A stretch of DNA of 64,000 nucleotides from Rhodococcus sp. SGAir0479 (lineage in GTDB: Bacteria; Actinomycetota; Actinomycetes; Mycobacteriales; Mycobacteriaceae), in the NCBI RefSeq assembly GCF_005484805.1, contig NZ_CP039432.1:2046001-2110000 (forward strand). Direction: 5' to 3'. Positions 1 to 64,000 of this stretch are shown here, in pieces. Position 1 is the first letter of the stretch; each line of letters opens with the position of its first letter. The notes below the pieces were generated by a model. That model had not been told where the DNA came from. It saw only the letters and a list, made by a program, of their open reading frames with translations, and searched no databases. The translations under genes were made by a program, and so were the position numbers.

Positions 1-50
1 GCGACTACTCTCACGGAAACTGCCGCGAGCGTGGAACCGGGGGGATAGTC

Positions 51-320
51 ATGTTGGTCGTAGTAGGCGTGGCGGTGGCTGTGGTGGCATATGTCGTCAC
101 CGCAGCGGCAACGAGGTGGATTCGACGGCCGAACCGAGCGCCGCTCACGCGGGGTACCGGCTGGGTTCTGGTGTTGTCGGCACTCGGCGCGCTCGTATGG
201 TGCGTTTCCGACAACAACAACACCGCTTTCCTCATCGCGTTCCTCGTAGCCGGCCTGCTGCTGCCGTTGCTGCACCACGCTCTCGCTGACAGACGAAATC
301 GTGACGCACACGCCAGTTGA
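51..320 (+). CDS. small hypothetical membrane protein
   Basis: 89 aa. Hydrophobic segments lie at about residues 2-20, 40-52 and 60-75, separated by a basic patch (RRPNRAP), which suggests a small inner-membrane protein with two or three helices. The ATG is preceded by a G-rich Shine-Dalgarno stretch (ggggggatagtc). It converges on the PucR-type regulator downstream. I recognise no family. Support is the reading frame, the ribosome site and the membrane-like composition only. Confidence 0.6.
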   Translation: MLVVVGVAVAVVAYVVTAAATRWIRRPNRAPLTRGTGWVLVLSALGALVWCVSDNNNTAFLIAFLVAGLLLPLLHHALADRRNRDAHAS

Positions 321-368
321 CGTCGCGTGTCGCGATCGATCGGAACTCTCCCAGGCGGAGGCGATCGA

Positions 369-1595
369 TCACATCCCGAAGACGTCCAAACTTTCCAGGG
401 CGAGTTCGAGCTTCTGACGATGCTCGAGCAGTTCGACGCCGAGGATTTCCTCGGCCCGCTGCATGCGATAGCGAACCGTGTTCTTGTGGATACCCAACCG
501 CCGCGCAGCAGCCTCCTGGTTACCGTTGCAGGACAGCACCGCTCGCATCGTGTCGCGCAGACGCGCGGAGACCGCGTCGTCCCCGAGCAGTCCGCCGAGC
601 TCCCGCTCGATGAGCGCACGCATCGCAGACAGGTCCGCGGAGAGCATGGACACCACCTCCACATCCGGGTAGTGCGTCACCGCATCACGCCGTCGTCCGG
701 TCTCGGCCACCCGCTGCGCCGCCTGCGCCTCCCGGTGACTGCGCCGAAACCCCTCGATGCCGGCTGCACTCCCGCCCACCGCGGCACGGACACCCGCGGG
801 GATCATGCGCTGAGCGACGGTGGGCGGTCCGGCATCGGGGGCATCGTCGGCGATCCACCCCCACACGCCGTGTGCACCCGACGGAATGGACAGGCTTCGA
901 CGCGGGCCCGCGATCCGGGCCACGACCCCGTCCAGCGAACCACTGCCGTGCATGGGTTCGTCGGTCCACACGACGACTGCGGTGTGGGCGAGTCGGAGCG
1001 GGTACCCGAGGCGCGCCGAGGACTGCTCGGCGTCTCCGTTGCCGTCGAGAATTTCGCGGATCGTGGCCACGCGGGAGGCGAATGCGCCCTGCAGGAGCCG
1101 TTCACGCTCCTGTGAGTACGTGACCGCAAGTTCGTCGAGCATGGCGTTGAGCAGCTCGCTGGTCTGCGACCACATCGTGGTGAGCACCTCGAGCTTGAAC
1201 TGCGGGTCGAGGTCCTCCTGATCGAGGAACGCGGTTGCGAACCCGAGCATCGCGCGGTGCCCGGCGTGGTACAGCTGTGAGAGCACCCGGAGCTCGAGCC
1301 CACGCTGCGCGACGGTCCGCGCGAGCGCATGCGCGTCGGCAGATACGGGTGCAGTGGACGAGGCGTCGGCCCCACCGGCTTTCAGGAACGCCTCCAGTTG
1401 ACTGCGGATCGCGGAGCGCAGGTCACGCTGCAGTTCGGCGTCCGTGGCGAGGGCCGGCACGTCTCCGGTGAACGACTGTTCGAGGTTGGAGAGAAAGGCG
1501 TCGAGATCCTCGCGGGTGAGGGTGGACGTGAGATATCGCCGCAGCCATCGCTGCGCCCGCGGATGGTCGCCCACCCCGCCCGCCCCGCCGGTCAC
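369..1595 (-). CDS. PucR-family transcriptional regulator
   Basis: 408 aa. The C-terminus (about residues 356-400) carries the helix-turn-helix typical of PucR/CdaR regulators: a CNGNQEAAARRLGIHKNTVRY segment, in which a long-interrupted alpha/beta region ends in a DNA-binding domain of the 'N-x-A-A-R-L-x-I-H-x-N-T-V-x-Y-R' type. The N-terminal part (residues 15-180) resembles the RsbR/GGDEF-like sensor segment of actinobacterial PucR proteins. The start is GTG, with an AGGGAGGGG ribosome site 7 bases upstream. It is divergent from the alcohol dehydrogenase gene, with a 191-base spacer, so it may control that gene. The ligand is unknown. Confidence 0.85.
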   Translation of the reverse strand: MTGGAGGVGDHPRAQRWLRRYLTSTLTREDLDAFLSNLEQSFTGDVPALATDAELQRDLRSAIRSQLEAFLKAGGADASSTAPVSADAHALARTVAQRGLELRVLSQLYHAGHRAMLGFATAFLDQEDLDPQFKLEVLTTMWSQTSELLNAMLDELAVTYSQERERLLQGAFASRVATIREILDGNGDAEQSSARLGYPLRLAHTAVVVWTDEPMHGSGSLDGVVARIAGPRRSLSIPSGAHGVWGWIADDAPDAGPPTVAQRMIPAGVRAAVGGSAAGIEGFRRSHREAQAAQRVAETGRRRDAVTHYPDVEVVSMLSADLSAMRALIERELGGLLGDDAVSARLRDTMRAVLSCNGNQEAAARRLGIHKNTVRYRMQRAEEILGVELLEHRQKLELALESLDVFGM

Positions 1596-1786
1596 CGGAT
1601 CGCCCCTCCCTCAACGAACAGCTCCTCCCACCGATTGTGTCCCGAAAGCGAGGAACACCCGACCGGTTCCCACAACAGCGTGCGCACCACTCCCGCCGCA
1701 CTGTCCGGAGAACGCGTGCGGTACGCGGATACGTGCCATGCTCGATCACGAGGCCGTCGGACGACACACAGTCGAAGGGGCACCCC

Positions 1787-2827
1787 ATGAAGGCAATCCA
1801 GTACACCCGTATCGGCGAGGAGCCGGAACTCGTCGAGATCCCGACCCCCGAGCCCGGCCCCGGTGAGGTCCTCCTCCAGATCACCGCTGCCGGTGTCTGC
1901 CATTCGGACGAGTTCGTGATGAGCCTGCCCGCCGAACAGTTCGGCTACGGCCTACCGCTGACTCTCGGCCACGAGGGCGCCGGGCGCGTCGCCGCCGTCG
2001 GTGCAGGCGTCACCGACCTCGACATCGGCACCGACGTCGTCGTGTACGGGCCGTGGGGGTGCGGACGGTGCTGGCACTGCGCGCAGGGACTCGAGAACTA
2101 CTGCTCCCGCGCGGCCGAGCTCGGCATCGCACCACCCGGCCTCGGCGCACCGGGCGCGATCGCGGAATACATGATCGTCGATTCGCCGCGCCACCTCGTG
2201 CCGATCGGTGACCTCGACCCGGTCACCACCGTGCCCCTGACCGATGCGGGGCTCACGCCGTACCACGCCATCAAACGCTCTCTCGGCAAATTGCGCGCAG
2301 GCGCGTACGCCGTCGTGATCGGCACCGGCGGACTCGGGCACGTCGGCATCCAGTTGCTCCGACACCTCTCCCCCGCACGGGTGATCGCGCTCGACGTCAA
2401 CGACGAGAAGCTCGCGTTCGCGCGCGAGGTCGGCGCCCACGAGACCGTGCTTTCGGACGCCGACGCGGCCGCGAACGTCCGCAAGATCACCGGTCCGGCC
2501 GGTGCGGCGCTGGTGCTCGACTTCGTCGGTATCCAGCCGACCCTCGACGTCGCCACCGCGGTGGCCGGTGTGGGCTCGGACGTCACGATCGTCGGCCTCG
2601 GTGACGGCAAGTCGGCGGCCCGCGTCGGCTTCTTCACCGGGGCGTACGAGACGAACGTCGCAGCCCCGTACTGGGGTTCGCGCAGCGAACTGATCGAGTT
2701 GATCGAGCTGGCACAGCAGGGCGTGCTGGACATCGCGGTCGAACGCTTCTCGCTCGACGACGGCGTCGAGGCGTACCGCCGGCTCGCGGCGGGGACGCTA
2801 CGCGGCCGTGCCGTGATCGTGCCGTGA
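1787..2827 (+). CDS. zinc-dependent alcohol dehydrogenase, ADH-A-like
   Basis: 346 aa medium-chain NAD(P)-dependent alcohol dehydrogenase. Catalytic zinc ligands are visible at C38, H62 and D153. The structural zinc site is C92, C95, C98 and C106, and the nucleotide-binding glycine motif is GTGGLGHVG at about 179-187. These positions match what I recall of Rhodococcus ruber ADH-A, a secondary-alcohol dehydrogenase with broad ketone and alcohol range; the sequence resembles it closely throughout. The ATG at 1787 was chosen over longer in-frame starts because MKAIQYTRIG is the usual family N-terminus. It is divergent from a PucR-type regulator. Substrate in this organism is inferred only. Confidence 0.9.
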   Translation: MKAIQYTRIGEEPELVEIPTPEPGPGEVLLQITAAGVCHSDEFVMSLPAEQFGYGLPLTLGHEGAGRVAAVGAGVTDLDIGTDVVVYGPWGCGRCWHCAQGLENYCSRAAELGIAPPGLGAPGAIAEYMIVDSPRHLVPIGDLDPVTTVPLTDAGLTPYHAIKRSLGKLRAGAYAVVIGTGGLGHVGIQLLRHLSPARVIALDVNDEKLAFAREVGAHETVLSDADAAANVRKITGPAGAALVLDFVGIQPTLDVATAVAGVGSDVTIVGLGDGKSAARVGFFTGAYETNVAAPYWGSRSELIELIELAQQGVLDIAVERFSLDDGVEAYRRLAAGTLRGRAVIVP

Positions 2828-3000
2828 GCCGGGCTGCCACTGGAGCGTGCCGATGCTCGGTACCGGTGATCCTGTTCCGCGCGGCCCTACCCGACGGTCG
2901 GGCACATCGACCGCGGGCGCCGGACCCGGTGCGAAGTCCGGCCCGACCGTCGTAGCGTGGCAGCACGAGCACTCCGAGTCGAACACCGCCGGAGGCACAG

Positions 3001-4275
3001 GTGGACATCGTCTTCCCGAGCACCGCGACGATCGCTCGTGAGGCGATCCCCTCCGTCGTCGTGGGTGCGGCCGCCGCCGTCATTCCCATAGCCATGGTGG
3101 TCGTCACCGACCGCGTCACCGACCTGCTCTACACCTGGATTCCCGACCTCGTCGGCTTCGACGGGTTCGCCCGGTGGTGGATCTTCGCCGTGCTCACCGG
3201 GGTCGGGCTTCTCGTCGGGTTCCTGGTGTGGAAGCTGCCGGGCCACGGTGGCCCTGATCCGGCGACCGCCGGCCTCGTCGGCCCACCCATCCCGCTCGGC
3301 TCGTTGCCGTCGCTCGCGGTCGTCGTCGTGCTGGCGCTCGGCGCCGGAGTCAGTCTGGGTCCGGAGAACCCCCTGATCGCAATCAACGTGGCGGTGGCGG
3401 CGTGGATTCTGGGTCGTCTGTGGCCCCGCGTGCCGACGAAGCGGGTGGTGTGGCTGACGACGTCGGCGACGATCGGCGTCCTGTTCGCCACACCGCTCGC
3501 TGGGCCGCTGGCGTTCGTCGAGCTCGCGGGCCGGCGGCCGAAAGGTGAACTGTGGGAGAACATGTTCGCTCCGCTCGTGGCGGCGGGGGCCGGCACGCTG
3601 ACGATGTTCCTGCTGGACCGCCCGATGCTCATCGTCGACGTACCGGACTACCGTGCGCCGACGCTCTGGCACGTGCTCGCCGGTTCGCTCGTCGCCGTCG
3701 GCACGGCGGGCTTGTTCCTGTTGGGTGTACCGCTGTTCCATCGTCTGCACGCGCTGTTCCACGCACTGCCCAATCCCGTGCTCGGAATCGGGCTCGGTGG
3801 CGTGGTTCTCGGTGTCCTCGGTGCCATCGGCGGGCCCGAGACCCTGTTCAAGGATGCCGACAACATGGCGCGGGTCACGGCCGACGCCCCGAACCAGTCC
3901 GCCGGACGGCTCGCCGCCTTCGCCCTGATCAACCTCGTCGCACTGCTCGTCGCGTCGAGTTGCGGGTTCCGGGGCGGGCGCACCTTCGCGTCCGTCTTCG
4001 TGGGACTGAACGTCGGACTGTGGGTGCACGCCGTGGTCGACGCCGTCCCGCTCGCGCTCTCGATATCGTGCGCGGTACTCGGGGCGCTGGTGGTCGCGGT
4101 GCGCAGCTGTTGGCTCGGCTTGTTCATCGGCGCCACGATGGTCGCCTCGTTCGGGGTGATTCCGGTGCTGTGCATTGCCGTACTGCCGGTGTGGCTGCTG
4201 GTGGTCCACCGTGGCCAGCTCGTCGTGGGCCCCAACACGGTGCCCCTCGAGAAACACGGAACCCGTTCGGGCTGA
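3001..4275 (+). CDS. ClC-family chloride channel/transporter-like protein
   Basis: 424 aa polytopic membrane protein with about 10-12 hydrophobic helices. The stretch GVSLGPENPL (residues 116-125) corresponds to the ClC anion-selectivity motif G-(K/R)-E-G-P. The altered form LGPENP is typical of the actinobacterial ion-channel branch. The GTG start is preceded by GGAGG at a good distance. The short tail lacks CBS domains. It probably conducts or exchanges an anion across the plasma membrane, but the substituted selectivity motif means the ion and mechanism cannot be assigned from sequence. It stands alone, ending 8 bases from a convergent small secreted protein gene. Confidence 0.75.
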   Translation: MDIVFPSTATIAREAIPSVVVGAAAAVIPIAMVVVTDRVTDLLYTWIPDLVGFDGFARWWIFAVLTGVGLLVGFLVWKLPGHGGPDPATAGLVGPPIPLGSLPSLAVVVVLALGAGVSLGPENPLIAINVAVAAWILGRLWPRVPTKRVVWLTTSATIGVLFATPLAGPLAFVELAGRRPKGELWENMFAPLVAAGAGTLTMFLLDRPMLIVDVPDYRAPTLWHVLAGSLVAVGTAGLFLLGVPLFHRLHALFHALPNPVLGIGLGGVVLGVLGAIGGPETLFKDADNMARVTADAPNQSAGRLAAFALINLVALLVASSCGFRGGRTFASVFVGLNVGLWVHAVVDAVPLALSISCAVLGALVVAVRSCWLGLFIGATMVASFGVIPVLCIAVLPVWLLVVHRGQLVVGPNTVPLEKHGTRSG

Positions 4276-4282
4276 GCCGGTC

Positions 4283-4540
4283 TCAGCCCTCCGGCTCGTC
4301 CTCGACGATGCGTCCGGTCTGGAGGTCGATGTCGATCTCCCGGTGGACGCCCTGCAGGTCGACGAAGTCGACCTCGAGCGTCGGGCGACCTTCCTCCTCG
4401 TCGAGTTCGACACCGAGGATGCCCGGCGCCGGGGCAGGTTCCGCCGCCGCCACCGGCCCGGCGCCCACCAACGCACCGATCGCGACGGCCGTGGGGGCGA
4501 GTACCGACGCGACCCTGCGCGTCGTCGTCATCGAGGTCAT
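4283..4540 (-). CDS. small secreted PepSY-like protein
   Basis: 85 aa with a Sec-type signal peptide: TTTRR, then a hydrophobic stretch, then an AAA cleavage region near residues 30-33. The mature part ends in an EIDIDLQTGRIVEDE segment, resembling one PepSY repeat (beta hairpin ending D-x-x-T-G-x-V/I). Such proteins are exported and may bind or inhibit peptidases. The frame is open upstream to 4654, but the ATG at 4540 has AAAGG 8 bases upstream and places the signal peptide at the N-terminus. It is divergent from glgX, sharing the 112-base spacer. Confidence 0.65.
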   Translation of the reverse strand: MTSMTTTRRVASVLAPTAVAIGALVGAGPVAAAEPAPAPGILGVELDEEEGRPTLEVDFVDLQGVHREIDIDLQTGRIVEDEPEG

Positions 4541-4652
4541 CGTCCGCACCTTTCGCTCGTGCCCGTGATCCTCTCCAACCGTAGCGGGGAACCGGTACGG
4601 ACGGTCTCGTCCCGCAGGAGAACCGGTCACCGAACGGCTAAGGTTTCCCAGC

Positions 4653-6766
<2,114 letters not shown>

Positions 6767-6770
<4 letters not shown>

Positions 6771-9142
6771 GGGCGATCACGGCCACCTACCGGCTCCAGT
6801 TGCGCGGCGACGCGTTCACCCTCGACGACGCCCGACGTCTCGCCGACTACCTCGACCGGCTCGGTGTCTCCCACCTGTACCTGTCCCCGATCCTCACCGC
6901 GACGTCGGGGTCCACGCACGGGTACGACGTCACCGATCCCACCACCGTCTCGGCGGAACTGGGCGGCCGTGCCGCGCTGGTGGCGCTGTCGGCGGAACTG
7001 AGCGAGCGCAACATGGGACTGGTCGTCGACCTCGTCCCGAACCACGCCGGCATCGCGCGCCCGGCCGAGAACCGCTGGTGGTGGGACGTTCTCGCGCACG
7101 GCGCACGATCGCCCTTCGCGCGCTTCTTCGACATCGACTGGCGTGACGACAACGGCGCCGACGGCCAGATCGCACTGCCGGTCCTGAGCGACCGGGCGGA
7201 CCTGCGCGACCTGCGGATCGACCGCGGCAACGGCACCCCGCTCCTCGCGGTGGGCGACCTGCGTTTTCCGATCGCCCCCGGCACCGAGGACGGGGACCCC
7301 GCCGAGGTCCACGACCGGCAGGCGTACCGGCTGGTCGGGTGGCGGGAGGGCGCGGTGGGCTACCGGCGCTTCTTCGCGGTCAACGACCTCGCCGCGATCC
7401 GCCAGGAGGACCCGCGGGTGTTCGACACCACCCACCACCAGTTCGCGACGTGGGTTCGGGACGGCCTCGTCGACGGCGTCCGGATCGATCACCCGGACGG
7501 ATTGAGCGATCCCGCCGGATATCTGGAGAGTCTGCGCGCGATCGTCGGGCCGGAGCGCTGGATCGTGGCCGAGAAGATCCTCGGCGCGGACGAGCCACTC
7601 GATCCGACGCTACCGATCGACGGGACCACGGGGTACGACGCGTTGGCCACGTACGGGGGCGTGTTCGTCGACCCGACGGGCGCGGCGACGCTGACCGAGC
7701 TCGCCGCCCGCGCGGGCGCCGCCGGTGACCGGTCGTGGTTGCACGAGCAGCAGGTCGAGCTGCGCCGGCAGGCGGCACACGGCGACCTCGCACCGGATCT
7801 CCGGCGGCTGGGCCGGGCGGTCCTGCGGGACTCGCCGGTCTTCTGCAACCCGGACACCCTGCGGGATGCGCTCACCGAAGTGCTCGCGGTCGCCCCGGCC
7901 TACCGGACCGACTACACGCCGGTGGCCGGGGCCCTGCCGCAGATGATCGCCGAAGTGTTGCAGCACAATCCGGACTGGGAACCGGCGCTGACCGCCCTCG
8001 CGGCGGCGATGGTCGCCGGCTCCGAGTCCCGGACCCGCTTCCACCAACTCTGCGGTGCGCTCACGGCGAAGGCCGTCGAGGACGGGCTCTTCTATCGCAC
8101 CGCGCGCCTGGTCTCCCTGCAGGAGGTCGGCGGCGACCCCGGGCGCTTCGGGCTGTCACCGGCCGAATTCCATCTGCGCAACGGCGACCGCGCGCGTCGG
8201 TGGCCCCGAACCATGACGACCCTGTCCACCCACGACACCAAACGCGGCGAGGACGTGCGCGCCCGCATCGGGGTCCTGTCGCAGGTCCCCCAGCTGTGGG
8301 CACACTGCGTCGCGGACTGGGAGATGTCGGCGCCCAGCCCGGACGGTGTCACCGGACTCTTCCTGTGGCAGAACATGTTCGGTGTCTGGCCGGTGGACGA
8401 TGCGCCACCGTCGCCGGAATTTCGCGGTCGGTTGCACCGATTCGCCGAGAAGTCGGTACGAGAGGCTGGCACGCGGACCTCGTGGACCGCCGTCGACGAC
8501 CACTTCGAGAGTGCCGTGCACGCCTGGATCGAACGCGTGGTGGACGGCCCGGTGGGACGCAGCATCGGCCTCATCGCGCGCCAGCTGGCACCGCACGGGT
8601 GGTCGGATTCGCTGGGCCAGAAACTGCTCCAGCTGTGCGGGCCCGGCATCCCCGACGTGTACCAGGGCACCGAACTGTGGGAGGACTCGCTCGTCGACCC
8701 CGACAACCGGCGCACCGTCGACTACGAGGTGCGTCGGACATTGTTGAAGTCGATGGACGTGCCCGGCGTGGAATCCCCGGCGCTCGACGAGTCGGGTGCG
8801 GCGAAACTGCACGTCACGCGCATCGCGCTGCGGTTGCGCCGGGAGCGGCCGGACAGCTTCGTCGGCGGCCACTACGTTCCCGTGTTCGGCGTCGGCTCGG
8901 CCCGCGATCACCTGCTGGGTTTCGCGCGCGGGCCGGCCGGCGGCGCGTCCGACGTCATCGCGTTGGCCACCCGGCACAGCGTGCGACTCGTCGAGCAGGG
9001 CTGGGGCAGCTCCAGCGTCGCGCTGCCCACGGGCAGCTGGTTCGACCGCCTCACCGGTGAGCTGTACTCCGGGTCGGTACCCCTGTCCGAGATGTTCGAC
9101 CGACTGCCGATCGCCCTGCTGGTCCGGCTCGATCGGCCCTGA
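6767..9142 (+). CDS. treY: malto-oligosyltrehalose synthase TreY
   Basis: 791 aa. It isomerises the reducing-end alpha-1,4 bond of malto-oligosaccharides to alpha,alpha-1,1, making maltooligosyl-trehalose. The GH13 family 26 signature is visible: YRLQL at the N-terminus, LVPNHAGI (about 88-95), [10 protein letters not shown] (nucleophile Asp, about 236-245), VAEKIL (catalytic Glu, about 267) and [10 protein letters not shown] (about 485-494). The start is the ATG at 6767 inside the glgX stop. The product is the substrate of TreZ, whose gene lies about 1.8 kb downstream beyond two unrelated genes. Confidence 0.95.
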
Positions 9143-9158
9143 CCGCTCGGTCGGCCGC

Positions 9159-10004
9159 TCACTTGCGCTCGGCCGACACCAGCCACCGGTGGCCGGGCCG
9201 CAGGCGTCCGAGCCGAGCCGAGTCCGGGACCGTTCGCCCGTATCTCTCGGCGAGGTCGTCGACCGGCACGGCGGTGGCGTGCCAGCCGTACGAATCGAAC
9301 CAGGCCACCGGGTCCGCGGGGCCGTTCCACCGGAGCATCGCCAGCCAGTCCTCGCGGCTGATCGGGCTGTCCCGGAACAGTGGAGAGTCGTCGAGCGCGG
9401 CCGCCACGTCGATGTCGGTGATCGTCGCGCCGAGGGCGCTGCCCGGTGCCGACAACTCACCCACCCGCGTCATGAGCGCATCCACCGCGTCGTCCGGCAG
9501 GTACATCAGCAGACCTTCCAGGATCCACGCGGTCGGCAGGTCGGACCGGAACCCGGCGTCCTGCAGGGCGGCCGGCCAGTTCTCGCGCAGGTCGACGGGC
9601 ACGACGACACGGGCGACCGCACCGGGGGCGGCGTCGCCGAGCACGCCGGACTTGAACTCCACCATGTCGGGCGTATCGAGCTCGTAGACGGTCACCGGTT
9701 GGGGCCACGACAGCCGGAACGCCCGGGTGTCGAGACCGGCGCCGAGCAACACCACCTGCCGGCAACCGGACCGGACGGCGACGGTGACGTATTCGTCGAG
9801 GAATCGTGTCCGCGCGGCCACCCACGTGGTCAGCACCTCCCGGTCGTCGCCGTCGAGTTGCTCGGACGGCGGCTGCCACCCGGACCGGCGGACGAACTCG
9901 CCCGCCCAGACGTCGTCGAACAGCCTGTCGGCACGCTCGCTCTCGAGGGCGCGTGCCGCCGCCACGAAGACCGCCGTCGCACCCACCCCGTGCGGTCGAC
10001 TCAT
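9159..10004 (-). CDS. class I SAM-dependent methyltransferase, LCM-like
   Basis: 281 aa. Resembles the actinobacterial leucine carboxyl methyltransferase-like family (the group often labelled TIGR00027). The motif VVLLGAGLDTRAFRL (about 84-98) is the SAM-binding loop, followed by YELD (107-110), whose acidic residue normally contacts the ribose. A very strong ribosome site (AAAGGAGG) lies 8 bases upstream of the ATG. The substrate is unknown for nearly all members; many sit in lipid or polyketide contexts. It lies in opposite orientation inside the trehalose gene group, between treY and the SDR gene. Confidence 0.85.
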   Translation of the reverse strand: MSRPHGVGATAVFVAAARALESERADRLFDDVWAGEFVRRSGWQPPSEQLDGDDREVLTTWVAARTRFLDEYVTVAVRSGCRQVVLLGAGLDTRAFRLSWPQPVTVYELDTPDMVEFKSGVLGDAAPGAVARVVVPVDLRENWPAALQDAGFRSDLPTAWILEGLLMYLPDDAVDALMTRVGELSAPGSALGATITDIDVAAALDDSPLFRDSPISREDWLAMLRWNGPADPVAWFDSYGWHATAVPVDDLAERYGRTVPDSARLGRLRPGHRWLVSAERK

Positions 10005-10126
10005 CGCGTACCTCCTTTGGCGTGCGGATGGTCATCCTCCCGGTGACCGAGACCGTCCCTCCCTCCATACTGGCCGCCGAATATGGTCCCGGTCACACAA
10101 TCGCCCGAAGACCGGAGGCAGAACCC

Positions 10127-10939
10127 ATGAGCGCGAACCGATTCGTCGGCAAGGTTGCATTCATCACCGGCGCGGCGCGCGGTCAGGGCCGCGCCGAGGC
10201 GGTCCGGTTGGCGTCCGAGGGCGCCGACATCATCGCCGTCGATGCGTGCACCGACTTCGCGTCCACCGCGTACGAGGGCGCCACCGAGGCCGACCTCGCC
10301 GACACCGTCGCGCTGGTCGAGGGAGTGGGGCGCAAGATCGTCGCAACCAAGGCGGACGTCCGCGACTTCGCCGCGGTGCGCGACGCGCTGTCCGACGGCA
10401 TCGCGACCCTCGGCCGGCTCGACGTCGTCGTCGCGAACGCGGGTATCTGCTCGGGAGCGATGTCGTGGGAGATCACCCCGGAGCAGTGGCAGGAAACCCT
10501 CGACGTCAACCTCACCGGGGTGTTCCACACCGTCAAGGCGGCGATTCCGCACCTCATCGAGCAGGGTGAGGGCGGGTCGATCGTCATCACCAGCTCGGTC
10601 GCGGGCCTGCGGGGGCTGCCGTTCCTCGGCCACTACGTCGCCAGCAAGCACGGTGTCACGGGACTCGCCAAGACCCTCGCGGTGGAGCTGGGGGCGCACA
10701 ACATCCGGGTCAACACCGTCCACCCCAACGGCGTCGAAACGGGCATGCAGGTCAACGACATGCACGCGCTGGTCCAGGAGTATCGCGACACCCTCGCCCC
10801 GATCTTCATGGGCAGCCTCCCCGACCAGATCAGCCAGCCGGAGGACATCGCCGCGGCGGTCGCGTGGCTGGCCTCGGACGAAGCCCGGCACGTCACGGGC
10901 ATCCAGTTGCCGGTGGATCTGGGCACCCTCATCCGCTGA
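10127..10939 (+). CDS. mycofactocin-type short-chain dehydrogenase
   Basis: 270 aa Rossmann-fold short-chain dehydrogenase/reductase. The cofactor motif TGAARGQGRAEA (about 14-25) is the form seen in mycofactocin-coupled SDRs, which hold NAD(H) non-exchangeably and pass electrons to the peptide-derived cofactor mycofactocin. The insertion after beta-3 (about 42-65) also fits that subfamily. Catalytic residues are Ser (TSS, about 154-155), Tyr (about 169) and Lys (about 173) in YVASK. The ATG at 10127 follows GGAGG by 8 bases; the frame is open further upstream but lacks family-like sequence there. Substrate unknown, possibly an alcohol or steroid-like carbonyl. Confidence 0.85.
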   Translation: MSANRFVGKVAFITGAARGQGRAEAVRLASEGADIIAVDACTDFASTAYEGATEADLADTVALVEGVGRKIVATKADVRDFAAVRDALSDGIATLGRLDVVVANAGICSGAMSWEITPEQWQETLDVNLTGVFHTVKAAIPHLIEQGEGGSIVITSSVAGLRGLPFLGHYVASKHGVTGLAKTLAVELGAHNIRVNTVHPNGVETGMQVNDMHALVQEYRDTLAPIFMGSLPDQISQPEDIAAAVAWLASDEARHVTGIQLPVDLGTLIR

Positions 10940-10982
10940 CCGGTCGGCTGCGGTGGGCCCGGGATCGGTGCATGCTGATCAC

Positions 10983-12740
10983 GTGCACACCTTCGAGGTC
11001 TGGGCCCCGATCCCGTCTACCGTCCGGGTCCACGTGGACGGAGTCGAGCACGAGATGATCCGCTCCCCCGACGGGTGGTGGCGCGCCGACGTGGCCGCCG
11101 CTCCGGGAGCGCGGTACGGCTTCGTGCTCGACGATTCGCCGACGGTGCTGCCCGATCCGCGCTCGCCGCGGCAACCGGAGGGCGTGCACCTTCCGTCCCG
11201 ATTGCACGACGTCGACCCGGCGCGGTGGACCGACGCGGCGTGGACGGGTCGGCAGCTCGCCGGCAGTGTCGTGTACGAGCTGCACGTCGGCACGTTCACC
11301 CCGGAGGGCACGTTCGACGCCGCGATCACGCACCTCGACCACCTCGTCGACCTCGGTGTCGGGTTCGTCGAACTGATGCCGGTGGCCGCGTTCAACGGCA
11401 CCCACAACTGGGGCTACGACGGCGTGCTCTGGTACGCGGTGCACGAGGCGTACGGCGGCCCGGACGGGTTGCAACGCTTCGTCGACGCCTGCCACCGGCG
11501 CGGCCTGGCGGTCGCGCTGGACGTGGTCTACAACCACCTGGGACCGTCCGGCAACTACCTCGACCGGTTCGGTCCGTACCTCACCGCCGGGACGAACTCC
11601 TGGGGCTCGACGATCAACCTGTGCGGCCCCGACAGCGGCGAGGTGCGGCGGTACGTCGTCGACAACGCCCTGCGGTGGTTCCGGGAGTTCCACATCGACG
11701 CGCTCCGTCTCGACGCCGTTCACGCGCTCGTCGACAACACCGCCACCCATCTGCTCGAGGAACTCTCGATCGAGACGCACCGCCTGTCGGCGCACCTGCG
11801 GCGACCGCTGACCCTCATCGCCGAGTCCGACCTCAACGATCCGCGGATCATCACGGCCCGCGCCGCGGGCGGATACGGCCTGGACGCACAGTGGGACGAC
11901 GACGTCCACCACGCGATCCATGCCGCCGTCTCGGGTGAACGCCAGGGCTACTACGGCGATTTCGGCTCCATCCGGGCGCTCGCGCACACCCTCACGCACG
12001 GCTACTTCCACGGCGGCACCTACTCGACGTTCCGGGGACGAAATCACGGACGCCCCATGGACATCCGGCGCATCCCGGCCGACGCGATGCTTGCGTACAC
12101 CTGCACGCACGACCAGATCGGGAACCGCGCCACCGGTGACCGCCCCGGCACGTACCTCACCGCGGGCCAGCTGGCGGTCAAGGCCGCCCTGGTGCTGTGT
12201 TCGCCGTACACGCCGATGCTGTTCATGGGCGAGGAGTGGGGGGCACGAACTCCGTTCCAGTACTTCACCTCCCATCCCGAACCGGAGCTCGGCGCGGCGA
12301 CCGCGGAAGGCCGGCGGCGGGAGTTCGCCGGCCACGGATGGGGCACGCACGAGATCCCCGACCCGCAGGACCACCTCACCTTCCTGCGGTCGAAGCTCGA
12401 CTGGACCGAACCGGAGCAGGAGCACCACGCCCGCCTACTCGAGTGCTACCGCGCGCTGATCACGCTGCGGCACGCTCGCGCGGAGCTGAGCGACCCGTGG
12501 CTCGAACACCTCAGGGTCGAGTACGACGACGACGCCCGCTGGATCGCGCTGGTCCGCGGGAATCTGCGCATCACCTGCAACCTCGGCACGGAACCGGTGT
12601 CGGTCCCGGTGGGCGGCATCCCGATCCTGTGGTGGGACGAACCGGCGATCGACGAGACCGCGTCGGCCGTCACGCTGCCTGGGCACTCGTTCGCGGTGTT
12701 GGACGCCGCGCCGATCCGCGTCGGAACGGGGCGGCAGTGA
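10983..12740 (+). CDS. treZ: malto-oligosyltrehalose trehalohydrolase TreZ
   Basis: 585 aa. It cleaves maltooligosyl-trehalose to free trehalose, the last step of the TreX-TreY-TreZ route from glycogen. An N-terminal CBM48-like domain (HTFEVWAPIPSTV) is followed by a GH13 barrel with DVVYNHLG (about 179), ALRLDAVHA (about 239), AESDLNDP (about 279) and CTHDQIGNR (about 375). The start is uncertain: GTG at 10983 fits the family N-terminus, but GTG at 10968 is also in frame and neither has a strong ribosome site. It begins 43 bases after the SDR gene, so it may be co-transcribed with it. Confidence 0.93.
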   Translation: MHTFEVWAPIPSTVRVHVDGVEHEMIRSPDGWWRADVAAAPGARYGFVLDDSPTVLPDPRSPRQPEGVHLPSRLHDVDPARWTDAAWTGRQLAGSVVYELHVGTFTPEGTFDAAITHLDHLVDLGVGFVELMPVAAFNGTHNWGYDGVLWYAVHEAYGGPDGLQRFVDACHRRGLAVALDVVYNHLGPSGNYLDRFGPYLTAGTNSWGSTINLCGPDSGEVRRYVVDNALRWFREFHIDALRLDAVHALVDNTATHLLEELSIETHRLSAHLRRPLTLIAESDLNDPRIITARAAGGYGLDAQWDDDVHHAIHAAVSGERQGYYGDFGSIRALAHTLTHGYFHGGTYSTFRGRNHGRPMDIRRIPADAMLAYTCTHDQIGNRATGDRPGTYLTAGQLAVKAALVLCSPYTPMLFMGEEWGARTPFQYFTSHPEPELGAATAEGRRREFAGHGWGTHEIPDPQDHLTFLRSKLDWTEPEQEHHARLLECYRALITLRHARAELSDPWLEHLRVEYDDDARWIALVRGNLRITCNLGTEPVSVPVGGIPILWWDEPAIDETASAVTLPGHSFAVLDAAPIRVGTGRQ

Positions 12741-12775
12741 CCACCACGTTCTCCGGGTAGGTCGGGCGTCGAGCG

Positions 12776-14290
12776 TCAGCGGTCGCGCAGCAGCCGCGCG
12801 ACGAGGACCGCGGTCGCGACGAGCACCACGGCGGTGGCACCGGCGGCGACGTGCATGCCGTCGACGAACGCTGCCTGCGCGGAGACCTCGAAGTCTGCCG
12901 CCACGTCCTCCGGCAGCGTCTGTGCCACCTCCACCGCACCGCCCAGCGTGCCCTGCGCAACCGTCGCCTGGTCCGCGGTGAGTGCAGAGACGTCCATTCC
13001 GCGGCGGAAGATCGCGAGCACCACGCTGCCGAGCACCGCGACGCCGAGCGCGACGCCGAGCTCGTATGCGGTCTCGGACACCGCCGAGGCGGCGCCGGCG
13101 CGCTCCGGCTCGACCGCACTCACGACGAGATCGTTGGTCAGGGTGAGCGCGATGCCGACCCCTGCACCGGCGAGGACGAAACCGACGACGAAGGCGGTCG
13201 GTCCGCTGTCGGCGCGCAGCGCGATCATCGCGGCCGCGCCGACGGCGGCGACCACGAGACCGATGCTGAGCACCCGGCTGGGCGCCCAACGCCGCACCAA
13301 CCACGCCGCGGCGAGCGAGGCGAAGGCGCTGACCAGGGTCCCCGGCAACATCAACAACCCGGCCTCGAGCGGGCGGTACCCCAGAACCAGCTGCAGGTAC
13401 TGCGAGCCGAAGAACAGCACACCGGCGAGCGCGAACACTGACAACAGGTTCGTCAGGACGGCGGTGGAGAAGGCGGGCCGCGCGAACAGGGACAGGTCGA
13501 TCATCGGGTCGTCGAGTACCCGCTGCCGCCGCACGAACGCCCACCCCGCGGCGGCGCCACCGGCACCGATCGCCGTCAGCACCCAGCCGGGACCGTGAAC
13601 CGCGGTCTCCTTGACGGCGTAGACCAGCGGGATCATCGCGAGCATCGACAGACCGGCGCTGACGAGGTCGAAGCGTCCCGGCTGGGGGTCCTTCGATTCC
13701 GGGATGAGCAGCGGACCGAGGACGAGCAGGCCGATCATCACCGGCAGGTTGACGAGGAACACCGAACCCCACCAGTAGTGCTCGAGCAGCCAGCCGCCGA
13801 CGAGGGGCCCGGCCGCAGCGCCGCCGCCCGCCATCGCTCCCCACACGCCGATCGCGGTGGTGCGCTGACGGGGATCGGCGAACATCGTGCGGATGAGACC
13901 GAGGGTGGCGGGCACGAGCGTCGCCCCCGACACGCCCTGCAGTACGCGCGCCGCGATCAGCATCTCCGGTCCGGACGACCACGCCGCGACGAGCGACGCC
14001 AGCCCGAATCCGACTGCACCGATCAGCAGGAGGCGGCGACGACCGATCCGGTCGCCGAGGGTGCCCATCGTCACCAAGAGGCCGGCGAGGACGAACGAGT
14101 AGACGTCGATGATCCACAGCAACTGCGTACTGCTGGGCGCGAGGTCCTCGCTGATGAACGGCAGCGCCAGATCGAGGACCGTGGCGTCGACCGAGATGAG
14201 CAGGACCGCGAAAGCGAGCACGACCAGACCGAGCCAGTCCTTCCGGCTCGCCGTCACGGCATGCGGATCCCGCACGGTGCCCACAGACAT
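12776..14290 (-). CDS. MFS multidrug-type exporter, DHA2 (14-TM) family
   Basis: 504 aa with about 14 hydrophobic helices, the length and spacing of EmrB/QacA-type drug:proton antiporters. Motif A, GDRIGRRRLLL, lies in the loop after helix 2 (about residues 82-92). The ATG has GGGAGAAG 5 bases upstream. It is divergent from a TetR regulator gene, and the 110-base spacer contains two copies of a 20-base direct repeat likely to be the regulator's operator. Predicted role is proton-driven export of a toxic or antibiotic-like compound. The substrate cannot be told from sequence. Confidence 0.9.
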   Translation of the reverse strand: MSVGTVRDPHAVTASRKDWLGLVVLAFAVLLISVDATVLDLALPFISEDLAPSSTQLLWIIDVYSFVLAGLLVTMGTLGDRIGRRRLLLIGAVGFGLASLVAAWSSGPEMLIAARVLQGVSGATLVPATLGLIRTMFADPRQRTTAIGVWGAMAGGGAAAGPLVGGWLLEHYWWGSVFLVNLPVMIGLLVLGPLLIPESKDPQPGRFDLVSAGLSMLAMIPLVYAVKETAVHGPGWVLTAIGAGGAAAGWAFVRRQRVLDDPMIDLSLFARPAFSTAVLTNLLSVFALAGVLFFGSQYLQLVLGYRPLEAGLLMLPGTLVSAFASLAAAWLVRRWAPSRVLSIGLVVAAVGAAAMIALRADSGPTAFVVGFVLAGAGVGIALTLTNDLVVSAVEPERAGAASAVSETAYELGVALGVAVLGSVVLAIFRRGMDVSALTADQATVAQGTLGGAVEVAQTLPEDVAADFEVSAQAAFVDGMHVAAGATAVVLVATAVLVARLLRDR

Positions 14291-14333
14291 GCTTCTTCTC
14301 CCAGGAACAGATCGACGAATGCGGCGACGGTTG

Positions 14334-14394
14334 ACCGTCCAGCCGGTACAGTGCCATGTCCAGGTTAGCAGCCCACCGTCCAGCCGGTACAGTG
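14334..14394. promoter_or_regulatory. tandem operator candidates, divergent tetR/MFS promoter
   Basis: The 20-mer accgtccagccggtacagtg occurs perfectly twice, at 14334-14353 and 14375-14394, 41 bases start to start (about four helical turns). Each copy contains TACAGT, a possible -10 element. The second copy, with TTAGCA at 14365-14370 and a 17-base spacer, would form a promoter placing the transcript start almost at the regulator's ATG at 14401, implying a leaderless mRNA. Binding by the adjacent TetR protein is inferred from position. Confidence 0.6.
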
Positions 14395-14400
14395 ATTTTC

Positions 14401-14956
14401 ATGGCGTCCGACACACGCAACCGCATTCTCGACTCGCTCGAACGACTCCTGCTGGAGCAGGGCCTCGCCCAGGTCACCCTCGAGGCCGTGGCCGCGGACG
14501 CCCAGGTCTCCAAGGGCGGGCTGCTCTATCACTTCCCGAGCAAGGAGGCGCTGCTCGCGGGGATGGTGCGCCGGCTCGGGGAGCGGTCCGATCAGCAGCT
14601 GGCCGATGCCGTCGCCAGCGGACGCACGGTGTCCGAGATCTACCTGCAGTACCCGCCCGCCGAGTCGGCCGACGAGATGACGATCTACCGCTCGATGCTG
14701 GCCGCGATGCGCAGCGCCGACGGCCGGCACGGCGAGGTACAGCAGGCGCTCGCCGAGGTGATGCGCTCGTGGGACGAAGGCCTGCTCGCCGAGATCGACG
14801 ATCCGGTCCAGGCCGAGATCGTGCGGCTGGTCGGCGACGGCATCTACCTGGCCGCACTTCTGGGTCTGCCCGAATCCGATCCCGAGCTGCACCGCCGGGT
14901 CGTGCACCGACTGCTCGGCACCGACCCGGCGGCGGACGCCGGGAGCGAAGTGCCCG

Positions 14957-14964
<8 letters not shown>
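14401..14964 (+). CDS. TetR-family regulator of the MFS exporter
   Basis: 187 aa. The N-terminal helix-turn-helix (about residues 22-50, containing VSKGGLLYHFPSKEALL) is typical of TetR repressors; the rest is an alpha-helical ligand domain. The ATG at 14401 was chosen over the upstream ATG at 14356, because the longer form would translate through the repeated operator element and add a non-family N-terminus. No Shine-Dalgarno precedes the ATG, consistent with a leaderless mRNA. Its last 8 bases overlap the convergent ilvA stop region. It probably represses the divergent MFS exporter. Confidence 0.88.
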
Positions 14965-16309
<1,345 letters not shown>

Positions 16310-16381
16310 TCACGCATTTTCCCACCCGTCGTATGCGCACGCACACCCGCCCCGTCGCAGGCACGCGGCCGGGGCCCCCGG

Positions 16382-18148
16382 CTAGGAGAACTGGGACGGG
16401 CGCGGGACGTTCCGCAGATTCGACTTGGCCATCTGGACCGCTTCGGCCACACCGCCGTTCATCACCATCTTGGACATCGCCAGCGCGAACCCGCGCACCT
16501 GCTCACCCGTGATGGCCGGCGGCAACGACAGCGCGTTGGGGTCGGTGACGATGTCGACGAGCGCCGGACCGTCGTGCTCGAACGCTGCCCGCAGACCCGA
16601 CTCCACCTCGGCCGGATCCTCGATCCGCCGCGAGAAGATGCCGAGAGTCGCTGCGAGAGCGGCATAGTCGACGGAGGGGACGTCCACCCCGAAATCGGGC
16701 AGGCCGTCGACGAGCATCTCCAGCTTGACCATCCCGAGGGTCGAGTTGTCGAACAGGACGATTTTCACCGGCAGCTTGTACATCGCGACGGTGATCAGCT
16801 CCCCCAACAACATCGACAGCCCGCCGTCGCCCGACATGGCCACCACCTGACGCTGCCGGTCCGCGAACTGCGCGCCGATCGCGTGCGGCAGGGCGTTGGC
16901 CATCGATCCGTGCAGAGCCGACGACAGGAAGCGTCGACGGCCGTTGGGCTCGAGATAGCGTGCGGCCCACACGTTGCACATACCGGTGTCGGCGGTGAAG
17001 ACGGCGTCCTCGGCGGCGATGTCGTCGAGAATGGAGGCCGCGTACTCCGGGTGGATCGGCGTGCGCTGCTTGACGGATTCGGCGTATGCGCCGACGACCT
17101 TGGTCATGAGCTTGCGGTGCCGGTCGAGGGTCCGTTCGAGGAACTGTCGATCCGTCTTCCGGTGGACCAGCGGCGCCAGCGCCCGCAGCACCGATCGGGC
17201 GTCGCCGTGCACCGCGAGATCGACGCCGGTCCGCCGCCCGAGCGTCTCGGCCGCGACATCGATCTGCGCGGTCCGGACGTCGTCGGGGAGGAACTGGTCG
17301 TACGGGAAGTCGGTGCCGACCAAGATCAACAGGTCGGCGTCGTGGATCCCGTCGTGCGCGGCGCCGTACCCGAGCAGCCCGGTCATGCCGACGTCGAACG
17401 GGTTGTCGTACTGGATCCACTCCTTACCGCGCAGCGAGTGCCCGATGGGGGCACCGACGATGTCCGCGAGGGCGAGCAGCTCGTCACGGGCACCGCGAAC
17501 CCCGGCGCCCGCGAAGATCGCGACCGAGGACGCCGAGTTGATCGCGTCGGCGAGTGCCCGCACGTCGGCGTCGGCGGGGACCAGGGCGGGGGTCCCGGTG
17601 CGCACCAGCGGCGGCGCCGCTCCCTCCGCGGGCTCCTCGGCCACGTCACCGGGCAGCGTGACGACGGCGACCCCCGACTGCGCGATCGCATGCTGGATCG
17701 CGCTCTGGACGACGCGCGGGGACTGCGCGGGGGTACTGATCATCTCGGTGTAGCGCGAGCACTCGACGAACAGCCGGTCGGGGTGGGTTTCCTGGAAGTA
17801 CCCCATGCCGATCTGAGTACTGGGGATGTGCGACGCGATGGCCAGCACGGGAGCACCCGACCGGTTCGCGTCGTACAGACCGTTGATCAGGTGGAGGTTG
17901 CCCGGCCCGCACGATCCGGCGCAGACGGCGAGCTCGCCGGTGACCTGCGCCTCGGCGGCCGCAGCGAACGCCGCGGCCTCCTCGTGCCGCACGTGTATCC
18001 AATCGATGCCGCCCGCCGCGGACCCGCCGGTCCGGCGGACGGCATCGACCACGGGATTGAGACTGTCCCCCACGATTCCGTAGATTCGCCGCACTCCCGC
18101 CTGCAGGAGCTGGGAAACAAGTTGATCTGCAACAGTTTTCGCCGCCAT
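16382..18148 (-). CDS. poxB: pyruvate dehydrogenase (quinone)/PoxB-like ThDP enzyme
   Basis: 588 aa. Pyruvate oxidase family: pyruvate would be oxidatively decarboxylated to acetate and CO2, with electrons passed by FAD to membrane quinone. The activating Glu is E56 in RHEEAAA. The thiamine diphosphate motif runs from GDGGLSM (about 437) to DNS (about 464). The middle domain holds the FAD-binding region. The ATG starts the family N-terminus AAKTVADQLVSQL. It lies upstream of ilvA on the same strand with a 72-base gap. Other ThDP decarboxylases share this fold, but the C-terminal tail and best resemblance are PoxB. Confidence 0.88.
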   Translation of the reverse strand: MAAKTVADQLVSQLLQAGVRRIYGIVGDSLNPVVDAVRRTGGSAAGGIDWIHVRHEEAAAFAAAAEAQVTGELAVCAGSCGPGNLHLINGLYDANRSGAPVLAIASHIPSTQIGMGYFQETHPDRLFVECSRYTEMISTPAQSPRVVQSAIQHAIAQSGVAVVTLPGDVAEEPAEGAAPPLVRTGTPALVPADADVRALADAINSASSVAIFAGAGVRGARDELLALADIVGAPIGHSLRGKEWIQYDNPFDVGMTGLLGYGAAHDGIHDADLLILVGTDFPYDQFLPDDVRTAQIDVAAETLGRRTGVDLAVHGDARSVLRALAPLVHRKTDRQFLERTLDRHRKLMTKVVGAYAESVKQRTPIHPEYAASILDDIAAEDAVFTADTGMCNVWAARYLEPNGRRRFLSSALHGSMANALPHAIGAQFADRQRQVVAMSGDGGLSMLLGELITVAMYKLPVKIVLFDNSTLGMVKLEMLVDGLPDFGVDVPSVDYAALAATLGIFSRRIEDPAEVESGLRAAFEHDGPALVDIVTDPNALSLPPAITGEQVRGFALAMSKMVMNGGVAEAVQMAKSNLRNVPRPSQFS

Positions 18149-18239
18149 GTCAGCCTTCCACCACGATATCGGGTCGGTGACCTCGTTGTTCGCAGATTAC
18201 CCGGAACCGAGCCGGTCGGCTGGGGGCGGCGGCTGCCGG

Positions 18240-18677
18240 TTACGCCTGCGGGGTGAGGACGAACACCGGGATCTGACGATCGGTCTTCTTCTGGTATTCG
18301 GCGTAGTCCGGCCACGCCTCGACGGCGCGCTCCCACCACACCGCCTTCTCGTCCCCGGTGACCTCGCGGGCCGTCATGTCCTGCTTGACGGGCCCGTCCT
18401 GCAGCTCGACGTGCGGGTCGGCGACGACGTTGTGGTACCAGACCGGATGCTGGGGAGCACCGCCGAGCGACGCGACGACGGCGTACTGCCCATCGTGCTC
18501 GACGCGCATCAGCGGCGTCTTGCGCAGCTTGCCGGACTTGGCGCCCTTGGTGGTGAGAATGACGACGGGTTTCCCTTCCATCGTCGTTCCCTCGGTGCCG
18601 CCGGAGCGCTCGTAGAGGTCGACCTGGTCCGCGGCCCAGGACGAGGGGCTGGGTTCGTATTCACCGGTGAGAGGCAT
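18240..18677 (-). CDS. deazaflavin (F420)-dependent nitroreductase, Ddn family
   Basis: 145 aa, the normal size of the single-domain split-barrel family that includes Mycobacterium tuberculosis Ddn. The stretch [26 protein letters not shown] (start about residue 38) is the F420-phosphate binding signature (G-x-x-S-G-x-x-R-x-x-P-L). The C-terminal Y..Y and FVLTP strand complete the barrel. These enzymes reduce quinones or nitro compounds with F420H2 and are often membrane-associated through an N-terminal helix, here short. Physiological substrate unknown. It lies upstream of poxB and on the same strand. Confidence 0.87.
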
Positions 18678-18832
18678 GCCTCTCAGTCAACACCTCGCAC
18701 ATGATCTTGACCACCCTATGGCCCGGACGTCGGGATTTCCCGGACCCGACGTGAATGTTAGCTGGACCGAACTCTCGGGTATCGCTACGCTGAACATATC
18801 GACGGACCGATCCGAACACGCGAGGTGCATGC

Positions 18833-19084
18833 ATGACCACCGCCGCACTCCACCGGGGCGCTCGCCGCCGCACCGCCACCGTCGAGCTGGCCGGCACTGC
18901 CTGGCCGCTCTACAAGCTCGAGGCGGTCGTCACGGCGCTCGTGATCTTCCTCCTCGCGCTGGTGGTGACCCACGTGTTGCAGACGGCGGTGCTCTCCGCC
19001 GCCGGCGCGGCAGTGGTCGTGTGGTGGGTACGGCGCCTGATGCTCGTCCGTCCCGACGCGCCGACGGCCTGGCCGCCGACCTGA
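18833..19084 (+). CDS. small hypothetical membrane protein
   Basis: 83 aa. Two closely spaced hydrophobic helices (about residues 30-48 and 50-66) follow a basic N-terminus rich in Arg and precede a VRRLMLVRP basic segment, giving a small integral membrane protein with both termini probably cytoplasmic. The ribosome site GAGGTG lies 6 bases before the ATG. No family recognised. It is divergent from the Ddn-family gene and 77 bases upstream of the DUF5995-like gene. Confidence 0.6.
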   Translation: MTTAALHRGARRRTATVELAGTAWPLYKLEAVVTALVIFLLALVVTHVLQTAVLSAAGAAVVVWWVRRLMLVRPDAPTAWPPT

Positions 19085-19161
19085 TCGACACGTCGACGAG
19101 GAACCACAACGGCCGGAGCGTTCGCTCGGCGTAGCGGCCACCCAGGCCCTAGGCTCGGGCA

Positions 19162-20043
19162 ATGCGCTCACGCCGGATGCTGGCTCCCCTCCTTCTCGTC
19201 GGCGCCGCGGCCGCGCTGCTGTCTCCCGCCCCGGCCGTGGCCGACACCGCCACGGCGTGCGGAACGGCGCTGAGCCCGAACGAAATCCGGGAGATCACCG
19301 ATCTCAGTGACACGTCCACGCTGCCGGGTCCGGGACTCCACCGGCTCGAGACCGCGGTCGACCGGCATCGCCGCATCACCGAGATCCTCGTCGCGCACCG
19401 GGACTGGCGCGGAGTGTTCTCGGTGGGGCTCGACGCCGTGGAACACGAGGCCGTACTGCCCCTGCAGCGTGACCCGGCGGCCCTCCCCGACCGGGTGTGG
19501 TCCCCGGCGATCAGCTCCGACCTGTTGGCCCGCTATCTGCGGAACCTGCACGCCGAGTTCACCGGCACACCCGTCGATCCGGCCTGGGCGAACTATTTCG
19601 CCCTCGCGCGCGACTGCGCCCAGAGCCCGGCCCGCGTCGCGATGGCCGGATACAACGCGCACCTCACCGTCGATCTCGCCCACGCCGTCGACACGAGCGG
19701 CACTCGGCCCGACAACGTCGCCGACTTCTATCGCATCGTCGACTCCATCGCGCTCCGGGGCGATTCGATCATCGGGCTCACCAAGGACGTGTACGGCGGC
19801 GACCTCCGGCCCCTGTGGCGCTTCTACTTCGTCGGCGAGGGCCTCGACCCGCTGGCGGGCAACGATCAGCCGTCGCAGACGCTGCTCCGCGCCGCCGACA
19901 GCGGCTACAACACCGTCACGCTCGCCAACGGGTTCGCGCTGCAGAACCCCGGGATCCGGACGCCCGCCGAGCAGGAGATCGACGGGTTGTGGCGAGTGAC
20001 GGACAGCGCCCTGCAGACGCTGTCCGACCTCGGCGGACTCTGA
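19162..20043 (+). CDS. secreted DUF5995-like protein
   Basis: 293 aa. A Sec signal peptide (MRSRRMLAPLLLVGAAAALL, cleavage near AVA at about 26-28) leads to a mature helical domain resembling the actinobacterial DUF5995 family, with a YNAHLTVDLA segment (about 155-164) that is the recognisable core. Conserved His and Asp residues in that core could bind a metal, but no activity is known to me. It ends 18 bases before the convergent dnaE1 stop. Confidence 0.7.
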   Translation: MRSRRMLAPLLLVGAAAALLSPAPAVADTATACGTALSPNEIREITDLSDTSTLPGPGLHRLETAVDRHRRITEILVAHRDWRGVFSVGLDAVEHEAVLPLQRDPAALPDRVWSPAISSDLLARYLRNLHAEFTGTPVDPAWANYFALARDCAQSPARVAMAGYNAHLTVDLAHAVDTSGTRPDNVADFYRIVDSIALRGDSIIGLTKDVYGGDLRPLWRFYFVGEGLDPLAGNDQPSQTLLRAADSGYNTVTLANGFALQNPGIRTPAEQEIDGLWRVTDSALQTLSDLGGL

Positions 20044-20061
20044 ACCGGCCGCCGCTCGCCG

Positions 20062-23000
20062 TCACCCGGCCAGGCAGCTGGGCCCGAGCAGCGCCTTGAG
20101 GTCACCCATCAGCGACGACGACGGCTCCACCCGGAGCACCTCGTCCACCTTCCACAGCGACGTCCCGCGCGAGCCGATGAGCTTGACGTGCACGTCCGCC
20201 GTGCCGGGATGACGTGAGAGCACCTGCCGGAGCGCACCGAGCTTCTCCTTGGTGCACTGCCGGACCGGCAGACTCACCGCCACCGGCTTCGCCACACCGA
20301 TCGCCGAGAGGTCCGGCACCGCAAGGTCGTTGGCGATGAGCGAGACCCGGTCGTCGCGAATCGAGACCCGCGCCTTGACCAGGACCACCGAGTCCTCGAC
20401 GACGTCCATGCCGTAGACCGAGTACGCCTGCGGGAAGAACAACACCTCGATGCCGCCCGAGAGGTCCTCGAGCTGCGCCGACGCCCACGTCAGGCCGTTC
20501 TTGTTGATCCGCCGGTTCACCGACGCCAGGATGCCGCCGACCGTCACCTGGGTGCCGTCCTTGATGTCCCCCTCGAGAATCGTGGGGATCGAGGTGTCGG
20601 ACTGGGCGGCCAGCACGTGCTCGACGCCGTTGAGCGGGTGGCCGGACACGTACAGCCCCAGCATCTCCCGCTCCAGCGCGAGCTTGTGCTTGGACTCCCA
20701 TTCCTCGTCGGGGACCTTGACGTTGAACACGGACGTGATCGACTCGTCGGCGTCGTCGCCGCCGAACAGGTCGAACTGGCCCATCGCCTCGGCCTTCTTG
20801 GTGCCCATCACCGCGTCGATCGCGTCGGCGTGCACCAGCATCAGGCCCTTGCGTGGATGCCCGAGCGAATCGAATCCGCCTGCCTTGATGAGGGATTCGG
20901 TGACCTTCTTGGAGCAAGCGAGCGCGTCGATCTTGTTGAGGTAGTCGGAGAAGTCGGTGAAGCTGCCCTTCTCCTCCCGGGCCGCGATGATCGACGACAC
21001 CACGTTGGCGCCGACGTTGCGGACCGCGCCCAGACCGAAGCGGATGTCCTCACCGACCGACGCGAAGTCCACGCGGGAGGCGTTGACGTCGGGCGGCAGC
21101 ACCGTGATCCCCATCTTCCGGCAGTCCGAGAGGTAGACGGCGGCCTTGTCCTTGTCGTCACCGACCGAGGTGAGCAGGCCGGCCATGTACTCGGACGGGT
21201 AGTTGGCCTTGAGGTACGCGGTCCAGAACGACACCAGACCGTAGCCGGCGGCGTGCGACTTGTTGAACGCGTAGCCGGCGAACGGCAGCACCGTGTCCCA
21301 CAGCGCGGTGATGGCCGCCTGCGAGAAACCGTTGGTCTTCATGCCCTCGGCGAAACCGTCGTAGGCCTCGTCGAGGATCTCCTTCTTCTTCTTACCCATC
21401 GCGCGCCGGAGCAGGTCTGCCTGTCCCAGCGAGTAACCGGCCACCTTCTGAGCGATCTGCATGATCTGCTCCTGGTAGACGATCAGGCCGAACGTGTCGG
21501 CGAGGATCTCCTTGAGCGGCTCCTCGAGCTCGGGGTGGATCGGCTTGACGTCCTGACGGCCGTTCTTGCGATCGGCGTAGTCGTTGTGCGCGTTCATGCC
21601 CATCGGACCCGGGCGGTACAGCGCCAGGACCGCGACGATGTCCTCGAAGCCCGTGGGCTGCATGCGTCGCAGCAGATCGCGCATCGCGCTGCCGTCGAGC
21701 TGGAACACGCCGAGGGTGTCGCCGCGCGCGAGCAGTTCGTACGTCGCCGGGTCCTCGAGCGGCAGGGTGTCGAGGTCGATGTCGATGCCGCGGTTGGCCT
21801 TGATGTTCTCGATCGCGTCACCGATGACGGTGAGGTTGCGCAGACCCAGGAAGTCCATCTTGAGCAGGCCGATGGCCTCACACGACGGGTAGTCCCAGCC
21901 GGTGATGATCGCGCCGTCCTGCGCGCGCTTCCACACCGGGATGGCGTCGGTGAGCGGTTCGCTGGACATGATGACCGCGCACGCGTGCACGCCGGCGTTG
22001 CGGATCAGGCCCTCGAGGCCCTTGGCGGTCTGGTAGATCTTCGCGACGTCCGGGTTGGAGTCGATGAGCGCGCGGACCTCGACGGCCTCCTTGTAGCGCT
22101 CGTGCTCGGGGTCGGTGATGCCCGACACCGAGATGTCCTTGGCCATGATCGGCGGCGGCAGCGCCTTGGTGATCTGGTCGGCGATGGCGAACCCAGGCTG
22201 CCCGAACTGGACTCGCGCGGAGTCCTTGATGGCCGCCTTGGTCTTGATGGTGCCGAACGTGATGACCTGCGCCACCTTGTCGCTGCCCCACTTGTCGGTG
22301 GCGTAGCGGACCATCTCGCCGCGGCGGCGATCGTCGAAGTCGATATCGATATCGGGCATCGACACGCGCTCGGGGTTGAGGAATCGCTCGAACAGCAGTC
22401 CGTGCGGGATGGGGTCGATGTTGGTGATGCCCATCGCGTACGCGACGAGCGAGCCGGCCGCCGAGCCACGACCGGGACCGACCCGGATGCCGACCTCGCG
22501 GGCGTGGTTGATGAGGTCGCCGACCACGAGGAAGTACGCGGGGAAGCCCATCTGGTTGATGACGCGGATCTCGTACTCGGCGCGCTCGATGTACTCGCGC
22601 GGCGGCCCGGCCGGGAAGCGGCGGTCGAGACCGCGCATCACCTCCTTGTGCAGCCAGCTCGCCTGCGTCTCGCCCTCGGGCACCGGGAAGATCGGCATCC
22701 GGTCGCGGTGCTGCCACACGTCCTCGTACGGCTGCACCCGCTCGCCGATGAGCACGGAGTTGTCGCATGCGCCGGGAACCTCGGAGTCCCAGATGGCGCG
22801 CATCTCGTCGGCCGACTTGAGGTAGTAGCCGTCGCCGTCGAACTTGAAGCGCGTGGGATCCGACAGCGTCTTGCCGGTCTGGATGCACAGCAGTGCCTCG
22901 TGGTTCTCCGCGGCGTCCTTGGTGACGTAGTGGCAGTCGTTGGTCGCCAGCGGCGGGATGCCGAGCTTGTTGCCGATCTCGAGCAGGCCCTCGCGCACGC

Positions 23001-23598
23001 GTCGCTCGATCGAGAGCCCGTGGTCCATCAGCTCGAGGAAGAAGTTGTCCTTGCCCCAGATCTCCTGCCACTTCGCGGCGGCCTCGAGTGCCTCCCGGTC
23101 GTGACCGAGACGCAGCCGGGTCTGGATCTCACCCGACGGGCAGCCGGTGGTCGCGATGATCCCCTCGGCGTGGTGGGCGATGAGCTCCTCGTCCATGCGC
23201 GGCCACTTGCCGAGCTGGCCCTCGATCGACGCGAGCGACGACAGCTTGAACAGGTTCCGCAGACCGGTCGAGTTCTCGGCGACCATCGTCATGTGCGTGT
23301 AGGCGCCGCTACCGGAGACGTCGTCGGACTTCTGACTGGGATCGCCCCACAGCACGCGCTTGGTGTTGAACCGCGACTCGGGCGCGACGTACGCCTCGAT
23401 GCCGATGATCGGCTTGATGCCGTGCTTCTTGGCGACGTTGTAGAACTCACTGGCGCCGTACATGTTTCCGTGGTCGGTCATCCCGACCGCGGTCATCCCG
23501 AGCCGTTCGGCTTCCTTGAACAACGGGCCGACCTTTGCCGCACCGTCGAGCATCGAGTACTCGGTGTGGTTGTGCAGGTGAACGAACGAGTCAGCCAC
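20062..23598 (-). CDS. dnaE1: DNA polymerase III alpha subunit DnaE1
   Basis: 1178 aa replicative polymerase. The N-terminal PHP domain keeps all nine metal-ligand positions described for the proofreading PHP exonuclease of mycobacterial DnaE1: H7, H9 and D18, the DHG His, the IEAY Glu, the THMT His, the TGCP Cys, and Asp/His of NDCHYV. The polymerase domain has the catalytic triad segment [11 protein letters not shown] (about 412-422). A helix-hairpin-helix/OB-fold region follows, including [15 protein letters not shown] (about 1067-1080). The PHP domain therefore probably does the proofreading, as in M. tuberculosis. Monocistronic, convergent with the DUF5995-like gene. Confidence 0.97.
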
Positions 23599-23673
23599 GT
23601 GCGCCTCTCTGTAGTTCGGCCCGACGCGCGCGCGTCGGCGGATCCGGCGGTCCCTGGGTTCAGCGCATCGAGT

Positions 23674-24606
23674 CTAGGCCCTCGCACCGACGGTCTCGTC
23701 CCGCCGCAGGCGCTCTCGGCGGGCGCGGCGGGATCGCACCAGCGCATCGGTGGTGAACACCACGAGCGCCACCCAGATCAGGACGAATCCGGCCCAGCGT
23801 GACGGCGGCATCACCTCGTGCATGACCGCGACGCCCCACACCATCTGCAGCGCGGGCGTGAGGTACTGCAGGATGCCCAGGGTCGTGAGCGGGATGCGTT
23901 GCGCCGCCACTCCGAACAGCAGCAGCGGGGCGGCCGTGACCGGCCCGGCGGCCATCAGCAGCAGGCTGTGACCGACCCCGTTGCCGAAGAACGAGCCCGT
24001 GTCCGAGACCGCGAGCACCACCAGGTAGCCGATCGCGACGGGCGCGGCGACCACCCCCTCGGCGGTGAGGCTGGTGCGCGGGTCCAGGGGCACCACTTTC
24101 TTGATCACCCCGTACGACGCGAACGACAACGCCAGCGTGAGCGCCACGAGCGGCGGCCTGCCGTAGTCGACGGTGATCACGACCACCGCGATCCCCGCGA
24201 GTACGAGGGCGCCGATTTGGGCCGGACGCAGCCGCTCCCGGAACAGCACAACACCCAGCAGGACGCTGACGAGTGGGTTGACGAAGTACCCCAGGGCGGC
24301 CTCGACGACGTGGCCGGAGACGACCGCGTAGATGTACACGCCCCAGTTGATGCCGATCGCGATCGTCGCCGCGGTCACCAGAGCCCACGTGCGGGGCCCG
24401 AGTCCTCGCAGCGACCCGAGCCGGCCGAGGATCGCCAGCACGATCAGCATGAGGAGCACCGTCCACACCATGCGGTGCGCGAGCACCTCGAGGGAGCCGG
24501 CGGGGGCAAGCAGACCGAAGAAGATCGGGAACATGCCCCAGATGAGGTAGGCGCCGACCCCGGAGAGCAGTCCGGTGGAATCTTCGGAGCGGTGCCGCGG
24601 TGTCAC
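23674..24606 (-). CDS. rarD: EamA-family transporter RarD
   Basis: 310 aa with ten hydrophobic helices in two EamA repeats. The N-terminal GVGAYLIWGMFPIFFGLL and AHRMVWT segments are characteristic of RarD, a drug/metabolite transporter superfamily member named for chloramphenicol sensitivity. The transported compound is not established. The gene is upstream of dnaE1 on the same strand (75-base gap) and divergent from the esterase gene. Confidence 0.88.
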   Translation of the reverse strand: MTPRHRSEDSTGLLSGVGAYLIWGMFPIFFGLLAPAGSLEVLAHRMVWTVLLMLIVLAILGRLGSLRGLGPRTWALVTAATIAIGINWGVYIYAVVSGHVVEAALGYFVNPLVSVLLGVVLFRERLRPAQIGALVLAGIAVVVITVDYGRPPLVALTLALSFASYGVIKKVVPLDPRTSLTAEGVVAAPVAIGYLVVLAVSDTGSFFGNGVGHSLLLMAAGPVTAAPLLLFGVAAQRIPLTTLGILQYLTPALQMVWGVAVMHEVMPPSRWAGFVLIWVALVVFTTDALVRSRRARRERLRRDETVGARA

Positions 24607-24682
24607 GCTCCGTCACGATAGCCGCCGGGCTACGCTGGCTCGCCACCGCGTCGACGCGCCCGACCGCACGGAGGACCGCCCT

Positions 24683-25744
24683 GTGACCCTCATCACCGCC
24701 CCTGCCCGGTCCCCGCGCCGGCCTCGGTTCGCCCGCCGCGGGTGGCGGTTTCCGGTCGCCGCGGCGCTGATCGGCGGCGCGATCACCGCGTTCCTCGCGA
24801 GCCCGTGGCCCGGGGCGATGCTCGTCCGTCTCGTCTTCGACCGCGGGGCGCGGCGCACGAGTGCCGCCCTGGCCGTGCACGCCCCGGCCGGCGTCGCCAC
24901 GATTCTCGACCAGCAGTACCGCAGCGGCGACGACGACGCCTACCTCGACGTGTACTTCCCGGAGGAACTCCGCGGCACCGGCCGCGCACTGCCGGCCGTG
25001 ATCTGGACCCACGGCGGGGCCTGGATCTCGGGCAGCCGCGCGCACCACACCGCGTACTACCGGCTGCTGGCCGCGGCCGGATTCACGGTGATCGCGGTGG
25101 ACTACTCGCTGGCGCCGCGGCGCCGCTACCCCACCGCGGTCCGGCAACTGCACGACGCCCACGCGTACGTCCTCGCCCACGCCGCGCGCCTGCACGTCGA
25201 CCCGAACCGGATCGTGCTCGCCGGCGACTCCGCGGGCGCGCAGTTGTCGAGCCAGCTCGCCGTCATCACCACCGACCCCGGCTACGCCCGCGCCGTCTGC
25301 ATCGAACCGGCGCTGCAACCGCAGCAGCTGCGTGGCGTGATCCTCCACTGCGGAATCTACGAGGTCGCCGACATGGTGGGCGGTCCCGGGGTCATCGGGT
25401 GGGGAACCTCCGAATCCGTGTGGGCGTACACCGGATCCAAGGACGTCTCGGGTTCGCCGACGGTCGCGCAGATGTCGACGCTGCGGCACGTCTCCGACCG
25501 CTTCCCGGCCACGTTCGTCTCCGGCGGCAACTCCGACGGGCTCACCGCGAAGCAGTCGAAGGCGTTGGCCGCCCGACTCACCGGCCTCGGGGTGGACGTG
25601 ACCGCGCTGTTCTACCCCGACGACCACGTGCCCGCGCTGGCACACGAATACCAGTTCGACCTCGACAACGCCGACGGCCGTGCGGCGCTCGAACGGACCG
25701 TCGAGTTCCTCCGCAAGCACACCGTCGACGCCCCCGGGGCCTGA
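24683..25744 (+). CDS. alpha/beta hydrolase, HSL/esterase type
   Basis: 353 aa. An N-terminal basic stretch and one hydrophobic helix (about residues 18-40) anchor it to the membrane. The catalytic domain shows the HSL-family oxyanion motif HGGAW (about 110-114), nucleophile elbow GDSAGAQ (Ser about 182) and a C-terminal DDHVPALAHEYQF segment supplying Asp/His (about 312-324). It is probably an extracytoplasmic carboxylesterase. The GTG at 24683 has GGAGG 8 bases upstream; the open frame upstream to 24575 overlaps the rarD start and lacks family character. Substrate unknown. Confidence 0.85.
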   Translation: MTLITAPARSPRRPRFARRGWRFPVAAALIGGAITAFLASPWPGAMLVRLVFDRGARRTSAALAVHAPAGVATILDQQYRSGDDDAYLDVYFPEELRGTGRALPAVIWTHGGAWISGSRAHHTAYYRLLAAAGFTVIAVDYSLAPRRRYPTAVRQLHDAHAYVLAHAARLHVDPNRIVLAGDSAGAQLSSQLAVITTDPGYARAVCIEPALQPQQLRGVILHCGIYEVADMVGGPGVIGWGTSESVWAYTGSKDVSGSPTVAQMSTLRHVSDRFPATFVSGGNSDGLTAKQSKALAARLTGLGVDVTALFYPDDHVPALAHEYQFDLDNADGRAALERTVEFLRKHTVDAPGA

Positions 25745-25770
25745 CCGAGCTCACCCGACTGGCCGGCGCC

Positions 25771-26394
25771 TCAGTTCGCGGCGACGGGGCCGCACACCGC
25801 CCCGAGCGCCCGCACCAGTGCCACCTGGTGCAACGCGTCGACCCGCTCGGTGGCCACGACGTCGACCGCCGCGGTCACCAGGTCCGGCAGGCATTCCGGT
25901 CCGGCCAGCACCTGTCGCCGCGCCGAGATCTCCGCGACGATGTCCCGGTTGAGGGTGTCCAGCACCGAGCGGACGGTCGCCAGGTCGGGGCGGACGGCGG
26001 CGGCGGCGGCGGGCGCCAGCTGCCAGTAGCCGAAGAGGCCGCGCTGGACGTCCTTGTTCGCCTCGATCTGGGCGCGGAACACCGCTTCCACCCGGCCTGC
26101 TTCCAGACCCGCGCCGCTCGCCTGCTCGCCCACCGACCGCAGCACGTCCCGCTCACGCGCGGGATCGTCGATCGGGCGGTCCGTCCCCCACTTGGCCGCA
26201 GCCACCGGATCGGCCGTCGACAACCGCTGCGCGATCGAGAGCACCAGCGGCCGCAGTTCTCCGGGGGCCGGCGCGTACGACCGGGCGCCCGCGGCCGGTG
26301 CTGCGGCGAGTATCGACGAGACGGCGACAGCGGCCGTCGCCGCGATCCATCCGACACGGTTCACGGACCACCCGACTGGTTTCATGGACCACAT
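25771..26394 (-). CDS. secreted chorismate mutase, AroQ gamma class
   Basis: 207 aa. Signal peptide at about 10-35 (hydrophobic core, AAGA cleavage region). The mature domain matches the exported all-helical chorismate mutases such as M. tuberculosis Rv1885c: AAAKWGTD with the active-site Lys (about 67), IDDPARERDVL (about 74-84) and the QIEANKDVQRGLFGYW helix (about 107-122). Cysteines at about 165 and 200 may form the disulfide known in that class. It converts chorismate to prephenate outside the cytoplasm; why this is exported is not known. The start could be either ATG of MWSMK; neither has a clear ribosome site. Confidence 0.85.
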   Translation of the reverse strand: MWSMKPVGWSVNRVGWIAATAAVAVSSILAAAPAAGARSYAPAPGELRPLVLSIAQRLSTADPVAAAKWGTDRPIDDPARERDVLRSVGEQASGAGLEAGRVEAVFRAQIEANKDVQRGLFGYWQLAPAAAAAVRPDLATVRSVLDTLNRDIVAEISARRQVLAGPECLPDLVTAAVDVVATERVDALHQVALVRALGAVCGPVAAN

Positions 26395-26454
26395 TGTGCA
26401 GCAGTGGGGTTCAGAGCGGCGGATACGACGGCCGCTCGGGGACGGCGAACGGTC

Positions 26455-27123
26455 TCACGTCGCGATCGGGACCGGTCCGTCGTCCGGACCCGGCGCCACC
26501 GTGCCGACCTGTTCCGGCAGCAGCGGACTGACCGCGAACGAACCCGCGACCGCGTCGGGCGGAAGCGCCTCCACGACCCGCACCCCCGGCGTGTCCGCCA
26601 GCAGCCGCAACTGGTCCAGCGTCCCGCGCACGGTGGCGCCCACGACGCACGCGCACCCGTCGGACAGCTGCGCGGCCGAGTACGCCGCGACGAGCGACTG
26701 CCGGTCGTGACCGACGATCGACGTGTGCAGCCGGGCAGCCGCGACACCCGACGCGCGAAGCACAGCAGTCGGATTCGCCGCGACCGGTATGGCCACCATG
26801 GGTGTCTGCACCCGGTCGAGCGGCACCCGAAGCAGCACCTGCGCCACCCGCAAATCCGCGGTGACGTCCAGCAGGTGCTGCGGCGCGGCGGGCGCGGCCA
26901 GCGACACCAGCGCCCAGTGCCGGGTGTCGGCGCCGGCCGCGGGATCGTCCGCCAGCGTGCCGCGCGCCCGGTCCAGATACTCCGTCACCTGCTCACCGGC
27001 GTCCGGCCCCAGCCGATCGGTGGAGATCCGGGCGTCGGGCACCGGGTTCGCGATCCCGAGCCCGACGACGGCGCCGACGAGCACGGCCGCCGCCACGACG
27101 GACGGCCACGTACGTGCACTCAT
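26455..27123 (-). CDS. hypothetical membrane-anchored protein
   Basis: 222 aa. One N-terminal hydrophobic helix (about 5-25) with an uncleaved look suggests an anchor, followed by a soluble extracytoplasmic domain rich in Ala and Val. Two Cys in DGCACVV (about 154-160) could coordinate metal or form a disulfide. No family recognised. The ATG begins 1 base after the stop codon of the upstream pseudouridine synthase gene, so translation is probably coupled to the rlu-lspA operon. It precedes the secreted chorismate mutase gene on the same strand. Confidence 0.6.
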   Translation of the reverse strand: MSARTWPSVVAAAVLVGAVVGLGIANPVPDARISTDRLGPDAGEQVTEYLDRARGTLADDPAAGADTRHWALVSLAAPAAPQHLLDVTADLRVAQVLLRVPLDRVQTPMVAIPVAANPTAVLRASGVAAARLHTSIVGHDRQSLVAAYSAAQLSDGCACVVGATVRGTLDQLRLLADTPGVRVVEALPPDAVAGSFAVSPLLPEQVGTVAPGPDDGPVPIAT

Positions 27124-27124
27124 C

Positions 27125-28051
27125 TCACGCGCCCCGCAGCACTCCGAGCGCGTGCTGGAGATCCTTCGGGTACTCGCTGGTGATCTCGACCCAGTGACCG
27201 TCGGCCGGATGCGCGAACCCCAGCGAACGGGCGTGCAGCCACTGCCGTTCCAGGCCGAGGCGCTCGGCCAGCCGCGGGTCGGCGCCGTACGTCAGGTCGC
27301 CGCAGCACGGGTGCCTCAGCGCCGAGAAGTGCACGCGGATCTGGTGGGTGCGGCCGGTCTCGAGATGGATGTCGAGCAGGCTCGCGGCCTGGAACGCCTC
27401 GACGGTGTCGTAGTGGGTGACGCTGGGCTTGCCGTCCGCCGTGACCGCGAACTTCCAGTCGTTGCTGCGGTGCCGTCCGATCGGCGCGTCGATGGTGCCG
27501 CTGCTCGGATCCGGGTGCCCCTGCACCAGCGCGTGGTACCGCTTGTCGATGGTGCGCTGCTTGAACGCCCGCTTGAGCACCGTGTACGCGCGCTCGGAGG
27601 TCGCGACCACCATCACGCCGGAGGTGCCGACATCGAGTCGGTGCACGATGCCCTGACGTTCGTGCGCCCCGGACGTCGAAATCCGGAAGCCGGCCGCGGC
27701 CAGACCGCCGATGACGGTCGGTCCCGTCCATCCGACACTCGCGTGGGCGGCGACGCCCACCGGCTTGTCGACCGCGACGATGTCGTCGTCCGCGTACAGG
27801 ATCTCCATGCCCTCGACGGGCTCGGGATCGATCGTCAACGGGCGCGGCGGCTCGGGCAGCTCGACCTCGAGCCACGTTCCGGCCGCGAGCCGATCCGACT
27901 TGCCTGCCGCGACGCCGTCCACCTGGACGGCGCCCTCCTCCGTGAGTGTCGCCACCGCGGTGCGCGAGAGCCCGAGCAGACGCGCCAGCCCGGCGTCCAC
28001 CCGCATACCGTCGAGCCCGTCGGGAACCGGCATCGATCGCGTCTCCCTCAT
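27125..28051 (-). CDS. RluA-family rRNA pseudouridine synthase
   Basis: 308 aa. An N-terminal S4 RNA-binding domain (about 12-65) precedes the RluA catalytic domain. The catalytic Asp is D140 in [14 protein letters not shown], and the [11 protein letters not shown] segment (about 236-246) is the second family motif. It probably isomerises uridines in 23S rRNA (RluD-like). The ATG at 28051 overlaps the lspA stop in ATGA, so the two are coupled, as in many bacteria where an RluD-like gene follows lspA. The frame extends further upstream within lspA but that part is not family-like. Exact target site not determinable. Confidence 0.9.
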
Positions 28052-28722
28052 GCCGCATCCCCCTTCCGGGAAGTACCGTTCTTCGTTTCGGCCCGTCCAC
28101 CGCCCGGTTCGATCCCGAACAGCGTGAGCGCCACCAACAGGATCGCTCCGCACACGATCGACGAGTCGGCGACGTTGAACACCGGCCACCAGCCCACGGA
28201 GACGAAGTCCACGACGTGGCCCTGCAACGGTCCGGGCGAACGGAAGATCCGGTCGATCAGGTTACCGAGCGCGCCGCCGAGGACGAGTCCGAGTCCCAGC
28301 GCCCACCACGGCGAGCTCAGCCTGCGACCGATCCGGATCACACCGACGACGACGCCCACCGCGACGAGCGTCAGCAGCCACGTCATCCCGGTGGCCATCG
28401 AGAAGGCCGCGCCGGCATTGCGGATCAGCGTCAGCGTGACGGTGTCGCCGACGATCCGGACGGGGTCGGCCGGGTCGATGTAGGCGACGGCCAGCGACTT
28501 GGTCAGCAGGTCGAGCCCGAACACCACCACCGCGATGCCGACGAGCAACCGCATCATCTTCCGCGGCGCCCGCGACGGCCGCCCCGAGGTCGCCGGGTCG
28601 TGTGCCGGGTCGTCGCGTGCCGGGTCGTCGGGTGCCGGGTCGTCGGGCTCGGAGGCGGTGGGTTCCGGAATCTGGTTACCTTTCACGGCACGGTCGTCGC
28701 TCTCGGCGCGGTCGTCACTCAC
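28048..28722 (-). CDS. lspA: lipoprotein signal peptidase LspA (signal peptidase II)
   Basis: 224 aa. This membrane aspartyl protease removes signal peptides from prolipoproteins. Four helices are predicted. The catalytic aspartates are D157 in ALGNLIDR and D186 in VFNVADSS, and NAGAAFS (102-108) is the conserved central motif. It has an unusual 55-residue acidic/proline N-terminal extension with DDP repeats. The chosen GTG at 28722 gives SDDRAESDD and follows GGCGGAG; the extension could still be shorter. Three lipoprotein genes, its likely substrates, lie nearby. It forms a coupled unit with the downstream pseudouridine synthase. Confidence 0.94.
28592..28647. repeat. 15-base tandem repeats inside lspA 5' region
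   Basis: Units starting at 28604, 28619 and 28634, plus a shorter one at 28592, share the core gccgggtcgtcg. They are in frame and encode the repeated [10 protein letters not shown] segments in the disordered N-terminus of LspA. Replication slippage would change the tail in 5-residue steps without shifting frame. Confidence 0.75.
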
Positions 28723-28787
28723 TCCGCCATCATCCCCTACCCGGGGAACAGACCGGTCATCCCACCCGCGCCGACTAACCTGTTGGC

Positions 28788-29741
28788 GTGCCACTGCCGT
28801 CGAAATTCCTCTCCTCCGGTACCGCGCTCGTCGCGGCGACACTCTCCCTCTCGCTCCTCGTCGCCGGGTGCAGCAGCGGTGGTGACGCCACCCCGGCCAG
28901 CCCCGACGCCGTCGGCGCCGCATCCGACGAGGTCACCGTCCCCGTCACGGCCGCCACGACGGAGATCGTCGACGCCGGCGCCGAGCCGCGGGAGCTGGTC
29001 CAGTACCGGTTACCGCAGGGCACGCGGCAGGACGCGCGCCTCGTGACGACGGCCACCGTGTCGCAGCAGATCGACGAGCAGCCGCCGCAGGACTTCTCGA
29101 CGCCGCAGATGACGATGCCGCTCGCCGCGCTGGTCACGCAGGGCGTCACCGACGCGACGCCGGCCACCACCGTCGACCTCACGCTCGGCGAGCTCACGAC
29201 CCCCGACGCGGCGACCGACGAACTGCTCGCACCCGCCCAGGGCTCGCACGCGGGCTTCACGATGGATCGCTCGGGCGCGATCACGGCCCTGCGGCTGCGG
29301 CCCGATCCCGAGACCGACAACAAGGCGCGCTCGATGATCGAGCAGGCGTTCTACCAGGCGGTGTACCGGACCGTCGCGTTCCCCGGCCAGCCGATCGGCG
29401 TGGGCGCGGTGTGGAAGATCCGCCAACAGGTGATGAGCGCCGTCGCCCTGGACCAGGTCACCACCGCGACCCTCGTCGCCCGCGACGGCGATCGTCTCAC
29501 CGTCGACGTCCAGGTGGAGCAGACACCCAAGTCGCCGGTGTTCGAACTCCCCAGCGGTGCCGGCACGTTGAACGTCGACTCGTACTCGCTGCGCGGGGCC
29601 GGCACCGTCGTCGTCGACATGGCGTCGCCGCTCCCGATCGACGGCTCCGTCAGCGTCGAGGGCACGCAGTCCTACAGCGACCCGGCCGGCGCGATGCAGT
29701 TGCGGCAGACCACCGGCGAGAGCGTGCAGTGGGCGGGGTGA
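28788..29741 (+). CDS. lipoprotein, DUF6263-like
   Basis: 317 aa. Lipoprotein signal peptide with lipobox LVAGC; the lipidated residue would be C28. The mature part is low-complexity at first (about 30-60) and then a beta-rich domain with repeated T-x-V-D-L-T patterns, resembling actinobacterial DUF6263 proteins. No catalytic motif is seen. The start is GTG. It is divergent from lspA (65-base spacer), the peptidase that would process it, and overlaps the next lipoprotein gene in GTGA. Confidence 0.75.
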
Positions 29742-30469
29742 CGGGGGGCGCCGCGGCGGCCGCGGCACTCTCCCTCGCGGTGCTGCTCACCGCGTGCGGA
29801 TCCGAGGAGTCCGACCCGGCTCCGGCGGCGGACCCGGCGCCCGAGGTGACGGCCCCGGCCACACCGGCGGCCGGGCCGATCACCGACGGGAACGCGCTAC
29901 GCGCGGCGCTGCCCACGACCGCCGATCTGGCGCCCGGCTTCGCCGTACTGCCGGACACGCCGGACGACCCCGCGGGTCGGGATGCGGACGACGCCACCGA
30001 CGCGTCCTCGACCGATCCGGCCCGCTGCGCGAACGTCCTGGACACCATCGCCCGCCAGTCCCCCGGCGCCGTCGCCACGGCCGAACAGAACTTCAGCGGG
30101 CCAGGCTTCACCAGTATCGACGTCGACGCCGCCAGTTACGCAGGCAGCGGCGCCGCGGACGCGTTCGCCGCCGTCCAGGCGAGCGTCCGCACGTGCACCA
30201 CCTTCACCGGCACGGACGCGCTGGGCACGGCGGTGGAATACCGCGTCGAACCGCTCGCCCGGCCCGACGCGGGGGACGCCGCGATCGCCTTCCGGGTCAC
30301 CACGACCAGCGAGGGATTCACGCTCGTCTCCGACGCCGTCGTCACCTCCGTCGACTCTACGGTGGTGCAGGTCGTCACCACCGGTCCCGACGCCCTCGCC
30401 GGCGACGACACCACCGTGCTGGCGCGCACCACCGCGCAGCGCGTGCACGCGGCGGCCGGTCCGCGCTGA
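29738..30469 (+). CDS. lipoprotein of unknown function
   Basis: 243 aa. Short lipoprotein signal (GTG start, then a poly-Ala hydrophobic stretch) with lipobox LLTAC, lipidation at C20. The following DPAPAADPAPEVTAPATPAAG linker leads to a globular domain with conserved Cys near CANVLDTIA (about 93) and RTCTTF (about 150), possibly a disulfide. The shape recalls the extracellular sensor-type domains of mycobacterial PknH-like lipoproteins, but I would not assign it. The stop of the previous gene overlaps the start (GTGA); an alternative GTG lies at 29729. Confidence 0.7.
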   Translation: MTGGAAAAAALSLAVLLTACGSEESDPAPAADPAPEVTAPATPAAGPITDGNALRAALPTTADLAPGFAVLPDTPDDPAGRDADDATDASSTDPARCANVLDTIARQSPGAVATAEQNFSGPGFTSIDVDAASYAGSGAADAFAAVQASVRTCTTFTGTDALGTAVEYRVEPLARPDAGDAAIAFRVTTTSEGFTLVSDAVVTSVDSTVVQVVTTGPDALAGDDTTVLARTTAQRVHAAAGPR

Positions 30470-30480
30470 GAGGCCACACC

Positions 30481-30582
30481 GTGAACCCGACGAACCTGTG
30501 ACTCCGCCGGACCCGTGAAAACGCCGGCCCCGTGAAAACGCCGGACCCGTGAAAACGCCGGACCCGTGAAAACGCCGATGCC
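30481..30582. repeat. six 17-base tandem units (minisatellite)
   Basis: Six consecutive 17-base units begin with gtg at 30481, 30498, 30515, 30532, 30549 and 30566. The last four are near-identical (gtgaaaacgccggaccc with one or two changes); the first two are degenerate. The array sits just after the lipoprotein stop and runs into the terminator hairpin. The period is not a multiple of three, so it is not an in-frame coding repeat. Confidence 0.85.
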
Positions 30583-30612
30583 GGCGCCACCCGTCGGGTG
30601 ACGCCGGCATCG
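30576..30612. terminator. bidirectional intrinsic-type hairpin
   Basis: Inverted repeat with arms of 17 bases (outer cgatgccggcg / cgccggcatcg, inner caccc / gggtg), one mismatch and a 3-base loop. It lies between convergent genes ending at 30469 and 30626. No T-run follows, which is common for actinobacterial terminators. Confidence 0.7.
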
Positions 30613-30625
30613 GCGGGGGCACAGA

Positions 30626-31129
30626 CTACGCGGGGCAGGCCGGCGAGGTCAGGCCGGCAACCTGCACCAGCTGGCAGGCGTAGGTCTTCGACATCTTCCA
30701 GACCCCGTCCTCGGCGACGAAGTCGACGGTCGCGGGGTTCGCCTGGCCGTTGATGATCAGGTTGACGCCGGCGGTGACCGTGTCGTCGCCGGTCGGGGTG
30801 ACGTCCTGCACCTCGATGGTGGCGTTGTTCTGCTTCGCGGCGGCCGTCACCTGGTTGATGAGCTCGGGATCGGCCTCGGCGCCCTGCACCAGCTGCACCT
30901 TCTGGTCCAGCGGAACGCTGTCGTCGAACGCCTTCGCGAGCGCGGCGTTGAGGTCCGCGGCGGTCGGCGGGGCCGGCGCGGTGCCGTTGGCGCCCTCGGC
31001 TGCGGTGGTGGTGGGCGCCTGGGTCACCGTCGTACGTCCACCGTCGTCATTGCTGTCGTCGGAGCAGGCGGACATGGTGAGGGCAGCCGCGATCGCCACA
31101 CCAGCGATGGTCATCTTCCGAAGCTTCAA
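30626..31129 (-). CDS. lipoprotein, MTB12-like C-terminal domain
   Basis: 167 aa. Lipobox TMSAC gives lipidation at C22. A Thr/Ala/Pro linker (about 30-60) is followed by a domain resembling the C-terminal domain of the mycobacterial low-molecular-weight antigen MTB12: ADLNAALAKAFDD, SADPELIN-like and NPATVDFVAEDGVWKMSKTYAC segments. Cys near the end (YACQL, SPACPA) may form a disulfide. The chosen start is TTG at 31129, with AAAAGG 7 bases upstream; the frame is open to 31183. It is a secreted surface antigen-like protein of unknown function, downstream of dinB on the same strand. Confidence 0.72.
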   Translation of the reverse strand: MKLRKMTIAGVAIAAALTMSACSDDSNDDGGRTTVTQAPTTTAAEGANGTAPAPPTAADLNAALAKAFDDSVPLDQKVQLVQGAEADPELINQVTAAAKQNNATIEVQDVTPTGDDTVTAGVNLIINGQANPATVDFVAEDGVWKMSKTYACQLVQVAGLTSPACPA

Positions 31130-31242
31130 GTGCTTGTCCTTTTCATTCTCGGTCGAACATCGTTCATGCCGCAGCCGGGACACCGTCGCTGTCCCAGCTA
31201 TGACTCCAGTTCACAGCAAGAGTACCGGCGAAGAGGGTCGCC

Positions 31243-32595
31243 TCACCTCAAGCTGTCGGCCGGGTCCGCGACCGTCAGGTCGCAGTCCGTCTCGTCGAAT
31301 GTACGCGACGGACCCGGTCCCGTGCTGCGCGTCTCGAACCGCACCGTCACCACCCCGTGCCCGGCGCCCTGCACCCAGCCGTGCCCGTACTCGGGGTGCG
31401 CGACGTCGAGTCCGGGCCGCCACCCGGGCGTGGGTCCGGACAGTACGTCGAACCCCGAATCCTGCTCGGTGTCATCACTTCCCACGTCCGGAACTGCCTG
31501 ATCGAGTTCCGGGAACAGTGAGCCCTGACTGACCGCGGACAGGCCGCCGAAGCCGACACCGACCAGCCGGACCGGCCCGATCTCGAGCGGGTCGAGCACC
31601 TGACGCTGCGCGGTGGCAGTGAGGACCCGGGCGTCGGTCGTCGCGTACGGCAGCGTGAGCGAGCGGGTGAGGATGCTCATGTCGGACTTGCGCAGCTTGA
31701 GCACCACGGTGCGCGCCGCGCGGCCGTCCCGCTCGAGGCGCCGGAACGCCGCCGCCGCGCTGGCGTCGACCGCGCGGCGCAGATCGGCCATGGTGACGAT
31801 GTCCTGCGCGTACGTCGTCTCCGCGCTCACCTGTTTCGCGTCGGCACGCTCGGCCACGGGCCGGTCGTCGATGCCGCGCGCCAGGCGCTGCAGGCTCGGC
31901 CCCACGGTCGCGCCGAGGACGGACACCACCTCCGGTTCCGGCAACCGGGCCAGCGCGCCGATCGTCTCGATCCCCAGGCGTTTGAGCTTCTCCTCGGCCA
32001 CCGGACCGACGCCCCACAGTTTGCGGACCGGCAATGCCGCCATCAGCTCCTGCTGCACATCGGGTGAGACGACCGTGATGCCGTTCGGCTTGGCGAGGCC
32101 GGAGGCGATCTTGGCCACCTGCTTGCCGGGGCCGGCGCCGATGGACGCGACGAGCCCGGTTTCCGCCAGCACCAACGCCCGCAACTCCTCGCAGTACCGC
32201 AGGACCTCCGCCTTGCCCGCGCCGGCCAGTTCCTTCGGTTCACCGAACGCCTCGTCGAGCGAAAGTTGTTCGAGCACCGGCATCTTCACCCGCAATGCGT
32301 CGAACACCCGACGGCTCAGCTCCCCGTACAGCGCGCCGCGTGGAGGCAGCACCACCGCGGCCGCACCGACGAGCCGACGCGCCTGGTGCATCGGCATCGC
32401 CGACCGCGCGCCGAACACCCGCGCCTCGTAGCTGGCTCCTGCCACCACACCCCGACCCCCGAGCCCGCCCACCAGGACCGGCCGCCCGCGCAGCGTCGGC
32501 CGGGTGAGCTGCTCGACGGATGCGAAGAACGCATCCATGTCGAGGTGCAGCACCCAGCGACGACTGCGCGTGGGATCGGGGACGGCGGCGATCAT
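31243..32595 (-). CDS. dinB: DNA polymerase IV (DinB/DinX type)
   Basis: 450 aa Y-family translesion polymerase. The catalytic acids are D19 ([13 protein letters not shown]) and D114/E115 (SLDEAF). A helix-hairpin-helix thumb segment ([19 protein letters not shown], about 205) and little-finger domain follow. QGSLFP (about 356-361) is a plausible beta-clamp binding motif. The C-terminal extension ([24 protein letters not shown]) is typical of the actinobacterial DinX branch such as Rv1537. The ATG at 32595 gives the family-like N-terminus but no Shine-Dalgarno is evident; an upstream in-frame TTG is possible. I see no LexA box upstream. Confidence 0.93.
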
Positions 32596-32655
32596 GGAGG
32601 AAAAACTACGCCGCGGCCACGACAAGGCCCGGCGGCAGACCGGGGCCCGGCCGGT

Positions 32656-33816
32656 CTAGACGGTGCCCGGCACCGCCCGCCGGTCGGCGGACACACCCCC
32701 GTCCGCGGTCGGGGCGGGTCGCGGGACGGTGAACACTGCGAGCACGCTCGCGATCGCGACGGCGAAACACGCCGCCGTGTACCAGAGGTTGCCGATCGGA
32801 TCGCCGTTGCTCGTCACCCCGGCGACGGCGTCGAAGTGGTCCGGCAGCGCCGTCACCCACAGCACCGCCATCACACCCAGATACACCACGGCGTAGTAGC
32901 GGACGAAGTCGTCGGAGTAGGGCGGAACGCCCGCCGTGCCCGCTCGCATCCGCGACCACTGACGGACCAGTATCGGGACCGCCACCACGGCGAGCACCAC
33001 CAGTTCCGCCGCGTACAGCACGCCGCGGATCGTGTCGCTCCCCATCCCGAACACCGTCGCCGGGAGCGGGAGGACGAACACCCCGACGGATGCGCTGAGA
33101 CCGACCACCACCGTGCGCCAGACCAACGTGAGCCCCGAGAAGTGCCGGCCGGCATCGACCTGGCGGCCGACGAAGAACTGGACGCACAGCGCCAGGGACA
33201 TCGGCCACAGCGCGGCGAACACCACGACACTCGGCAGTGGAACGGAATCGAAGAACGGCTGGTTGACCTTGTTGTCGAGCGTCCATTCCCACCACCGCAA
33301 CTGCGGACCGAGCTGGTCGAAGATCTCGTAGAACGCGTGATGGACGAAGCCGACGCACACCGCGCCGAGGAACACCCCGTACCGGCGGAACACGCCGAGC
33401 ATCCGGACGATCTCGAACGCGAGCGTGGCCATCAGCGGATAGATGGCCACGATGTACAGCGGGAGACGGCCCCACAGGAAGTCCACGGTGAAGACGTTGT
33501 GCGCGAACATCGTCCCCAGGTAGTCCTCGGTGCCGAACGCGGCCGGGAAGTAGATCGGCGGTTCGATCACGAACAGGAACGCGGTGGCACCGAACCACAC
33601 CACCAGATTCGTGGGGTCGCCGTGGCGGCGCAACCGCACGATCGCGTAGACGAGCGCGAGCACCGCGCCCAGCACGATCGTCACCTCGAGCACCGGCAGC
33701 GTCCAGTTCTCCAACGCGAACGGGTTGCGGACCTCCACCAGTCCCCCGGCCTCCTCGCACGAGAACCCGAGCCGAGTGGCCAGATCGGCGAAGGTGGGCG
33801 AACAGTGGTCCGACAT
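32656..33816 (-). CDS. polytopic membrane protein of unknown function
   Basis: 386 aa with about nine hydrophobic helices beginning near residue 28, separated by short polar loops. The first 25 residues include two Cys (MSDHC and GFSCEE). The conserved-looking segment FVHHAFYEIFDQLGPQLRWWEW (start about 157) is rich in His, Glu and Trp and could form a metal or haem site at the membrane surface. I recognise no family. The ATG shares one base with the stop of the metal-dependent hydrolase gene (TGATG), so the pair is co-translated and probably functionally linked. Confidence 0.75.
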   Translation of the reverse strand: MSDHCSPTFADLATRLGFSCEEAGGLVEVRNPFALENWTLPVLEVTIVLGAVLALVYAIVRLRRHGDPTNLVVWFGATAFLFVIEPPIYFPAAFGTEDYLGTMFAHNVFTVDFLWGRLPLYIVAIYPLMATLAFEIVRMLGVFRRYGVFLGAVCVGFVHHAFYEIFDQLGPQLRWWEWTLDNKVNQPFFDSVPLPSVVVFAALWPMSLALCVQFFVGRQVDAGRHFSGLTLVWRTVVVGLSASVGVFVLPLPATVFGMGSDTIRGVLYAAELVVLAVVAVPILVRQWSRMRAGTAGVPPYSDDFVRYYAVVYLGVMAVLWVTALPDHFDAVAGVTSNGDPIGNLWYTAACFAVAIASVLAVFTVPRPAPTADGGVSADRRAVPGTV

Positions 33817-34745
33817 CAGTTCGCCTCCCGCGTTCCGGCGGTGTACCAGTACGTGACGTCGTAGCCCTCGTCGTAGCGGTCGAACCATTCACCGGCCAGG
33901 GCCGGCAACTTCTCGTGCTCGGGATTGTGCCGGGGCATCTGGCTGCGCACGACACCCGAGAGCGCCACCAGTTGCTGCCCGAGGGGCAGGTCGTCGAACG
34001 CCCGCGGCATGGGCCCGTGATCGGTGTGGTCCAGCCACGGCAGCAGCTTCCGGACGCGCTGCGCGCGCCGGTGCCGCGCGAACATCGACAGTGCGTCGAT
34101 CTTCCGGTCCTCCAGCGGGACATGCTCGTTGAAGCCCTCGCACGCGATCTTGATGACATCGAGCACGTGTTTGAACACCGACGGCGCCTGCCGCATCCGG
34201 TACAGGTCGCTGCCCACCACCGAGTCGAAGATGACCAACGCCGAGCTGCGGTGTTCGACCTCCTCGACGAAGTGCCAGATGAACAACGACGCGACTCGGT
34301 CGTCGCCCGGGCGGAACAGGCTGGAGTCGTTGTCGAGCATCAGCTTGAAGACCGGGGTGAACGTCGCCTCGAGGTCGGCGGTGTACGCCAGCCGGTACTC
34401 GGGCGACGTCTGCGCGGTGAGCTTGTCGAACGCGCCGATCACCTCGTCGAGCGTCGTCTGCAGGCCGGGGTATCGCCGGATCAGGCCCTTGACGTGCTGC
34501 CGGTGGGCCGTCGAGTGCTGCCCCTCCTGCCGCATGAACGCGTCGGCCTCCTCCGCGACCGCGGGATCGGTGATCCGGGGCATCAGCTCGGTGATCAGCT
34601 GCACGATCATCTTCTCGAAACCGATCGCGAGGAACGACACGGCGTTGGCCATGCTCGAGAACGCCGGATTCCGCTCGTTCCACAGGAATGGAACGTCGTA
34701 GTCCGCGAACGCGAACCGCATCTTTCGCACGTGCAAGTCGGTCAC
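33816..34745 (-). CDS. predicted metal-dependent hydrolase, ferritin-like (PF10118-type)
   Basis: 309 aa, all-helical. The family is annotated as metal-dependent hydrolase. Ferritin-like di-metal ligands are suggested by GFEKMIVQL (E44), EADAFMRQEGQHSTAHRQH (E66/E74/H77/H81/H84) and FIWHFVEEVEHRSSA (about 144-158). The spacing of E-x-x-H motifs recalls diiron oxygenases. The GTG at 34745 has GAGGTG 7 bases upstream and matches the family N-terminus; the longer frame starting at 34862 is rejected. It is first in a two-gene unit with the membrane protein and divergent from a TetR gene. Reaction unknown. Confidence 0.8.
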   Translation of the reverse strand: MTDLHVRKMRFAFADYDVPFLWNERNPAFSSMANAVSFLAIGFEKMIVQLITELMPRITDPAVAEEADAFMRQEGQHSTAHRQHVKGLIRRYPGLQTTLDEVIGAFDKLTAQTSPEYRLAYTADLEATFTPVFKLMLDNDSSLFRPGDDRVASLFIWHFVEEVEHRSSALVIFDSVVGSDLYRMRQAPSVFKHVLDVIKIACEGFNEHVPLEDRKIDALSMFARHRRAQRVRKLLPWLDHTDHGPMPRAFDDLPLGQQLVALSGVVRSQMPRHNPEHEKLPALAGEWFDRYDEGYDVTYWYTAGTREAN

Positions 34746-34817
34746 TTGGCGACACCTCGTCTCGTCCGGCATGAGCGCTGAGGCCCCAGAGGGGTGGGCG
34801 AGGCCCCAGCGCATGCG

Positions 34818-34847
34818 ACCATACACACGTGGGCCGTTTTGTATGAT
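34818..34847. promoter_or_regulatory. palindromic operator over divergent promoters
   Basis: Arms accataca (34818-34825) and tgtatgat (34840-34847) are inverted with one mismatch and a 14-base centre. The right arm contains TATGAT, a good -10 element pointing to the TetR gene; the left arm contains TATGGT on the minus strand, pointing to the metal-dependent hydrolase gene. A TetR dimer bound here could shut both promoters. Binding is inferred from position and symmetry. Confidence 0.55.
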
Positions 34848-34927
34848 GGAAATCGCCGACATCGGCCGCGGTAGCCTCTCACCGGATCACGGTTCCGGCA
34901 GCGGCACGCGGGGAGGCGAGGGCACAG

Positions 34928-35542
34928 GTGGTGGCACGCAGACGCGGGTGGGGCGGGACGCCGCCGGAGAGCGACGACGAGGCGTCGAGGCGGATCGTCG
35001 CCGCCGCGGTGGAACTCATCGGCCGCACGGGCGGCGAGGTCAGCATCGCCGACGTCGCGGAATCACTCGGCGTGATCCGGCAGACGGTGTACCGCTACTT
35101 CCCCAGCACCGACGCACTGCTGCGCGCGGCGGCCATCGCGTCCGTGGACGGCTTCCTCGATCGTCTCGCCGCCCAGGTCCGCGGCCGGCAGGACCCGGCC
35201 GACGCCCTGACCGAGGCCGTCATCTATACACTGGACGCGGTGCCGCGCACCCCGCACCTGGGAATCATGTTGTCCGGCTCGCATTCCCACACCGAGGGCA
35301 TCACCTCGGACGAGGCACTCGCGTTCGGCGTGACCATGATCCGGCGCTTCGACGTCGACTGGGAACGTCACGGCTACGACGAGCCCGCACTGCGCGAGCT
35401 GGTCGAGTACCTGCTGCGCACGATGCAGTCGTTCTTCGTCTCCCCCGGCGACCGCACCGAGCCCGAGCTTCGCCGCTATCTCCGGCGGTGGATGGGCAGC
35501 GCGATCGACGCCCAGATCCCCGCGCCGACGACGAAGCCCTGA
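34928..35542 (+). CDS. TetR-family transcriptional regulator
   Basis: 204 aa. The helix-turn-helix lies at about residues 38-65 (VSIADVAESLGVIRQTVYRYFPSTDALL). The C-terminal ligand domain (about 80-195) ends in QIPAPTTKP. The GTG at 34928 follows GGGGAGG; a second GTG immediately after is also possible. Divergent from the ferritin-like hydrolase/membrane-protein unit, with a palindrome in the 182-base spacer, so that unit is its likely target. Its stop codon lies inside the 5' arm of a terminator hairpin shared with the convergent ileS gene. Confidence 0.88.
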   Translation: MVARRRGWGGTPPESDDEASRRIVAAAVELIGRTGGEVSIADVAESLGVIRQTVYRYFPSTDALLRAAAIASVDGFLDRLAAQVRGRQDPADALTEAVIYTLDAVPRTPHLGIMLSGSHSHTEGITSDEALAFGVTMIRRFDVDWERHGYDEPALRELVEYLLRTMQSFFVSPGDRTEPELRRYLRRWMGSAIDAQIPAPTTKP

Positions 35543-35569
35543 GGGACCGGCGGTCTCTCAGGGCTTCGT
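35531..35569. terminator. bidirectional terminator hairpin overlapping tetR stop
   Basis: Arms acgaagccctgag..gacc and ggtc..ctcagggcttcgt pair over 18 bases with one G-T position and a 3-base loop. The 5' arm includes the last codons and stop (tga at 35540-35542) of the TetR gene. The downstream end is 23 bases from the convergent ileS stop. Confidence 0.8.
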
Positions 35570-35591
35570 GACGGATCGAGGAGCTACCCGA

Positions 35592-38500
35592 TCACACCTT
35601 GGCGATCGTGGCGCGCACACCTTCCCCGAGTTCGACGACGGAATCGCCGCTCGCCTCGCCGAGCTCCAACGTGGTCGCCAGGACCTCACCGGCGATCAGG
35701 TCCCGGTGCCGCGAGGCCCACTCCCGGCGCTCGGCCGGCACCTCCAGGGTGACCGAGATCCGGTCGGAGACATCGAGTCCCGCGCTGCGGCGCGCCTCCT
35801 GCAGCTCGCGGACACGGTCCTTGGCCCAACCCTCGGCCTCGAGCTCCTCGGTCACCTGCGAGTCCAGCACCACCAGGCCCGCACCGTCCGGCAGCGCCGC
35901 CGTCGACTCCGGCTCGGCAGCGACCAGGCGCTGGGTGTACTCCGACGGCAGGAGTTCGATGCCGGCATCGGGAGCCGAGCCCGCGGAGCGTCCCGGCCAG
36001 ACGGTGACCACCCCGTCCTCCTCCGTCCATTCTCCGGCCTTGACCGCCTTGATGACGGTCTGCACGTCCTTGCCCAGGCGCGGACCCGCGGCCCGCGCAT
36101 TGACGACCAGCTCGAAGCGGCCGTGCACGTCGACGTCCTCGGTGAGGTCGACCTTCTTCACGTTGACCTCGTCGGCGATCAATCCGACGTACGGGCGCAT
36201 CTTCTCGGCGTCCGGCGCGGCGACGGTCACCTCGGGCAGCGGCAGACGCACCCGCAGGTTCTGCGCCTTCCGCAGGCTCAGCACCGTCGAGCACACGCTC
36301 CGGACGTCGTCCATGGCGGCGACCAGGTCGGCGTCGGCGGGCAGCTCGGCGGCCGCCGGCCAGTCCGTCAGGTGCACCGAACGGCCGCCGGTGAGTCCAC
36401 GCCAGATCACCTCGGACGCCATCGGCAGCAGCGGTGCCGCCAGGCGCGTGACCACCTCGAGCACGGTGTGCAGCGTGTCGATCGCGTCGCGGTCCTCGTC
36501 CCAGAAACGGCTCCGCGAACGGCGCACGTACCAGTTGGTGAGGGCGTCGCAGAACGTGCGCAGCTCGTCGCACGCGCCGGCGATGTCGATCACGTCGAGG
36601 GCATCGGTCATCGCGTCACGCGTCTGCGCAAGCTTCGCGAGGATGTACCGGTCGAGCACGTTCGACGAGTCGGTGCGCCACTGTCCGGGCTTGGACGCGT
36701 ACAGCTGCAGGAAGCTCCACGCGTTCCACAGCGGCAGCAGCGCCTGCCGGACGCCCTCCCGGATGCCCTGCTCGGTGACGATCAGGTTGCCGCCGCGCAG
36801 GATCGGCGACGACATCAGGAACCACCGCATGGCGTCCGAGCCGTCCCGGTCGAACACCTCCTTGACGTCCGGGTAGTTGCCCTTGGACTTGCTCATCTTC
36901 AGGCCGTCGTCACCGAGCACGATGCCGTGCGCCGCAACGCACTTGAACGCGGGACGGTCGAACAGCGCGGTGGCCAGCACGTGCAGCGTGTAGAACCAGC
37001 CGCGGGTCTGTCCGTTGTACTCGACGATGAAATCGCCCGGGTAGTGCGAGTCGAACCACTCCCGGTTCTCGAACGGGTAGTGCACCTGCGCGTACGGCAT
37101 CGAGCCCGACTCGAACCAGCAGTCGAGCACCTCCGGGACCCGGCGCATCATGGACTTGCCGGTCGGATCGTCCGGGTTGGGGCGAACCAGTTCGTCGATC
37201 ATCGGCCGGTGCAGATCGGTCGGCCGCACCCCGAAGTCCGCCTCCAGTTGGTCGAGCGAACCGTAGACGTCGACGCGCGGGTACGCCGGATCGTCCGACA
37301 CCCACACCGGGATGGGGCTGCCCCAGTAACGGTTTCGGCTGATGTTCCAGTCGCGGGCACCCTCGAGCCACTTACCGAACTGGCCGTCGCGGATGTGCTC
37401 CGGAACCCAGGTGATCTCCTGGTTGAGCTCGACCATGCGGTCACGGAACTTGGTGACGGCGACGAACCACGACGGCACCGCCATGTAGATCAGCGGCTGA
37501 CCGGAGCGCCAGCTGTGCGGGTACGAGTGCTCGATCGTCTCGTGGCGCAGCAGCTTCCCGGCGGCCTTGAGGTCCTTGATGATGACCGGGTTCGCATCGA
37601 AAACTTGCAGACCCTCGTACGGCGGCACCATCGAGGTGAACTTGCCACCCGGATCCAGCGGCTGGACGATCGCGATGCCGTTGGCCGTCGCGCACTCCAT
37701 GTCCTCTTCACCGAAGGCCGGCGCGAGGTGGACGATACCGGTACCCGAGTCGGTGGTGACGTAGTCGGCCGACAGCACCCGGTGCGCTTCCTCGTGACCC
37801 TTGCCGGGGCCGTGGAAGAAGTCGAACGGCGGAACGTACTTCAGACCGACCAGGTCGGCACCCTTGTACGCGCCGAGCACCTCGGGGGCGTCGCCGAGCT
37901 CGCGCGAGTAGTGGCCGAGGCGGGCCGCGGCGAGCAGGTAGGTCTTGCCGTCGGCGCCGGCAACGTGGACGTAGTCGACGTCCGGGTGCACCGCGATCGC
38001 CAGGTTGGACGGCAACGTCCACGGCGTGGTGGTCCAGATCAACGCGTTCGCGCCGTCGAGATCGCTGTCCGGAGCGGTGAGCACCATGTCCACCGTGACC
38101 GCGGGATCCTGACGCATCTTGTAGGCGTCGTCGAGGCGGGTCTCCTGGTTCGACAGCGGCGTCTGCTCGTACCAGCTGTACGGCAGCACCCGGAAGCCCT
38201 GGTAGATCAGGCCCTTGTCGTACAACTCCTTGAACGCCCACATGACGGACTCCATGAAGTCCAGATCCAGGGTCTTGTAGTCGTTGTCGAAGTCCACCCA
38301 GCGTGCCTGCCGGGTGACGTAGTCGCGCCACTCGTCGGTGTAGCGCAGGACGGACTGCTTGCAGTACGCGTTGAACTCCGCGAGGCCCATCGCGTCGATC
38401 TGCGACTTGTCCTTGATGCCGAGCTGCTTCTCGGCCTCGAGCTCGGCGGGCAGGCCGTGGCAGTCCCAGCCGAAGCGGCGGTCGACCTTCTTGCCGCGCA

Positions 38501-38780
38501 TGGTCTGGAAGCGCGGCACCACGTCCTTGACGTAGCCGGTCAACAGGTGACCGTAGTGCGGGAGGCCGTTCGCGAAGGGCGGGCCGTCGTAGAACACGAA
38601 GTCCTCGGCCCCGTCGCGTTGCGCGATGCTGGCGCGGAAGGTGTCGTCCGCCTCCCACACCGCGAGCACCTTCTGCTCGAGGTCGGGGAACGAGACGGAC
38701 CCGGTAGCGCGTCCGCCGACGAGATCGACACGCGGATACGCGTCGTTCGTCCGTGCAGGGGTGGATTCGTTACTGGTCAC
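35592..38780 (-). CDS. ileS: isoleucyl-tRNA synthetase
   Basis: 1062 aa class I synthetase charging tRNA-Ile. HIGH-type motif PHYGHLL (H75-H78) and KMSKSKGN (about 628-635) are present; the editing (CP1) domain lies between. Length and the [10 protein letters not shown] signature (about 106-115) place it in the long, eukaryote-like group that is often less sensitive to mupirocin, an inference from known subfamily behaviour. The GTG at 38780 follows GAGGAGC by 7 bases. The preceding T-box leader would sequester this ribosome site. It ends near a convergent TetR gene. Confidence 0.96.
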
Positions 38781-39020
38781 CGCGAAAGCTCCTCGTGCCC
38801 TGACTGCCGGCACGGGGACGACGACGGCGCCCTGTGCGCCGTTACCGCGGTACCACCCCGCTTGCCCGCCCCGCGCGCGGGACGAGCCACTCGATGCGGG
38901 CTGTGACGGGCCCACCCGTTCGGGTCTAGTGAGCGCGATCCCCGTCCCCGATGGGTCCGGTAGGTCGCGCCGTTCTTCCGAAGGCTCCCCGGTGATGGCC
39001 GGATCGTCGCCGTGTGTGCG
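38781..39020 (-). promoter_or_regulatory. translational T-box riboswitch for ileS
   Basis: Reading the minus strand, a short Stem I region carries the specifier codon ATC (isoleucine) at 38996-38994. It is followed by the hairpin cttcggaag and, at 38860-38841, the T-box cggggtggtaccgcggtaac that pairs with the uncharged tRNA-Ile end. The strand ccccgtgcc (38817-38809) can pair either with the T-box GGGG or with gggcacgagg (38800-38791), which contains the ribosome site. This is an antisequestrator/sequestrator switch: uncharged tRNA-Ile would free the site and raise IleS synthesis. This is the ultrashort Stem I class known upstream of actinobacterial ileS. Confidence 0.9.
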
Positions 39021-39026
39021 TTGTCG

Positions 39027-39032
39027 AGTCTA
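39027..39032 (-). promoter_or_regulatory. -10 element candidate for ileS leader
   Basis: TAGACT on the minus strand, just after the stop of the upstream membrane-protein gene, would start the T-box transcript around 39020, just before the Stem I region. No clear -35 hexamer is seen. Confidence 0.4.
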
Positions 39033-39040
39033 TCCCTCGT

Positions 39041-39412
39041 CTAACCCTCGGCCGGATTCCGGCCCGGGTCGCCTGCACCGCCGGAGCCGCGGCCCTCGTC
39101 CTCGGCGGCGTCGTCCGGACTCGTCGCCGGCCGCTCGCTCTCCGCCCGCTCGCCCTCCGTCCGGTCACCCTCTGCCCTGTCGCCCCGGTCGGGACGAGGG
39201 AAGTCGGACCCCTGGGCGTGCGGAGCGGGCGCGTCGGGCGCACCAGCGACGGGAGCCGCCTTCCTGCTCGCCAGCGCACTGACGAGCAGGAGGACGGCGC
39301 CCGTGACACAAACCGCGATGCATCCCCACGCCCAGACGACGGACCCCGTCATCAGGGCGATCACCAGCAGGGCGAACCCCACGGCGGCGAGGACCAGCGT
39401 CATGACCAGCAC
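39041..39412 (-). CDS. small membrane protein with acidic tail
   Basis: 123 aa. Two hydrophobic helices (about residues 2-22 and 26-46) are followed by a long disordered tail rich in Asp, Glu, Arg and Pro with imperfect GDR/AEGDRTEGERAESER repeats. The GTG at 39412 has GAGGG 6 bases before it; the ATG at 39403 is an alternative. No family recognised. It sits between wag31 and ileS, in the position occupied in some relatives by small membrane genes. Confidence 0.65.
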   Translation of the reverse strand: MLVMTLVLAAVGFALLVIALMTGSVVWAWGCIAVCVTGAVLLLVSALASRKAAPVAGAPDAPAPHAQGSDFPRPDRGDRAEGDRTEGERAESERPATSPDDAAEDEGRGSGGAGDPGRNPAEG

Positions 39413-39455
39413 GAGTCACCCTCTGTTCGGGAGCCGGCGGCCGCAGTCGGCTCGG

Positions 39456-40310
39456 TCAGTTGTTTCCCTTGGCGAACGACGACTGGCCGAAGCCCGACTG
39501 ACCGAAGGCCTCCTGGCCGCCGTCGACCGGCACGGCCGAGCCGCGCTGCTCGAGTTCCTCGAGCTGCGACTCCAGGTACGACTTCAGGCGGACGCGGTAC
39601 TCACGCTCGAACGTCTTGAGCTGCTCGATGCGGCTCTCGAGAACCGTCCGCTGCTGATTGATGGTCGCCATGATCTCAGTGTGCTTCTTCTCGGCGTCCG
39701 CCTGCAGCGCGTCGGCCTTCTCCTTGGCCTGACGCAGCTGGGTCTCCGAGCGGGTCTGCGCATCGGACAGCAGAGCCTCGGACTTCTGCTTGGCGTCCGA
39801 GACCATGGTCTCCGACTTCTGCTTGGCGTCCGAGACCATCGTCTCCGACTTGGTGCGAGCCTCGGTCACGAGGCGCTCGGAGTTGGTACGGGCGTCGCTG
39901 AGCAACTCCTCCGCCTCGGCCTTGGCGTCACCGGTGAGGCGGTCCGCCATCTCCTGCGCGAGGCCGAGCACCTTGGCCGCCTGCATGTTGGCGTCCTGGG
40001 ACCGCGGCGGCGCGGCGGCCGGCACCGGCTCGGGCTTGGGCTGCTCGACGACCCGAACCGGTTCCGGCTCGGGCTTGGGCGCGGGCGCCGGCGCTGCGGC
40101 GGCGGGGCGCGGGGCCTTCTTCGCCTCGGCCAGTTCCTGGTCGAGCTCGCCTACCCGCTGACGGAGGTCAGCGTTCTCCTCGATGAGCCGCGAAAGCTCC
40201 TGCTCGACGAGGTCGAGAAAGGCATCGACCTCGTCCTCGTTGTAGCCACGCTTCCCGATCGGAGGCTTGCTGAACGCGACGTTGTGCACATCAGCTGGAG
40301 TCAGCGGCAT
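39456..40310 (-). CDS. wag31: polar growth/division protein Wag31 (DivIVA)
   Basis: 284 aa. The conserved lipid-binding DivIVA head is at residues 1-45 ([22 protein letters not shown]). A first coiled coil follows, then a Pro/Ala/Glu linker (about 66-103) as in mycobacterial Wag31. The long second coiled coil (about 138-214) is built of 11-residue repeats with an SDA-x-x-x-SE-x pattern, and a tail carries [12 protein letters not shown]. It marks cell poles and directs peptidoglycan and mycolic-envelope growth there. It is the last gene of the division cluster, with its own promoter candidate upstream. Confidence 0.96.
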
Positions 40311-40355
40311 GGAAGGATCCCTTCACGCGTCATTTGGCGGTCTAGCACGCATTCG

Positions 40356-40384
40356 GTTCTATCGCGTTTGCGCGTACTCGTTAA
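40356..40384 (-). promoter_or_regulatory. wag31 promoter candidate
   Basis: On the minus strand, TTAACG (40384-40379) and TAGAAC (40361-40356) are separated by 17 bases, 46 bases upstream of the wag31 ATG. The stretch is AT-richer than its surroundings. No ligand or regulator site is evident. Confidence 0.4.
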
Positions 40385-40425
40385 CCATTTCGTTACCTGT
40401 CACACTGTAACTGCGGGCCATTCTG

Positions 40426-40728
40426 TCACACCAAACCCGAAGGTGACGCCAGTCCCGACACCACCTGCATGAGGATGAACAGCAGGAACAACAGCACCAT
40501 GATCGAGAGGTCCAGACGGACCCCGCCGAGCGAGATCGGCGGGATGAGCCGCCGCAGCAGCTTCACCGGCGGGTCGGTGACCGTGAAGATCACTTCGAGG
40601 ACGATCACCACGAAACCCGTGGGTCGCCAGTCCCTGGCGAACACTCGGATGAACTCGACGATGATCCGTCCGATGAGCAACAACCAGAAGATGAACAGGA
40701 TCACGTAGATCACCGAGAACACGGCCAC
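40426..40728 (-). CDS. yggT: YggT-family membrane protein
   Basis: 100 aa. Two long hydrophobic helices flank the conserved segment EFIRVFARDWRPTGFVVIVLEVIFTVTDPPVKLLRRLIPP, which identifies the YggT/YlmG family. It has been linked to division and cell shape in several bacteria, and the gene position between sepF and wag31 is conserved in actinobacteria. The start is uncertain: GTG at 40728 aligns with the mycobacterial N-terminus, but the frame is open to 40776 and the ribosome site spacing is poor. Confidence 0.88.
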   Translation of the reverse strand: MAVFSVIYVILFIFWLLLIGRIIVEFIRVFARDWRPTGFVVIVLEVIFTVTDPPVKLLRRLIPPISLGGVRLDLSIMVLLFLLFILMQVVSGLASPSGLV

Positions 40729-40829
40729 ACCTTCACTCTGCCTGACGACAACCGGTCGATCAAAACCATTCGACAAGCCGAGGCACGCGTCACACCTCCG
40801 GAAGGATGCGACGCGTTCTCGACGGTCTC

Positions 40830-41417
40830 TTACTTCTGGTTGTAGAACCCGGTCTCGGCGATCCGGCGGCGCTCCTCGGCGGAGACGTCGATGTCGGCCG
40901 GCGAGAGCAGGAAGACCTTGGTGGCGACCTTGTCGAAGGAGCCGCGGAGGGCAAACGCCAGGCCGGCCGCGAAGTCCACCAGACGCTTGGCGTCGGCGTT
41001 GCTCATCTCGACCAGATCCATGATCACCGGCGAACCGTCGCGGAAGCGCTCGCCGATCGTGCGGGCCTCACCGTAGTCGCGGGGACGCAGCGTCGTGATC
41101 TTCGACAGCGGGCCGCCCTCGTCGACCACCGGACGACGGCTCTCCACCCGGTCCATACGCGAGTCGACGGCGAGCGCGCCTCGCGTCGCGCCCCGAGGAG
41201 CGGCGTTGCGCGGCGCGATCGACTCGATGCGCTGCGACGGACGGGGAGCGGGCTCGTAGCGATCGAAATCGCTCTCCACCTCGTCCCGGCGCGACGACGC
41301 GTATCCGGGCTCGGCGTACTCGCGACGACCCGGTCCGGGCTCGTCGATGTAATCGTCCTCGAAGTCCTCGAGGGGAACCATGCCGAAGTAAGCCTTGAAC
41401 TTGTGCAGGCTGCTCAT
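40830..41417 (-). CDS. sepF: cell division protein SepF
   Basis: 195 aa. N-terminal amphipathic helix ([13 protein letters not shown], about 2-14) for membrane binding, then a disordered acidic/arginine-rich linker (about 15-85), then the SepF dimerising domain (about 95-185) with the glycine-rich core [37 protein letters not shown]. In actinobacteria, which lack FtsA, SepF is the main membrane anchor of FtsZ. The ATG is preceded by GGAAGG. Confidence 0.96.
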
Positions 41418-41514
41418 TGATCGACCTTCCTGGGCGCGGCGGACTGATACTGGCTCATCCTGCGGTCGACCGCAGAACTCCGGATGTGACAGATGATCAT
41501 GGTGTGACTGGTGA

Positions 41515-42255
41515 TCATTTCGAGACTATCGGTCGAGGGCCGAGCAGCGCAGTTCCGACACGCACACAGGTCGATCCGTGCCGCACCGCCGCCTCCAGAT
41601 CGCCGGTCATCCCGGCGGACACCGTCCTCGCGGCCGGATGCAGCCGCAGCAGCTCGCTGTGCACCGCGTTCAGCTGCGCGAACGCGGCATCCGGGTCGGC
41701 GCCCAGGGGCGGGACCGCCATGAGACCGGCGAGGTCGAGCCCGGGCGACGCCGCGATCCGGTCGGCGAGCGCGTCGAGGTCGGGGACCGGGACCCCGCCC
41801 CGGGACGGATCCCCGTCGAGACTCACCTGGATCAGCACCTCGACCGGACGCGCCCGCTCCCCCACCTCGAGCGCCGCGGCCGCTGCCGCGGACAAGGCGT
41901 CCGCCAGGCGGTCGCTGTCGAGTGAGTGGACGGTGTCGGCCCACCTGACGACCGATTTGACCTTGTTGCGCTGCAACCGGCCGATCATGTGCCACCGCAC
42001 CGGCTCCGGCGCATCGCGGTGGTCACGGAACTCGGCAATCTTGGTACTCGCCTCGGGCTCGCGGGATTCGCCGAACTCGCGGCAGCCCAACTCGTAGAGG
42101 ATGTGCACGTCCGACGCCGGGAAGAACTTCGTCACCGGCAACAGCGCGACCTCGGCCGGATCGCGGCCCGCGTCCCGGCACGCAGTGTCGAGCCTGGCGC
42201 GGACCTGCGTCAGCGCCGACGCGATCTGCTCGTGTCTGTCCATCCCGACTGTCAA
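41515..42255 (-). CDS. yggS: YggS-family PLP-binding protein (PLPBP)
   Basis: 246 aa alpha/beta-barrel protein of the PLP homeostasis family. The PLP-binding lysine is in [13 protein letters not shown] (about 39-51), and [13 protein letters not shown] (about 88-100) is the second family motif. It affects vitamin B6 and amino-acid pools rather than acting as a typical enzyme. The chosen start is TTG at 42255, with GGAG 5 bases upstream; ATG at 42243 is an alternative. It is 8 bases downstream of pgeF in the conserved ftsZ-pgeF-yggS-sepF order. Confidence 0.92.
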
Positions 42256-42265
42256 CTCTTCTCCG

Positions 42266-43006
42266 TCACTCGTCTCCGGACGGATCCATCCAGATCACGG
42301 CGGCCAGCCGACCGGTCGGCGCACCGCGTCGATGACTGAACAGCGTCGGGTCCTCGATGGTGCAGCGCGGGTCCTCGGCGACGCCCGAGACCCCGGCCGC
42401 GAGGAGTTGGCGGCGCAGGCCGGCCCGTAGATCGAGGCCGGGCGTGCCCTTCTCGGTCCGGGTCGCGCTCCCGGGCAGGAACTTCTCGACGTCCGCCTGC
42501 ATCGCCGCGGGGACCTCGTACCGGCGACCACTGGCCGCCGGACCGAGGAAGGCACCGATGCGCTCCGGACGGGCGCCCTGCTCGATCATGGCGCCGATGA
42601 CCTTGGGCACGATGCCGATCCGGGCACCGATCCGGCCGGCGTGGACGGCCGCGATCACGCCCGCCTCGTCGTCGGACAGCAGGATCGGCACACAGTCCGC
42701 GCTGAGCGTCACGAGCGCGAGTCCGGGTTCCGTGGTCACCAGCGCGTCGGTCGCGGGCACGGGCCCGTCGACCGGACCGTCCACGACCGTCACCGTGCGG
42801 CTGTGGATCTGCTCCATCCACACCAGGCGCTCGAACGGCAGCCCGATGCCGTCGGCCAGCCGACGACGGTTGGCCTCGACGGACGCAGGGTCGTCGCCGA
42901 CGTGGTCACCGAGATTGAACGAGTCGTACGGCGCCGCGGACACACCGCCGGCGCGGGTCGTGACGACCCGCCGGACCCGGACGCCCGTCACGGAGGCCCC
43001 GCTCAA
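42266..43006 (-). CDS. pgeF: PgeF/YfiH-family protein, peptidoglycan editing factor
   Basis: 246 aa. Laccase-domain family first seen as YfiH/DUF152, whose E. coli member removes serine wrongly incorporated into muropeptides. Metal-binding residues are visible in the HSR (about 68), ADCVP (about 102-106) and HAGR (about 122-125) motifs. The start is TTG overlapping the ftsZ stop in TTGA, so translation is coupled to ftsZ; GTG at 42991 is an alternative. Gene position directly after ftsZ is conserved in actinobacteria and Firmicutes. Confidence 0.9.
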
Positions 43007-44238
43007 CGGCGCATGAAGGAAGGCACGTCGACGTCGTCGTCCTCGCCCTCCTCGTTGCCGACCGGTACCGCGCGGGAGGTGTTGCCACCGAGCGGCGGCA
43101 GGCTCGAACCCGTCGGAGTACCCACCGGCTCGCGCGGCGGCGCCGCATGGGCCGGCTCGGCCGGGGCGGCCGGAGCGGTCGGCGGCGCCTGGGGAGCCGG
43201 ACGCTCGGACTGTCCGACCTCACCGGCGCGACCGGCACCGATGTTGCCGCGGCCGATGGCGGACTGGACCTCGAGCGGACGCTTGACCGGCGCGCCGCCG
43301 TCGAAGCCGGCCGCGATCACCGTGACGCGAACCTCGTCGCCCAGCGAATCGTCGATCACGGTTCCGAAGATGATGTTGGCGTCGATGTGCGCGGCCTCCT
43401 GGACCAGCGACGCCGCCTCGTTGATCTCGAACAGGCCCAGATCCGACCCGCCGGCGATCGACAGCAGCACGCCCCGTGCGCCCTCCATGGACGCCTCGAG
43501 CAGCGGCGAGTTGATCGCGGTCTCGGCGGCCTTGATCGAGCGGCCCTCCCCGCGCGAGGAGCCGATACCCATGAGGGCGCTACCGGCGCCCGACATGACG
43601 CTCTTGACGTCCGCGAAGTCGACGTTGATCAGACCCGGGGTGGTGATGAGGTCGGTGATGCCCTGGACACCGTTGAGGAGGACCTCGTCGGCGCTGCGGA
43701 ACGCGTCCATCAGGCTGACCGCCGCGTCACCGAGCTGGAGCAGGCGGTCGTTGGGGATGACGATCAGGGTGTCGCACGACTCGCGCAGCGCGGAAATGCC
43801 GGACTCGGCCTGCGAGCCACGGCGCTTGCCCTCGAACGAGAACGGGCGGGTGACCACACCGATCGTGAGGGCGCCGAGCTTGCGAGCGATGCTGGCGACG
43901 ACGGGCGCGCCACCGGTTCCGGTGCCACCACCCTCGCCCGCCGTGACGAAGACCATGTCGGCACCCTTGAGGACCTCTTCGATCTCGTCCTTGTGGTCCT
44001 CGGCGGCCTTGCGGCCCACCTCGGGATCGGCACCGGCCCCGAGTCCGCGGGTCAGTTCACGTCCGACATCCAGCTTGACGTCGGCGTCGGACATCAGGAG
44101 TGCCTGCGCATCGGTGTTGACCGCGATGAACTCGACTCCCTTGAGTCCCTGCTCGATCATGCGGTTGACAGCATTGACGCCGCCGCCGCCGATACCGACG
44201 ACCTTGATGACGGCGAGGTAATTGTGCGGGGGCGTCAT
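43003..44238 (-). CDS. ftsZ: cell division GTPase FtsZ
   Basis: 411 aa tubulin homologue forming the Z-ring. GTP-binding glycine-rich GGGTGTGG (103-110) and N-terminal [13 protein letters not shown] (about 15-27) are present, as is the synergy-loop [11 protein letters not shown] (about 203-213). A Pro/Ala-rich linker (about 320-395) ends in the conserved tail [12 protein letters not shown], which binds SepF and FtsW. It has a 224-base upstream region after ftsQ that probably carries its own promoter. It is coupled to pgeF at its stop. Confidence 0.98.
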
Positions 44239-44462
44239 TGGCTCTCGCCTTCCGTGAGTGGATTTCGCGCTCGTTCTGGGATGAGTATCGGAAAACCCTC
44301 AACCTCAACCACAGGGTCAAGGTTATGTCAAGTAGTTCCTTGTTGCGAAACGCTATGCAGTGCCACAGCGATCCGCCAGCAGGCGCGCCGACGCGCGCCA
44401 AGTTTTTGCGGGCCCCTCCGGGACCCTGACCCGATTTCGACACGAGCCGTCCGAGTCACCCA
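44239..44462 (-). promoter_or_regulatory. ftsQ-ftsZ spacer, ftsZ promoter region
   Basis: 224 bases without a supported gene. On the minus strand TTGACA lies at 44331-44326 and a run of TTGAGG-type motifs (44297-44310) precedes TACTCA (44287-44282). This AT-richer block, with the long spacing in an otherwise overlapping operon, points to one or more ftsZ promoters, as known in other actinobacteria, but no pair fits an ideal 17-base spacing. The ATG follows GGAAGGCGAG. Confidence 0.4.
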
Positions 44463-45290
44463 TCACTTTACTGTGGGCAGTTCGGGACTCGAGACGTCGA
44501 AGTTCCGGCCCGGCTGCGTCAAGAGTACGGACACCACCGCAGACTTCCTCTCGGAACTCTCGGCGCTGCCCCACACCACGACGCGGCCGTCCACCAGAGT
44601 AACCGAGACGCTCGAAATCGTCGGTGCCGCAACCTCGGCCACCTGGACTCGCAGCGCCTCGGGCAGCGCGTCCAGCACCGCCAGGGCCGCCTGGGTGGCG
44701 TGGTCGTCGTGTCCCGGGGTGGGCGTGACCAGGCGTGCCACCCCGAACGGGGGCGGTTCGGTCGCGTAGTCCACCCCCTGCGCGTCCAGCAGGTGTGGGC
44801 CCTCCGGAGAATCGAAGAACAACACGGGAATCCGTTCGACGACGGTGAGCTTGACCGTCGAGGGGTAGATCCGCTGGACCCGCGCCTCGGCGACCCGGCG
44901 GATGGTGGCCACCCGCCGCGCGGCCGCTCCGGTGTCGACCCGCAGCAGGGGCGTGCCCTCGGCGATGTCGAGCGCCTGCAGCGCTTCCTCCTGCGTGATC
45001 ACCCCGTCCCCGACGTACTCGATCTGCCGGACCGACATCAGTGGACTGAACCACAGCGCCGCGAACACCGCCACGAGCACCACTGCGGCCGTGCCGCCGA
45101 ACAGGAACACCTTGCGGCGCAACGACCTGGCACGCGCGCGTTCGGCAGCGGCCTGACCCGCGTGGTCACCGGTCGCCGCGTGCTCGACGGGACGCCGCTC
45201 ACGGACACCGGTCCGACCGCGCGCCCGCCGGTCCCGCCGGGCATCCGGGTGTCGGCCCCGCGAACCGCCCCGCCGCCCGTCGACCGTCAT
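44463..45290 (-). CDS. ftsQ: cell division protein FtsQ
   Basis: 275 aa bitopic membrane protein. A long basic cytoplasmic N-terminus (about 1-60) is followed by a single hydrophobic helix (about 64-84) and a POTRA domain ([23 protein letters not shown], about 88-158), then the FtsQ beta domain. It bridges early and late divisome proteins in the periplasm-like space. The ATG overlaps the murC stop (ATGA). The stop precedes the ftsZ promoter spacer. Confidence 0.94.
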
Positions 45291-46786
45291 CGTGACTCCG
45301 CGCCGGATCCCGTTGTACCCGAACGACGGCCGGGACCGGGGTGGGACCGTATCGCGTCGAGGATCTGTCCACCGAGCATCGTCACGTCACCGGCTCCCAT
45401 CGTGATCACGACGTCACCGGGCGCTGCGATCGCCGCGACCTGACGCGGAACCTGCGACCGATCGGGCTGATAGTGAACGGGTTTGGACACGCCCTGCGCG
45501 ACCAGCGCGCCACTCACGCCCGGGATCGGTTCCTCGCGGGCACCGTAGACGTCGAGCACCACCACCTCGTCGGCGAGATCGAGCGCCTCCCCGAATTCGC
45601 GCGCGAACGTCGCCGTCCGTGAGTACAGGTGCGGCTGGAAGACCACCACCACCCGACCGGCGGCCGGGTCGCCACCGACCAGTTCGCGGGCGGCGCCGAG
45701 AACCGCCCGCACCTCGGTGGGATGGTGGGCGTAGTCGTCGAACACCCGGACGCCGTGCTCGCGGCCGGTGAGCTGGAACCTGCGGTGCACGCCCCCGAAG
45801 CCGGCAAGCCCTTCGAGCAGTTCGTCGAGCTGGGCACCGGAGTCGAGTCCGGCGAGCAGCGCCGCAAGCGCGTTGAGCGCCATGTGCTTTCCCGGGACGG
45901 CCAGGCGCAACGTCCGTGGATCGCGCTCGCCGGCCAGCCGGATGTGCGCCGACCCCCCGACGTCCCGCGCCTCCCACGACAGCAACTCGACACCGACGGG
46001 AACGTCGCCGGCGGCCGCGACCGCGTCCGACGTCCCGTAACCGACCACCCGGATGTCGGGCCGGCCGGCCTCGACCGTGCGGCGCGCCAGCGCGGCCGAC
46101 CCGGGGTCGTCGAGGCACACCACCAGCAGGCCGCCGGGCGTCACGCGCGCCACGAAGTCGTCGAAGACCTGGACGTAGGCCTCGCTGCTGCCGAAGTAGT
46201 CGAGGTGGTCCGCCTCGATGTTGGTCACCACCACGACGTCCGGGTCGTACTGCAGCAACGAGCCGTCGCTCTCGTCGGCCTCGGCGACGAACACCTCGCC
46301 GGAGCCGTGATGCGCGTTGGTGCCGGCCTCGTTCAGCTCGCCCCCCACCGCGAAGGACGGGTCGAATCCGCAGTGCTGCAACGCCACGACGAGCATCGAC
46401 GTCGTCGACGTCTTGCCGTGCGTACCCGAGACCAGCAACGTGCGGTGCCCGCGCATGAGCGACGCCAGCACCACCGGGCGCAGGATGACCGGGATGCCCC
46501 GTTCGCGAGCTGCGACCAGTTCGGGATTGTCCTTCGGGATCGCGGCATGCGTCGTGACGACGGCGGTGGGACCGCCGGGGAGCAGGTCGAGCGCACTCGC
46601 GTCGTGGCCGATGCGCACGACCGCGCCCCGCGCCCGCAACGCCAGGACGCCCCGGCTCTCCTTGGCGTCGGATCCAGACACCTGGCCGCCGCGGGCCAGG
46701 AGGATGCGCGCGATGCCCGACATGCCGGCGCCGCCGATGCCGACCATGTGTACCCGCTCGAGACCCGCGGGCAACTGCTCGCTCAT
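45287..46786 (-). CDS. murC: UDP-N-acetylmuramate--L-alanine ligase
   Basis: 499 aa. It adds the first residue (L-Ala) to UDP-MurNAc in peptidoglycan precursor synthesis. N-terminal [13 protein letters not shown] (14-26) binds the UDP-sugar and [13 protein letters not shown] (about 118-130) is the ATP P-loop; the third domain carries [16 protein letters not shown]. Translation is coupled to murG upstream (ATGA) and ftsQ downstream (ATGA). Confidence 0.97.
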
Positions 46787-47943
46787 CGCTTTCCCTCTCC
46801 CCGTTCGGACGCTGCCACGTCGAGAACGATCCGTGCGACGGTGGCGGCGGCGCTGCGGTGGCCCGCGCCCGCCGCGTTCCGGCTCATGTCGTCGAGTCGC
46901 GCGCGGTCACCGAGCAGCGGGACCACGGTGTCCGCGACGTACTGCGGCGTCAGCTCGGCATCGGCCACGAGCATCCCGCCACCCGCGGACACGACCGGGC
47001 GCGCATTCAGTTCCTGCTCGCCGTTGCCGTGCGGCAGGGGCACGTAGACCGCCGGCAGACCGACCGCCGACACCTCCGCGACCGTCATCGCGCCGGACCG
47101 GCAGATCACCGCGTCGGCCGCGGAATACGCCAGGTCCATCCGGCTAAGGTACGGCACCGCGACATACGGTGTGGTGGGGTCGGATTCGACCTCGACGGAG
47201 TTCTTGGGTCCGTAGGCGTGCAGCACCGAGATGCCCGCGGCCGCCAGCTTCGGGGCCGCTCCCACGACCGCGTCGTTGAGCGACCGGGCGCCCTGGGAGC
47301 CGCCGAAGACCAGCAGCACCGGGCCCTCCGCGGGCAGCCCGAAGTGCGCGCGAGCCTGGGCCCGCAGCGCCGCACGATCGAGGCCGGTGATCGACGAGCG
47401 CACCGGGATACCGACGATCTCGGCGTCCGCGTGGCCCCGCGCCGCCACCCCCGAGCCCGCGACGGCGGCCAGCACGCGGCGCGCCCGGCGGGCCCCCACC
47501 TTGTTCGCGATGCCCGCGCTCGCGTTGGCCTCGTGCACGACGATCGGGACCTTTCGGCGCCGTCCGAACAGTCCCGATCCGGCCGCCAGATACGCGGGCA
47601 GCGCCACGTAGCCACCGAAGCCGACGATCACGTCCGCATCGGTGCGCTCCAGAACCGCGCGGGTCGCCGCGACCGACCGGCGGATCCGCCCCGGAAGCCG
47701 GAACAGGTCCATCGTCGGCTTGCGTGGAAGCGGCACCGGGGGGATCAGTTCGAGTGGATATCCGCGTTCGGGCACCAGCGTCGTCTCGAGGCCCCGTTCG
47801 GTGCCGAGTGCCGTCACGACGGCGTCGGGGTCGAGGGCGCGGATCGCGTCCGCCACCGCCATGGCCGGCTCGATGTGTCCCGCGGTGCCACCACCGGCCA
47901 CCACCACCGACAGGGCGGCCTTCTCGCGGTTGTCGCCGTTCAC
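46783..47943 (-). CDS. murG: lipid II synthase MurG
   Basis: 386 aa GT28 glycosyltransferase at the inner membrane face, converting lipid I to lipid II. N-terminal [17 protein letters not shown] (about 18-34) and central [15 protein letters not shown] (about 214-228) are its donor and acceptor motifs; the C-terminal [11 protein letters not shown] segment contacts UDP-GlcNAc. The GTG start overlaps the ftsW stop (GTGA). Confidence 0.97.
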
Positions 47944-49421
47944 CTACGCATTCCTCGCTCTTCCGGGCGGGGACCACGCGACCGCGCGGCCCGCCCACGT
48001 TCCGTCGCCGGGTTGGGCCCCCGGCGTACTCGATTGTCGTCCTCGCGCCGATCGACGTCGCGTGGCCGACGGCGGGGTCCGTCCCCGCGTGGCTCGGGGG
48101 GACGCGGCCGCTCCCGGCGCGCGGGCGGCACGGGCTCCCGCGGCGCCCGCCGGACCACCGCCGCGCCCGGGGGCCGCGGCGGGATGTAGGCCGCGGGCCT
48201 GGGCAACCGCAGCAAACGCGACACCCGGCCGTCCTGACCGCTGTGCAGTGCCGCGACGGCCTCCGGTTCGTGCCGGGCCGCGTTCGCGACGAGACCGAAC
48301 ATCAACAGCGTGGTGGCCGTCGAGGTACCGCCCGCAGAGACCAGCGGCAACTGCAGGCCGGTCACCGGCAGGATCCCGACGACGTAACCGATGTTGATGA
48401 ACGCCTGACCGGTGATCCACGCGGTCGCGGTCGCGGTCAGCAGCTGCAGGAACGGATCCGACGAACGCCGCGCGATCCGCAACCCGGTGTACACGAACAG
48501 CCCGAACAGGCCGATTACCGCGCCGGCGCCGAGGAACCCCAGTTCCTCGCCGATGATCGCGAAGATGAAGTCGTTGTGGGCGTTGGGCAGGTAGCTCCAC
48601 TTGGCGCGGCTCTGCCCCAGCCCCTCACCGAACAGACTGCCGTCCGCCAGCGCGTACTTCGCCTGGCGCGCCTGGTAGCCGATGCCCTGCGGGTCGGCTG
48701 CCGGGTCGAAGAACGCCTGGACGCGCGCGGACCGGTAGCCGGCCGTGAGCGCGAGCGTCACCGCCGCGACCACACCGGCACCGAGGATGCCGACGAAGAC
48801 CTTGAGCGGCAACCCCGCGAACCACAGCAGCGCCAGCAGGATGATCGCGAGCGAGATCGTCGTCCCGAGGTCCGGCTGCAACACGATCAGGACGAACACG
48901 ATCAGCGCGGCCGGCACCAGCGGGATCAGCAGTTCCTTGAGCGACTGCGTCTCCCGGCGCCGCGTGGCGAGCAGGTGCGCCCCCCACACTGCGAACGCGA
49001 TCTTGGCCAGCTCGGAGGGCTGCAGCGAGATGGGACCGATCACGAACCAGCCGCGGGTGCCCTGCGACATCGTGCCGATACCGGGGATCAGCACGAGCAC
49101 GAGCATCACGACGGTCACACCGAACGCCGGCAGCGCCCACCTGCGCATGACCCGCACCGGGATGAGCAGGGCGACGTAGAAGATCACCAGCCCGAGCGTC
49201 GCGAAGATCAACTGGGAGACGAACTTCCCGTACGCCGACCCGTCGGCCGCCACGGACTCGACGCTCGACGACGACAGCACCATCACCAGGCCGAGGACCG
49301 TCAGCAGCGTCGCGATGGTGACGACCAGGTGGAACGACGTCAGAGGTCGCGCCAGCCACGCGCCGATGCGGGTCCGGGGTCCGCGGTCGGACTTGGCGGT
49401 GCGCTCGGTCTCGGGTCTCAT
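47940..49421 (-). CDS. ftsW: SEDS peptidoglycan polymerase FtsW
   Basis: 493 aa with ten hydrophobic helices (about 30-400). Conserved SEDS segments include [20 protein letters not shown] (about 120-140), with the catalytic-type Asp in [11 protein letters not shown] (about 188), and [21 protein letters not shown] (about 264-284). The C-terminal 95 residues are a cytoplasmic Arg/Pro-rich tail. It polymerises septal glycan with PBP2b. The ATG overlaps the murD stop (ATGA). Confidence 0.96.
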
Positions 49422-50971
49422 CGGCGGGTCCCGGACTCCCCCGCCGTGTTCGCCGGCCCGATCCGGTCGTCGGGCAGCGCCCGCGCCGCGTCGGCGAAGC
49501 TCCGTCCGCGGTGACCGTACGAGTCGAACATGTCCAGCGACGCCGCTGCCGGGGCCAGCAGCACGGCGTCGCCGGGCGCAGCCATCGCCGCAGCCGCGCC
49601 CACCGCTTCCGCCATCACCGCGTCGGCGTCCGCCCGTGGCAGGTCGAGGCGCGCCGTGCCGGGGGTTCCTGCCGCCATCCGAGCATCGTCTCCCGCCCGG
49701 ATGTGCACGACGGGGACCTCCGGGGCGTGTCGCGCGAGTGCGTCGGCAATCTCGGCGGCATCGCGGCCGATGAGCACCGCGCCCGCGAGCCGGTCGGCGA
49801 CCTCGGTGACGAGGTCGTCCACCCGCGCACCCTTGAGGAGGCCGCCGGCGATCCACACGACGGAGTCGCGCGCGAGGATCGACGACCGCGCGGCGTGCGG
49901 ATTGGTTGCCTTGGAGTCGTCGACGAACACCACCCCGGCCGCCTCGCGTACCAGCTCGGCGCGGTGCGGGCCCACCCGGTGCGCGCGCAGACCCGCACCG
50001 ACCGCGTCCGCCGACACGCCCGCCGCGCGGGCCAGCGCAGCCGCCGCCAGCGCGTCGCACACGCCGGCCGGGCCGGGCGGGCTGATCTCGTCGGCGCCGA
50101 TCAGCGCGGCGCCGGCCGAGTTGTCTTCCGAGGCGCCGTCGAACGCCCGATCGACGAGCATGCCGTCGGTCACGCCGAGTTCGCCGGGGCCGGGCCGGCC
50201 GAGCCGGAATCCGACGGTGCGTCCGTCGCGGGGGCGGTCCGCGAGCGCGGCCGCGACGGCGTCGTCGAGGCCCACGACCGCGACCTCACCGGTCAGTGCC
50301 CGGGCCTTCGCGTCGACGTAGCCGGTCATGCCGCCGTGCCAGTCCAGATGGTCCTCGGCGATGTTGAGCACGACGCCGGCGGTGGGCCGCACCGACGGCG
50401 CCCAGTACAGCTGGAAGGACGACAGTTCGACCGCGAGCACCTCGGCCCGGGGTTGCTCGGTGCGCAGCGCGTCGAGGACGGGCAGTCCGATGTTGCCGCA
50501 CGCCGCCGACGGAATTCCGGCGGACTCGAGGATCGAGTGCAGCATCGACGTCGTCGTGGTCTTGCCGTTGGTGCCCGTCACCACCAGCCAGCGCCTGGGC
50601 GGACCGTAGATGCGGGCCCGGTCGACGCGCCAGGAGAACTCGATGTCGCCCCACACCGGCACCCCGGCCGCGGCGGCGGCCGCGAGGACCGGGGCGTCGG
50701 GGCGGAAACCCGGGCTGGTGACGACGACGGCGAACTCCGCGACCCGTGCGGGGTCGGCGACGAGGTCGCCCAGCGGCACCGTCGCGGCGCCCGCCTCGGC
50801 ACATCGCGCGAGCACGTCCGCGTTGGTGTCGGTGACCGTGACGCGGGCGCCGAGGTCGTGCAACGGCGCGATGACCGCCCGGCCCGAGATGCCGGCGCCC
50901 GCCACCAGGACGGCCGCGCCGCGCAGTCCGCCCAGGCCCGCGGCGTCGAGGTACTGCTCCTCGAACTGCAT
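49418..50971 (-). CDS. murD: UDP-N-acetylmuramoyl-L-alanine--D-glutamate ligase
   Basis: 517 aa. It adds D-Glu to UDP-MurNAc-L-Ala. ATP P-loop [14 protein letters not shown] (about 128-141), [11 protein letters not shown] (about 205-215) and [11 protein letters not shown] (about 347-357) are Mur-ligase motifs. It is slightly longer than usual because of Ala-rich insertions in the C-terminal domain. It starts 3 bases after the mraY stop and overlaps ftsW. Confidence 0.96.
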
Positions 50972-50974
50972 GCG

Positions 50975-52069
50975 TCAGTCCCCGATCGCCGCGAGGTACT
51001 CGCTGTAGAACAGGGCCAGACCGATCGCCGACGCGATCGCGCCCAGCAGCCAGAATCTGATGATCACCTGGGTTTCCGCCCAGCCACCGAGTTCGAAGTG
51101 GTGGTGGAACGGCGCCATCCGGAACACGCGGCGCCGGCTCGACCGGAACACCGCCACCTGGATGACCACCGACGCCGCCTCGGCGACGAACAGCGCACCG
51201 ATGACGACCATCAGCAGCTCGGTGCGGGTGGTGATCGACAGGCCGGCGAGCATGCCGCCGAGCGCGAGCGAGCCTGTGTCGCCCATGAAGATCTTCGCGG
51301 GCGCCGCGTTCCACCACAGGAACCCGATGCAGGCGGCCGCGCCGGCGGCGCACAGCAGCGCCAGATCCAGCGGGTCGCGGACGTCGTAGCAGCCCTTCGA
51401 CGGGCCGAGGCTGCCCGGACCGCCGCTGCACGCGTTGCGGTACTGCCAGAACGTGATGATGACGTAGGCGCCGAGCACGAGGCTCATGGACCCGGCCGCC
51501 AGACCGTCGAGACCGTCGGTGAGGTTCACCGCGTTCGACCACGCGCTGACAAGCAGGTACACGAAGAGGATGAAGACGATCGAGCCCATGCTCACCGTCG
51601 CGATGTCGCGCACGTACGACAGGTGCACGCTGCCCGGGGTGAGCCCACTGCCGCCGCGGAACTGCAACGCCAGAATGCCGAACGCGACCGCGGCCACCAG
51701 CTGGCCCACGAGCTTGGCGGTCTTGTTGAGGCCGAGGTTGCGCTGCTTGCGGATCTTGATGAAGTCGTCGAGGAAGCCGACACCGCCGAGCGCGGTCGTC
51801 AGCCCCAGCACCAGCAGACCCGACGCCGACGGCCCCTCCGCGTCGTAGCCGATCCCGATGAGGTGCGAGCCCCAGTACCCGGCCCACAGACCGGCCAGGA
51901 TCGCGACGCCGCCCATGGTCGGGGTGCCACGCTTGGCCTGGTGACTGGCCGGGCCCTCGACCCGGATCTCCTGGCCGAAGCCCTGCCGCGAGAAGATCTT
52001 GATCAGGACCGGCGTCAGCAGGATCGAGACCGCGAGCGCGATGCCCGCGGCGAAGAGAATCTGTCTCAC
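50975..52069 (-). CDS. mraY: phospho-MurNAc-pentapeptide translocase MraY
   Basis: 364 aa, ten hydrophobic helices. It transfers phospho-MurNAc-pentapeptide to undecaprenyl phosphate, making lipid I. Catalytic motifs: [12 protein letters not shown] (about 92-103, with the Asp pair), [13 protein letters not shown] (about 189-201) and [11 protein letters not shown] (about 320-330). The start GTG at 52069 overlaps the murF stop (GTGA); the upstream frame inside murF was rejected. Confidence 0.96.
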
Positions 52070-53586
52070 TGCGACGCCTCCTGGTCGGCCGACGCCGAGC
52101 CCGTCACCGGTGCGGCGAGCACGGCGTCCGCGACCTCCCACAAGCCGATGGACTGCGAGGCCTTCACCAGCACCAGGTCACCGGCCCGCAGTTCCTGCTC
52201 GAGCAGAGCCACCGCGCTCGCCACGTCGGGCACGTGGATCGCCTCGTCACCCCACGAACCTTCCATCACCGCTCCCTGGTACATCGCGCGGACGGGACGA
52301 CCCGGTCCGACGAGGATCAGCTTGGTCACGTCCAGCCGCACCGCGAATCGTCCGATCGCGTCGTGCTCGACCACTGATTCTGGCCCCAGTTCGGCCATTT
52401 CACCGAGGACCGCCCACGTCCGGCGTGCCGGACCGCGGCCGGACTTCGCCATGGACACGAGCGCCTTGATGGCCGCACGCATCGAGTCGGGGTTGGCGTT
52501 GTACGAGTCGTTGACGACCGTGACCCCGTCCGCGCGGTCGCGGACCTCCATCCGGCGCGCCGAGACCGGCGCCGCCGCGCCGAGAGCATCGGCGATCTGG
52601 TCGAGCGTCGCACCGCACTCGAGCGCGACGGCGGCCGCGGCCAGCGCGTTGCCCACGTGGTGCTCGCCGTGCACGGCCAGCGTGATCGGCACGGTGCCGG
52701 CCGCGCACGTGAGCGTGAAGCTCGCGCGGGCCTGGTCGTCCAGGCGGACGTCGGTGGCGCGGACGTCGGCGTTGCCGGACTGCCCGACCAGCACGACCCG
52801 GGCCTTGGTGCGGGCGGCCATCGCGGCCACGAGCGGGTCGTCGGCATTGAGCACCGCGACACCGCCGTCGGACGCGGCCGGCAACGACGCGGGCAGTTCG
52901 CCCTTGGTCTCGGCGATGGCCTCCCGCGAGCCGAACTCGCCGAGGTGCGCGGTCCCGACGTTGAGCACGACACCGATGCGCGGCGGCGCGATCTTCGCCA
53001 GCGTCGCGATGTGGCCACGGCCGCGGGCGGACAACTCCAGGACCAGGAACCGCGTGTCACGGTCCGCGCGCAGCGCCGTCCACGGGTGACCGAGTTCGTT
53101 GTTGAACGATCCGGGGGGCGCCACGACGGAACCGAGCGGCGTCAGCACGGCGGCCAGCAGGTCCTTCGTCGACGTCTTGCCCGACGAGCCGGTGACACCG
53201 ACGACGGTCAGCCCCGCCTCCGCGAGCTTGTCGACACTCGCGCGGGCGAGCCGGGCCAGGGCCTCGAGGACCGCGGCTCCCGAGCCGTCCGCGTCGTGTT
53301 CGAGCGCCAGCGCCGCACTGCCGGACGGGCCGAGCGGCTCCACCACGATCGCCGGAACGCCGACCGGCCGCGCCGCGAGGACTGCCACCGCACCGGCCGC
53401 GACCGCCTGGGCGGCGTGGTCGTGCCCGTCCGTGCGGGCGCCCGGCAGCGCCAGGAACAGCCCACCCGCGGTGACCTTCCGCGAATCGAACTCCACCGTT
53501 CCCGTGACGGTGGCCGACGGGTCGCCGACGTCGTGAAGCGTCCCGCCGACCGCCTGAGCGATCTGGGCGAGCGTCATCGGGATCAT
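52066..53586 (-). CDS. murF: UDP-MurNAc-tripeptide--D-Ala-D-Ala ligase
   Basis: 506 aa. It adds D-Ala-D-Ala to the tripeptide precursor. N-terminal [13 protein letters not shown]-loop [13 protein letters not shown] (about 130-142), [16 protein letters not shown] (about 202-217) and [11 protein letters not shown] (about 360-370) are the family marks. Two ATG codons (MIPM) are possible starts; the first overlaps the murE stop (ATGA). Coupled to mraY. Confidence 0.96.
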
Positions 53587-55238
53587 GCATTTCCTCCGTG
53601 TGCGAGGCCGTCTCCGGAGACGATCCGAGCGATCGCCTCTCCCAGAACCTCGCGGTCGTCGAATGGGTACTTCACCCCGTGGATCTCCTGGCCGGTCTCG
53701 TGGCCCTTCCCTGCCACCAGCACCACGTCACCGGGGCCGGCCCACCCGACCGCCGCGGCGATGGCCGCCGCCCGGTCGCCGACCTCGCGCACATCGCCGC
53801 GCTCGTCCGCCGGAACGGCCAGCGCCCCCTCGAGCACGGCGGCTCGGATCGCGGCCGGATCCTCGGTGCGCGGGTTGTCGTCGGTGACCACCAGCAGGTC
53901 CGCGCCCCGCGCGCCGGCCTCGCCCATGAGGACACGCTTACCGCTGTCGCGGTCTCCCCCGGCACCGACGACGACCGCGATCCGGCCGTTCGTCTGACCG
54001 CGCAGGGTCGCGATGACCGCTTCGAGCGCGGCGGGCTTGTGCGCGTAGTCGACGACGGCCAGGAAGTCCTGTCCCCGGTCCACCCGCTGCACCCGACCCG
54101 GGACGTCGACGCCGGCGATTCCGGTCAGCACCGCGTCGATGTCCGCGCCTGCCGCGGCGCACACGGCGACGGCCAGCGCAGCGTTGGCGACGTTGTAGCG
54201 GCCGGGCAGCCGCAGGGACACCTCGCGCACGGCGCCGTCCGGACCGGTGAGCGCGAAGACCTGGCTGCCGTCGGGCTCACCCGTGGCCACCCCGGCCGAC
54301 CAGTCCGCCGGGGACTCGGTGGTGCCGACGGTGGCGACCGCGCCGGGCCGGTCCGGATGCGCCCCGCGGGCGACCTCCGCCATGCGGCGGCCCCACTGGT
54401 CGTCGGTGCAGACCACCGCGCGCTCGGCGTGGACGGTCGAGTCCGCCGCGAACAGGCGGGCCTTGGCCGCGAAGTAGTCGGCGAAGTCCTTGTGGAAGTC
54501 CAGATGATCCTGCGACAGATTGGTGAACGCCCCGATCGAGAACCGCGTGCCGTCGACGCGGCCGAGGGCGAGCGCGTGACTCGACACCTCCATCACGACC
54601 GTGTCGACGCCGCGTTCGAGCATCGCGGCGAACAGGGCATGCAGTTGGGGGGCCTCCGGCGTGGTCAGGGCGCTGGGGATGCGGTGTCCGCCGACCCGGG
54701 TCTCGACGGTGCCGACGAGCCCGATGCTGCGGCCCGCCGCCGCCAGCCCGGCCTCGACGAGATACGACGACGTCGTCTTGCCCGACGTCCCGGTGATGCC
54801 GATGACCTGCATCCGCTCCGACGGGCGCCCGTAGATGGTGGCGCACACCTCGCCGAGGACCTGCCGCGGGGACGGGTGGACGAGGACCGCGACGGGCGCC
54901 TGCGTTGCGAGCCGCTCCCGCACCGTGTCCAGCCCGGCCTCGTCGGTGAAGACCGCGACGGCGCCGGCCTCGACGGCCGTGACCGCGAATTCCGCGCCGT
55001 GGGTGTGCGCGCCCGGGAGGGCCGCGAACAGATCACCCGCCCGCACCGCCTGCGCTCGCAGCTCGACCCCGGTCACCGTTGCCGGTCCGGCGTCGTGCGG
55101 CCGCGCCGCGCCCACCCACTCGAGCCGAGCGCCGATGGTCGGTGCGAGACCCGCGAGCTCGGTGAGCGGCGGATTCGTCGGACGAAGACCGCTCCCCGGC
55201 GCCGCGTCCGGCGTGGAAGGCTGCGGACTCGGAAGCAC
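53583..55238 (-). CDS. murE: UDP-MurNAc-Ala-Glu--meso-DAP ligase
   Basis: 551 aa. It adds meso-diaminopimelate; the TDDNPRTEDP segment (about 450-459) contains the DNPR motif that selects meso-DAP over lysine. P-loop GITGTSGKTTSSYLV (about 144-158) is intact. The N-terminal 40 residues are a proline-rich extension not seen in E. coli. The GTG start follows AGAGGAC about 10 bases upstream. A 178-base spacer from pbpB suggests an internal promoter. Confidence 0.96.
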   Translation of the reverse strand: MLPSPQPSTPDAAPGSGLRPTNPPLTELAGLAPTIGARLEWVGAARPHDAGPATVTGVELRAQAVRAGDLFAALPGAHTHGAEFAVTAVEAGAVAVFTDEAGLDTVRERLATQAPVAVLVHPSPRQVLGEVCATIYGRPSERMQVIGITGTSGKTTSSYLVEAGLAAAGRSIGLVGTVETRVGGHRIPSALTTPEAPQLHALFAAMLERGVDTVVMEVSSHALALGRVDGTRFSIGAFTNLSQDHLDFHKDFADYFAAKARLFAADSTVHAERAVVCTDDQWGRRMAEVARGAHPDRPGAVATVGTTESPADWSAGVATGEPDGSQVFALTGPDGAVREVSLRLPGRYNVANAALAVAVCAAAGADIDAVLTGIAGVDVPGRVQRVDRGQDFLAVVDYAHKPAALEAVIATLRGQTNGRIAVVVGAGGDRDSGKRVLMGEAGARGADLLVVTDDNPRTEDPAAIRAAVLEGALAVPADERGDVREVGDRAAAIAAAVGWAGPGDVVLVAGKGHETGQEIHGVKYPFDDREVLGEAIARIVSGDGLAHGGNA

Positions 55239-55416
55239 AGGCGACAGGTCCTCTCGAATCGGTGGTACGTACGGGTTCGGCGGGCGATGGTGCTGTGAGT
55301 CCCGTCGCTGCGCGCGACGGAGATCGACGTGTCAGATTACCGGCGGAGGCGCTCGCCACACGAGTCACCGTCGGCTGGAAGTGCGGGCCAGTGGGAATAG
55401 TCACCCCGCCCGGCGG
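55239..55416 (-). promoter_or_regulatory. pbpB-murE spacer with hairpin and -10 candidate
   Basis: On the minus strand TAATCT (55339-55334) could be a -10 element for murE. Downstream is a small perfect stem ccgtcgc/gcgacgg (55320-55302) with a 6-base-or-less loop, lying in the would-be 5' leader. No coding sequence is supported. Whether the stem attenuates read-through from pbpB cannot be told. Confidence 0.35.
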
Positions 55417-57315
55417 TCAATCGGCCTCGAGCACCAGCCGCCGACCCGGGTCCGGTGACAGCGGCACGCTGTCGCGCTGCAGCAGCCACGAGGCGATGTT
55501 GTGGAACAGCGGCGCGGCCGACTGGCCGGGGCCACCGTCGATGCCGCGGGCCGGCGCGTCGAGCATGATGCCGATCACGTAGCGCGGATCGTCGGCCGGG
55601 GCGATACCTGCGAAGGTGATCCAGTAGTTCGAGTTGGAGTAACACCGGCACGCCGGGTCCACCTGCTGCGCCGTGCCCGTCTTCCCGGTGATCTGGTAGC
55701 CGTCGACGGCGGCCTGCGGGCCCGACCCCTGCTGGTAGCCCATCGGGTCCTTCTGGGTGACCGACCGGAACATGTCGCGCACCGACCGCGCGGTCTCCTC
55801 GCTCACCACGCGCACCGAGTCGGGGCGTTCCGTCTCGGTCCGGGTGCCGTCCGGGTCCACCGTCGCCTTGACGATCCGGGGCGGGATGCGCTCACCGTCG
55901 TTCGCGATGGCCTGGTACATCCCGGTCATCTGCAGCAACGTCATCGACAGGCCCTGACCGATCGGCAGGTTGGCGAACGTACCGCCGGACCAGTCCTCGA
56001 GGGCCGGCACGCTGCCGGCGCTCTCGCCCGGCAGCCCGACGCCGGTCGCCTGTCCCAGCCCGAACCGGTGCAGCATGTCCGCGAACCGCTCCTCGCCGAC
56101 GCGCTCGGCCAGGATAAGTGTGCCCACGTTCGACGACTTCCCGAACACTCCGGTCGTCGTGAACGGAACCACGCCGTGCGCCCACGCGTCCTTGACCGAC
56201 ACGCCGGCCATCTGGATCGACCCGGGAACCTGCAGCACCTCGTCCGGTGTCGTGAGTCCGTACTCGATCGCGGCGGCCCCGGTCACGAGCTTGCCCACCG
56301 ACCCGGGCTCGAACGGCGAGCTGACCGGGAGGTTGCCCATCTGGGCAGTGCGGGGATTGTTGCCCACCCCGATCGCCGGGTTGAACGTTCCGTCGTTGCT
56401 CATCGCCAGCACCTCGGACGTCTTGCTGTCCAGCACCACCACCGACGCGTTCTTCGCGCCCGAGAGGTCCTTGGCCTGCTGCGTCTGCTGCTGCACGTAG
56501 TACTGCAGATCGGAGTCGATCGTCAGTTCCAGCGTGGATCCGTCCACCGCGGGCCGCTGGTCACGGCGACTACCGGGGATCACCGCGCCGTCGGAGCCCC
56601 GGTCGTGGGTCTCCGCGCCGTCCTGTCCGGCCAACGCCGAATCCATCGACTCCTCGAGGCCGAGCAGGCCGTGCCCGTCCCAGCCGGTGGCACCCACGAT
56701 GTTCGCCGCGAGGGATCCGCCGGGGTATTCGCGGATGTCCTGGCGTTCGAGACCGACCTCGGGGAACTCCTCGGCGATCTCGGCCGCGACCGCCGGATCC
56801 ACACTGCGGGCGAGGTAGACGAACGTCTCGTCGCTCTCCAGCTTCTTCAGCAACTCGCTCTCGGACGCGGTGTCGCCGAGCCGGTCGTGGATGCCGGCGG
56901 CGATCTCCTCGAGCCGCGTCGCCGGATCGGGAGCCGTGTCGTCCTTGGCGCGCAGGTCCTCCATGGCCTTGCGCTCGCGGACCGGCTGGAACGTGAGGGC
57001 CTTCGCATCGAGGGTGTACGCGAGCTTGTTGCCGCTGCGGTCGAGGATCGCTCCCCGCACGGCGGGGAGCGTCACGGTCGTCGTGCGCTGGTTCGCTGCC
57101 TCCGCCGACAATCGCGGAGCGTCGATTCCCTGCACCCACAACAGCTGGACCGCGGCGACGCCCAGCGCGATGAGCATGACCGCGCGACCGTACTTGAGCC
57201 GAAAGGCGAAACCGCCGCTGCGGCGCGCCGACGGTGGCCGCCCCCGCGCCTTGCGCGAGGGCGGGGCCGATCGGCGCCGACGCGGGGCCGGAGCGCGTCC
57301 ACCCGGGGACGTCAC
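55417..57315 (-). CDS. pbpB: septal transpeptidase PbpB (FtsI, class B PBP)
   Basis: 632 aa. A basic cytoplasmic N-terminus (1-45) is followed by one membrane helix (about 46-64), a dimerisation domain, then a transpeptidase domain with the penicillin-binding motifs: SVGK (Ser about 335), SSN (about 393) and KTGTAQ (about 544). It cross-links septal peptidoglycan together with FtsW. The GTG start overlaps the ftsL-like stop (GTGA). Coupled translation with its partner FtsL-like protein fits complex assembly. Confidence 0.96.
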   Translation of the reverse strand: MTSPGGRAPAPRRRRSAPPSRKARGRPPSARRSGGFAFRLKYGRAVMLIALGVAAVQLLWVQGIDAPRLSAEAANQRTTTVTLPAVRGAILDRSGNKLAYTLDAKALTFQPVRERKAMEDLRAKDDTAPDPATRLEEIAAGIHDRLGDTASESELLKKLESDETFVYLARSVDPAVAAEIAEEFPEVGLERQDIREYPGGSLAANIVGATGWDGHGLLGLEESMDSALAGQDGAETHDRGSDGAVIPGSRRDQRPAVDGSTLELTIDSDLQYYVQQQTQQAKDLSGAKNASVVVLDSKTSEVLAMSNDGTFNPAIGVGNNPRTAQMGNLPVSSPFEPGSVGKLVTGAAAIEYGLTTPDEVLQVPGSIQMAGVSVKDAWAHGVVPFTTTGVFGKSSNVGTLILAERVGEERFADMLHRFGLGQATGVGLPGESAGSVPALEDWSGGTFANLPIGQGLSMTLLQMTGMYQAIANDGERIPPRIVKATVDPDGTRTETERPDSVRVVSEETARSVRDMFRSVTQKDPMGYQQGSGPQAAVDGYQITGKTGTAQQVDPACRCYSNSNYWITFAGIAPADDPRYVIGIMLDAPARGIDGGPGQSAAPLFHNIASWLLQRDSVPLSPDPGRRLVLEAD

Positions 57316-58025
57316 TGCCGCGCACCTGCCGGGGGCTGCGTGATGACCGTCACGAGAGTCGATTGTTCACCGCGGGCCTGGATTCGACCGTCATTGGCGG
57401 ACTGCGGTGTGGCGGGCTGCTGCGTCGGGGTGGGCGCGGCTGCGGTCGTCGGGGCCGGAGCCGAGGTCGGGGCCGTCGCCTGCGTCGTCGGCGCGGGCCG
57501 GCTCACCTGGGTCTGCGGGGCCGGAGCGGCCGGCACCGGGACGGGAGTGCGGTCCAACGGCGGGACGGGCTTGCCCTCCGCCGGCTTGGGGGTGCCCACC
57601 ACGTGGACGGTGCCGTCGGCATCCATCACCAGTCGCGCCGGGTCCTTCGCCGGGATGAGTCCCTGCTCCGCGGCCTTGGCGGCCAACACCGGAGCCGAGT
57701 TGCCGGCTGCGACGTCCCGCGCGAGCGCCGCCGTCCGTTCCCGCAGGCTCTGGTTGTGTGCCCGCGCGTCGGCGAGTTCGTACGAGTCCTCGGCCGCGCG
57801 CGTGGTCAGCAGCAACGTCGCGGCCAGCCCCAGGCAGAGCAGTCCGATGACGGTGGCCACGAACGGGATCCGCGCCACGATCGCGCGCGGCGCCGTCACG
57901 GTCGGCGCCGACGCGGGTGCGGGGTGGCCGCCGACGACCGTCGCGCGCTGACGGCGGCGGTCGTAGGCGCGCTGCGCTGCCGTGGACCGTCTGATCCGTG
58001 CGGGGGGAGCCGCCTGAACGGTCAT
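57312..58025 (-). CDS. ftsL: FtsL-like divisome membrane protein
   Basis: 237 aa bitopic protein. Basic cytoplasmic N-terminus (about 1-50), one hydrophobic helix (about 54-75), a short coiled-coil ([21 protein letters not shown], about 82-102), then a long Pro/Ala/Thr/Gln-rich tail (about 145-235). Topology, size and place between rsmH and pbpB match the actinobacterial FtsL analogue (such as Rv2164c). Sequence conservation is weak in this family, so the assignment rests on position and topology. Overlaps rsmH (ATGA) and pbpB (GTGA). Confidence 0.82.
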
Positions 58026-59038
58026 GCTGTGGTCCTCCTCGCGATTCGTTCCGCCGCACGCAGACGCACCGGCGCTGCTCTGGGGTTGTCCTCGATCTCC
58101 TGCTCGGACGCCCGCTCCGCGCCTCGGGTGAGGAGCCGGAACTCCGGTCCCATCCCGGGCAGCTCCACCGGCAGACCCTCCGGCGTCTTGGACTTCGAGC
58201 GGGGAGTCAGTTCCTGTTTGACGACGCGGTCCTCGAGGGACTGGTACGACATGAACACCACGCGGCCACCGACGGCCAGCGCGTCGAGGGCCGCGGGCAC
58301 CGCGGCGCGCAGCGAGTCCAGTTCGCCGTTGACCTCGACGCGCAGCGCCTGGAACGTCCGCTTGGCGGGATGCCCGCCGGTCCGGCGCGTGGCGGCCGGG
58401 ATCGCGTCGTAGATCAGTTCGACCAGCGCCGCGCTCGTGGTGAACGGCTGCTTCTGACGTCGGCGCACGATCTCGGACGCGACCCGGCCTGCGAAACGCT
58501 CCTCGCCGTACGTGCTGAGGATGCGGGCGAGTTCGCCGTGGCTGTACGTATTGAGCACCTCGGCGGCGGTGATACCGACCGTGGGGTCCATGCGCATGTC
58601 GAGCGGCGCGTCCACCGAGTAGGCGAAACCGCGGTCGGCCTCGTCGAGCTGCATCGAGGACACGCCGAGGTCGAACAGGATGGCGTGCACGGTTCCGACC
58701 GAGTCCAGCCCGGCCTCGGCGAGCGCGTCGACGATGCCGTCGTAGCGGGTGTGCACGAACGTCGTGCGGTCGGCGTACGGGGCGAGTCGGCGAGACGCGA
58801 TGCGCTGCGCCTCCGGGTCACGGTCGAGGCCGATGAGATGCAGCCCCGGATAGGTCCGCAGGAAGTACTCGGAGTGGCCACCGAGTCCGAGCGTGGCGTC
58901 GATCATGACGGCGCCCTCGCCACGCGGATCGTTCGCGGTGATCGCCGGTCCGAGCAGGTCGTCCGCGCGATGCAGGAGCACCGGGACATGACCGAATTCG
59001 CCGGGGACGGACCGGGTGTCGTCCTCGCCGTCGACCAT
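58022..59038 (-). CDS. rsmH: 16S rRNA m4C1402 methyltransferase RsmH
   Basis: 338 aa. SAM-dependent methyltransferase (former MraW) acting on 16S rRNA C1402. The [15 protein letters not shown]-terminus, [14 protein letters not shown] (about 48-61) SAM loop and [21 protein letters not shown] (about 110-130) are characteristic. The ATG at 59038 has GGAGG 4 bases away and was chosen over the open frame to 59209, which would extend into the repeat region. It is the first of the tightly overlapping dcw genes, 280 bases after mraZ. Confidence 0.96.
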
Positions 59039-59207
59039 GGTTCCTCCGGGTCTCGCTCGATGCGCTGGCTGTGCGTTCTTCGGGTGGCGGAGGTGGGTTC
59101 GGCGATTTCGTCGGCCATCGATCTTGTCGATCTGTCCGGCAACGACACTCGCGAACGTCACGTCTCCTGGGAGAGCGAATGCCTCGAGGTCCCTGTCCGA
59201 TCGGGGC

Positions 59208-59273
59208 ACCTGGCGCTGGGGAAGAGCGTCAGGGTCCCCGGGGTGAACCTGGCGCTGGGGAAGTGCGTCAGGG
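59208..59273. repeat. paired 27-base direct repeats, mraZ-rsmH spacer
   Basis: A 27-mer with the core acctggcgctggggaag occurs at 59208-59234 and 59247-59273 with one mismatch, 39 bases apart start to start. On the minus (transcribed) strand each copy can fold into a small hairpin (cctgacgc..gcgccagg, one mismatch). They lie in the 280-base mraZ-rsmH interval, which has no other supported gene. Confidence 0.7.
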
Positions 59274-59318
59274 GCACACTCGGGCAGAGGCCTCGCGGCA
59301 CTCGCCGGCGTCGACGGG

Positions 59319-59750
59319 TCAGAAGATCCCTTCGAGCGCCTCGTCTCTGGCTTGTGAGTAGCTTTCTTCGTGCTCCGCGAGGTAGTCCGCCCACGCCTGG
59401 GCGTCCCAGATCTCCAGGAAGTCGACCGATCCGATCACCACGCAGTCCTTGGAGAGGCCCGCGTAGCGGCGGTGGTCCGCAGACAACGTGATCCGTCCCT
59501 GCGCGTCGGGGTGCTGCTCGTCGGTGCCCGACGCGAGACCGCGCACGAATGCGCGGGCCTGCGGATTGCTGCGGGAAGCGGCGGCGGCACGACGTGCGAG
59601 TGCGGTGAACTCCTCGCGGGGGTACACCGCAAGGCTGTGGTCCTGACCTTTCGTGACCATCAAACCTCCCGCCAACGCATCCCGGAACTTCGCGGGCAGC
59701 GTCAGCCGCCCCTTGTCGTCGAGCTTCGGCGTGTAGGTACCGAGAAACAA
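59319..59750 (-). CDS. mraZ: transcriptional regulator MraZ
   Basis: 143 aa, two AbrB-like halves with DDKGRLTLP (about 11-19) and DAQGRITLS (about 84-92). It binds the promoter upstream of its own gene and controls the dcw cluster. The TTG start has GGGAGGTG 7 bases upstream. The three GTGG boxes in the promoter are its likely operator. Confidence 0.95.
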
Positions 59751-59849
59751 CTCGACACCTCCCGCCGGGGCCCTGTTGCGAACGTGCGGGCCGGCACCCG
59801 CCGGCGCCGTTCCGCATCTCTTGCGGGTCGCTCGCGCGATCCGCTGCCC

Positions 59850-59880
59850 GCCACTTTACCCCACTCTCCTCCACTTTCAA
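59850..59880 (-). promoter_or_regulatory. mraZ/dcw promoter with MraZ-binding repeats
   Basis: On the minus strand, GTGG boxes occur at 59874-59871, 59864-59861 and 59854-59851, exactly 10 bases apart: GTGGA, GTGGG and GTGGC, a form of the MraZ repeat region (three GTGGG-type motifs with 5-base spacers) described in other bacteria. They lie within a promoter formed by TTGAAA (59880-59875) and TAAAGT (59858-59853) with a 16-base spacer. MraZ bound here would overlap RNA polymerase. Confidence 0.7.
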
Positions 59881-60100
59881 TCCGAATCGGTGCGTGATTT
59901 GACAAGTTTCGAGGGATAAGTGCAGCTCACGCCCAGGGGGCGAGAGTGGGGGAAGTGCTCCGGGTGACGGCAAACACGCCGATTACCCGGTGCGCACGCG
60001 TCGCACGCGCCCATCAAGATCAACAAATCGGCAGCTCAGCGCCGTGCGGGCGCCACGCGGCCCGGCGCCGCGGGGGTGGGCACCGGCAGGTGGGGAGCGG

Positions 60101-60168
60101 TGGGGAGACCGGGTGGGCCGGGGTGGGGAGACCGGGTGGGCCGGGGTGGGGAGACGGGGTGGGGACGG
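60101..60168 (+). repeat. G-rich 23-base tandem repeat, possible G-quadruplex
   Basis: Two perfect 23-base units and a partial third start at 60101, 60124 and 60147, each beginning tggggagac. The plus strand has more than ten runs of three or four G, so it could fold into G-quadruplexes; a shorter related piece is at 60091. The array sits between the mraZ promoter and the DUF3040 gene terminator. Confidence 0.7.
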
Positions 60169-60211
60169 CTCGCGAGGGGGCGGCCCGGCCGCGAGGTGCG
60201 CTCGACGACGA

Positions 60212-60252
60212 AAGGGCGGTGGCGGGGCTCTTGCGAGCCACGCCACCGCCCT
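60212..60252 (-). terminator. terminator of the DUF3040 gene
   Basis: Minus strand: arm gagggcggtggcg pairs with cgccaccgcccttt, with an inner ggctc/gagcc stem, a short loop, and TTTCGTC at the 3' end. Stem is about 17 pairs. It lies 26 bases past the stop of the gene at 60278. A strong intrinsic-type terminator. Confidence 0.85.
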
Positions 60253-60277
60253 CGAGTCGTGCGGTCTTTCCTACGCC

Positions 60278-60697
60278 CTATTCCTGCTCGAATCTCCTGC
60301 GGAACCGGTCCTCCATACGGGAGGAGAACCCACCGCCGCCCTTCTTGCTCCCATGGGACTTACGCGGATGCGATCCGCCCGCAGAACCGTCTCCGTCCGG
60401 AACCGCTGCCAGACGACTCTTCCCGTTGCCGAGCAGGAAGAGAATTCCGGCACCGAACATCACGACGAAGCCGATCAAACTGATGATCGGGAATTCGCCC
60501 AACCTCACATTCACAGCCACGCCCACGACCAGAAGGACGAGACCCAGCACGAAAAGGGCCACGGCCTGCAACCGGCGCTTGCCGGACGGCGCACGCATGC
60601 GGCCGCCTCGCACCGTCGACGCGAACTTGGGATCCTCGGCGTAGAGCGCGCTCTCGATCTGGTCGAGCATGCGCTGCTCGTGCTCGGAGAGTGGCAC
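60278..60697 (-). CDS. DUF3040 family membrane protein
   Basis: 139 aa. The N-terminal PLSEHEQRMLDQIESALYAEDPKF segment is the DUF3040 signature. Two hydrophobic helices (about 46-64, 66-90) and a basic Gly/Ser/Lys-rich C-terminus follow, giving a small inner-membrane protein. A gene of this family precedes mraZ in mycobacteria too (Rv2169c), but its function is unknown. The GTG at 60697 has GGGGGAGG upstream; the upstream frame was rejected. Confidence 0.88.
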   Translation of the reverse strand: MPLSEHEQRMLDQIESALYAEDPKFASTVRGGRMRAPSGKRRLQAVALFVLGLVLLVVGVAVNVRLGEFPIISLIGFVVMFGAGILFLLGNGKSRLAAVPDGDGSAGGSHPRKSHGSKKGGGGFSSRMEDRFRRRFEQE

Positions 60698-60779
60698 GGT
60701 ACCTCCCCCGGCACTAAAGAGTTGGCACCTCACCGCGGTGCGGAGAGGCGGGTAACGGACTGACGGTTACCTGGAATCG

Positions 60780-60808
60780 ATAATACGAGGTGCACCCGCA
60801 CCTGACCA
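60780..60808 (-). promoter_or_regulatory. promoter candidate for DUF3040 gene
   Basis: TGGTCA (60808-60803) and TATTAT (60785-60780) on the minus strand with a 17-base spacer, 82 bases before the GTG start at 60697. The -10 is a good match in very GC-rich surroundings. Confidence 0.45.
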
Positions 60809-60901
60809 CCTACTCCACCGACGAGTTCTCGAAGAATCGCCGGCGATCTGCGACACCTCGACCGCCGAGGCCGCCAACGTGTCCGGAATCACCGGCGAGT
60901 G

Positions 60902-61417
60902 CTACGCGGAGATCCCCGGATACGTGTCGTCGGCACCCTGTTCGGCGAGGAAATCCTCGACGGCGGTGAGGAACCTCCCCGCCTCCGCATAGAAGCGGTC
61001 GGCATCGACATCCGACACGCCGCGGTCGACGCCGGCCTCGATCGCCGCCCGCAACGCCGAGTGCGCGGCGAAGTAGTCGGCCCACTCACCGAACTGGGGT
61101 GCCGTACGCGCCATGAGCACCCAGGCGCTGCGCGAGCGCGGCCGTCGCGCCGGAGCCTGCTGTCCCTCCGACGCCGCGAGCACCGCGGCGGCACCCTTGA
61201 GCGCCGCGAGATAGGCGCACCGGAAACGCTCGGCGGGCGCCCCGGCCCCGACCGACTCCGAGAGCAGCCCGTCCGCCCGGCGCAGAAGTGCGCCCGCCCG
61301 CACGAGCGCCCCGCGGCGTGACCGTCCCCCGTCCGCGCACGGCGCCGCTCCGGGACGCCGCGCGCCCGACACGATCGATGCCGACCGCGGCCGCATCTTC
61401 GATACTGCATCCGACAT
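60902..61417 (-). CDS. HEPN-domain protein, SAV_6107-like
   Basis: 171 aa, all-helical. Resembles the actinobacterial SAV_6107-family HEPN domain proteins, which lie next to the DUF3040/mraZ genes in relatives. The family R-x4-6-H ribonuclease motif is not present: the only His follows the nearest Arg by 15 residues, so it is probably not an active HEPN RNase. The ATG at 61417 gives MSDAVSK and follows GGAG; the frame is open to 61513, which would place its N-terminus in the SOS box region. Function unknown, possibly SOS-linked through the divergent promoter. Confidence 0.78.
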   Translation of the reverse strand: MSDAVSKMRPRSASIVSGARRPGAAPCADGGRSRRGALVRAGALLRRADGLLSESVGAGAPAERFRCAYLAALKGAAAVLAASEGQQAPARRPRSRSAWVLMARTAPQFGEWADYFAAHSALRAAIEAGVDRGVSDVDADRFYAEAGRFLTAVEDFLAEQGADDTYPGISA

Positions 61418-61504
61418 GACTCCGAGCACCTCCCACCGCTTGCGGGTCCAGGGCCGGCGATCCGGCGATGATTCGCTTCCCTCGAACATCACCGGATCGC
61501 CGAT

Positions 61505-61522
61505 GTCGAACACATGTTCGAC
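61505..61522. promoter_or_regulatory. LexA (SOS) box
   Basis: The sequence contains TCGAACACATGTTCGA (61506-61521), a perfect fit to the actinobacterial LexA box TCGAAC-N4-GTTCGA, and the symmetry extends one base on both sides. It lies between the divergent HEPN gene (start 61417) and GNAT gene (start 61583). TATTCA and TATAGC, -10-like hexamers on the plus strand, follow at 61524 and 61531, so LexA would overlap the -35 region of the GNAT promoter. Confidence 0.8.
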
Positions 61523-61530
61523 CTATTCAA

Positions 61531-61536
61531 TATAGC
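61531..61536 (+). promoter_or_regulatory. -10 candidate of the GNAT-crtO-cruF operon
   Basis: TATAGC sits just downstream of the LexA box and would give a 5' leader of about 40 bases before the ATG at 61583. TATTCA at 61524-61529 is an alternative. The -35 position would overlap the LexA box. Confidence 0.4.
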
Positions 61537-61582
61537 TGGACCCACCGACAGGACGTCAAGAGAGAAGAGGGTGAGCCCGAGC

Positions 61583-62224
61583 ATGGACTCCACCGGCAGT
61601 ACCGGCGCGAGCCCCGGCGAGCGCCCGGATCCCCGACCGGACGCGGCCGCGCCGGTCGTTCTGGAATTGTCGGCGGCCGAGATGCGTGCGCGACTGCCCG
61701 AGGCGCTGGCGATCTACGTGGCCGCGATGGGCTACCCGCGCGGCACCGAGTACCACCGCGCCCCCCTCTGGGCCGAGCACACGCGACGTGCGGGGTGGCG
61801 CGCGGTCGGCGCCGTCCGGTCCGATCCCGCCGACCCGGACCGCCCTGCCACGCTGGTGGCCATCGCCTACGGGTACCGGGGTGCGCCGGACCAGTGGTGG
61901 CAGCAGCAGGTTCGCCACGGCATGCAGTCGACGGGCTGGAGCCGCGACCAGATCGAGTACGTGCTCGGCAACTACTTCGAGCTGACCGAACTGCACGTCC
62001 ACCCCAGCGCCCAGGGACATCGTCTGGGCGAACGACTGCTGCACCGACTGCTCACCGGCCGTCCCGAGCGCGGAGTCCTGCTCTCCACACCCGAGGTGGC
62101 GGGCGAGGACAACCGGGCGTGGCGGCTGTACCGCCGTACCGGATTCCGGGACGTCGTCCGCCACTTCACCTTCGCGGGCGACCGACGGCCGTTCGCAGTT
62201 CTAGGCCGGGGGTTGCCGCTGTGA
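61583..62224 (+). CDS. GNAT-family acetyltransferase
   Basis: 213 aa. Resembles the M. tuberculosis Rv2170 acetyltransferase, which also lies beside the DUF3040/mraZ region. The core includes YFELTELHVHPSAQGHRLGERLLHRLLTG (about 130-158), whose QGHRLGE is the acetyl-CoA binding loop, and GEDNRAWRLYRRTGFRDV (about 173-190). It transfers acetyl groups from acetyl-CoA to an unknown acceptor, perhaps protein lysines. The start is uncertain: ATG at 61583 is chosen; GTG at 61571 is possible, and the ATG at 61514 lies inside the LexA box. Overlaps crtO in GTGA. Confidence 0.85.
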   Translation: MDSTGSTGASPGERPDPRPDAAAPVVLELSAAEMRARLPEALAIYVAAMGYPRGTEYHRAPLWAEHTRRAGWRAVGAVRSDPADPDRPATLVAIAYGYRGAPDQWWQQQVRHGMQSTGWSRDQIEYVLGNYFELTELHVHPSAQGHRLGERLLHRLLTGRPERGVLLSTPEVAGEDNRAWRLYRRTGFRDVVRHFTFAGDRRPFAVLGRGLPL

Positions 62225-63807
62225 TCGATACCGTCGTCGTCGGATCGGGCCACAACGCCCTTGTCTCGGCCTGCTACCTCGCACGAGAGGGCTGGTCGGT
62301 GGAGGTCATCGAACGCGACAGCGTCGTCGGTGGCGCCGTCTCGACGGTCGAGCGGTTCCCCGGACACCGTGTCGACCGGGGCTCGTCGGCGCACATCATG
62401 ATCCGCCACAGCGGAATCGTCGAGGAGCTCGACCTCGCCGCGCACGGGCTGCGCTACATCGACTGCGACCCATGGGCGTTCGCGCCCGCGCCGGCCGGAT
62501 CGGATCGTCCCGGCATCGTCTTCCACCGCGACCTCGATCGCACGTGCCGGTCGATCGAGGAGTCGTGCGGCAGCGCGGACGCGGACGCCTACCGGCGGTT
62601 CGTCGCGACGTGGGGGCCGCGGACGCAACGGGTCATGCGCGCGTTCGCCGCGCCCCCGACCGGAGGGCGGCTGCTGCGCTCGTTCTGGGGTCTCGACACG
62701 GCCGGCGGCGCGGGCGCACTCTCACGAGAGTTCCTCACCACGGGCGACGCCCTGCTCGACGAGTACTTCGACAGCGAACCGCTCAAGGCCGCGCTGGCCT
62801 GGTTCGGCGCCCAGTCCGGGCCGCCGATGTCCGAGCCGGGCACCGCGCCGATGGTCGGGTTCGCCGCCCTGATGCACACCCTTCCGCCGGGTCGTGCAGT
62901 CGGCGGCAGCGGCGCGCTCACCGCGGCGCTGGCCCGCCGCCTCGAATCCGACGGCGGCACCGTCACACTCGGGGACGGCGTGACCGAACTGCGGCGCGGC
63001 GACGACGGGTGGACGGTGGTCACCGAGTCGGGCCGCCGGATCCGGGCGCGTACGGTGATCGCCGGGTGTCACGTGCTGACGACCCTCGACCTGCTCGAGC
63101 GGGGCGGGTACGACCGGGAGACCCTCGCGGGATGGCGCCGGCGCATCCGGGTGGGACCGGGGATCGGCATGGTGCTGCGACTGGGCACCGATGCGCTGCC
63201 GACGTATCCGAGCGCACCGAGCGAGGCGGCCGCGACGTCGGGGCTGCAGCTGCTCGTCTCCGATCGCGCACAACTGCGGACGGCGCACGGTGCGGCCCTG
63301 GCAGGTGAACTGCCGCCGCAGCCGGCGGTACTCGCGATGAGTTTCAGCGGCATCGACCCCACGATCTCCCCCGCCGGCGAGCACCAGGTGACGTTGTGGT
63401 CGCAATGGCACCCGTACGCGCTGTCCGGCGGCCGGTCCTGGGCCGATCTCGGGGCGACCGAGGCCGACCGCATCGTCGCGGGCGTGGACGCGCTCGCACC
63501 CGGCTTCGCGGACAGCATCCGGCACCGGTACGTACAGACCCCCGCCGACATCGAGCGCGAGATGGGCCTGCTCGGTGGCAACGTGATGCACGTGGAGATG
63601 TCCCTCGACCAGATGTTCATGTGGCGCCCCCTCCCGGAGCTCGCCGGGCACCGCGTCCCGCACGCCGAGGCCCTCTACCTGACCGGCGCGTCCACACATC
63701 CCGGCGGCGGAGTGTCGGGCTCGAGCGGGCGCAGCGCCGCCCGCGTCGCGCTCGCGGACGCGAGTGGCGGACGGCTGCGGCGGGCGCTGCGCAAGACGCT
63801 GCGATGA
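62221..63807 (+). CDS. crtO: carotenoid ketolase CrtO (phytoene desaturase-like)
   Basis: 528 aa FAD-dependent oxidoreductase. The N-terminal VVVGSGHNALVSACYLAREG (4-23) is the FAD dinucleotide fold, and the C-terminal YLTGASTHPGGGVSGSSGRSAA completes the cofactor site. Length and sequence throughout closely resemble what I recall of R. erythropolis CrtO, a ketolase that adds a 4-keto group to beta- or gamma-carotene; related CrtI-type desaturases share the fold. GTG start overlaps the GNAT stop, and its ATGA stop overlaps cruF, so it is in one coupled operon. Membrane-associated action on carotenoids expected. Confidence 0.85.
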   Translation: MIDTVVVGSGHNALVSACYLAREGWSVEVIERDSVVGGAVSTVERFPGHRVDRGSSAHIMIRHSGIVEELDLAAHGLRYIDCDPWAFAPAPAGSDRPGIVFHRDLDRTCRSIEESCGSADADAYRRFVATWGPRTQRVMRAFAAPPTGGRLLRSFWGLDTAGGAGALSREFLTTGDALLDEYFDSEPLKAALAWFGAQSGPPMSEPGTAPMVGFAALMHTLPPGRAVGGSGALTAALARRLESDGGTVTLGDGVTELRRGDDGWTVVTESGRRIRARTVIAGCHVLTTLDLLERGGYDRETLAGWRRRIRVGPGIGMVLRLGTDALPTYPSAPSEAAATSGLQLLVSDRAQLRTAHGAALAGELPPQPAVLAMSFSGIDPTISPAGEHQVTLWSQWHPYALSGGRSWADLGATEADRIVAGVDALAPGFADSIRHRYVQTPADIEREMGLLGGNVMHVEMSLDQMFMWRPLPELAGHRVPHAEALYLTGASTHPGGGVSGSSGRSAARVALADASGGRLRRALRKTLR

Positions 63808-64000
63808 GCACCCGGTCTCCGCTCGTGCCGGTCTCCGCGGTGGTCGCGGCGGCGGCGGTCGGGGCGCAGATCGTCTACCCCCTCGTCGACGGGCGCGTCC
63901 GCGACGTCGTGACCGTCGCGGTCGTCGCCCTGCTCGCCGCCGCGTCGATCGTGCACGCGGTGGGCACCCGCGGCGGGCGGTGGGCCGCCGGCATGGTCGT
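63804..64000 (+). CDS. cruF: carotenoid hydratase CruF-like (partial)
   Basis: The first 65 residues are visible; the gene runs off the window. Hydrophobic segments GAQIVYPLVDG and VTVAVVALLAAASIVHAVGTRGGRW match the start of the DUF422/CruF family, which hydrates gamma-carotene at C-1'. The ATG overlaps the crtO stop (ATGA). Assignment rests on a short N-terminus and the crtO context. Confidence 0.65.
   Translation, partial: MSTRSPLVPVSAVVAAAAVGAQIVYPLVDGRVRDVVTVAVVALLAAASIVHAVGTRGGRWAAGMV

Follow-up and report, generated by a model that had tools for sequence, protein, structure and literature searches.

Which gene is served by a perfect SOS (LexA) box that lies between two divergent genes, one of them encoding a HEPN protein and the other an acetyltransferase followed by carotenoid genes? 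This question is raised by a locus at the end of the window, i.e., the whole 64-kb stretch of Rhodococcus sp. SGAir0479 DNA that was analyzed. On its minus strand lies the HEPN_SAV_6107 gene (60902..61417; 171 aa), the inferred target of the box, which starts with an ATG at 61417 behind GGGAGG and is followed by a DUF3040/SCO2097-family gene (60278..60733, minus strand) and then by mraZ (59319..59750, minus strand). On the plus strand lies the GNAT acetyltransferase gene (61583..62224, with a GTG at 61571 as another possible start), which is presumably Rv2170-like, as judged by its position. Its stop is overlapped by 4 bp by the start of the gene of a CrtO-like FAD-dependent oxidoreductase (62221..63807, plus strand; NF045689 at 265 bits, cut-off 1000), and the start of a CruF-like carotenoid biosynthesis gene (63804..64000, plus strand; PF04240 on L007:4305-5126) then runs past the end of the window. 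The best explanation, to which a probability of about 0.88 is given, is that the box is the predicted LexA operator of the HEPN_SAV_6107 gene.

The LexA Box in the Genome and the Genus

The box (TCGAAC-ACAT-GTTCGA, TCGAACACATGTTCGA; 61506..61521, no strand assigned) lies between the minus-strand HEPN gene and the plus-strand GNAT gene, at or just 3′ of the inferred HEPN transcription start, and its other end is 61 bp from the GNAT ATG (61583). It agrees fully with the actinobacterial LexA consensus TCGAAC-N4-GTTCGA, taken here from the first-pass annotation, whose claim of a perfect box is thus borne out, and with one further base per side it reads GTCGAACA-CA-TGTTCGAC (61505-61522). This is the sole LexA-type match without mismatches in the 64-kb window, and no perfect box arose in 100 dinucleotide shuffles of the window. 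Chance sites do occur, as one of the 14 perfect sites of the genome is intragenic, within a short-chain dehydrogenase gene (L014), and is probably fortuitous. Nevertheless, the shuffles contained no box, and the box is retained in all 14 genomes of the genus and at 111 of the 144 HEPN loci; both results speak against a chance match at this locus, which had already been held unlikely, and this explanation was rejected, its probability being close to nil.

Across the genome, the 14 perfect sites are among a total of 92 sites at no more than one mismatch, versus 10 for the reversed pattern. Ten of the perfect sites precede DUF222-HNH/13E12 repeat-like genes (L001-L006 and L010-L013), two of which (L001, L002) were identified by Pfam and the other eight by eye, from a shared N-terminal sequence; one of these genes (L006) is found behind its perfect box just outside the window start. 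Another perfect site (L008) follows an HNH_5-like gene and precedes a RyR-domain gene, and yet another (L009) lies approximately 240 bp before the PHP domain of dnaE2. The genome also encodes LexA (L015, TIGR00498), with two 1-mismatch boxes upstream of its gene, and one such box is present both upstream of recA (L016, named by eye) and at imuA' (L126). Given these boxes at dnaE2, lexA, recA and imuA', the motif appears to be in use at the classical SOS genes of this genome.

The conservation of the box across Rhodococcus genomes, which the first-pass annotation had proposed as a check, was confirmed, as each of the 14 genus genomes, that of the window among them, has GNAT with a perfect box upstream of it. 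Both arms of the box and the adjacent TATATT are invariant in this comparison and the spacer varies; in four of the genomes, there are only two perfect boxes in total, one of which is the HEPN/GNAT box.

Which of the Two Divergent Genes the Box Tracks

The two sides of the box can be told apart in genomes in which one of the genes is missing. At the level of the order, GNAT is present in 382 of 397 genomes, and 102 GNAT loci (L021-L123 without L099) were examined, with the absence of HEPN judged on the stretch fetched for each locus. Of the 28 GNAT loci in which no HEPN gene was detected, 27 have no box at up to two mismatches within 1000 bp upstream of GNAT. The exception (L093) has a 1-mismatch box, probably a relic, and in another of these loci (L084), a perfect box is found farther away, 2969 bp before GNAT. 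The fifteen loci examined in g2 (presumably Mycobacterium) contain DUF3040 and GNAT and lack HEPN, CrtO and the box, and the class-wide search found no PF18726 match in 20 g2 genomes.

The comparison also separates HEPN from CrtO, and this bears on the possibility that the box controls both sides, i.e., that LexA also represses GNAT-crtO-cruF and carotenoid modification is damage-inducible. In its favor are the 61 bp between box and GNAT, the overlap of GNAT and crtO, and the joint presence of HEPN, the box and CrtO in the genus of the window and in further genera of its family. The box was not found, however, in the two loci with GNAT and CrtO and no detected HEPN (L111, L119), and it is kept in HEPN loci without CrtO beside GNAT, both in L065 (1 mismatch) and L067 and in all 18 such loci of f12 (16 perfect, 2 with one mismatch). 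Furthermore, where a YbaK-like gene (by eye) is found between GNAT and HEPN (L080, L085, L088, L096), the box lies on the HEPN side. As the promoter hexamers also face HEPN, as described below, control of both sides is quite unlikely. The link between SOS and carotenoids that the first-pass annotation had raised was thus rejected, as the box follows HEPN rather than CrtO, although the short distance to the GNAT ATG means that LexA may have a side effect on GNAT in the window.

The association of the box with its predicted target, the HEPN gene, extends beyond the order. PF18726 (HEPN_SAV_6107) was found in 238 of 393 class genomes, from 90 of 123 genera, and one of 14 control genomes, C. glutamicum, also has it. 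In 144 HEPN loci, which were picked mostly as one or few per genus and share ancestry (L007, which duplicates L021, was dropped), the search covered 900 bp ahead of the HEPN domain. A perfect box is present in 91 of these loci and a box at no more than one mismatch in 111, versus means of 0 and 0.6 in five rounds of dinucleotide shuffling, and no box was found in 133 control stretches 350-1250 bp downstream of HEPN. When the 13 congeners and the 19 loci of g90 (presumably Streptomyces) are set aside, the counts are 78 perfect and 98 at no more than one mismatch of 112. The 33 loci without a box at up to one mismatch within 900 bp include all 19 of g90, which have a PafBC-like motif only, as well as 7 of g3 and 4 of g7 (presumably Corynebacterium), all with 2-mismatch sites; the remainder are L104, L144 and L151, and in L104 and L151, perfect boxes lie just past the 900-bp limit. 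Read across these genomes, the box tracks the HEPN_SAV_6107 gene, and not crtO.

The Direction and Elements of the Promoter

The -10-like hexamers noted beside the box by the first-pass annotation are indeed present, and to this can be added their orientation, as the TATATT conserved in the genus (61529..61534, minus strand), read from 61534 to 61529, points to HEPN as the predicted -10 hexamer of its promoter. A PafBC-type element, CTGTCGGTG (61543..61551, minus strand), lies 8 nt upstream of this -10, and the order read towards HEPN is therefore CTGTCGGTG-N8-TATATT, 7 nt, and the box. In the 111 boxed loci, a TAnnnT before the box faces HEPN in 86 and the other direction in 5, and neither TTGA nor a PafBC element was found on the non-HEPN side of the box in any of the 111. 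These figures weigh against damage control of the GNAT-crtO-cruF side, which the first-pass annotation had considered, as does the missing box in GNAT loci without HEPN; its view that a LexA operator lies in a divergent promoter, HEPN being among the possible targets, is supported as a prediction from sequence. The PafBC element accompanies the -10 in 32 of the boxed loci and TTGA lies 16-18 nt before it in 35, with both in 2; the TAnnnT stands without either in 21, and 25 loci have no TAnnnT. For comparison, 7200 anchors placed at random in these sequences yielded TAnnnT at 161, TTGA at 55 and PafBC at 41.

For the RecA-independent promoter, which is now attributed to PafBC, the published motif is tTGTCRgtg-8nt-TannnT (PMC5656591; similar in PMC8151990), and the promoter of the window (L021) agrees with it at 11 of 12 scored positions. 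The core pattern has eight matches in the genome, versus none for the reversed control, with one at the HEPN promoter of the window, one before uvrA (L128, by eye), one before an exonuclease-domain gene (L129/L224), and five to which no repair gene was assigned. A score of at least 11 of 12 is reached within 900 bp upstream in 63 of the 144 HEPN loci, and in none of the antisense (0/144), downstream or shuffled controls. Of the 35 loci in which a box is preceded by such a site at 15-60 nt, 29 have a spacing of 30-32 nt, and 14 of these 29 belong to the genus of the window. In the host genome, PafA (TIGR03686) stands directly before two WYL proteins, the putative PafB and PafC, with TatA (by eye) next; none of the curated PafB or PafC models matched these two proteins.

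Given the PafBC motif match beside the LexA box, the HEPN promoter in the window looks like a dual LexA/PafBC switch. Both inputs likewise converge on one gene in the mycobacterial recA promoters P1 (PafBC) and P2 (LexA) (PMC11804915, PMC5656591, PMC8223512), whereas in the window the PafBC element, the -10 and the LexA box share one promoter within 46 bp. As a side observation, TTGTCRGTG-N9-A-N3-T has 58 and 64 matches in two genomes of g90 (G548 and G498), whereas the reversed pattern has 1 and 2, and a PafBC-like site scoring at least 11 precedes HEPN in 17 of 19 g90 loci (among L138-L164). The motif counts suggest a PafBC-type regulon in this group; for S. venezuelae, an initial search described in PMC9380542 suggested that the motif is not conserved.

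The HEPN Protein

The assignment of the window protein to its family by PF18726, whose cut-off of 27 bits is clearly exceeded at 108 bits, is accompanied by a HEPN fold, as its AlphaFold model (16 sequences) is all-helical with a pLDDT of 83.7 and its best Foldseek matches in the PDB are HEPN domains, at a probability of 1.00 and a top E of 0.13, with none below 0.001; searching the PDB by sequence, the best E was only 0.65. The active site of HEPN RNase toxins is R-x4-6-H, a motif that is absent from the window protein (by eye), in which a single H is found, in FAAHSAL. This bears on the alternative that the protein is a toxin or defense RNase released by damage in an abortive response, which is suggested by the many HEPN proteins that are RNase toxins (PMC3710099). 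In the survey table of the same source, the conserved-motif entry is "No" for HEPN-M (SAV_6107), the family to which the window protein is alike by its 108 bits and its structural matches, and the row of that table shows no gene context. The flanking genes of the window are not MNT, PADLOC gave no match, so that HEPN as a defense gene was rejected, and a family present in more than half of the class genomes also argues against a toxin, which is considered quite improbable. When viral contigs were scanned once with the HEPN protein of the window, by a method that picks up close relatives only, seven pattern matches and no relative were obtained.

In the window, the HEPN gene neighbors DUF3040 and mraZ, and the dcw cluster next door invites the reading that its product is an SOS division checkpoint. 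The same order, i.e., GNAT on the opposite strand, HEPN, DUF3040 and mraZ, is found in 15 named Corynebacterium loci, with DUF3040 in 15 and mraZ in 14 of the 15. On the other hand, 41 of the 144 HEPN loci lie before polymerase genes, mostly away from mraZ within the stretches covered, and a checkpoint role is therefore deemed unlikely.

The gene order in Corynebacterium also connects the window with published data, as the conserved hypothetical gene cg2381 is counted in the C. glutamicum LexA regulon, rises after ciprofloxacin (M 3.86), as does recA, and is three locus numbers from mraZ (cg2378) (PMC5055667). Given the gene order near mraZ, cg2381 is probably the orthologue of the HEPN gene, and less likely that of GNAT. 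Proximity to mraZ is shared by both genes; the regulon listing and the ciprofloxacin induction are those of cg2381, which is neither called HEPN nor linked to polymerases where it appears in PMC5055667. The boxes of the 15 Corynebacterium loci are degenerate, with the best site at one mismatch in 5, two in 8 and three in 2.

Translesion Polymerases Downstream of HEPN

In the 41 loci mentioned above, a translesion-type polymerase gene lies downstream on the HEPN strand, in what appear from the gene order to be operons, with the polymerase families confirmed for example loci; among the 39 loci with more than 3 kb downstream, a polymerase is present in 26 and absent in 13. DinB is found in 8 loci (e.g., L123, L177), possibly with intervening genes, and ImuA'-ImuB in 4 (L147, L186, L188, L189). 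In two of the latter (L186, L189), HEPN comes first behind a perfect LexA box and is followed by ImuA', ImuB and DnaE2, i.e., the genes of the mutasome, from which the HEPN protein differs in its family.

A DnaE-type polymerase is found downstream of HEPN in 29 loci, with DUF6504 ahead of HEPN in 27 (e.g., L182, L168), and the order DUF6504-HEPN-DnaE behind a LexA box was observed in L182, L168, L190 and L202. The NCBIfam scores of these four for DNA polymerase III alpha and error-prone polymerase (603/572, 572/567, 618/607 and 626/607 bits, respectively) are nearly equal, versus a clear 447/836 bits for the dnaE2 of the host genome, and the polymerase is for this reason called a third DnaE type. 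In the open-access literature searched, there was nothing on HEPN together with DnaE2 and ImuB, and nothing on DUF6504; HEPN appeared alongside SAV_6107 in a single paper, and alongside LexA, the SOS response and Actinobacteria in a single comparative-genomics paper of 2009.

No polymerase follows HEPN in the window, where DUF3040 and mraZ come next, and the host imuA'-imuB (L126) and dnaE2 (L009) lie away from the HEPN locus; a Y-family (IMS) polymerase domain was also seen in the window at 32101-32544 (minus strand), approximately 29 kb from HEPN. Given the position of the HEPN gene upstream of translesion polymerases in other lineages, the role that appears most likely, at somewhat better than even odds, is that of an accessory factor of damage tolerance or SOS mutagenesis.

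A Possible Mechanism of Regulation

What the sequence shows is the box and its conservation ahead of the HEPN gene, a promoter that faces HEPN and has the PafBC motif, the neighboring genes, LexA and the PafA-WYL-WYL locus; from this we infer LexA binding, damage induction and the role of the HEPN protein. Without damage, a LexA dimer would cover the HEPN transcription start and keep HEPN off. Following damage, single-stranded DNA would lead to RecA filaments and the self-cleavage of LexA, and, wherever the PafBC motif occurs, as it does in the window, would also act through PafBC by enabling the housekeeping RNA polymerase to work from the TGTCGGTG-N8-TATATT promoter. The HEPN protein would then be made.

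A more specific proposal, offered tentatively and with the odds against it, is that HEPN_SAV_6107 is a missing translesion subunit, i.e., a non-catalytic adaptor under joint LexA/PafBC control that would serve DinB, ImuB-DnaE2 or the third DnaE and would adjust its own level by binding to the GRGGGAAGC hairpin of its leader. The analysis points to a little-studied HEPN family, widespread in the class, that probably belongs to the DNA-damage response of actinobacteria; its compact promoter looks as if both known damage sensors could read it, and its gene is tied by genomic position to mutagenic polymerases. Actinobacterial SOS mutagenesis may hold an overlooked component, which is now directly testable.

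The Leader Hairpin of the HEPN Transcript

The leader of the HEPN transcript contains a predicted stem-loop (61455..61502, minus strand) with the loop GAGGGAAGC and a one-base bulge, and in a stretch that includes the palindromic box, the leader folds at -58.7 kcal/mol, versus -40.2 kcal/mol for shuffles (z -5.3). The motif [AG]GGGAAGC occurs in 63 of the 144 HEPN leaders, 33 of which have at least 8 of 10 flanking pairs in a fixed register; the window leader has 6 of 10 due to its bulge, and counts by other criteria give a hairpin in 67 of 144 leaders when fold energy is used and in 45 when a stem rule is applied. Alignment A5 was made of 29 of the 33 leaders, leaving out two near duplicates (L029, L071) and two with few pairs (L030, L190). 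In this alignment, 13 of 14 pairs have compensatory changes and 97% of the cells pair, a percentage inflated by the choice of rows for their pairing, and covariation is 0.87, versus 0.23 when shuffled.

Among 12 loci searched against Rfam, nothing reached the gathering score, with Scr3202 at 23.2 bits (gathering 52) and DUF3800-XI at 14 (gathering 37.8) below threshold in the window stretch. Model R1 finds the window hairpin (61459-61497) at 38.1 bits as the only match in the host genome at an E of 0.01 or better, and it has a match in 11 of the 21 relatives searched, all within the genus, with none in G010 and G012, which are also of the genus. In three congeners (G001, G003, G009), a second match was observed at unrelated genes, and the hairpin is therefore not unique to HEPN.
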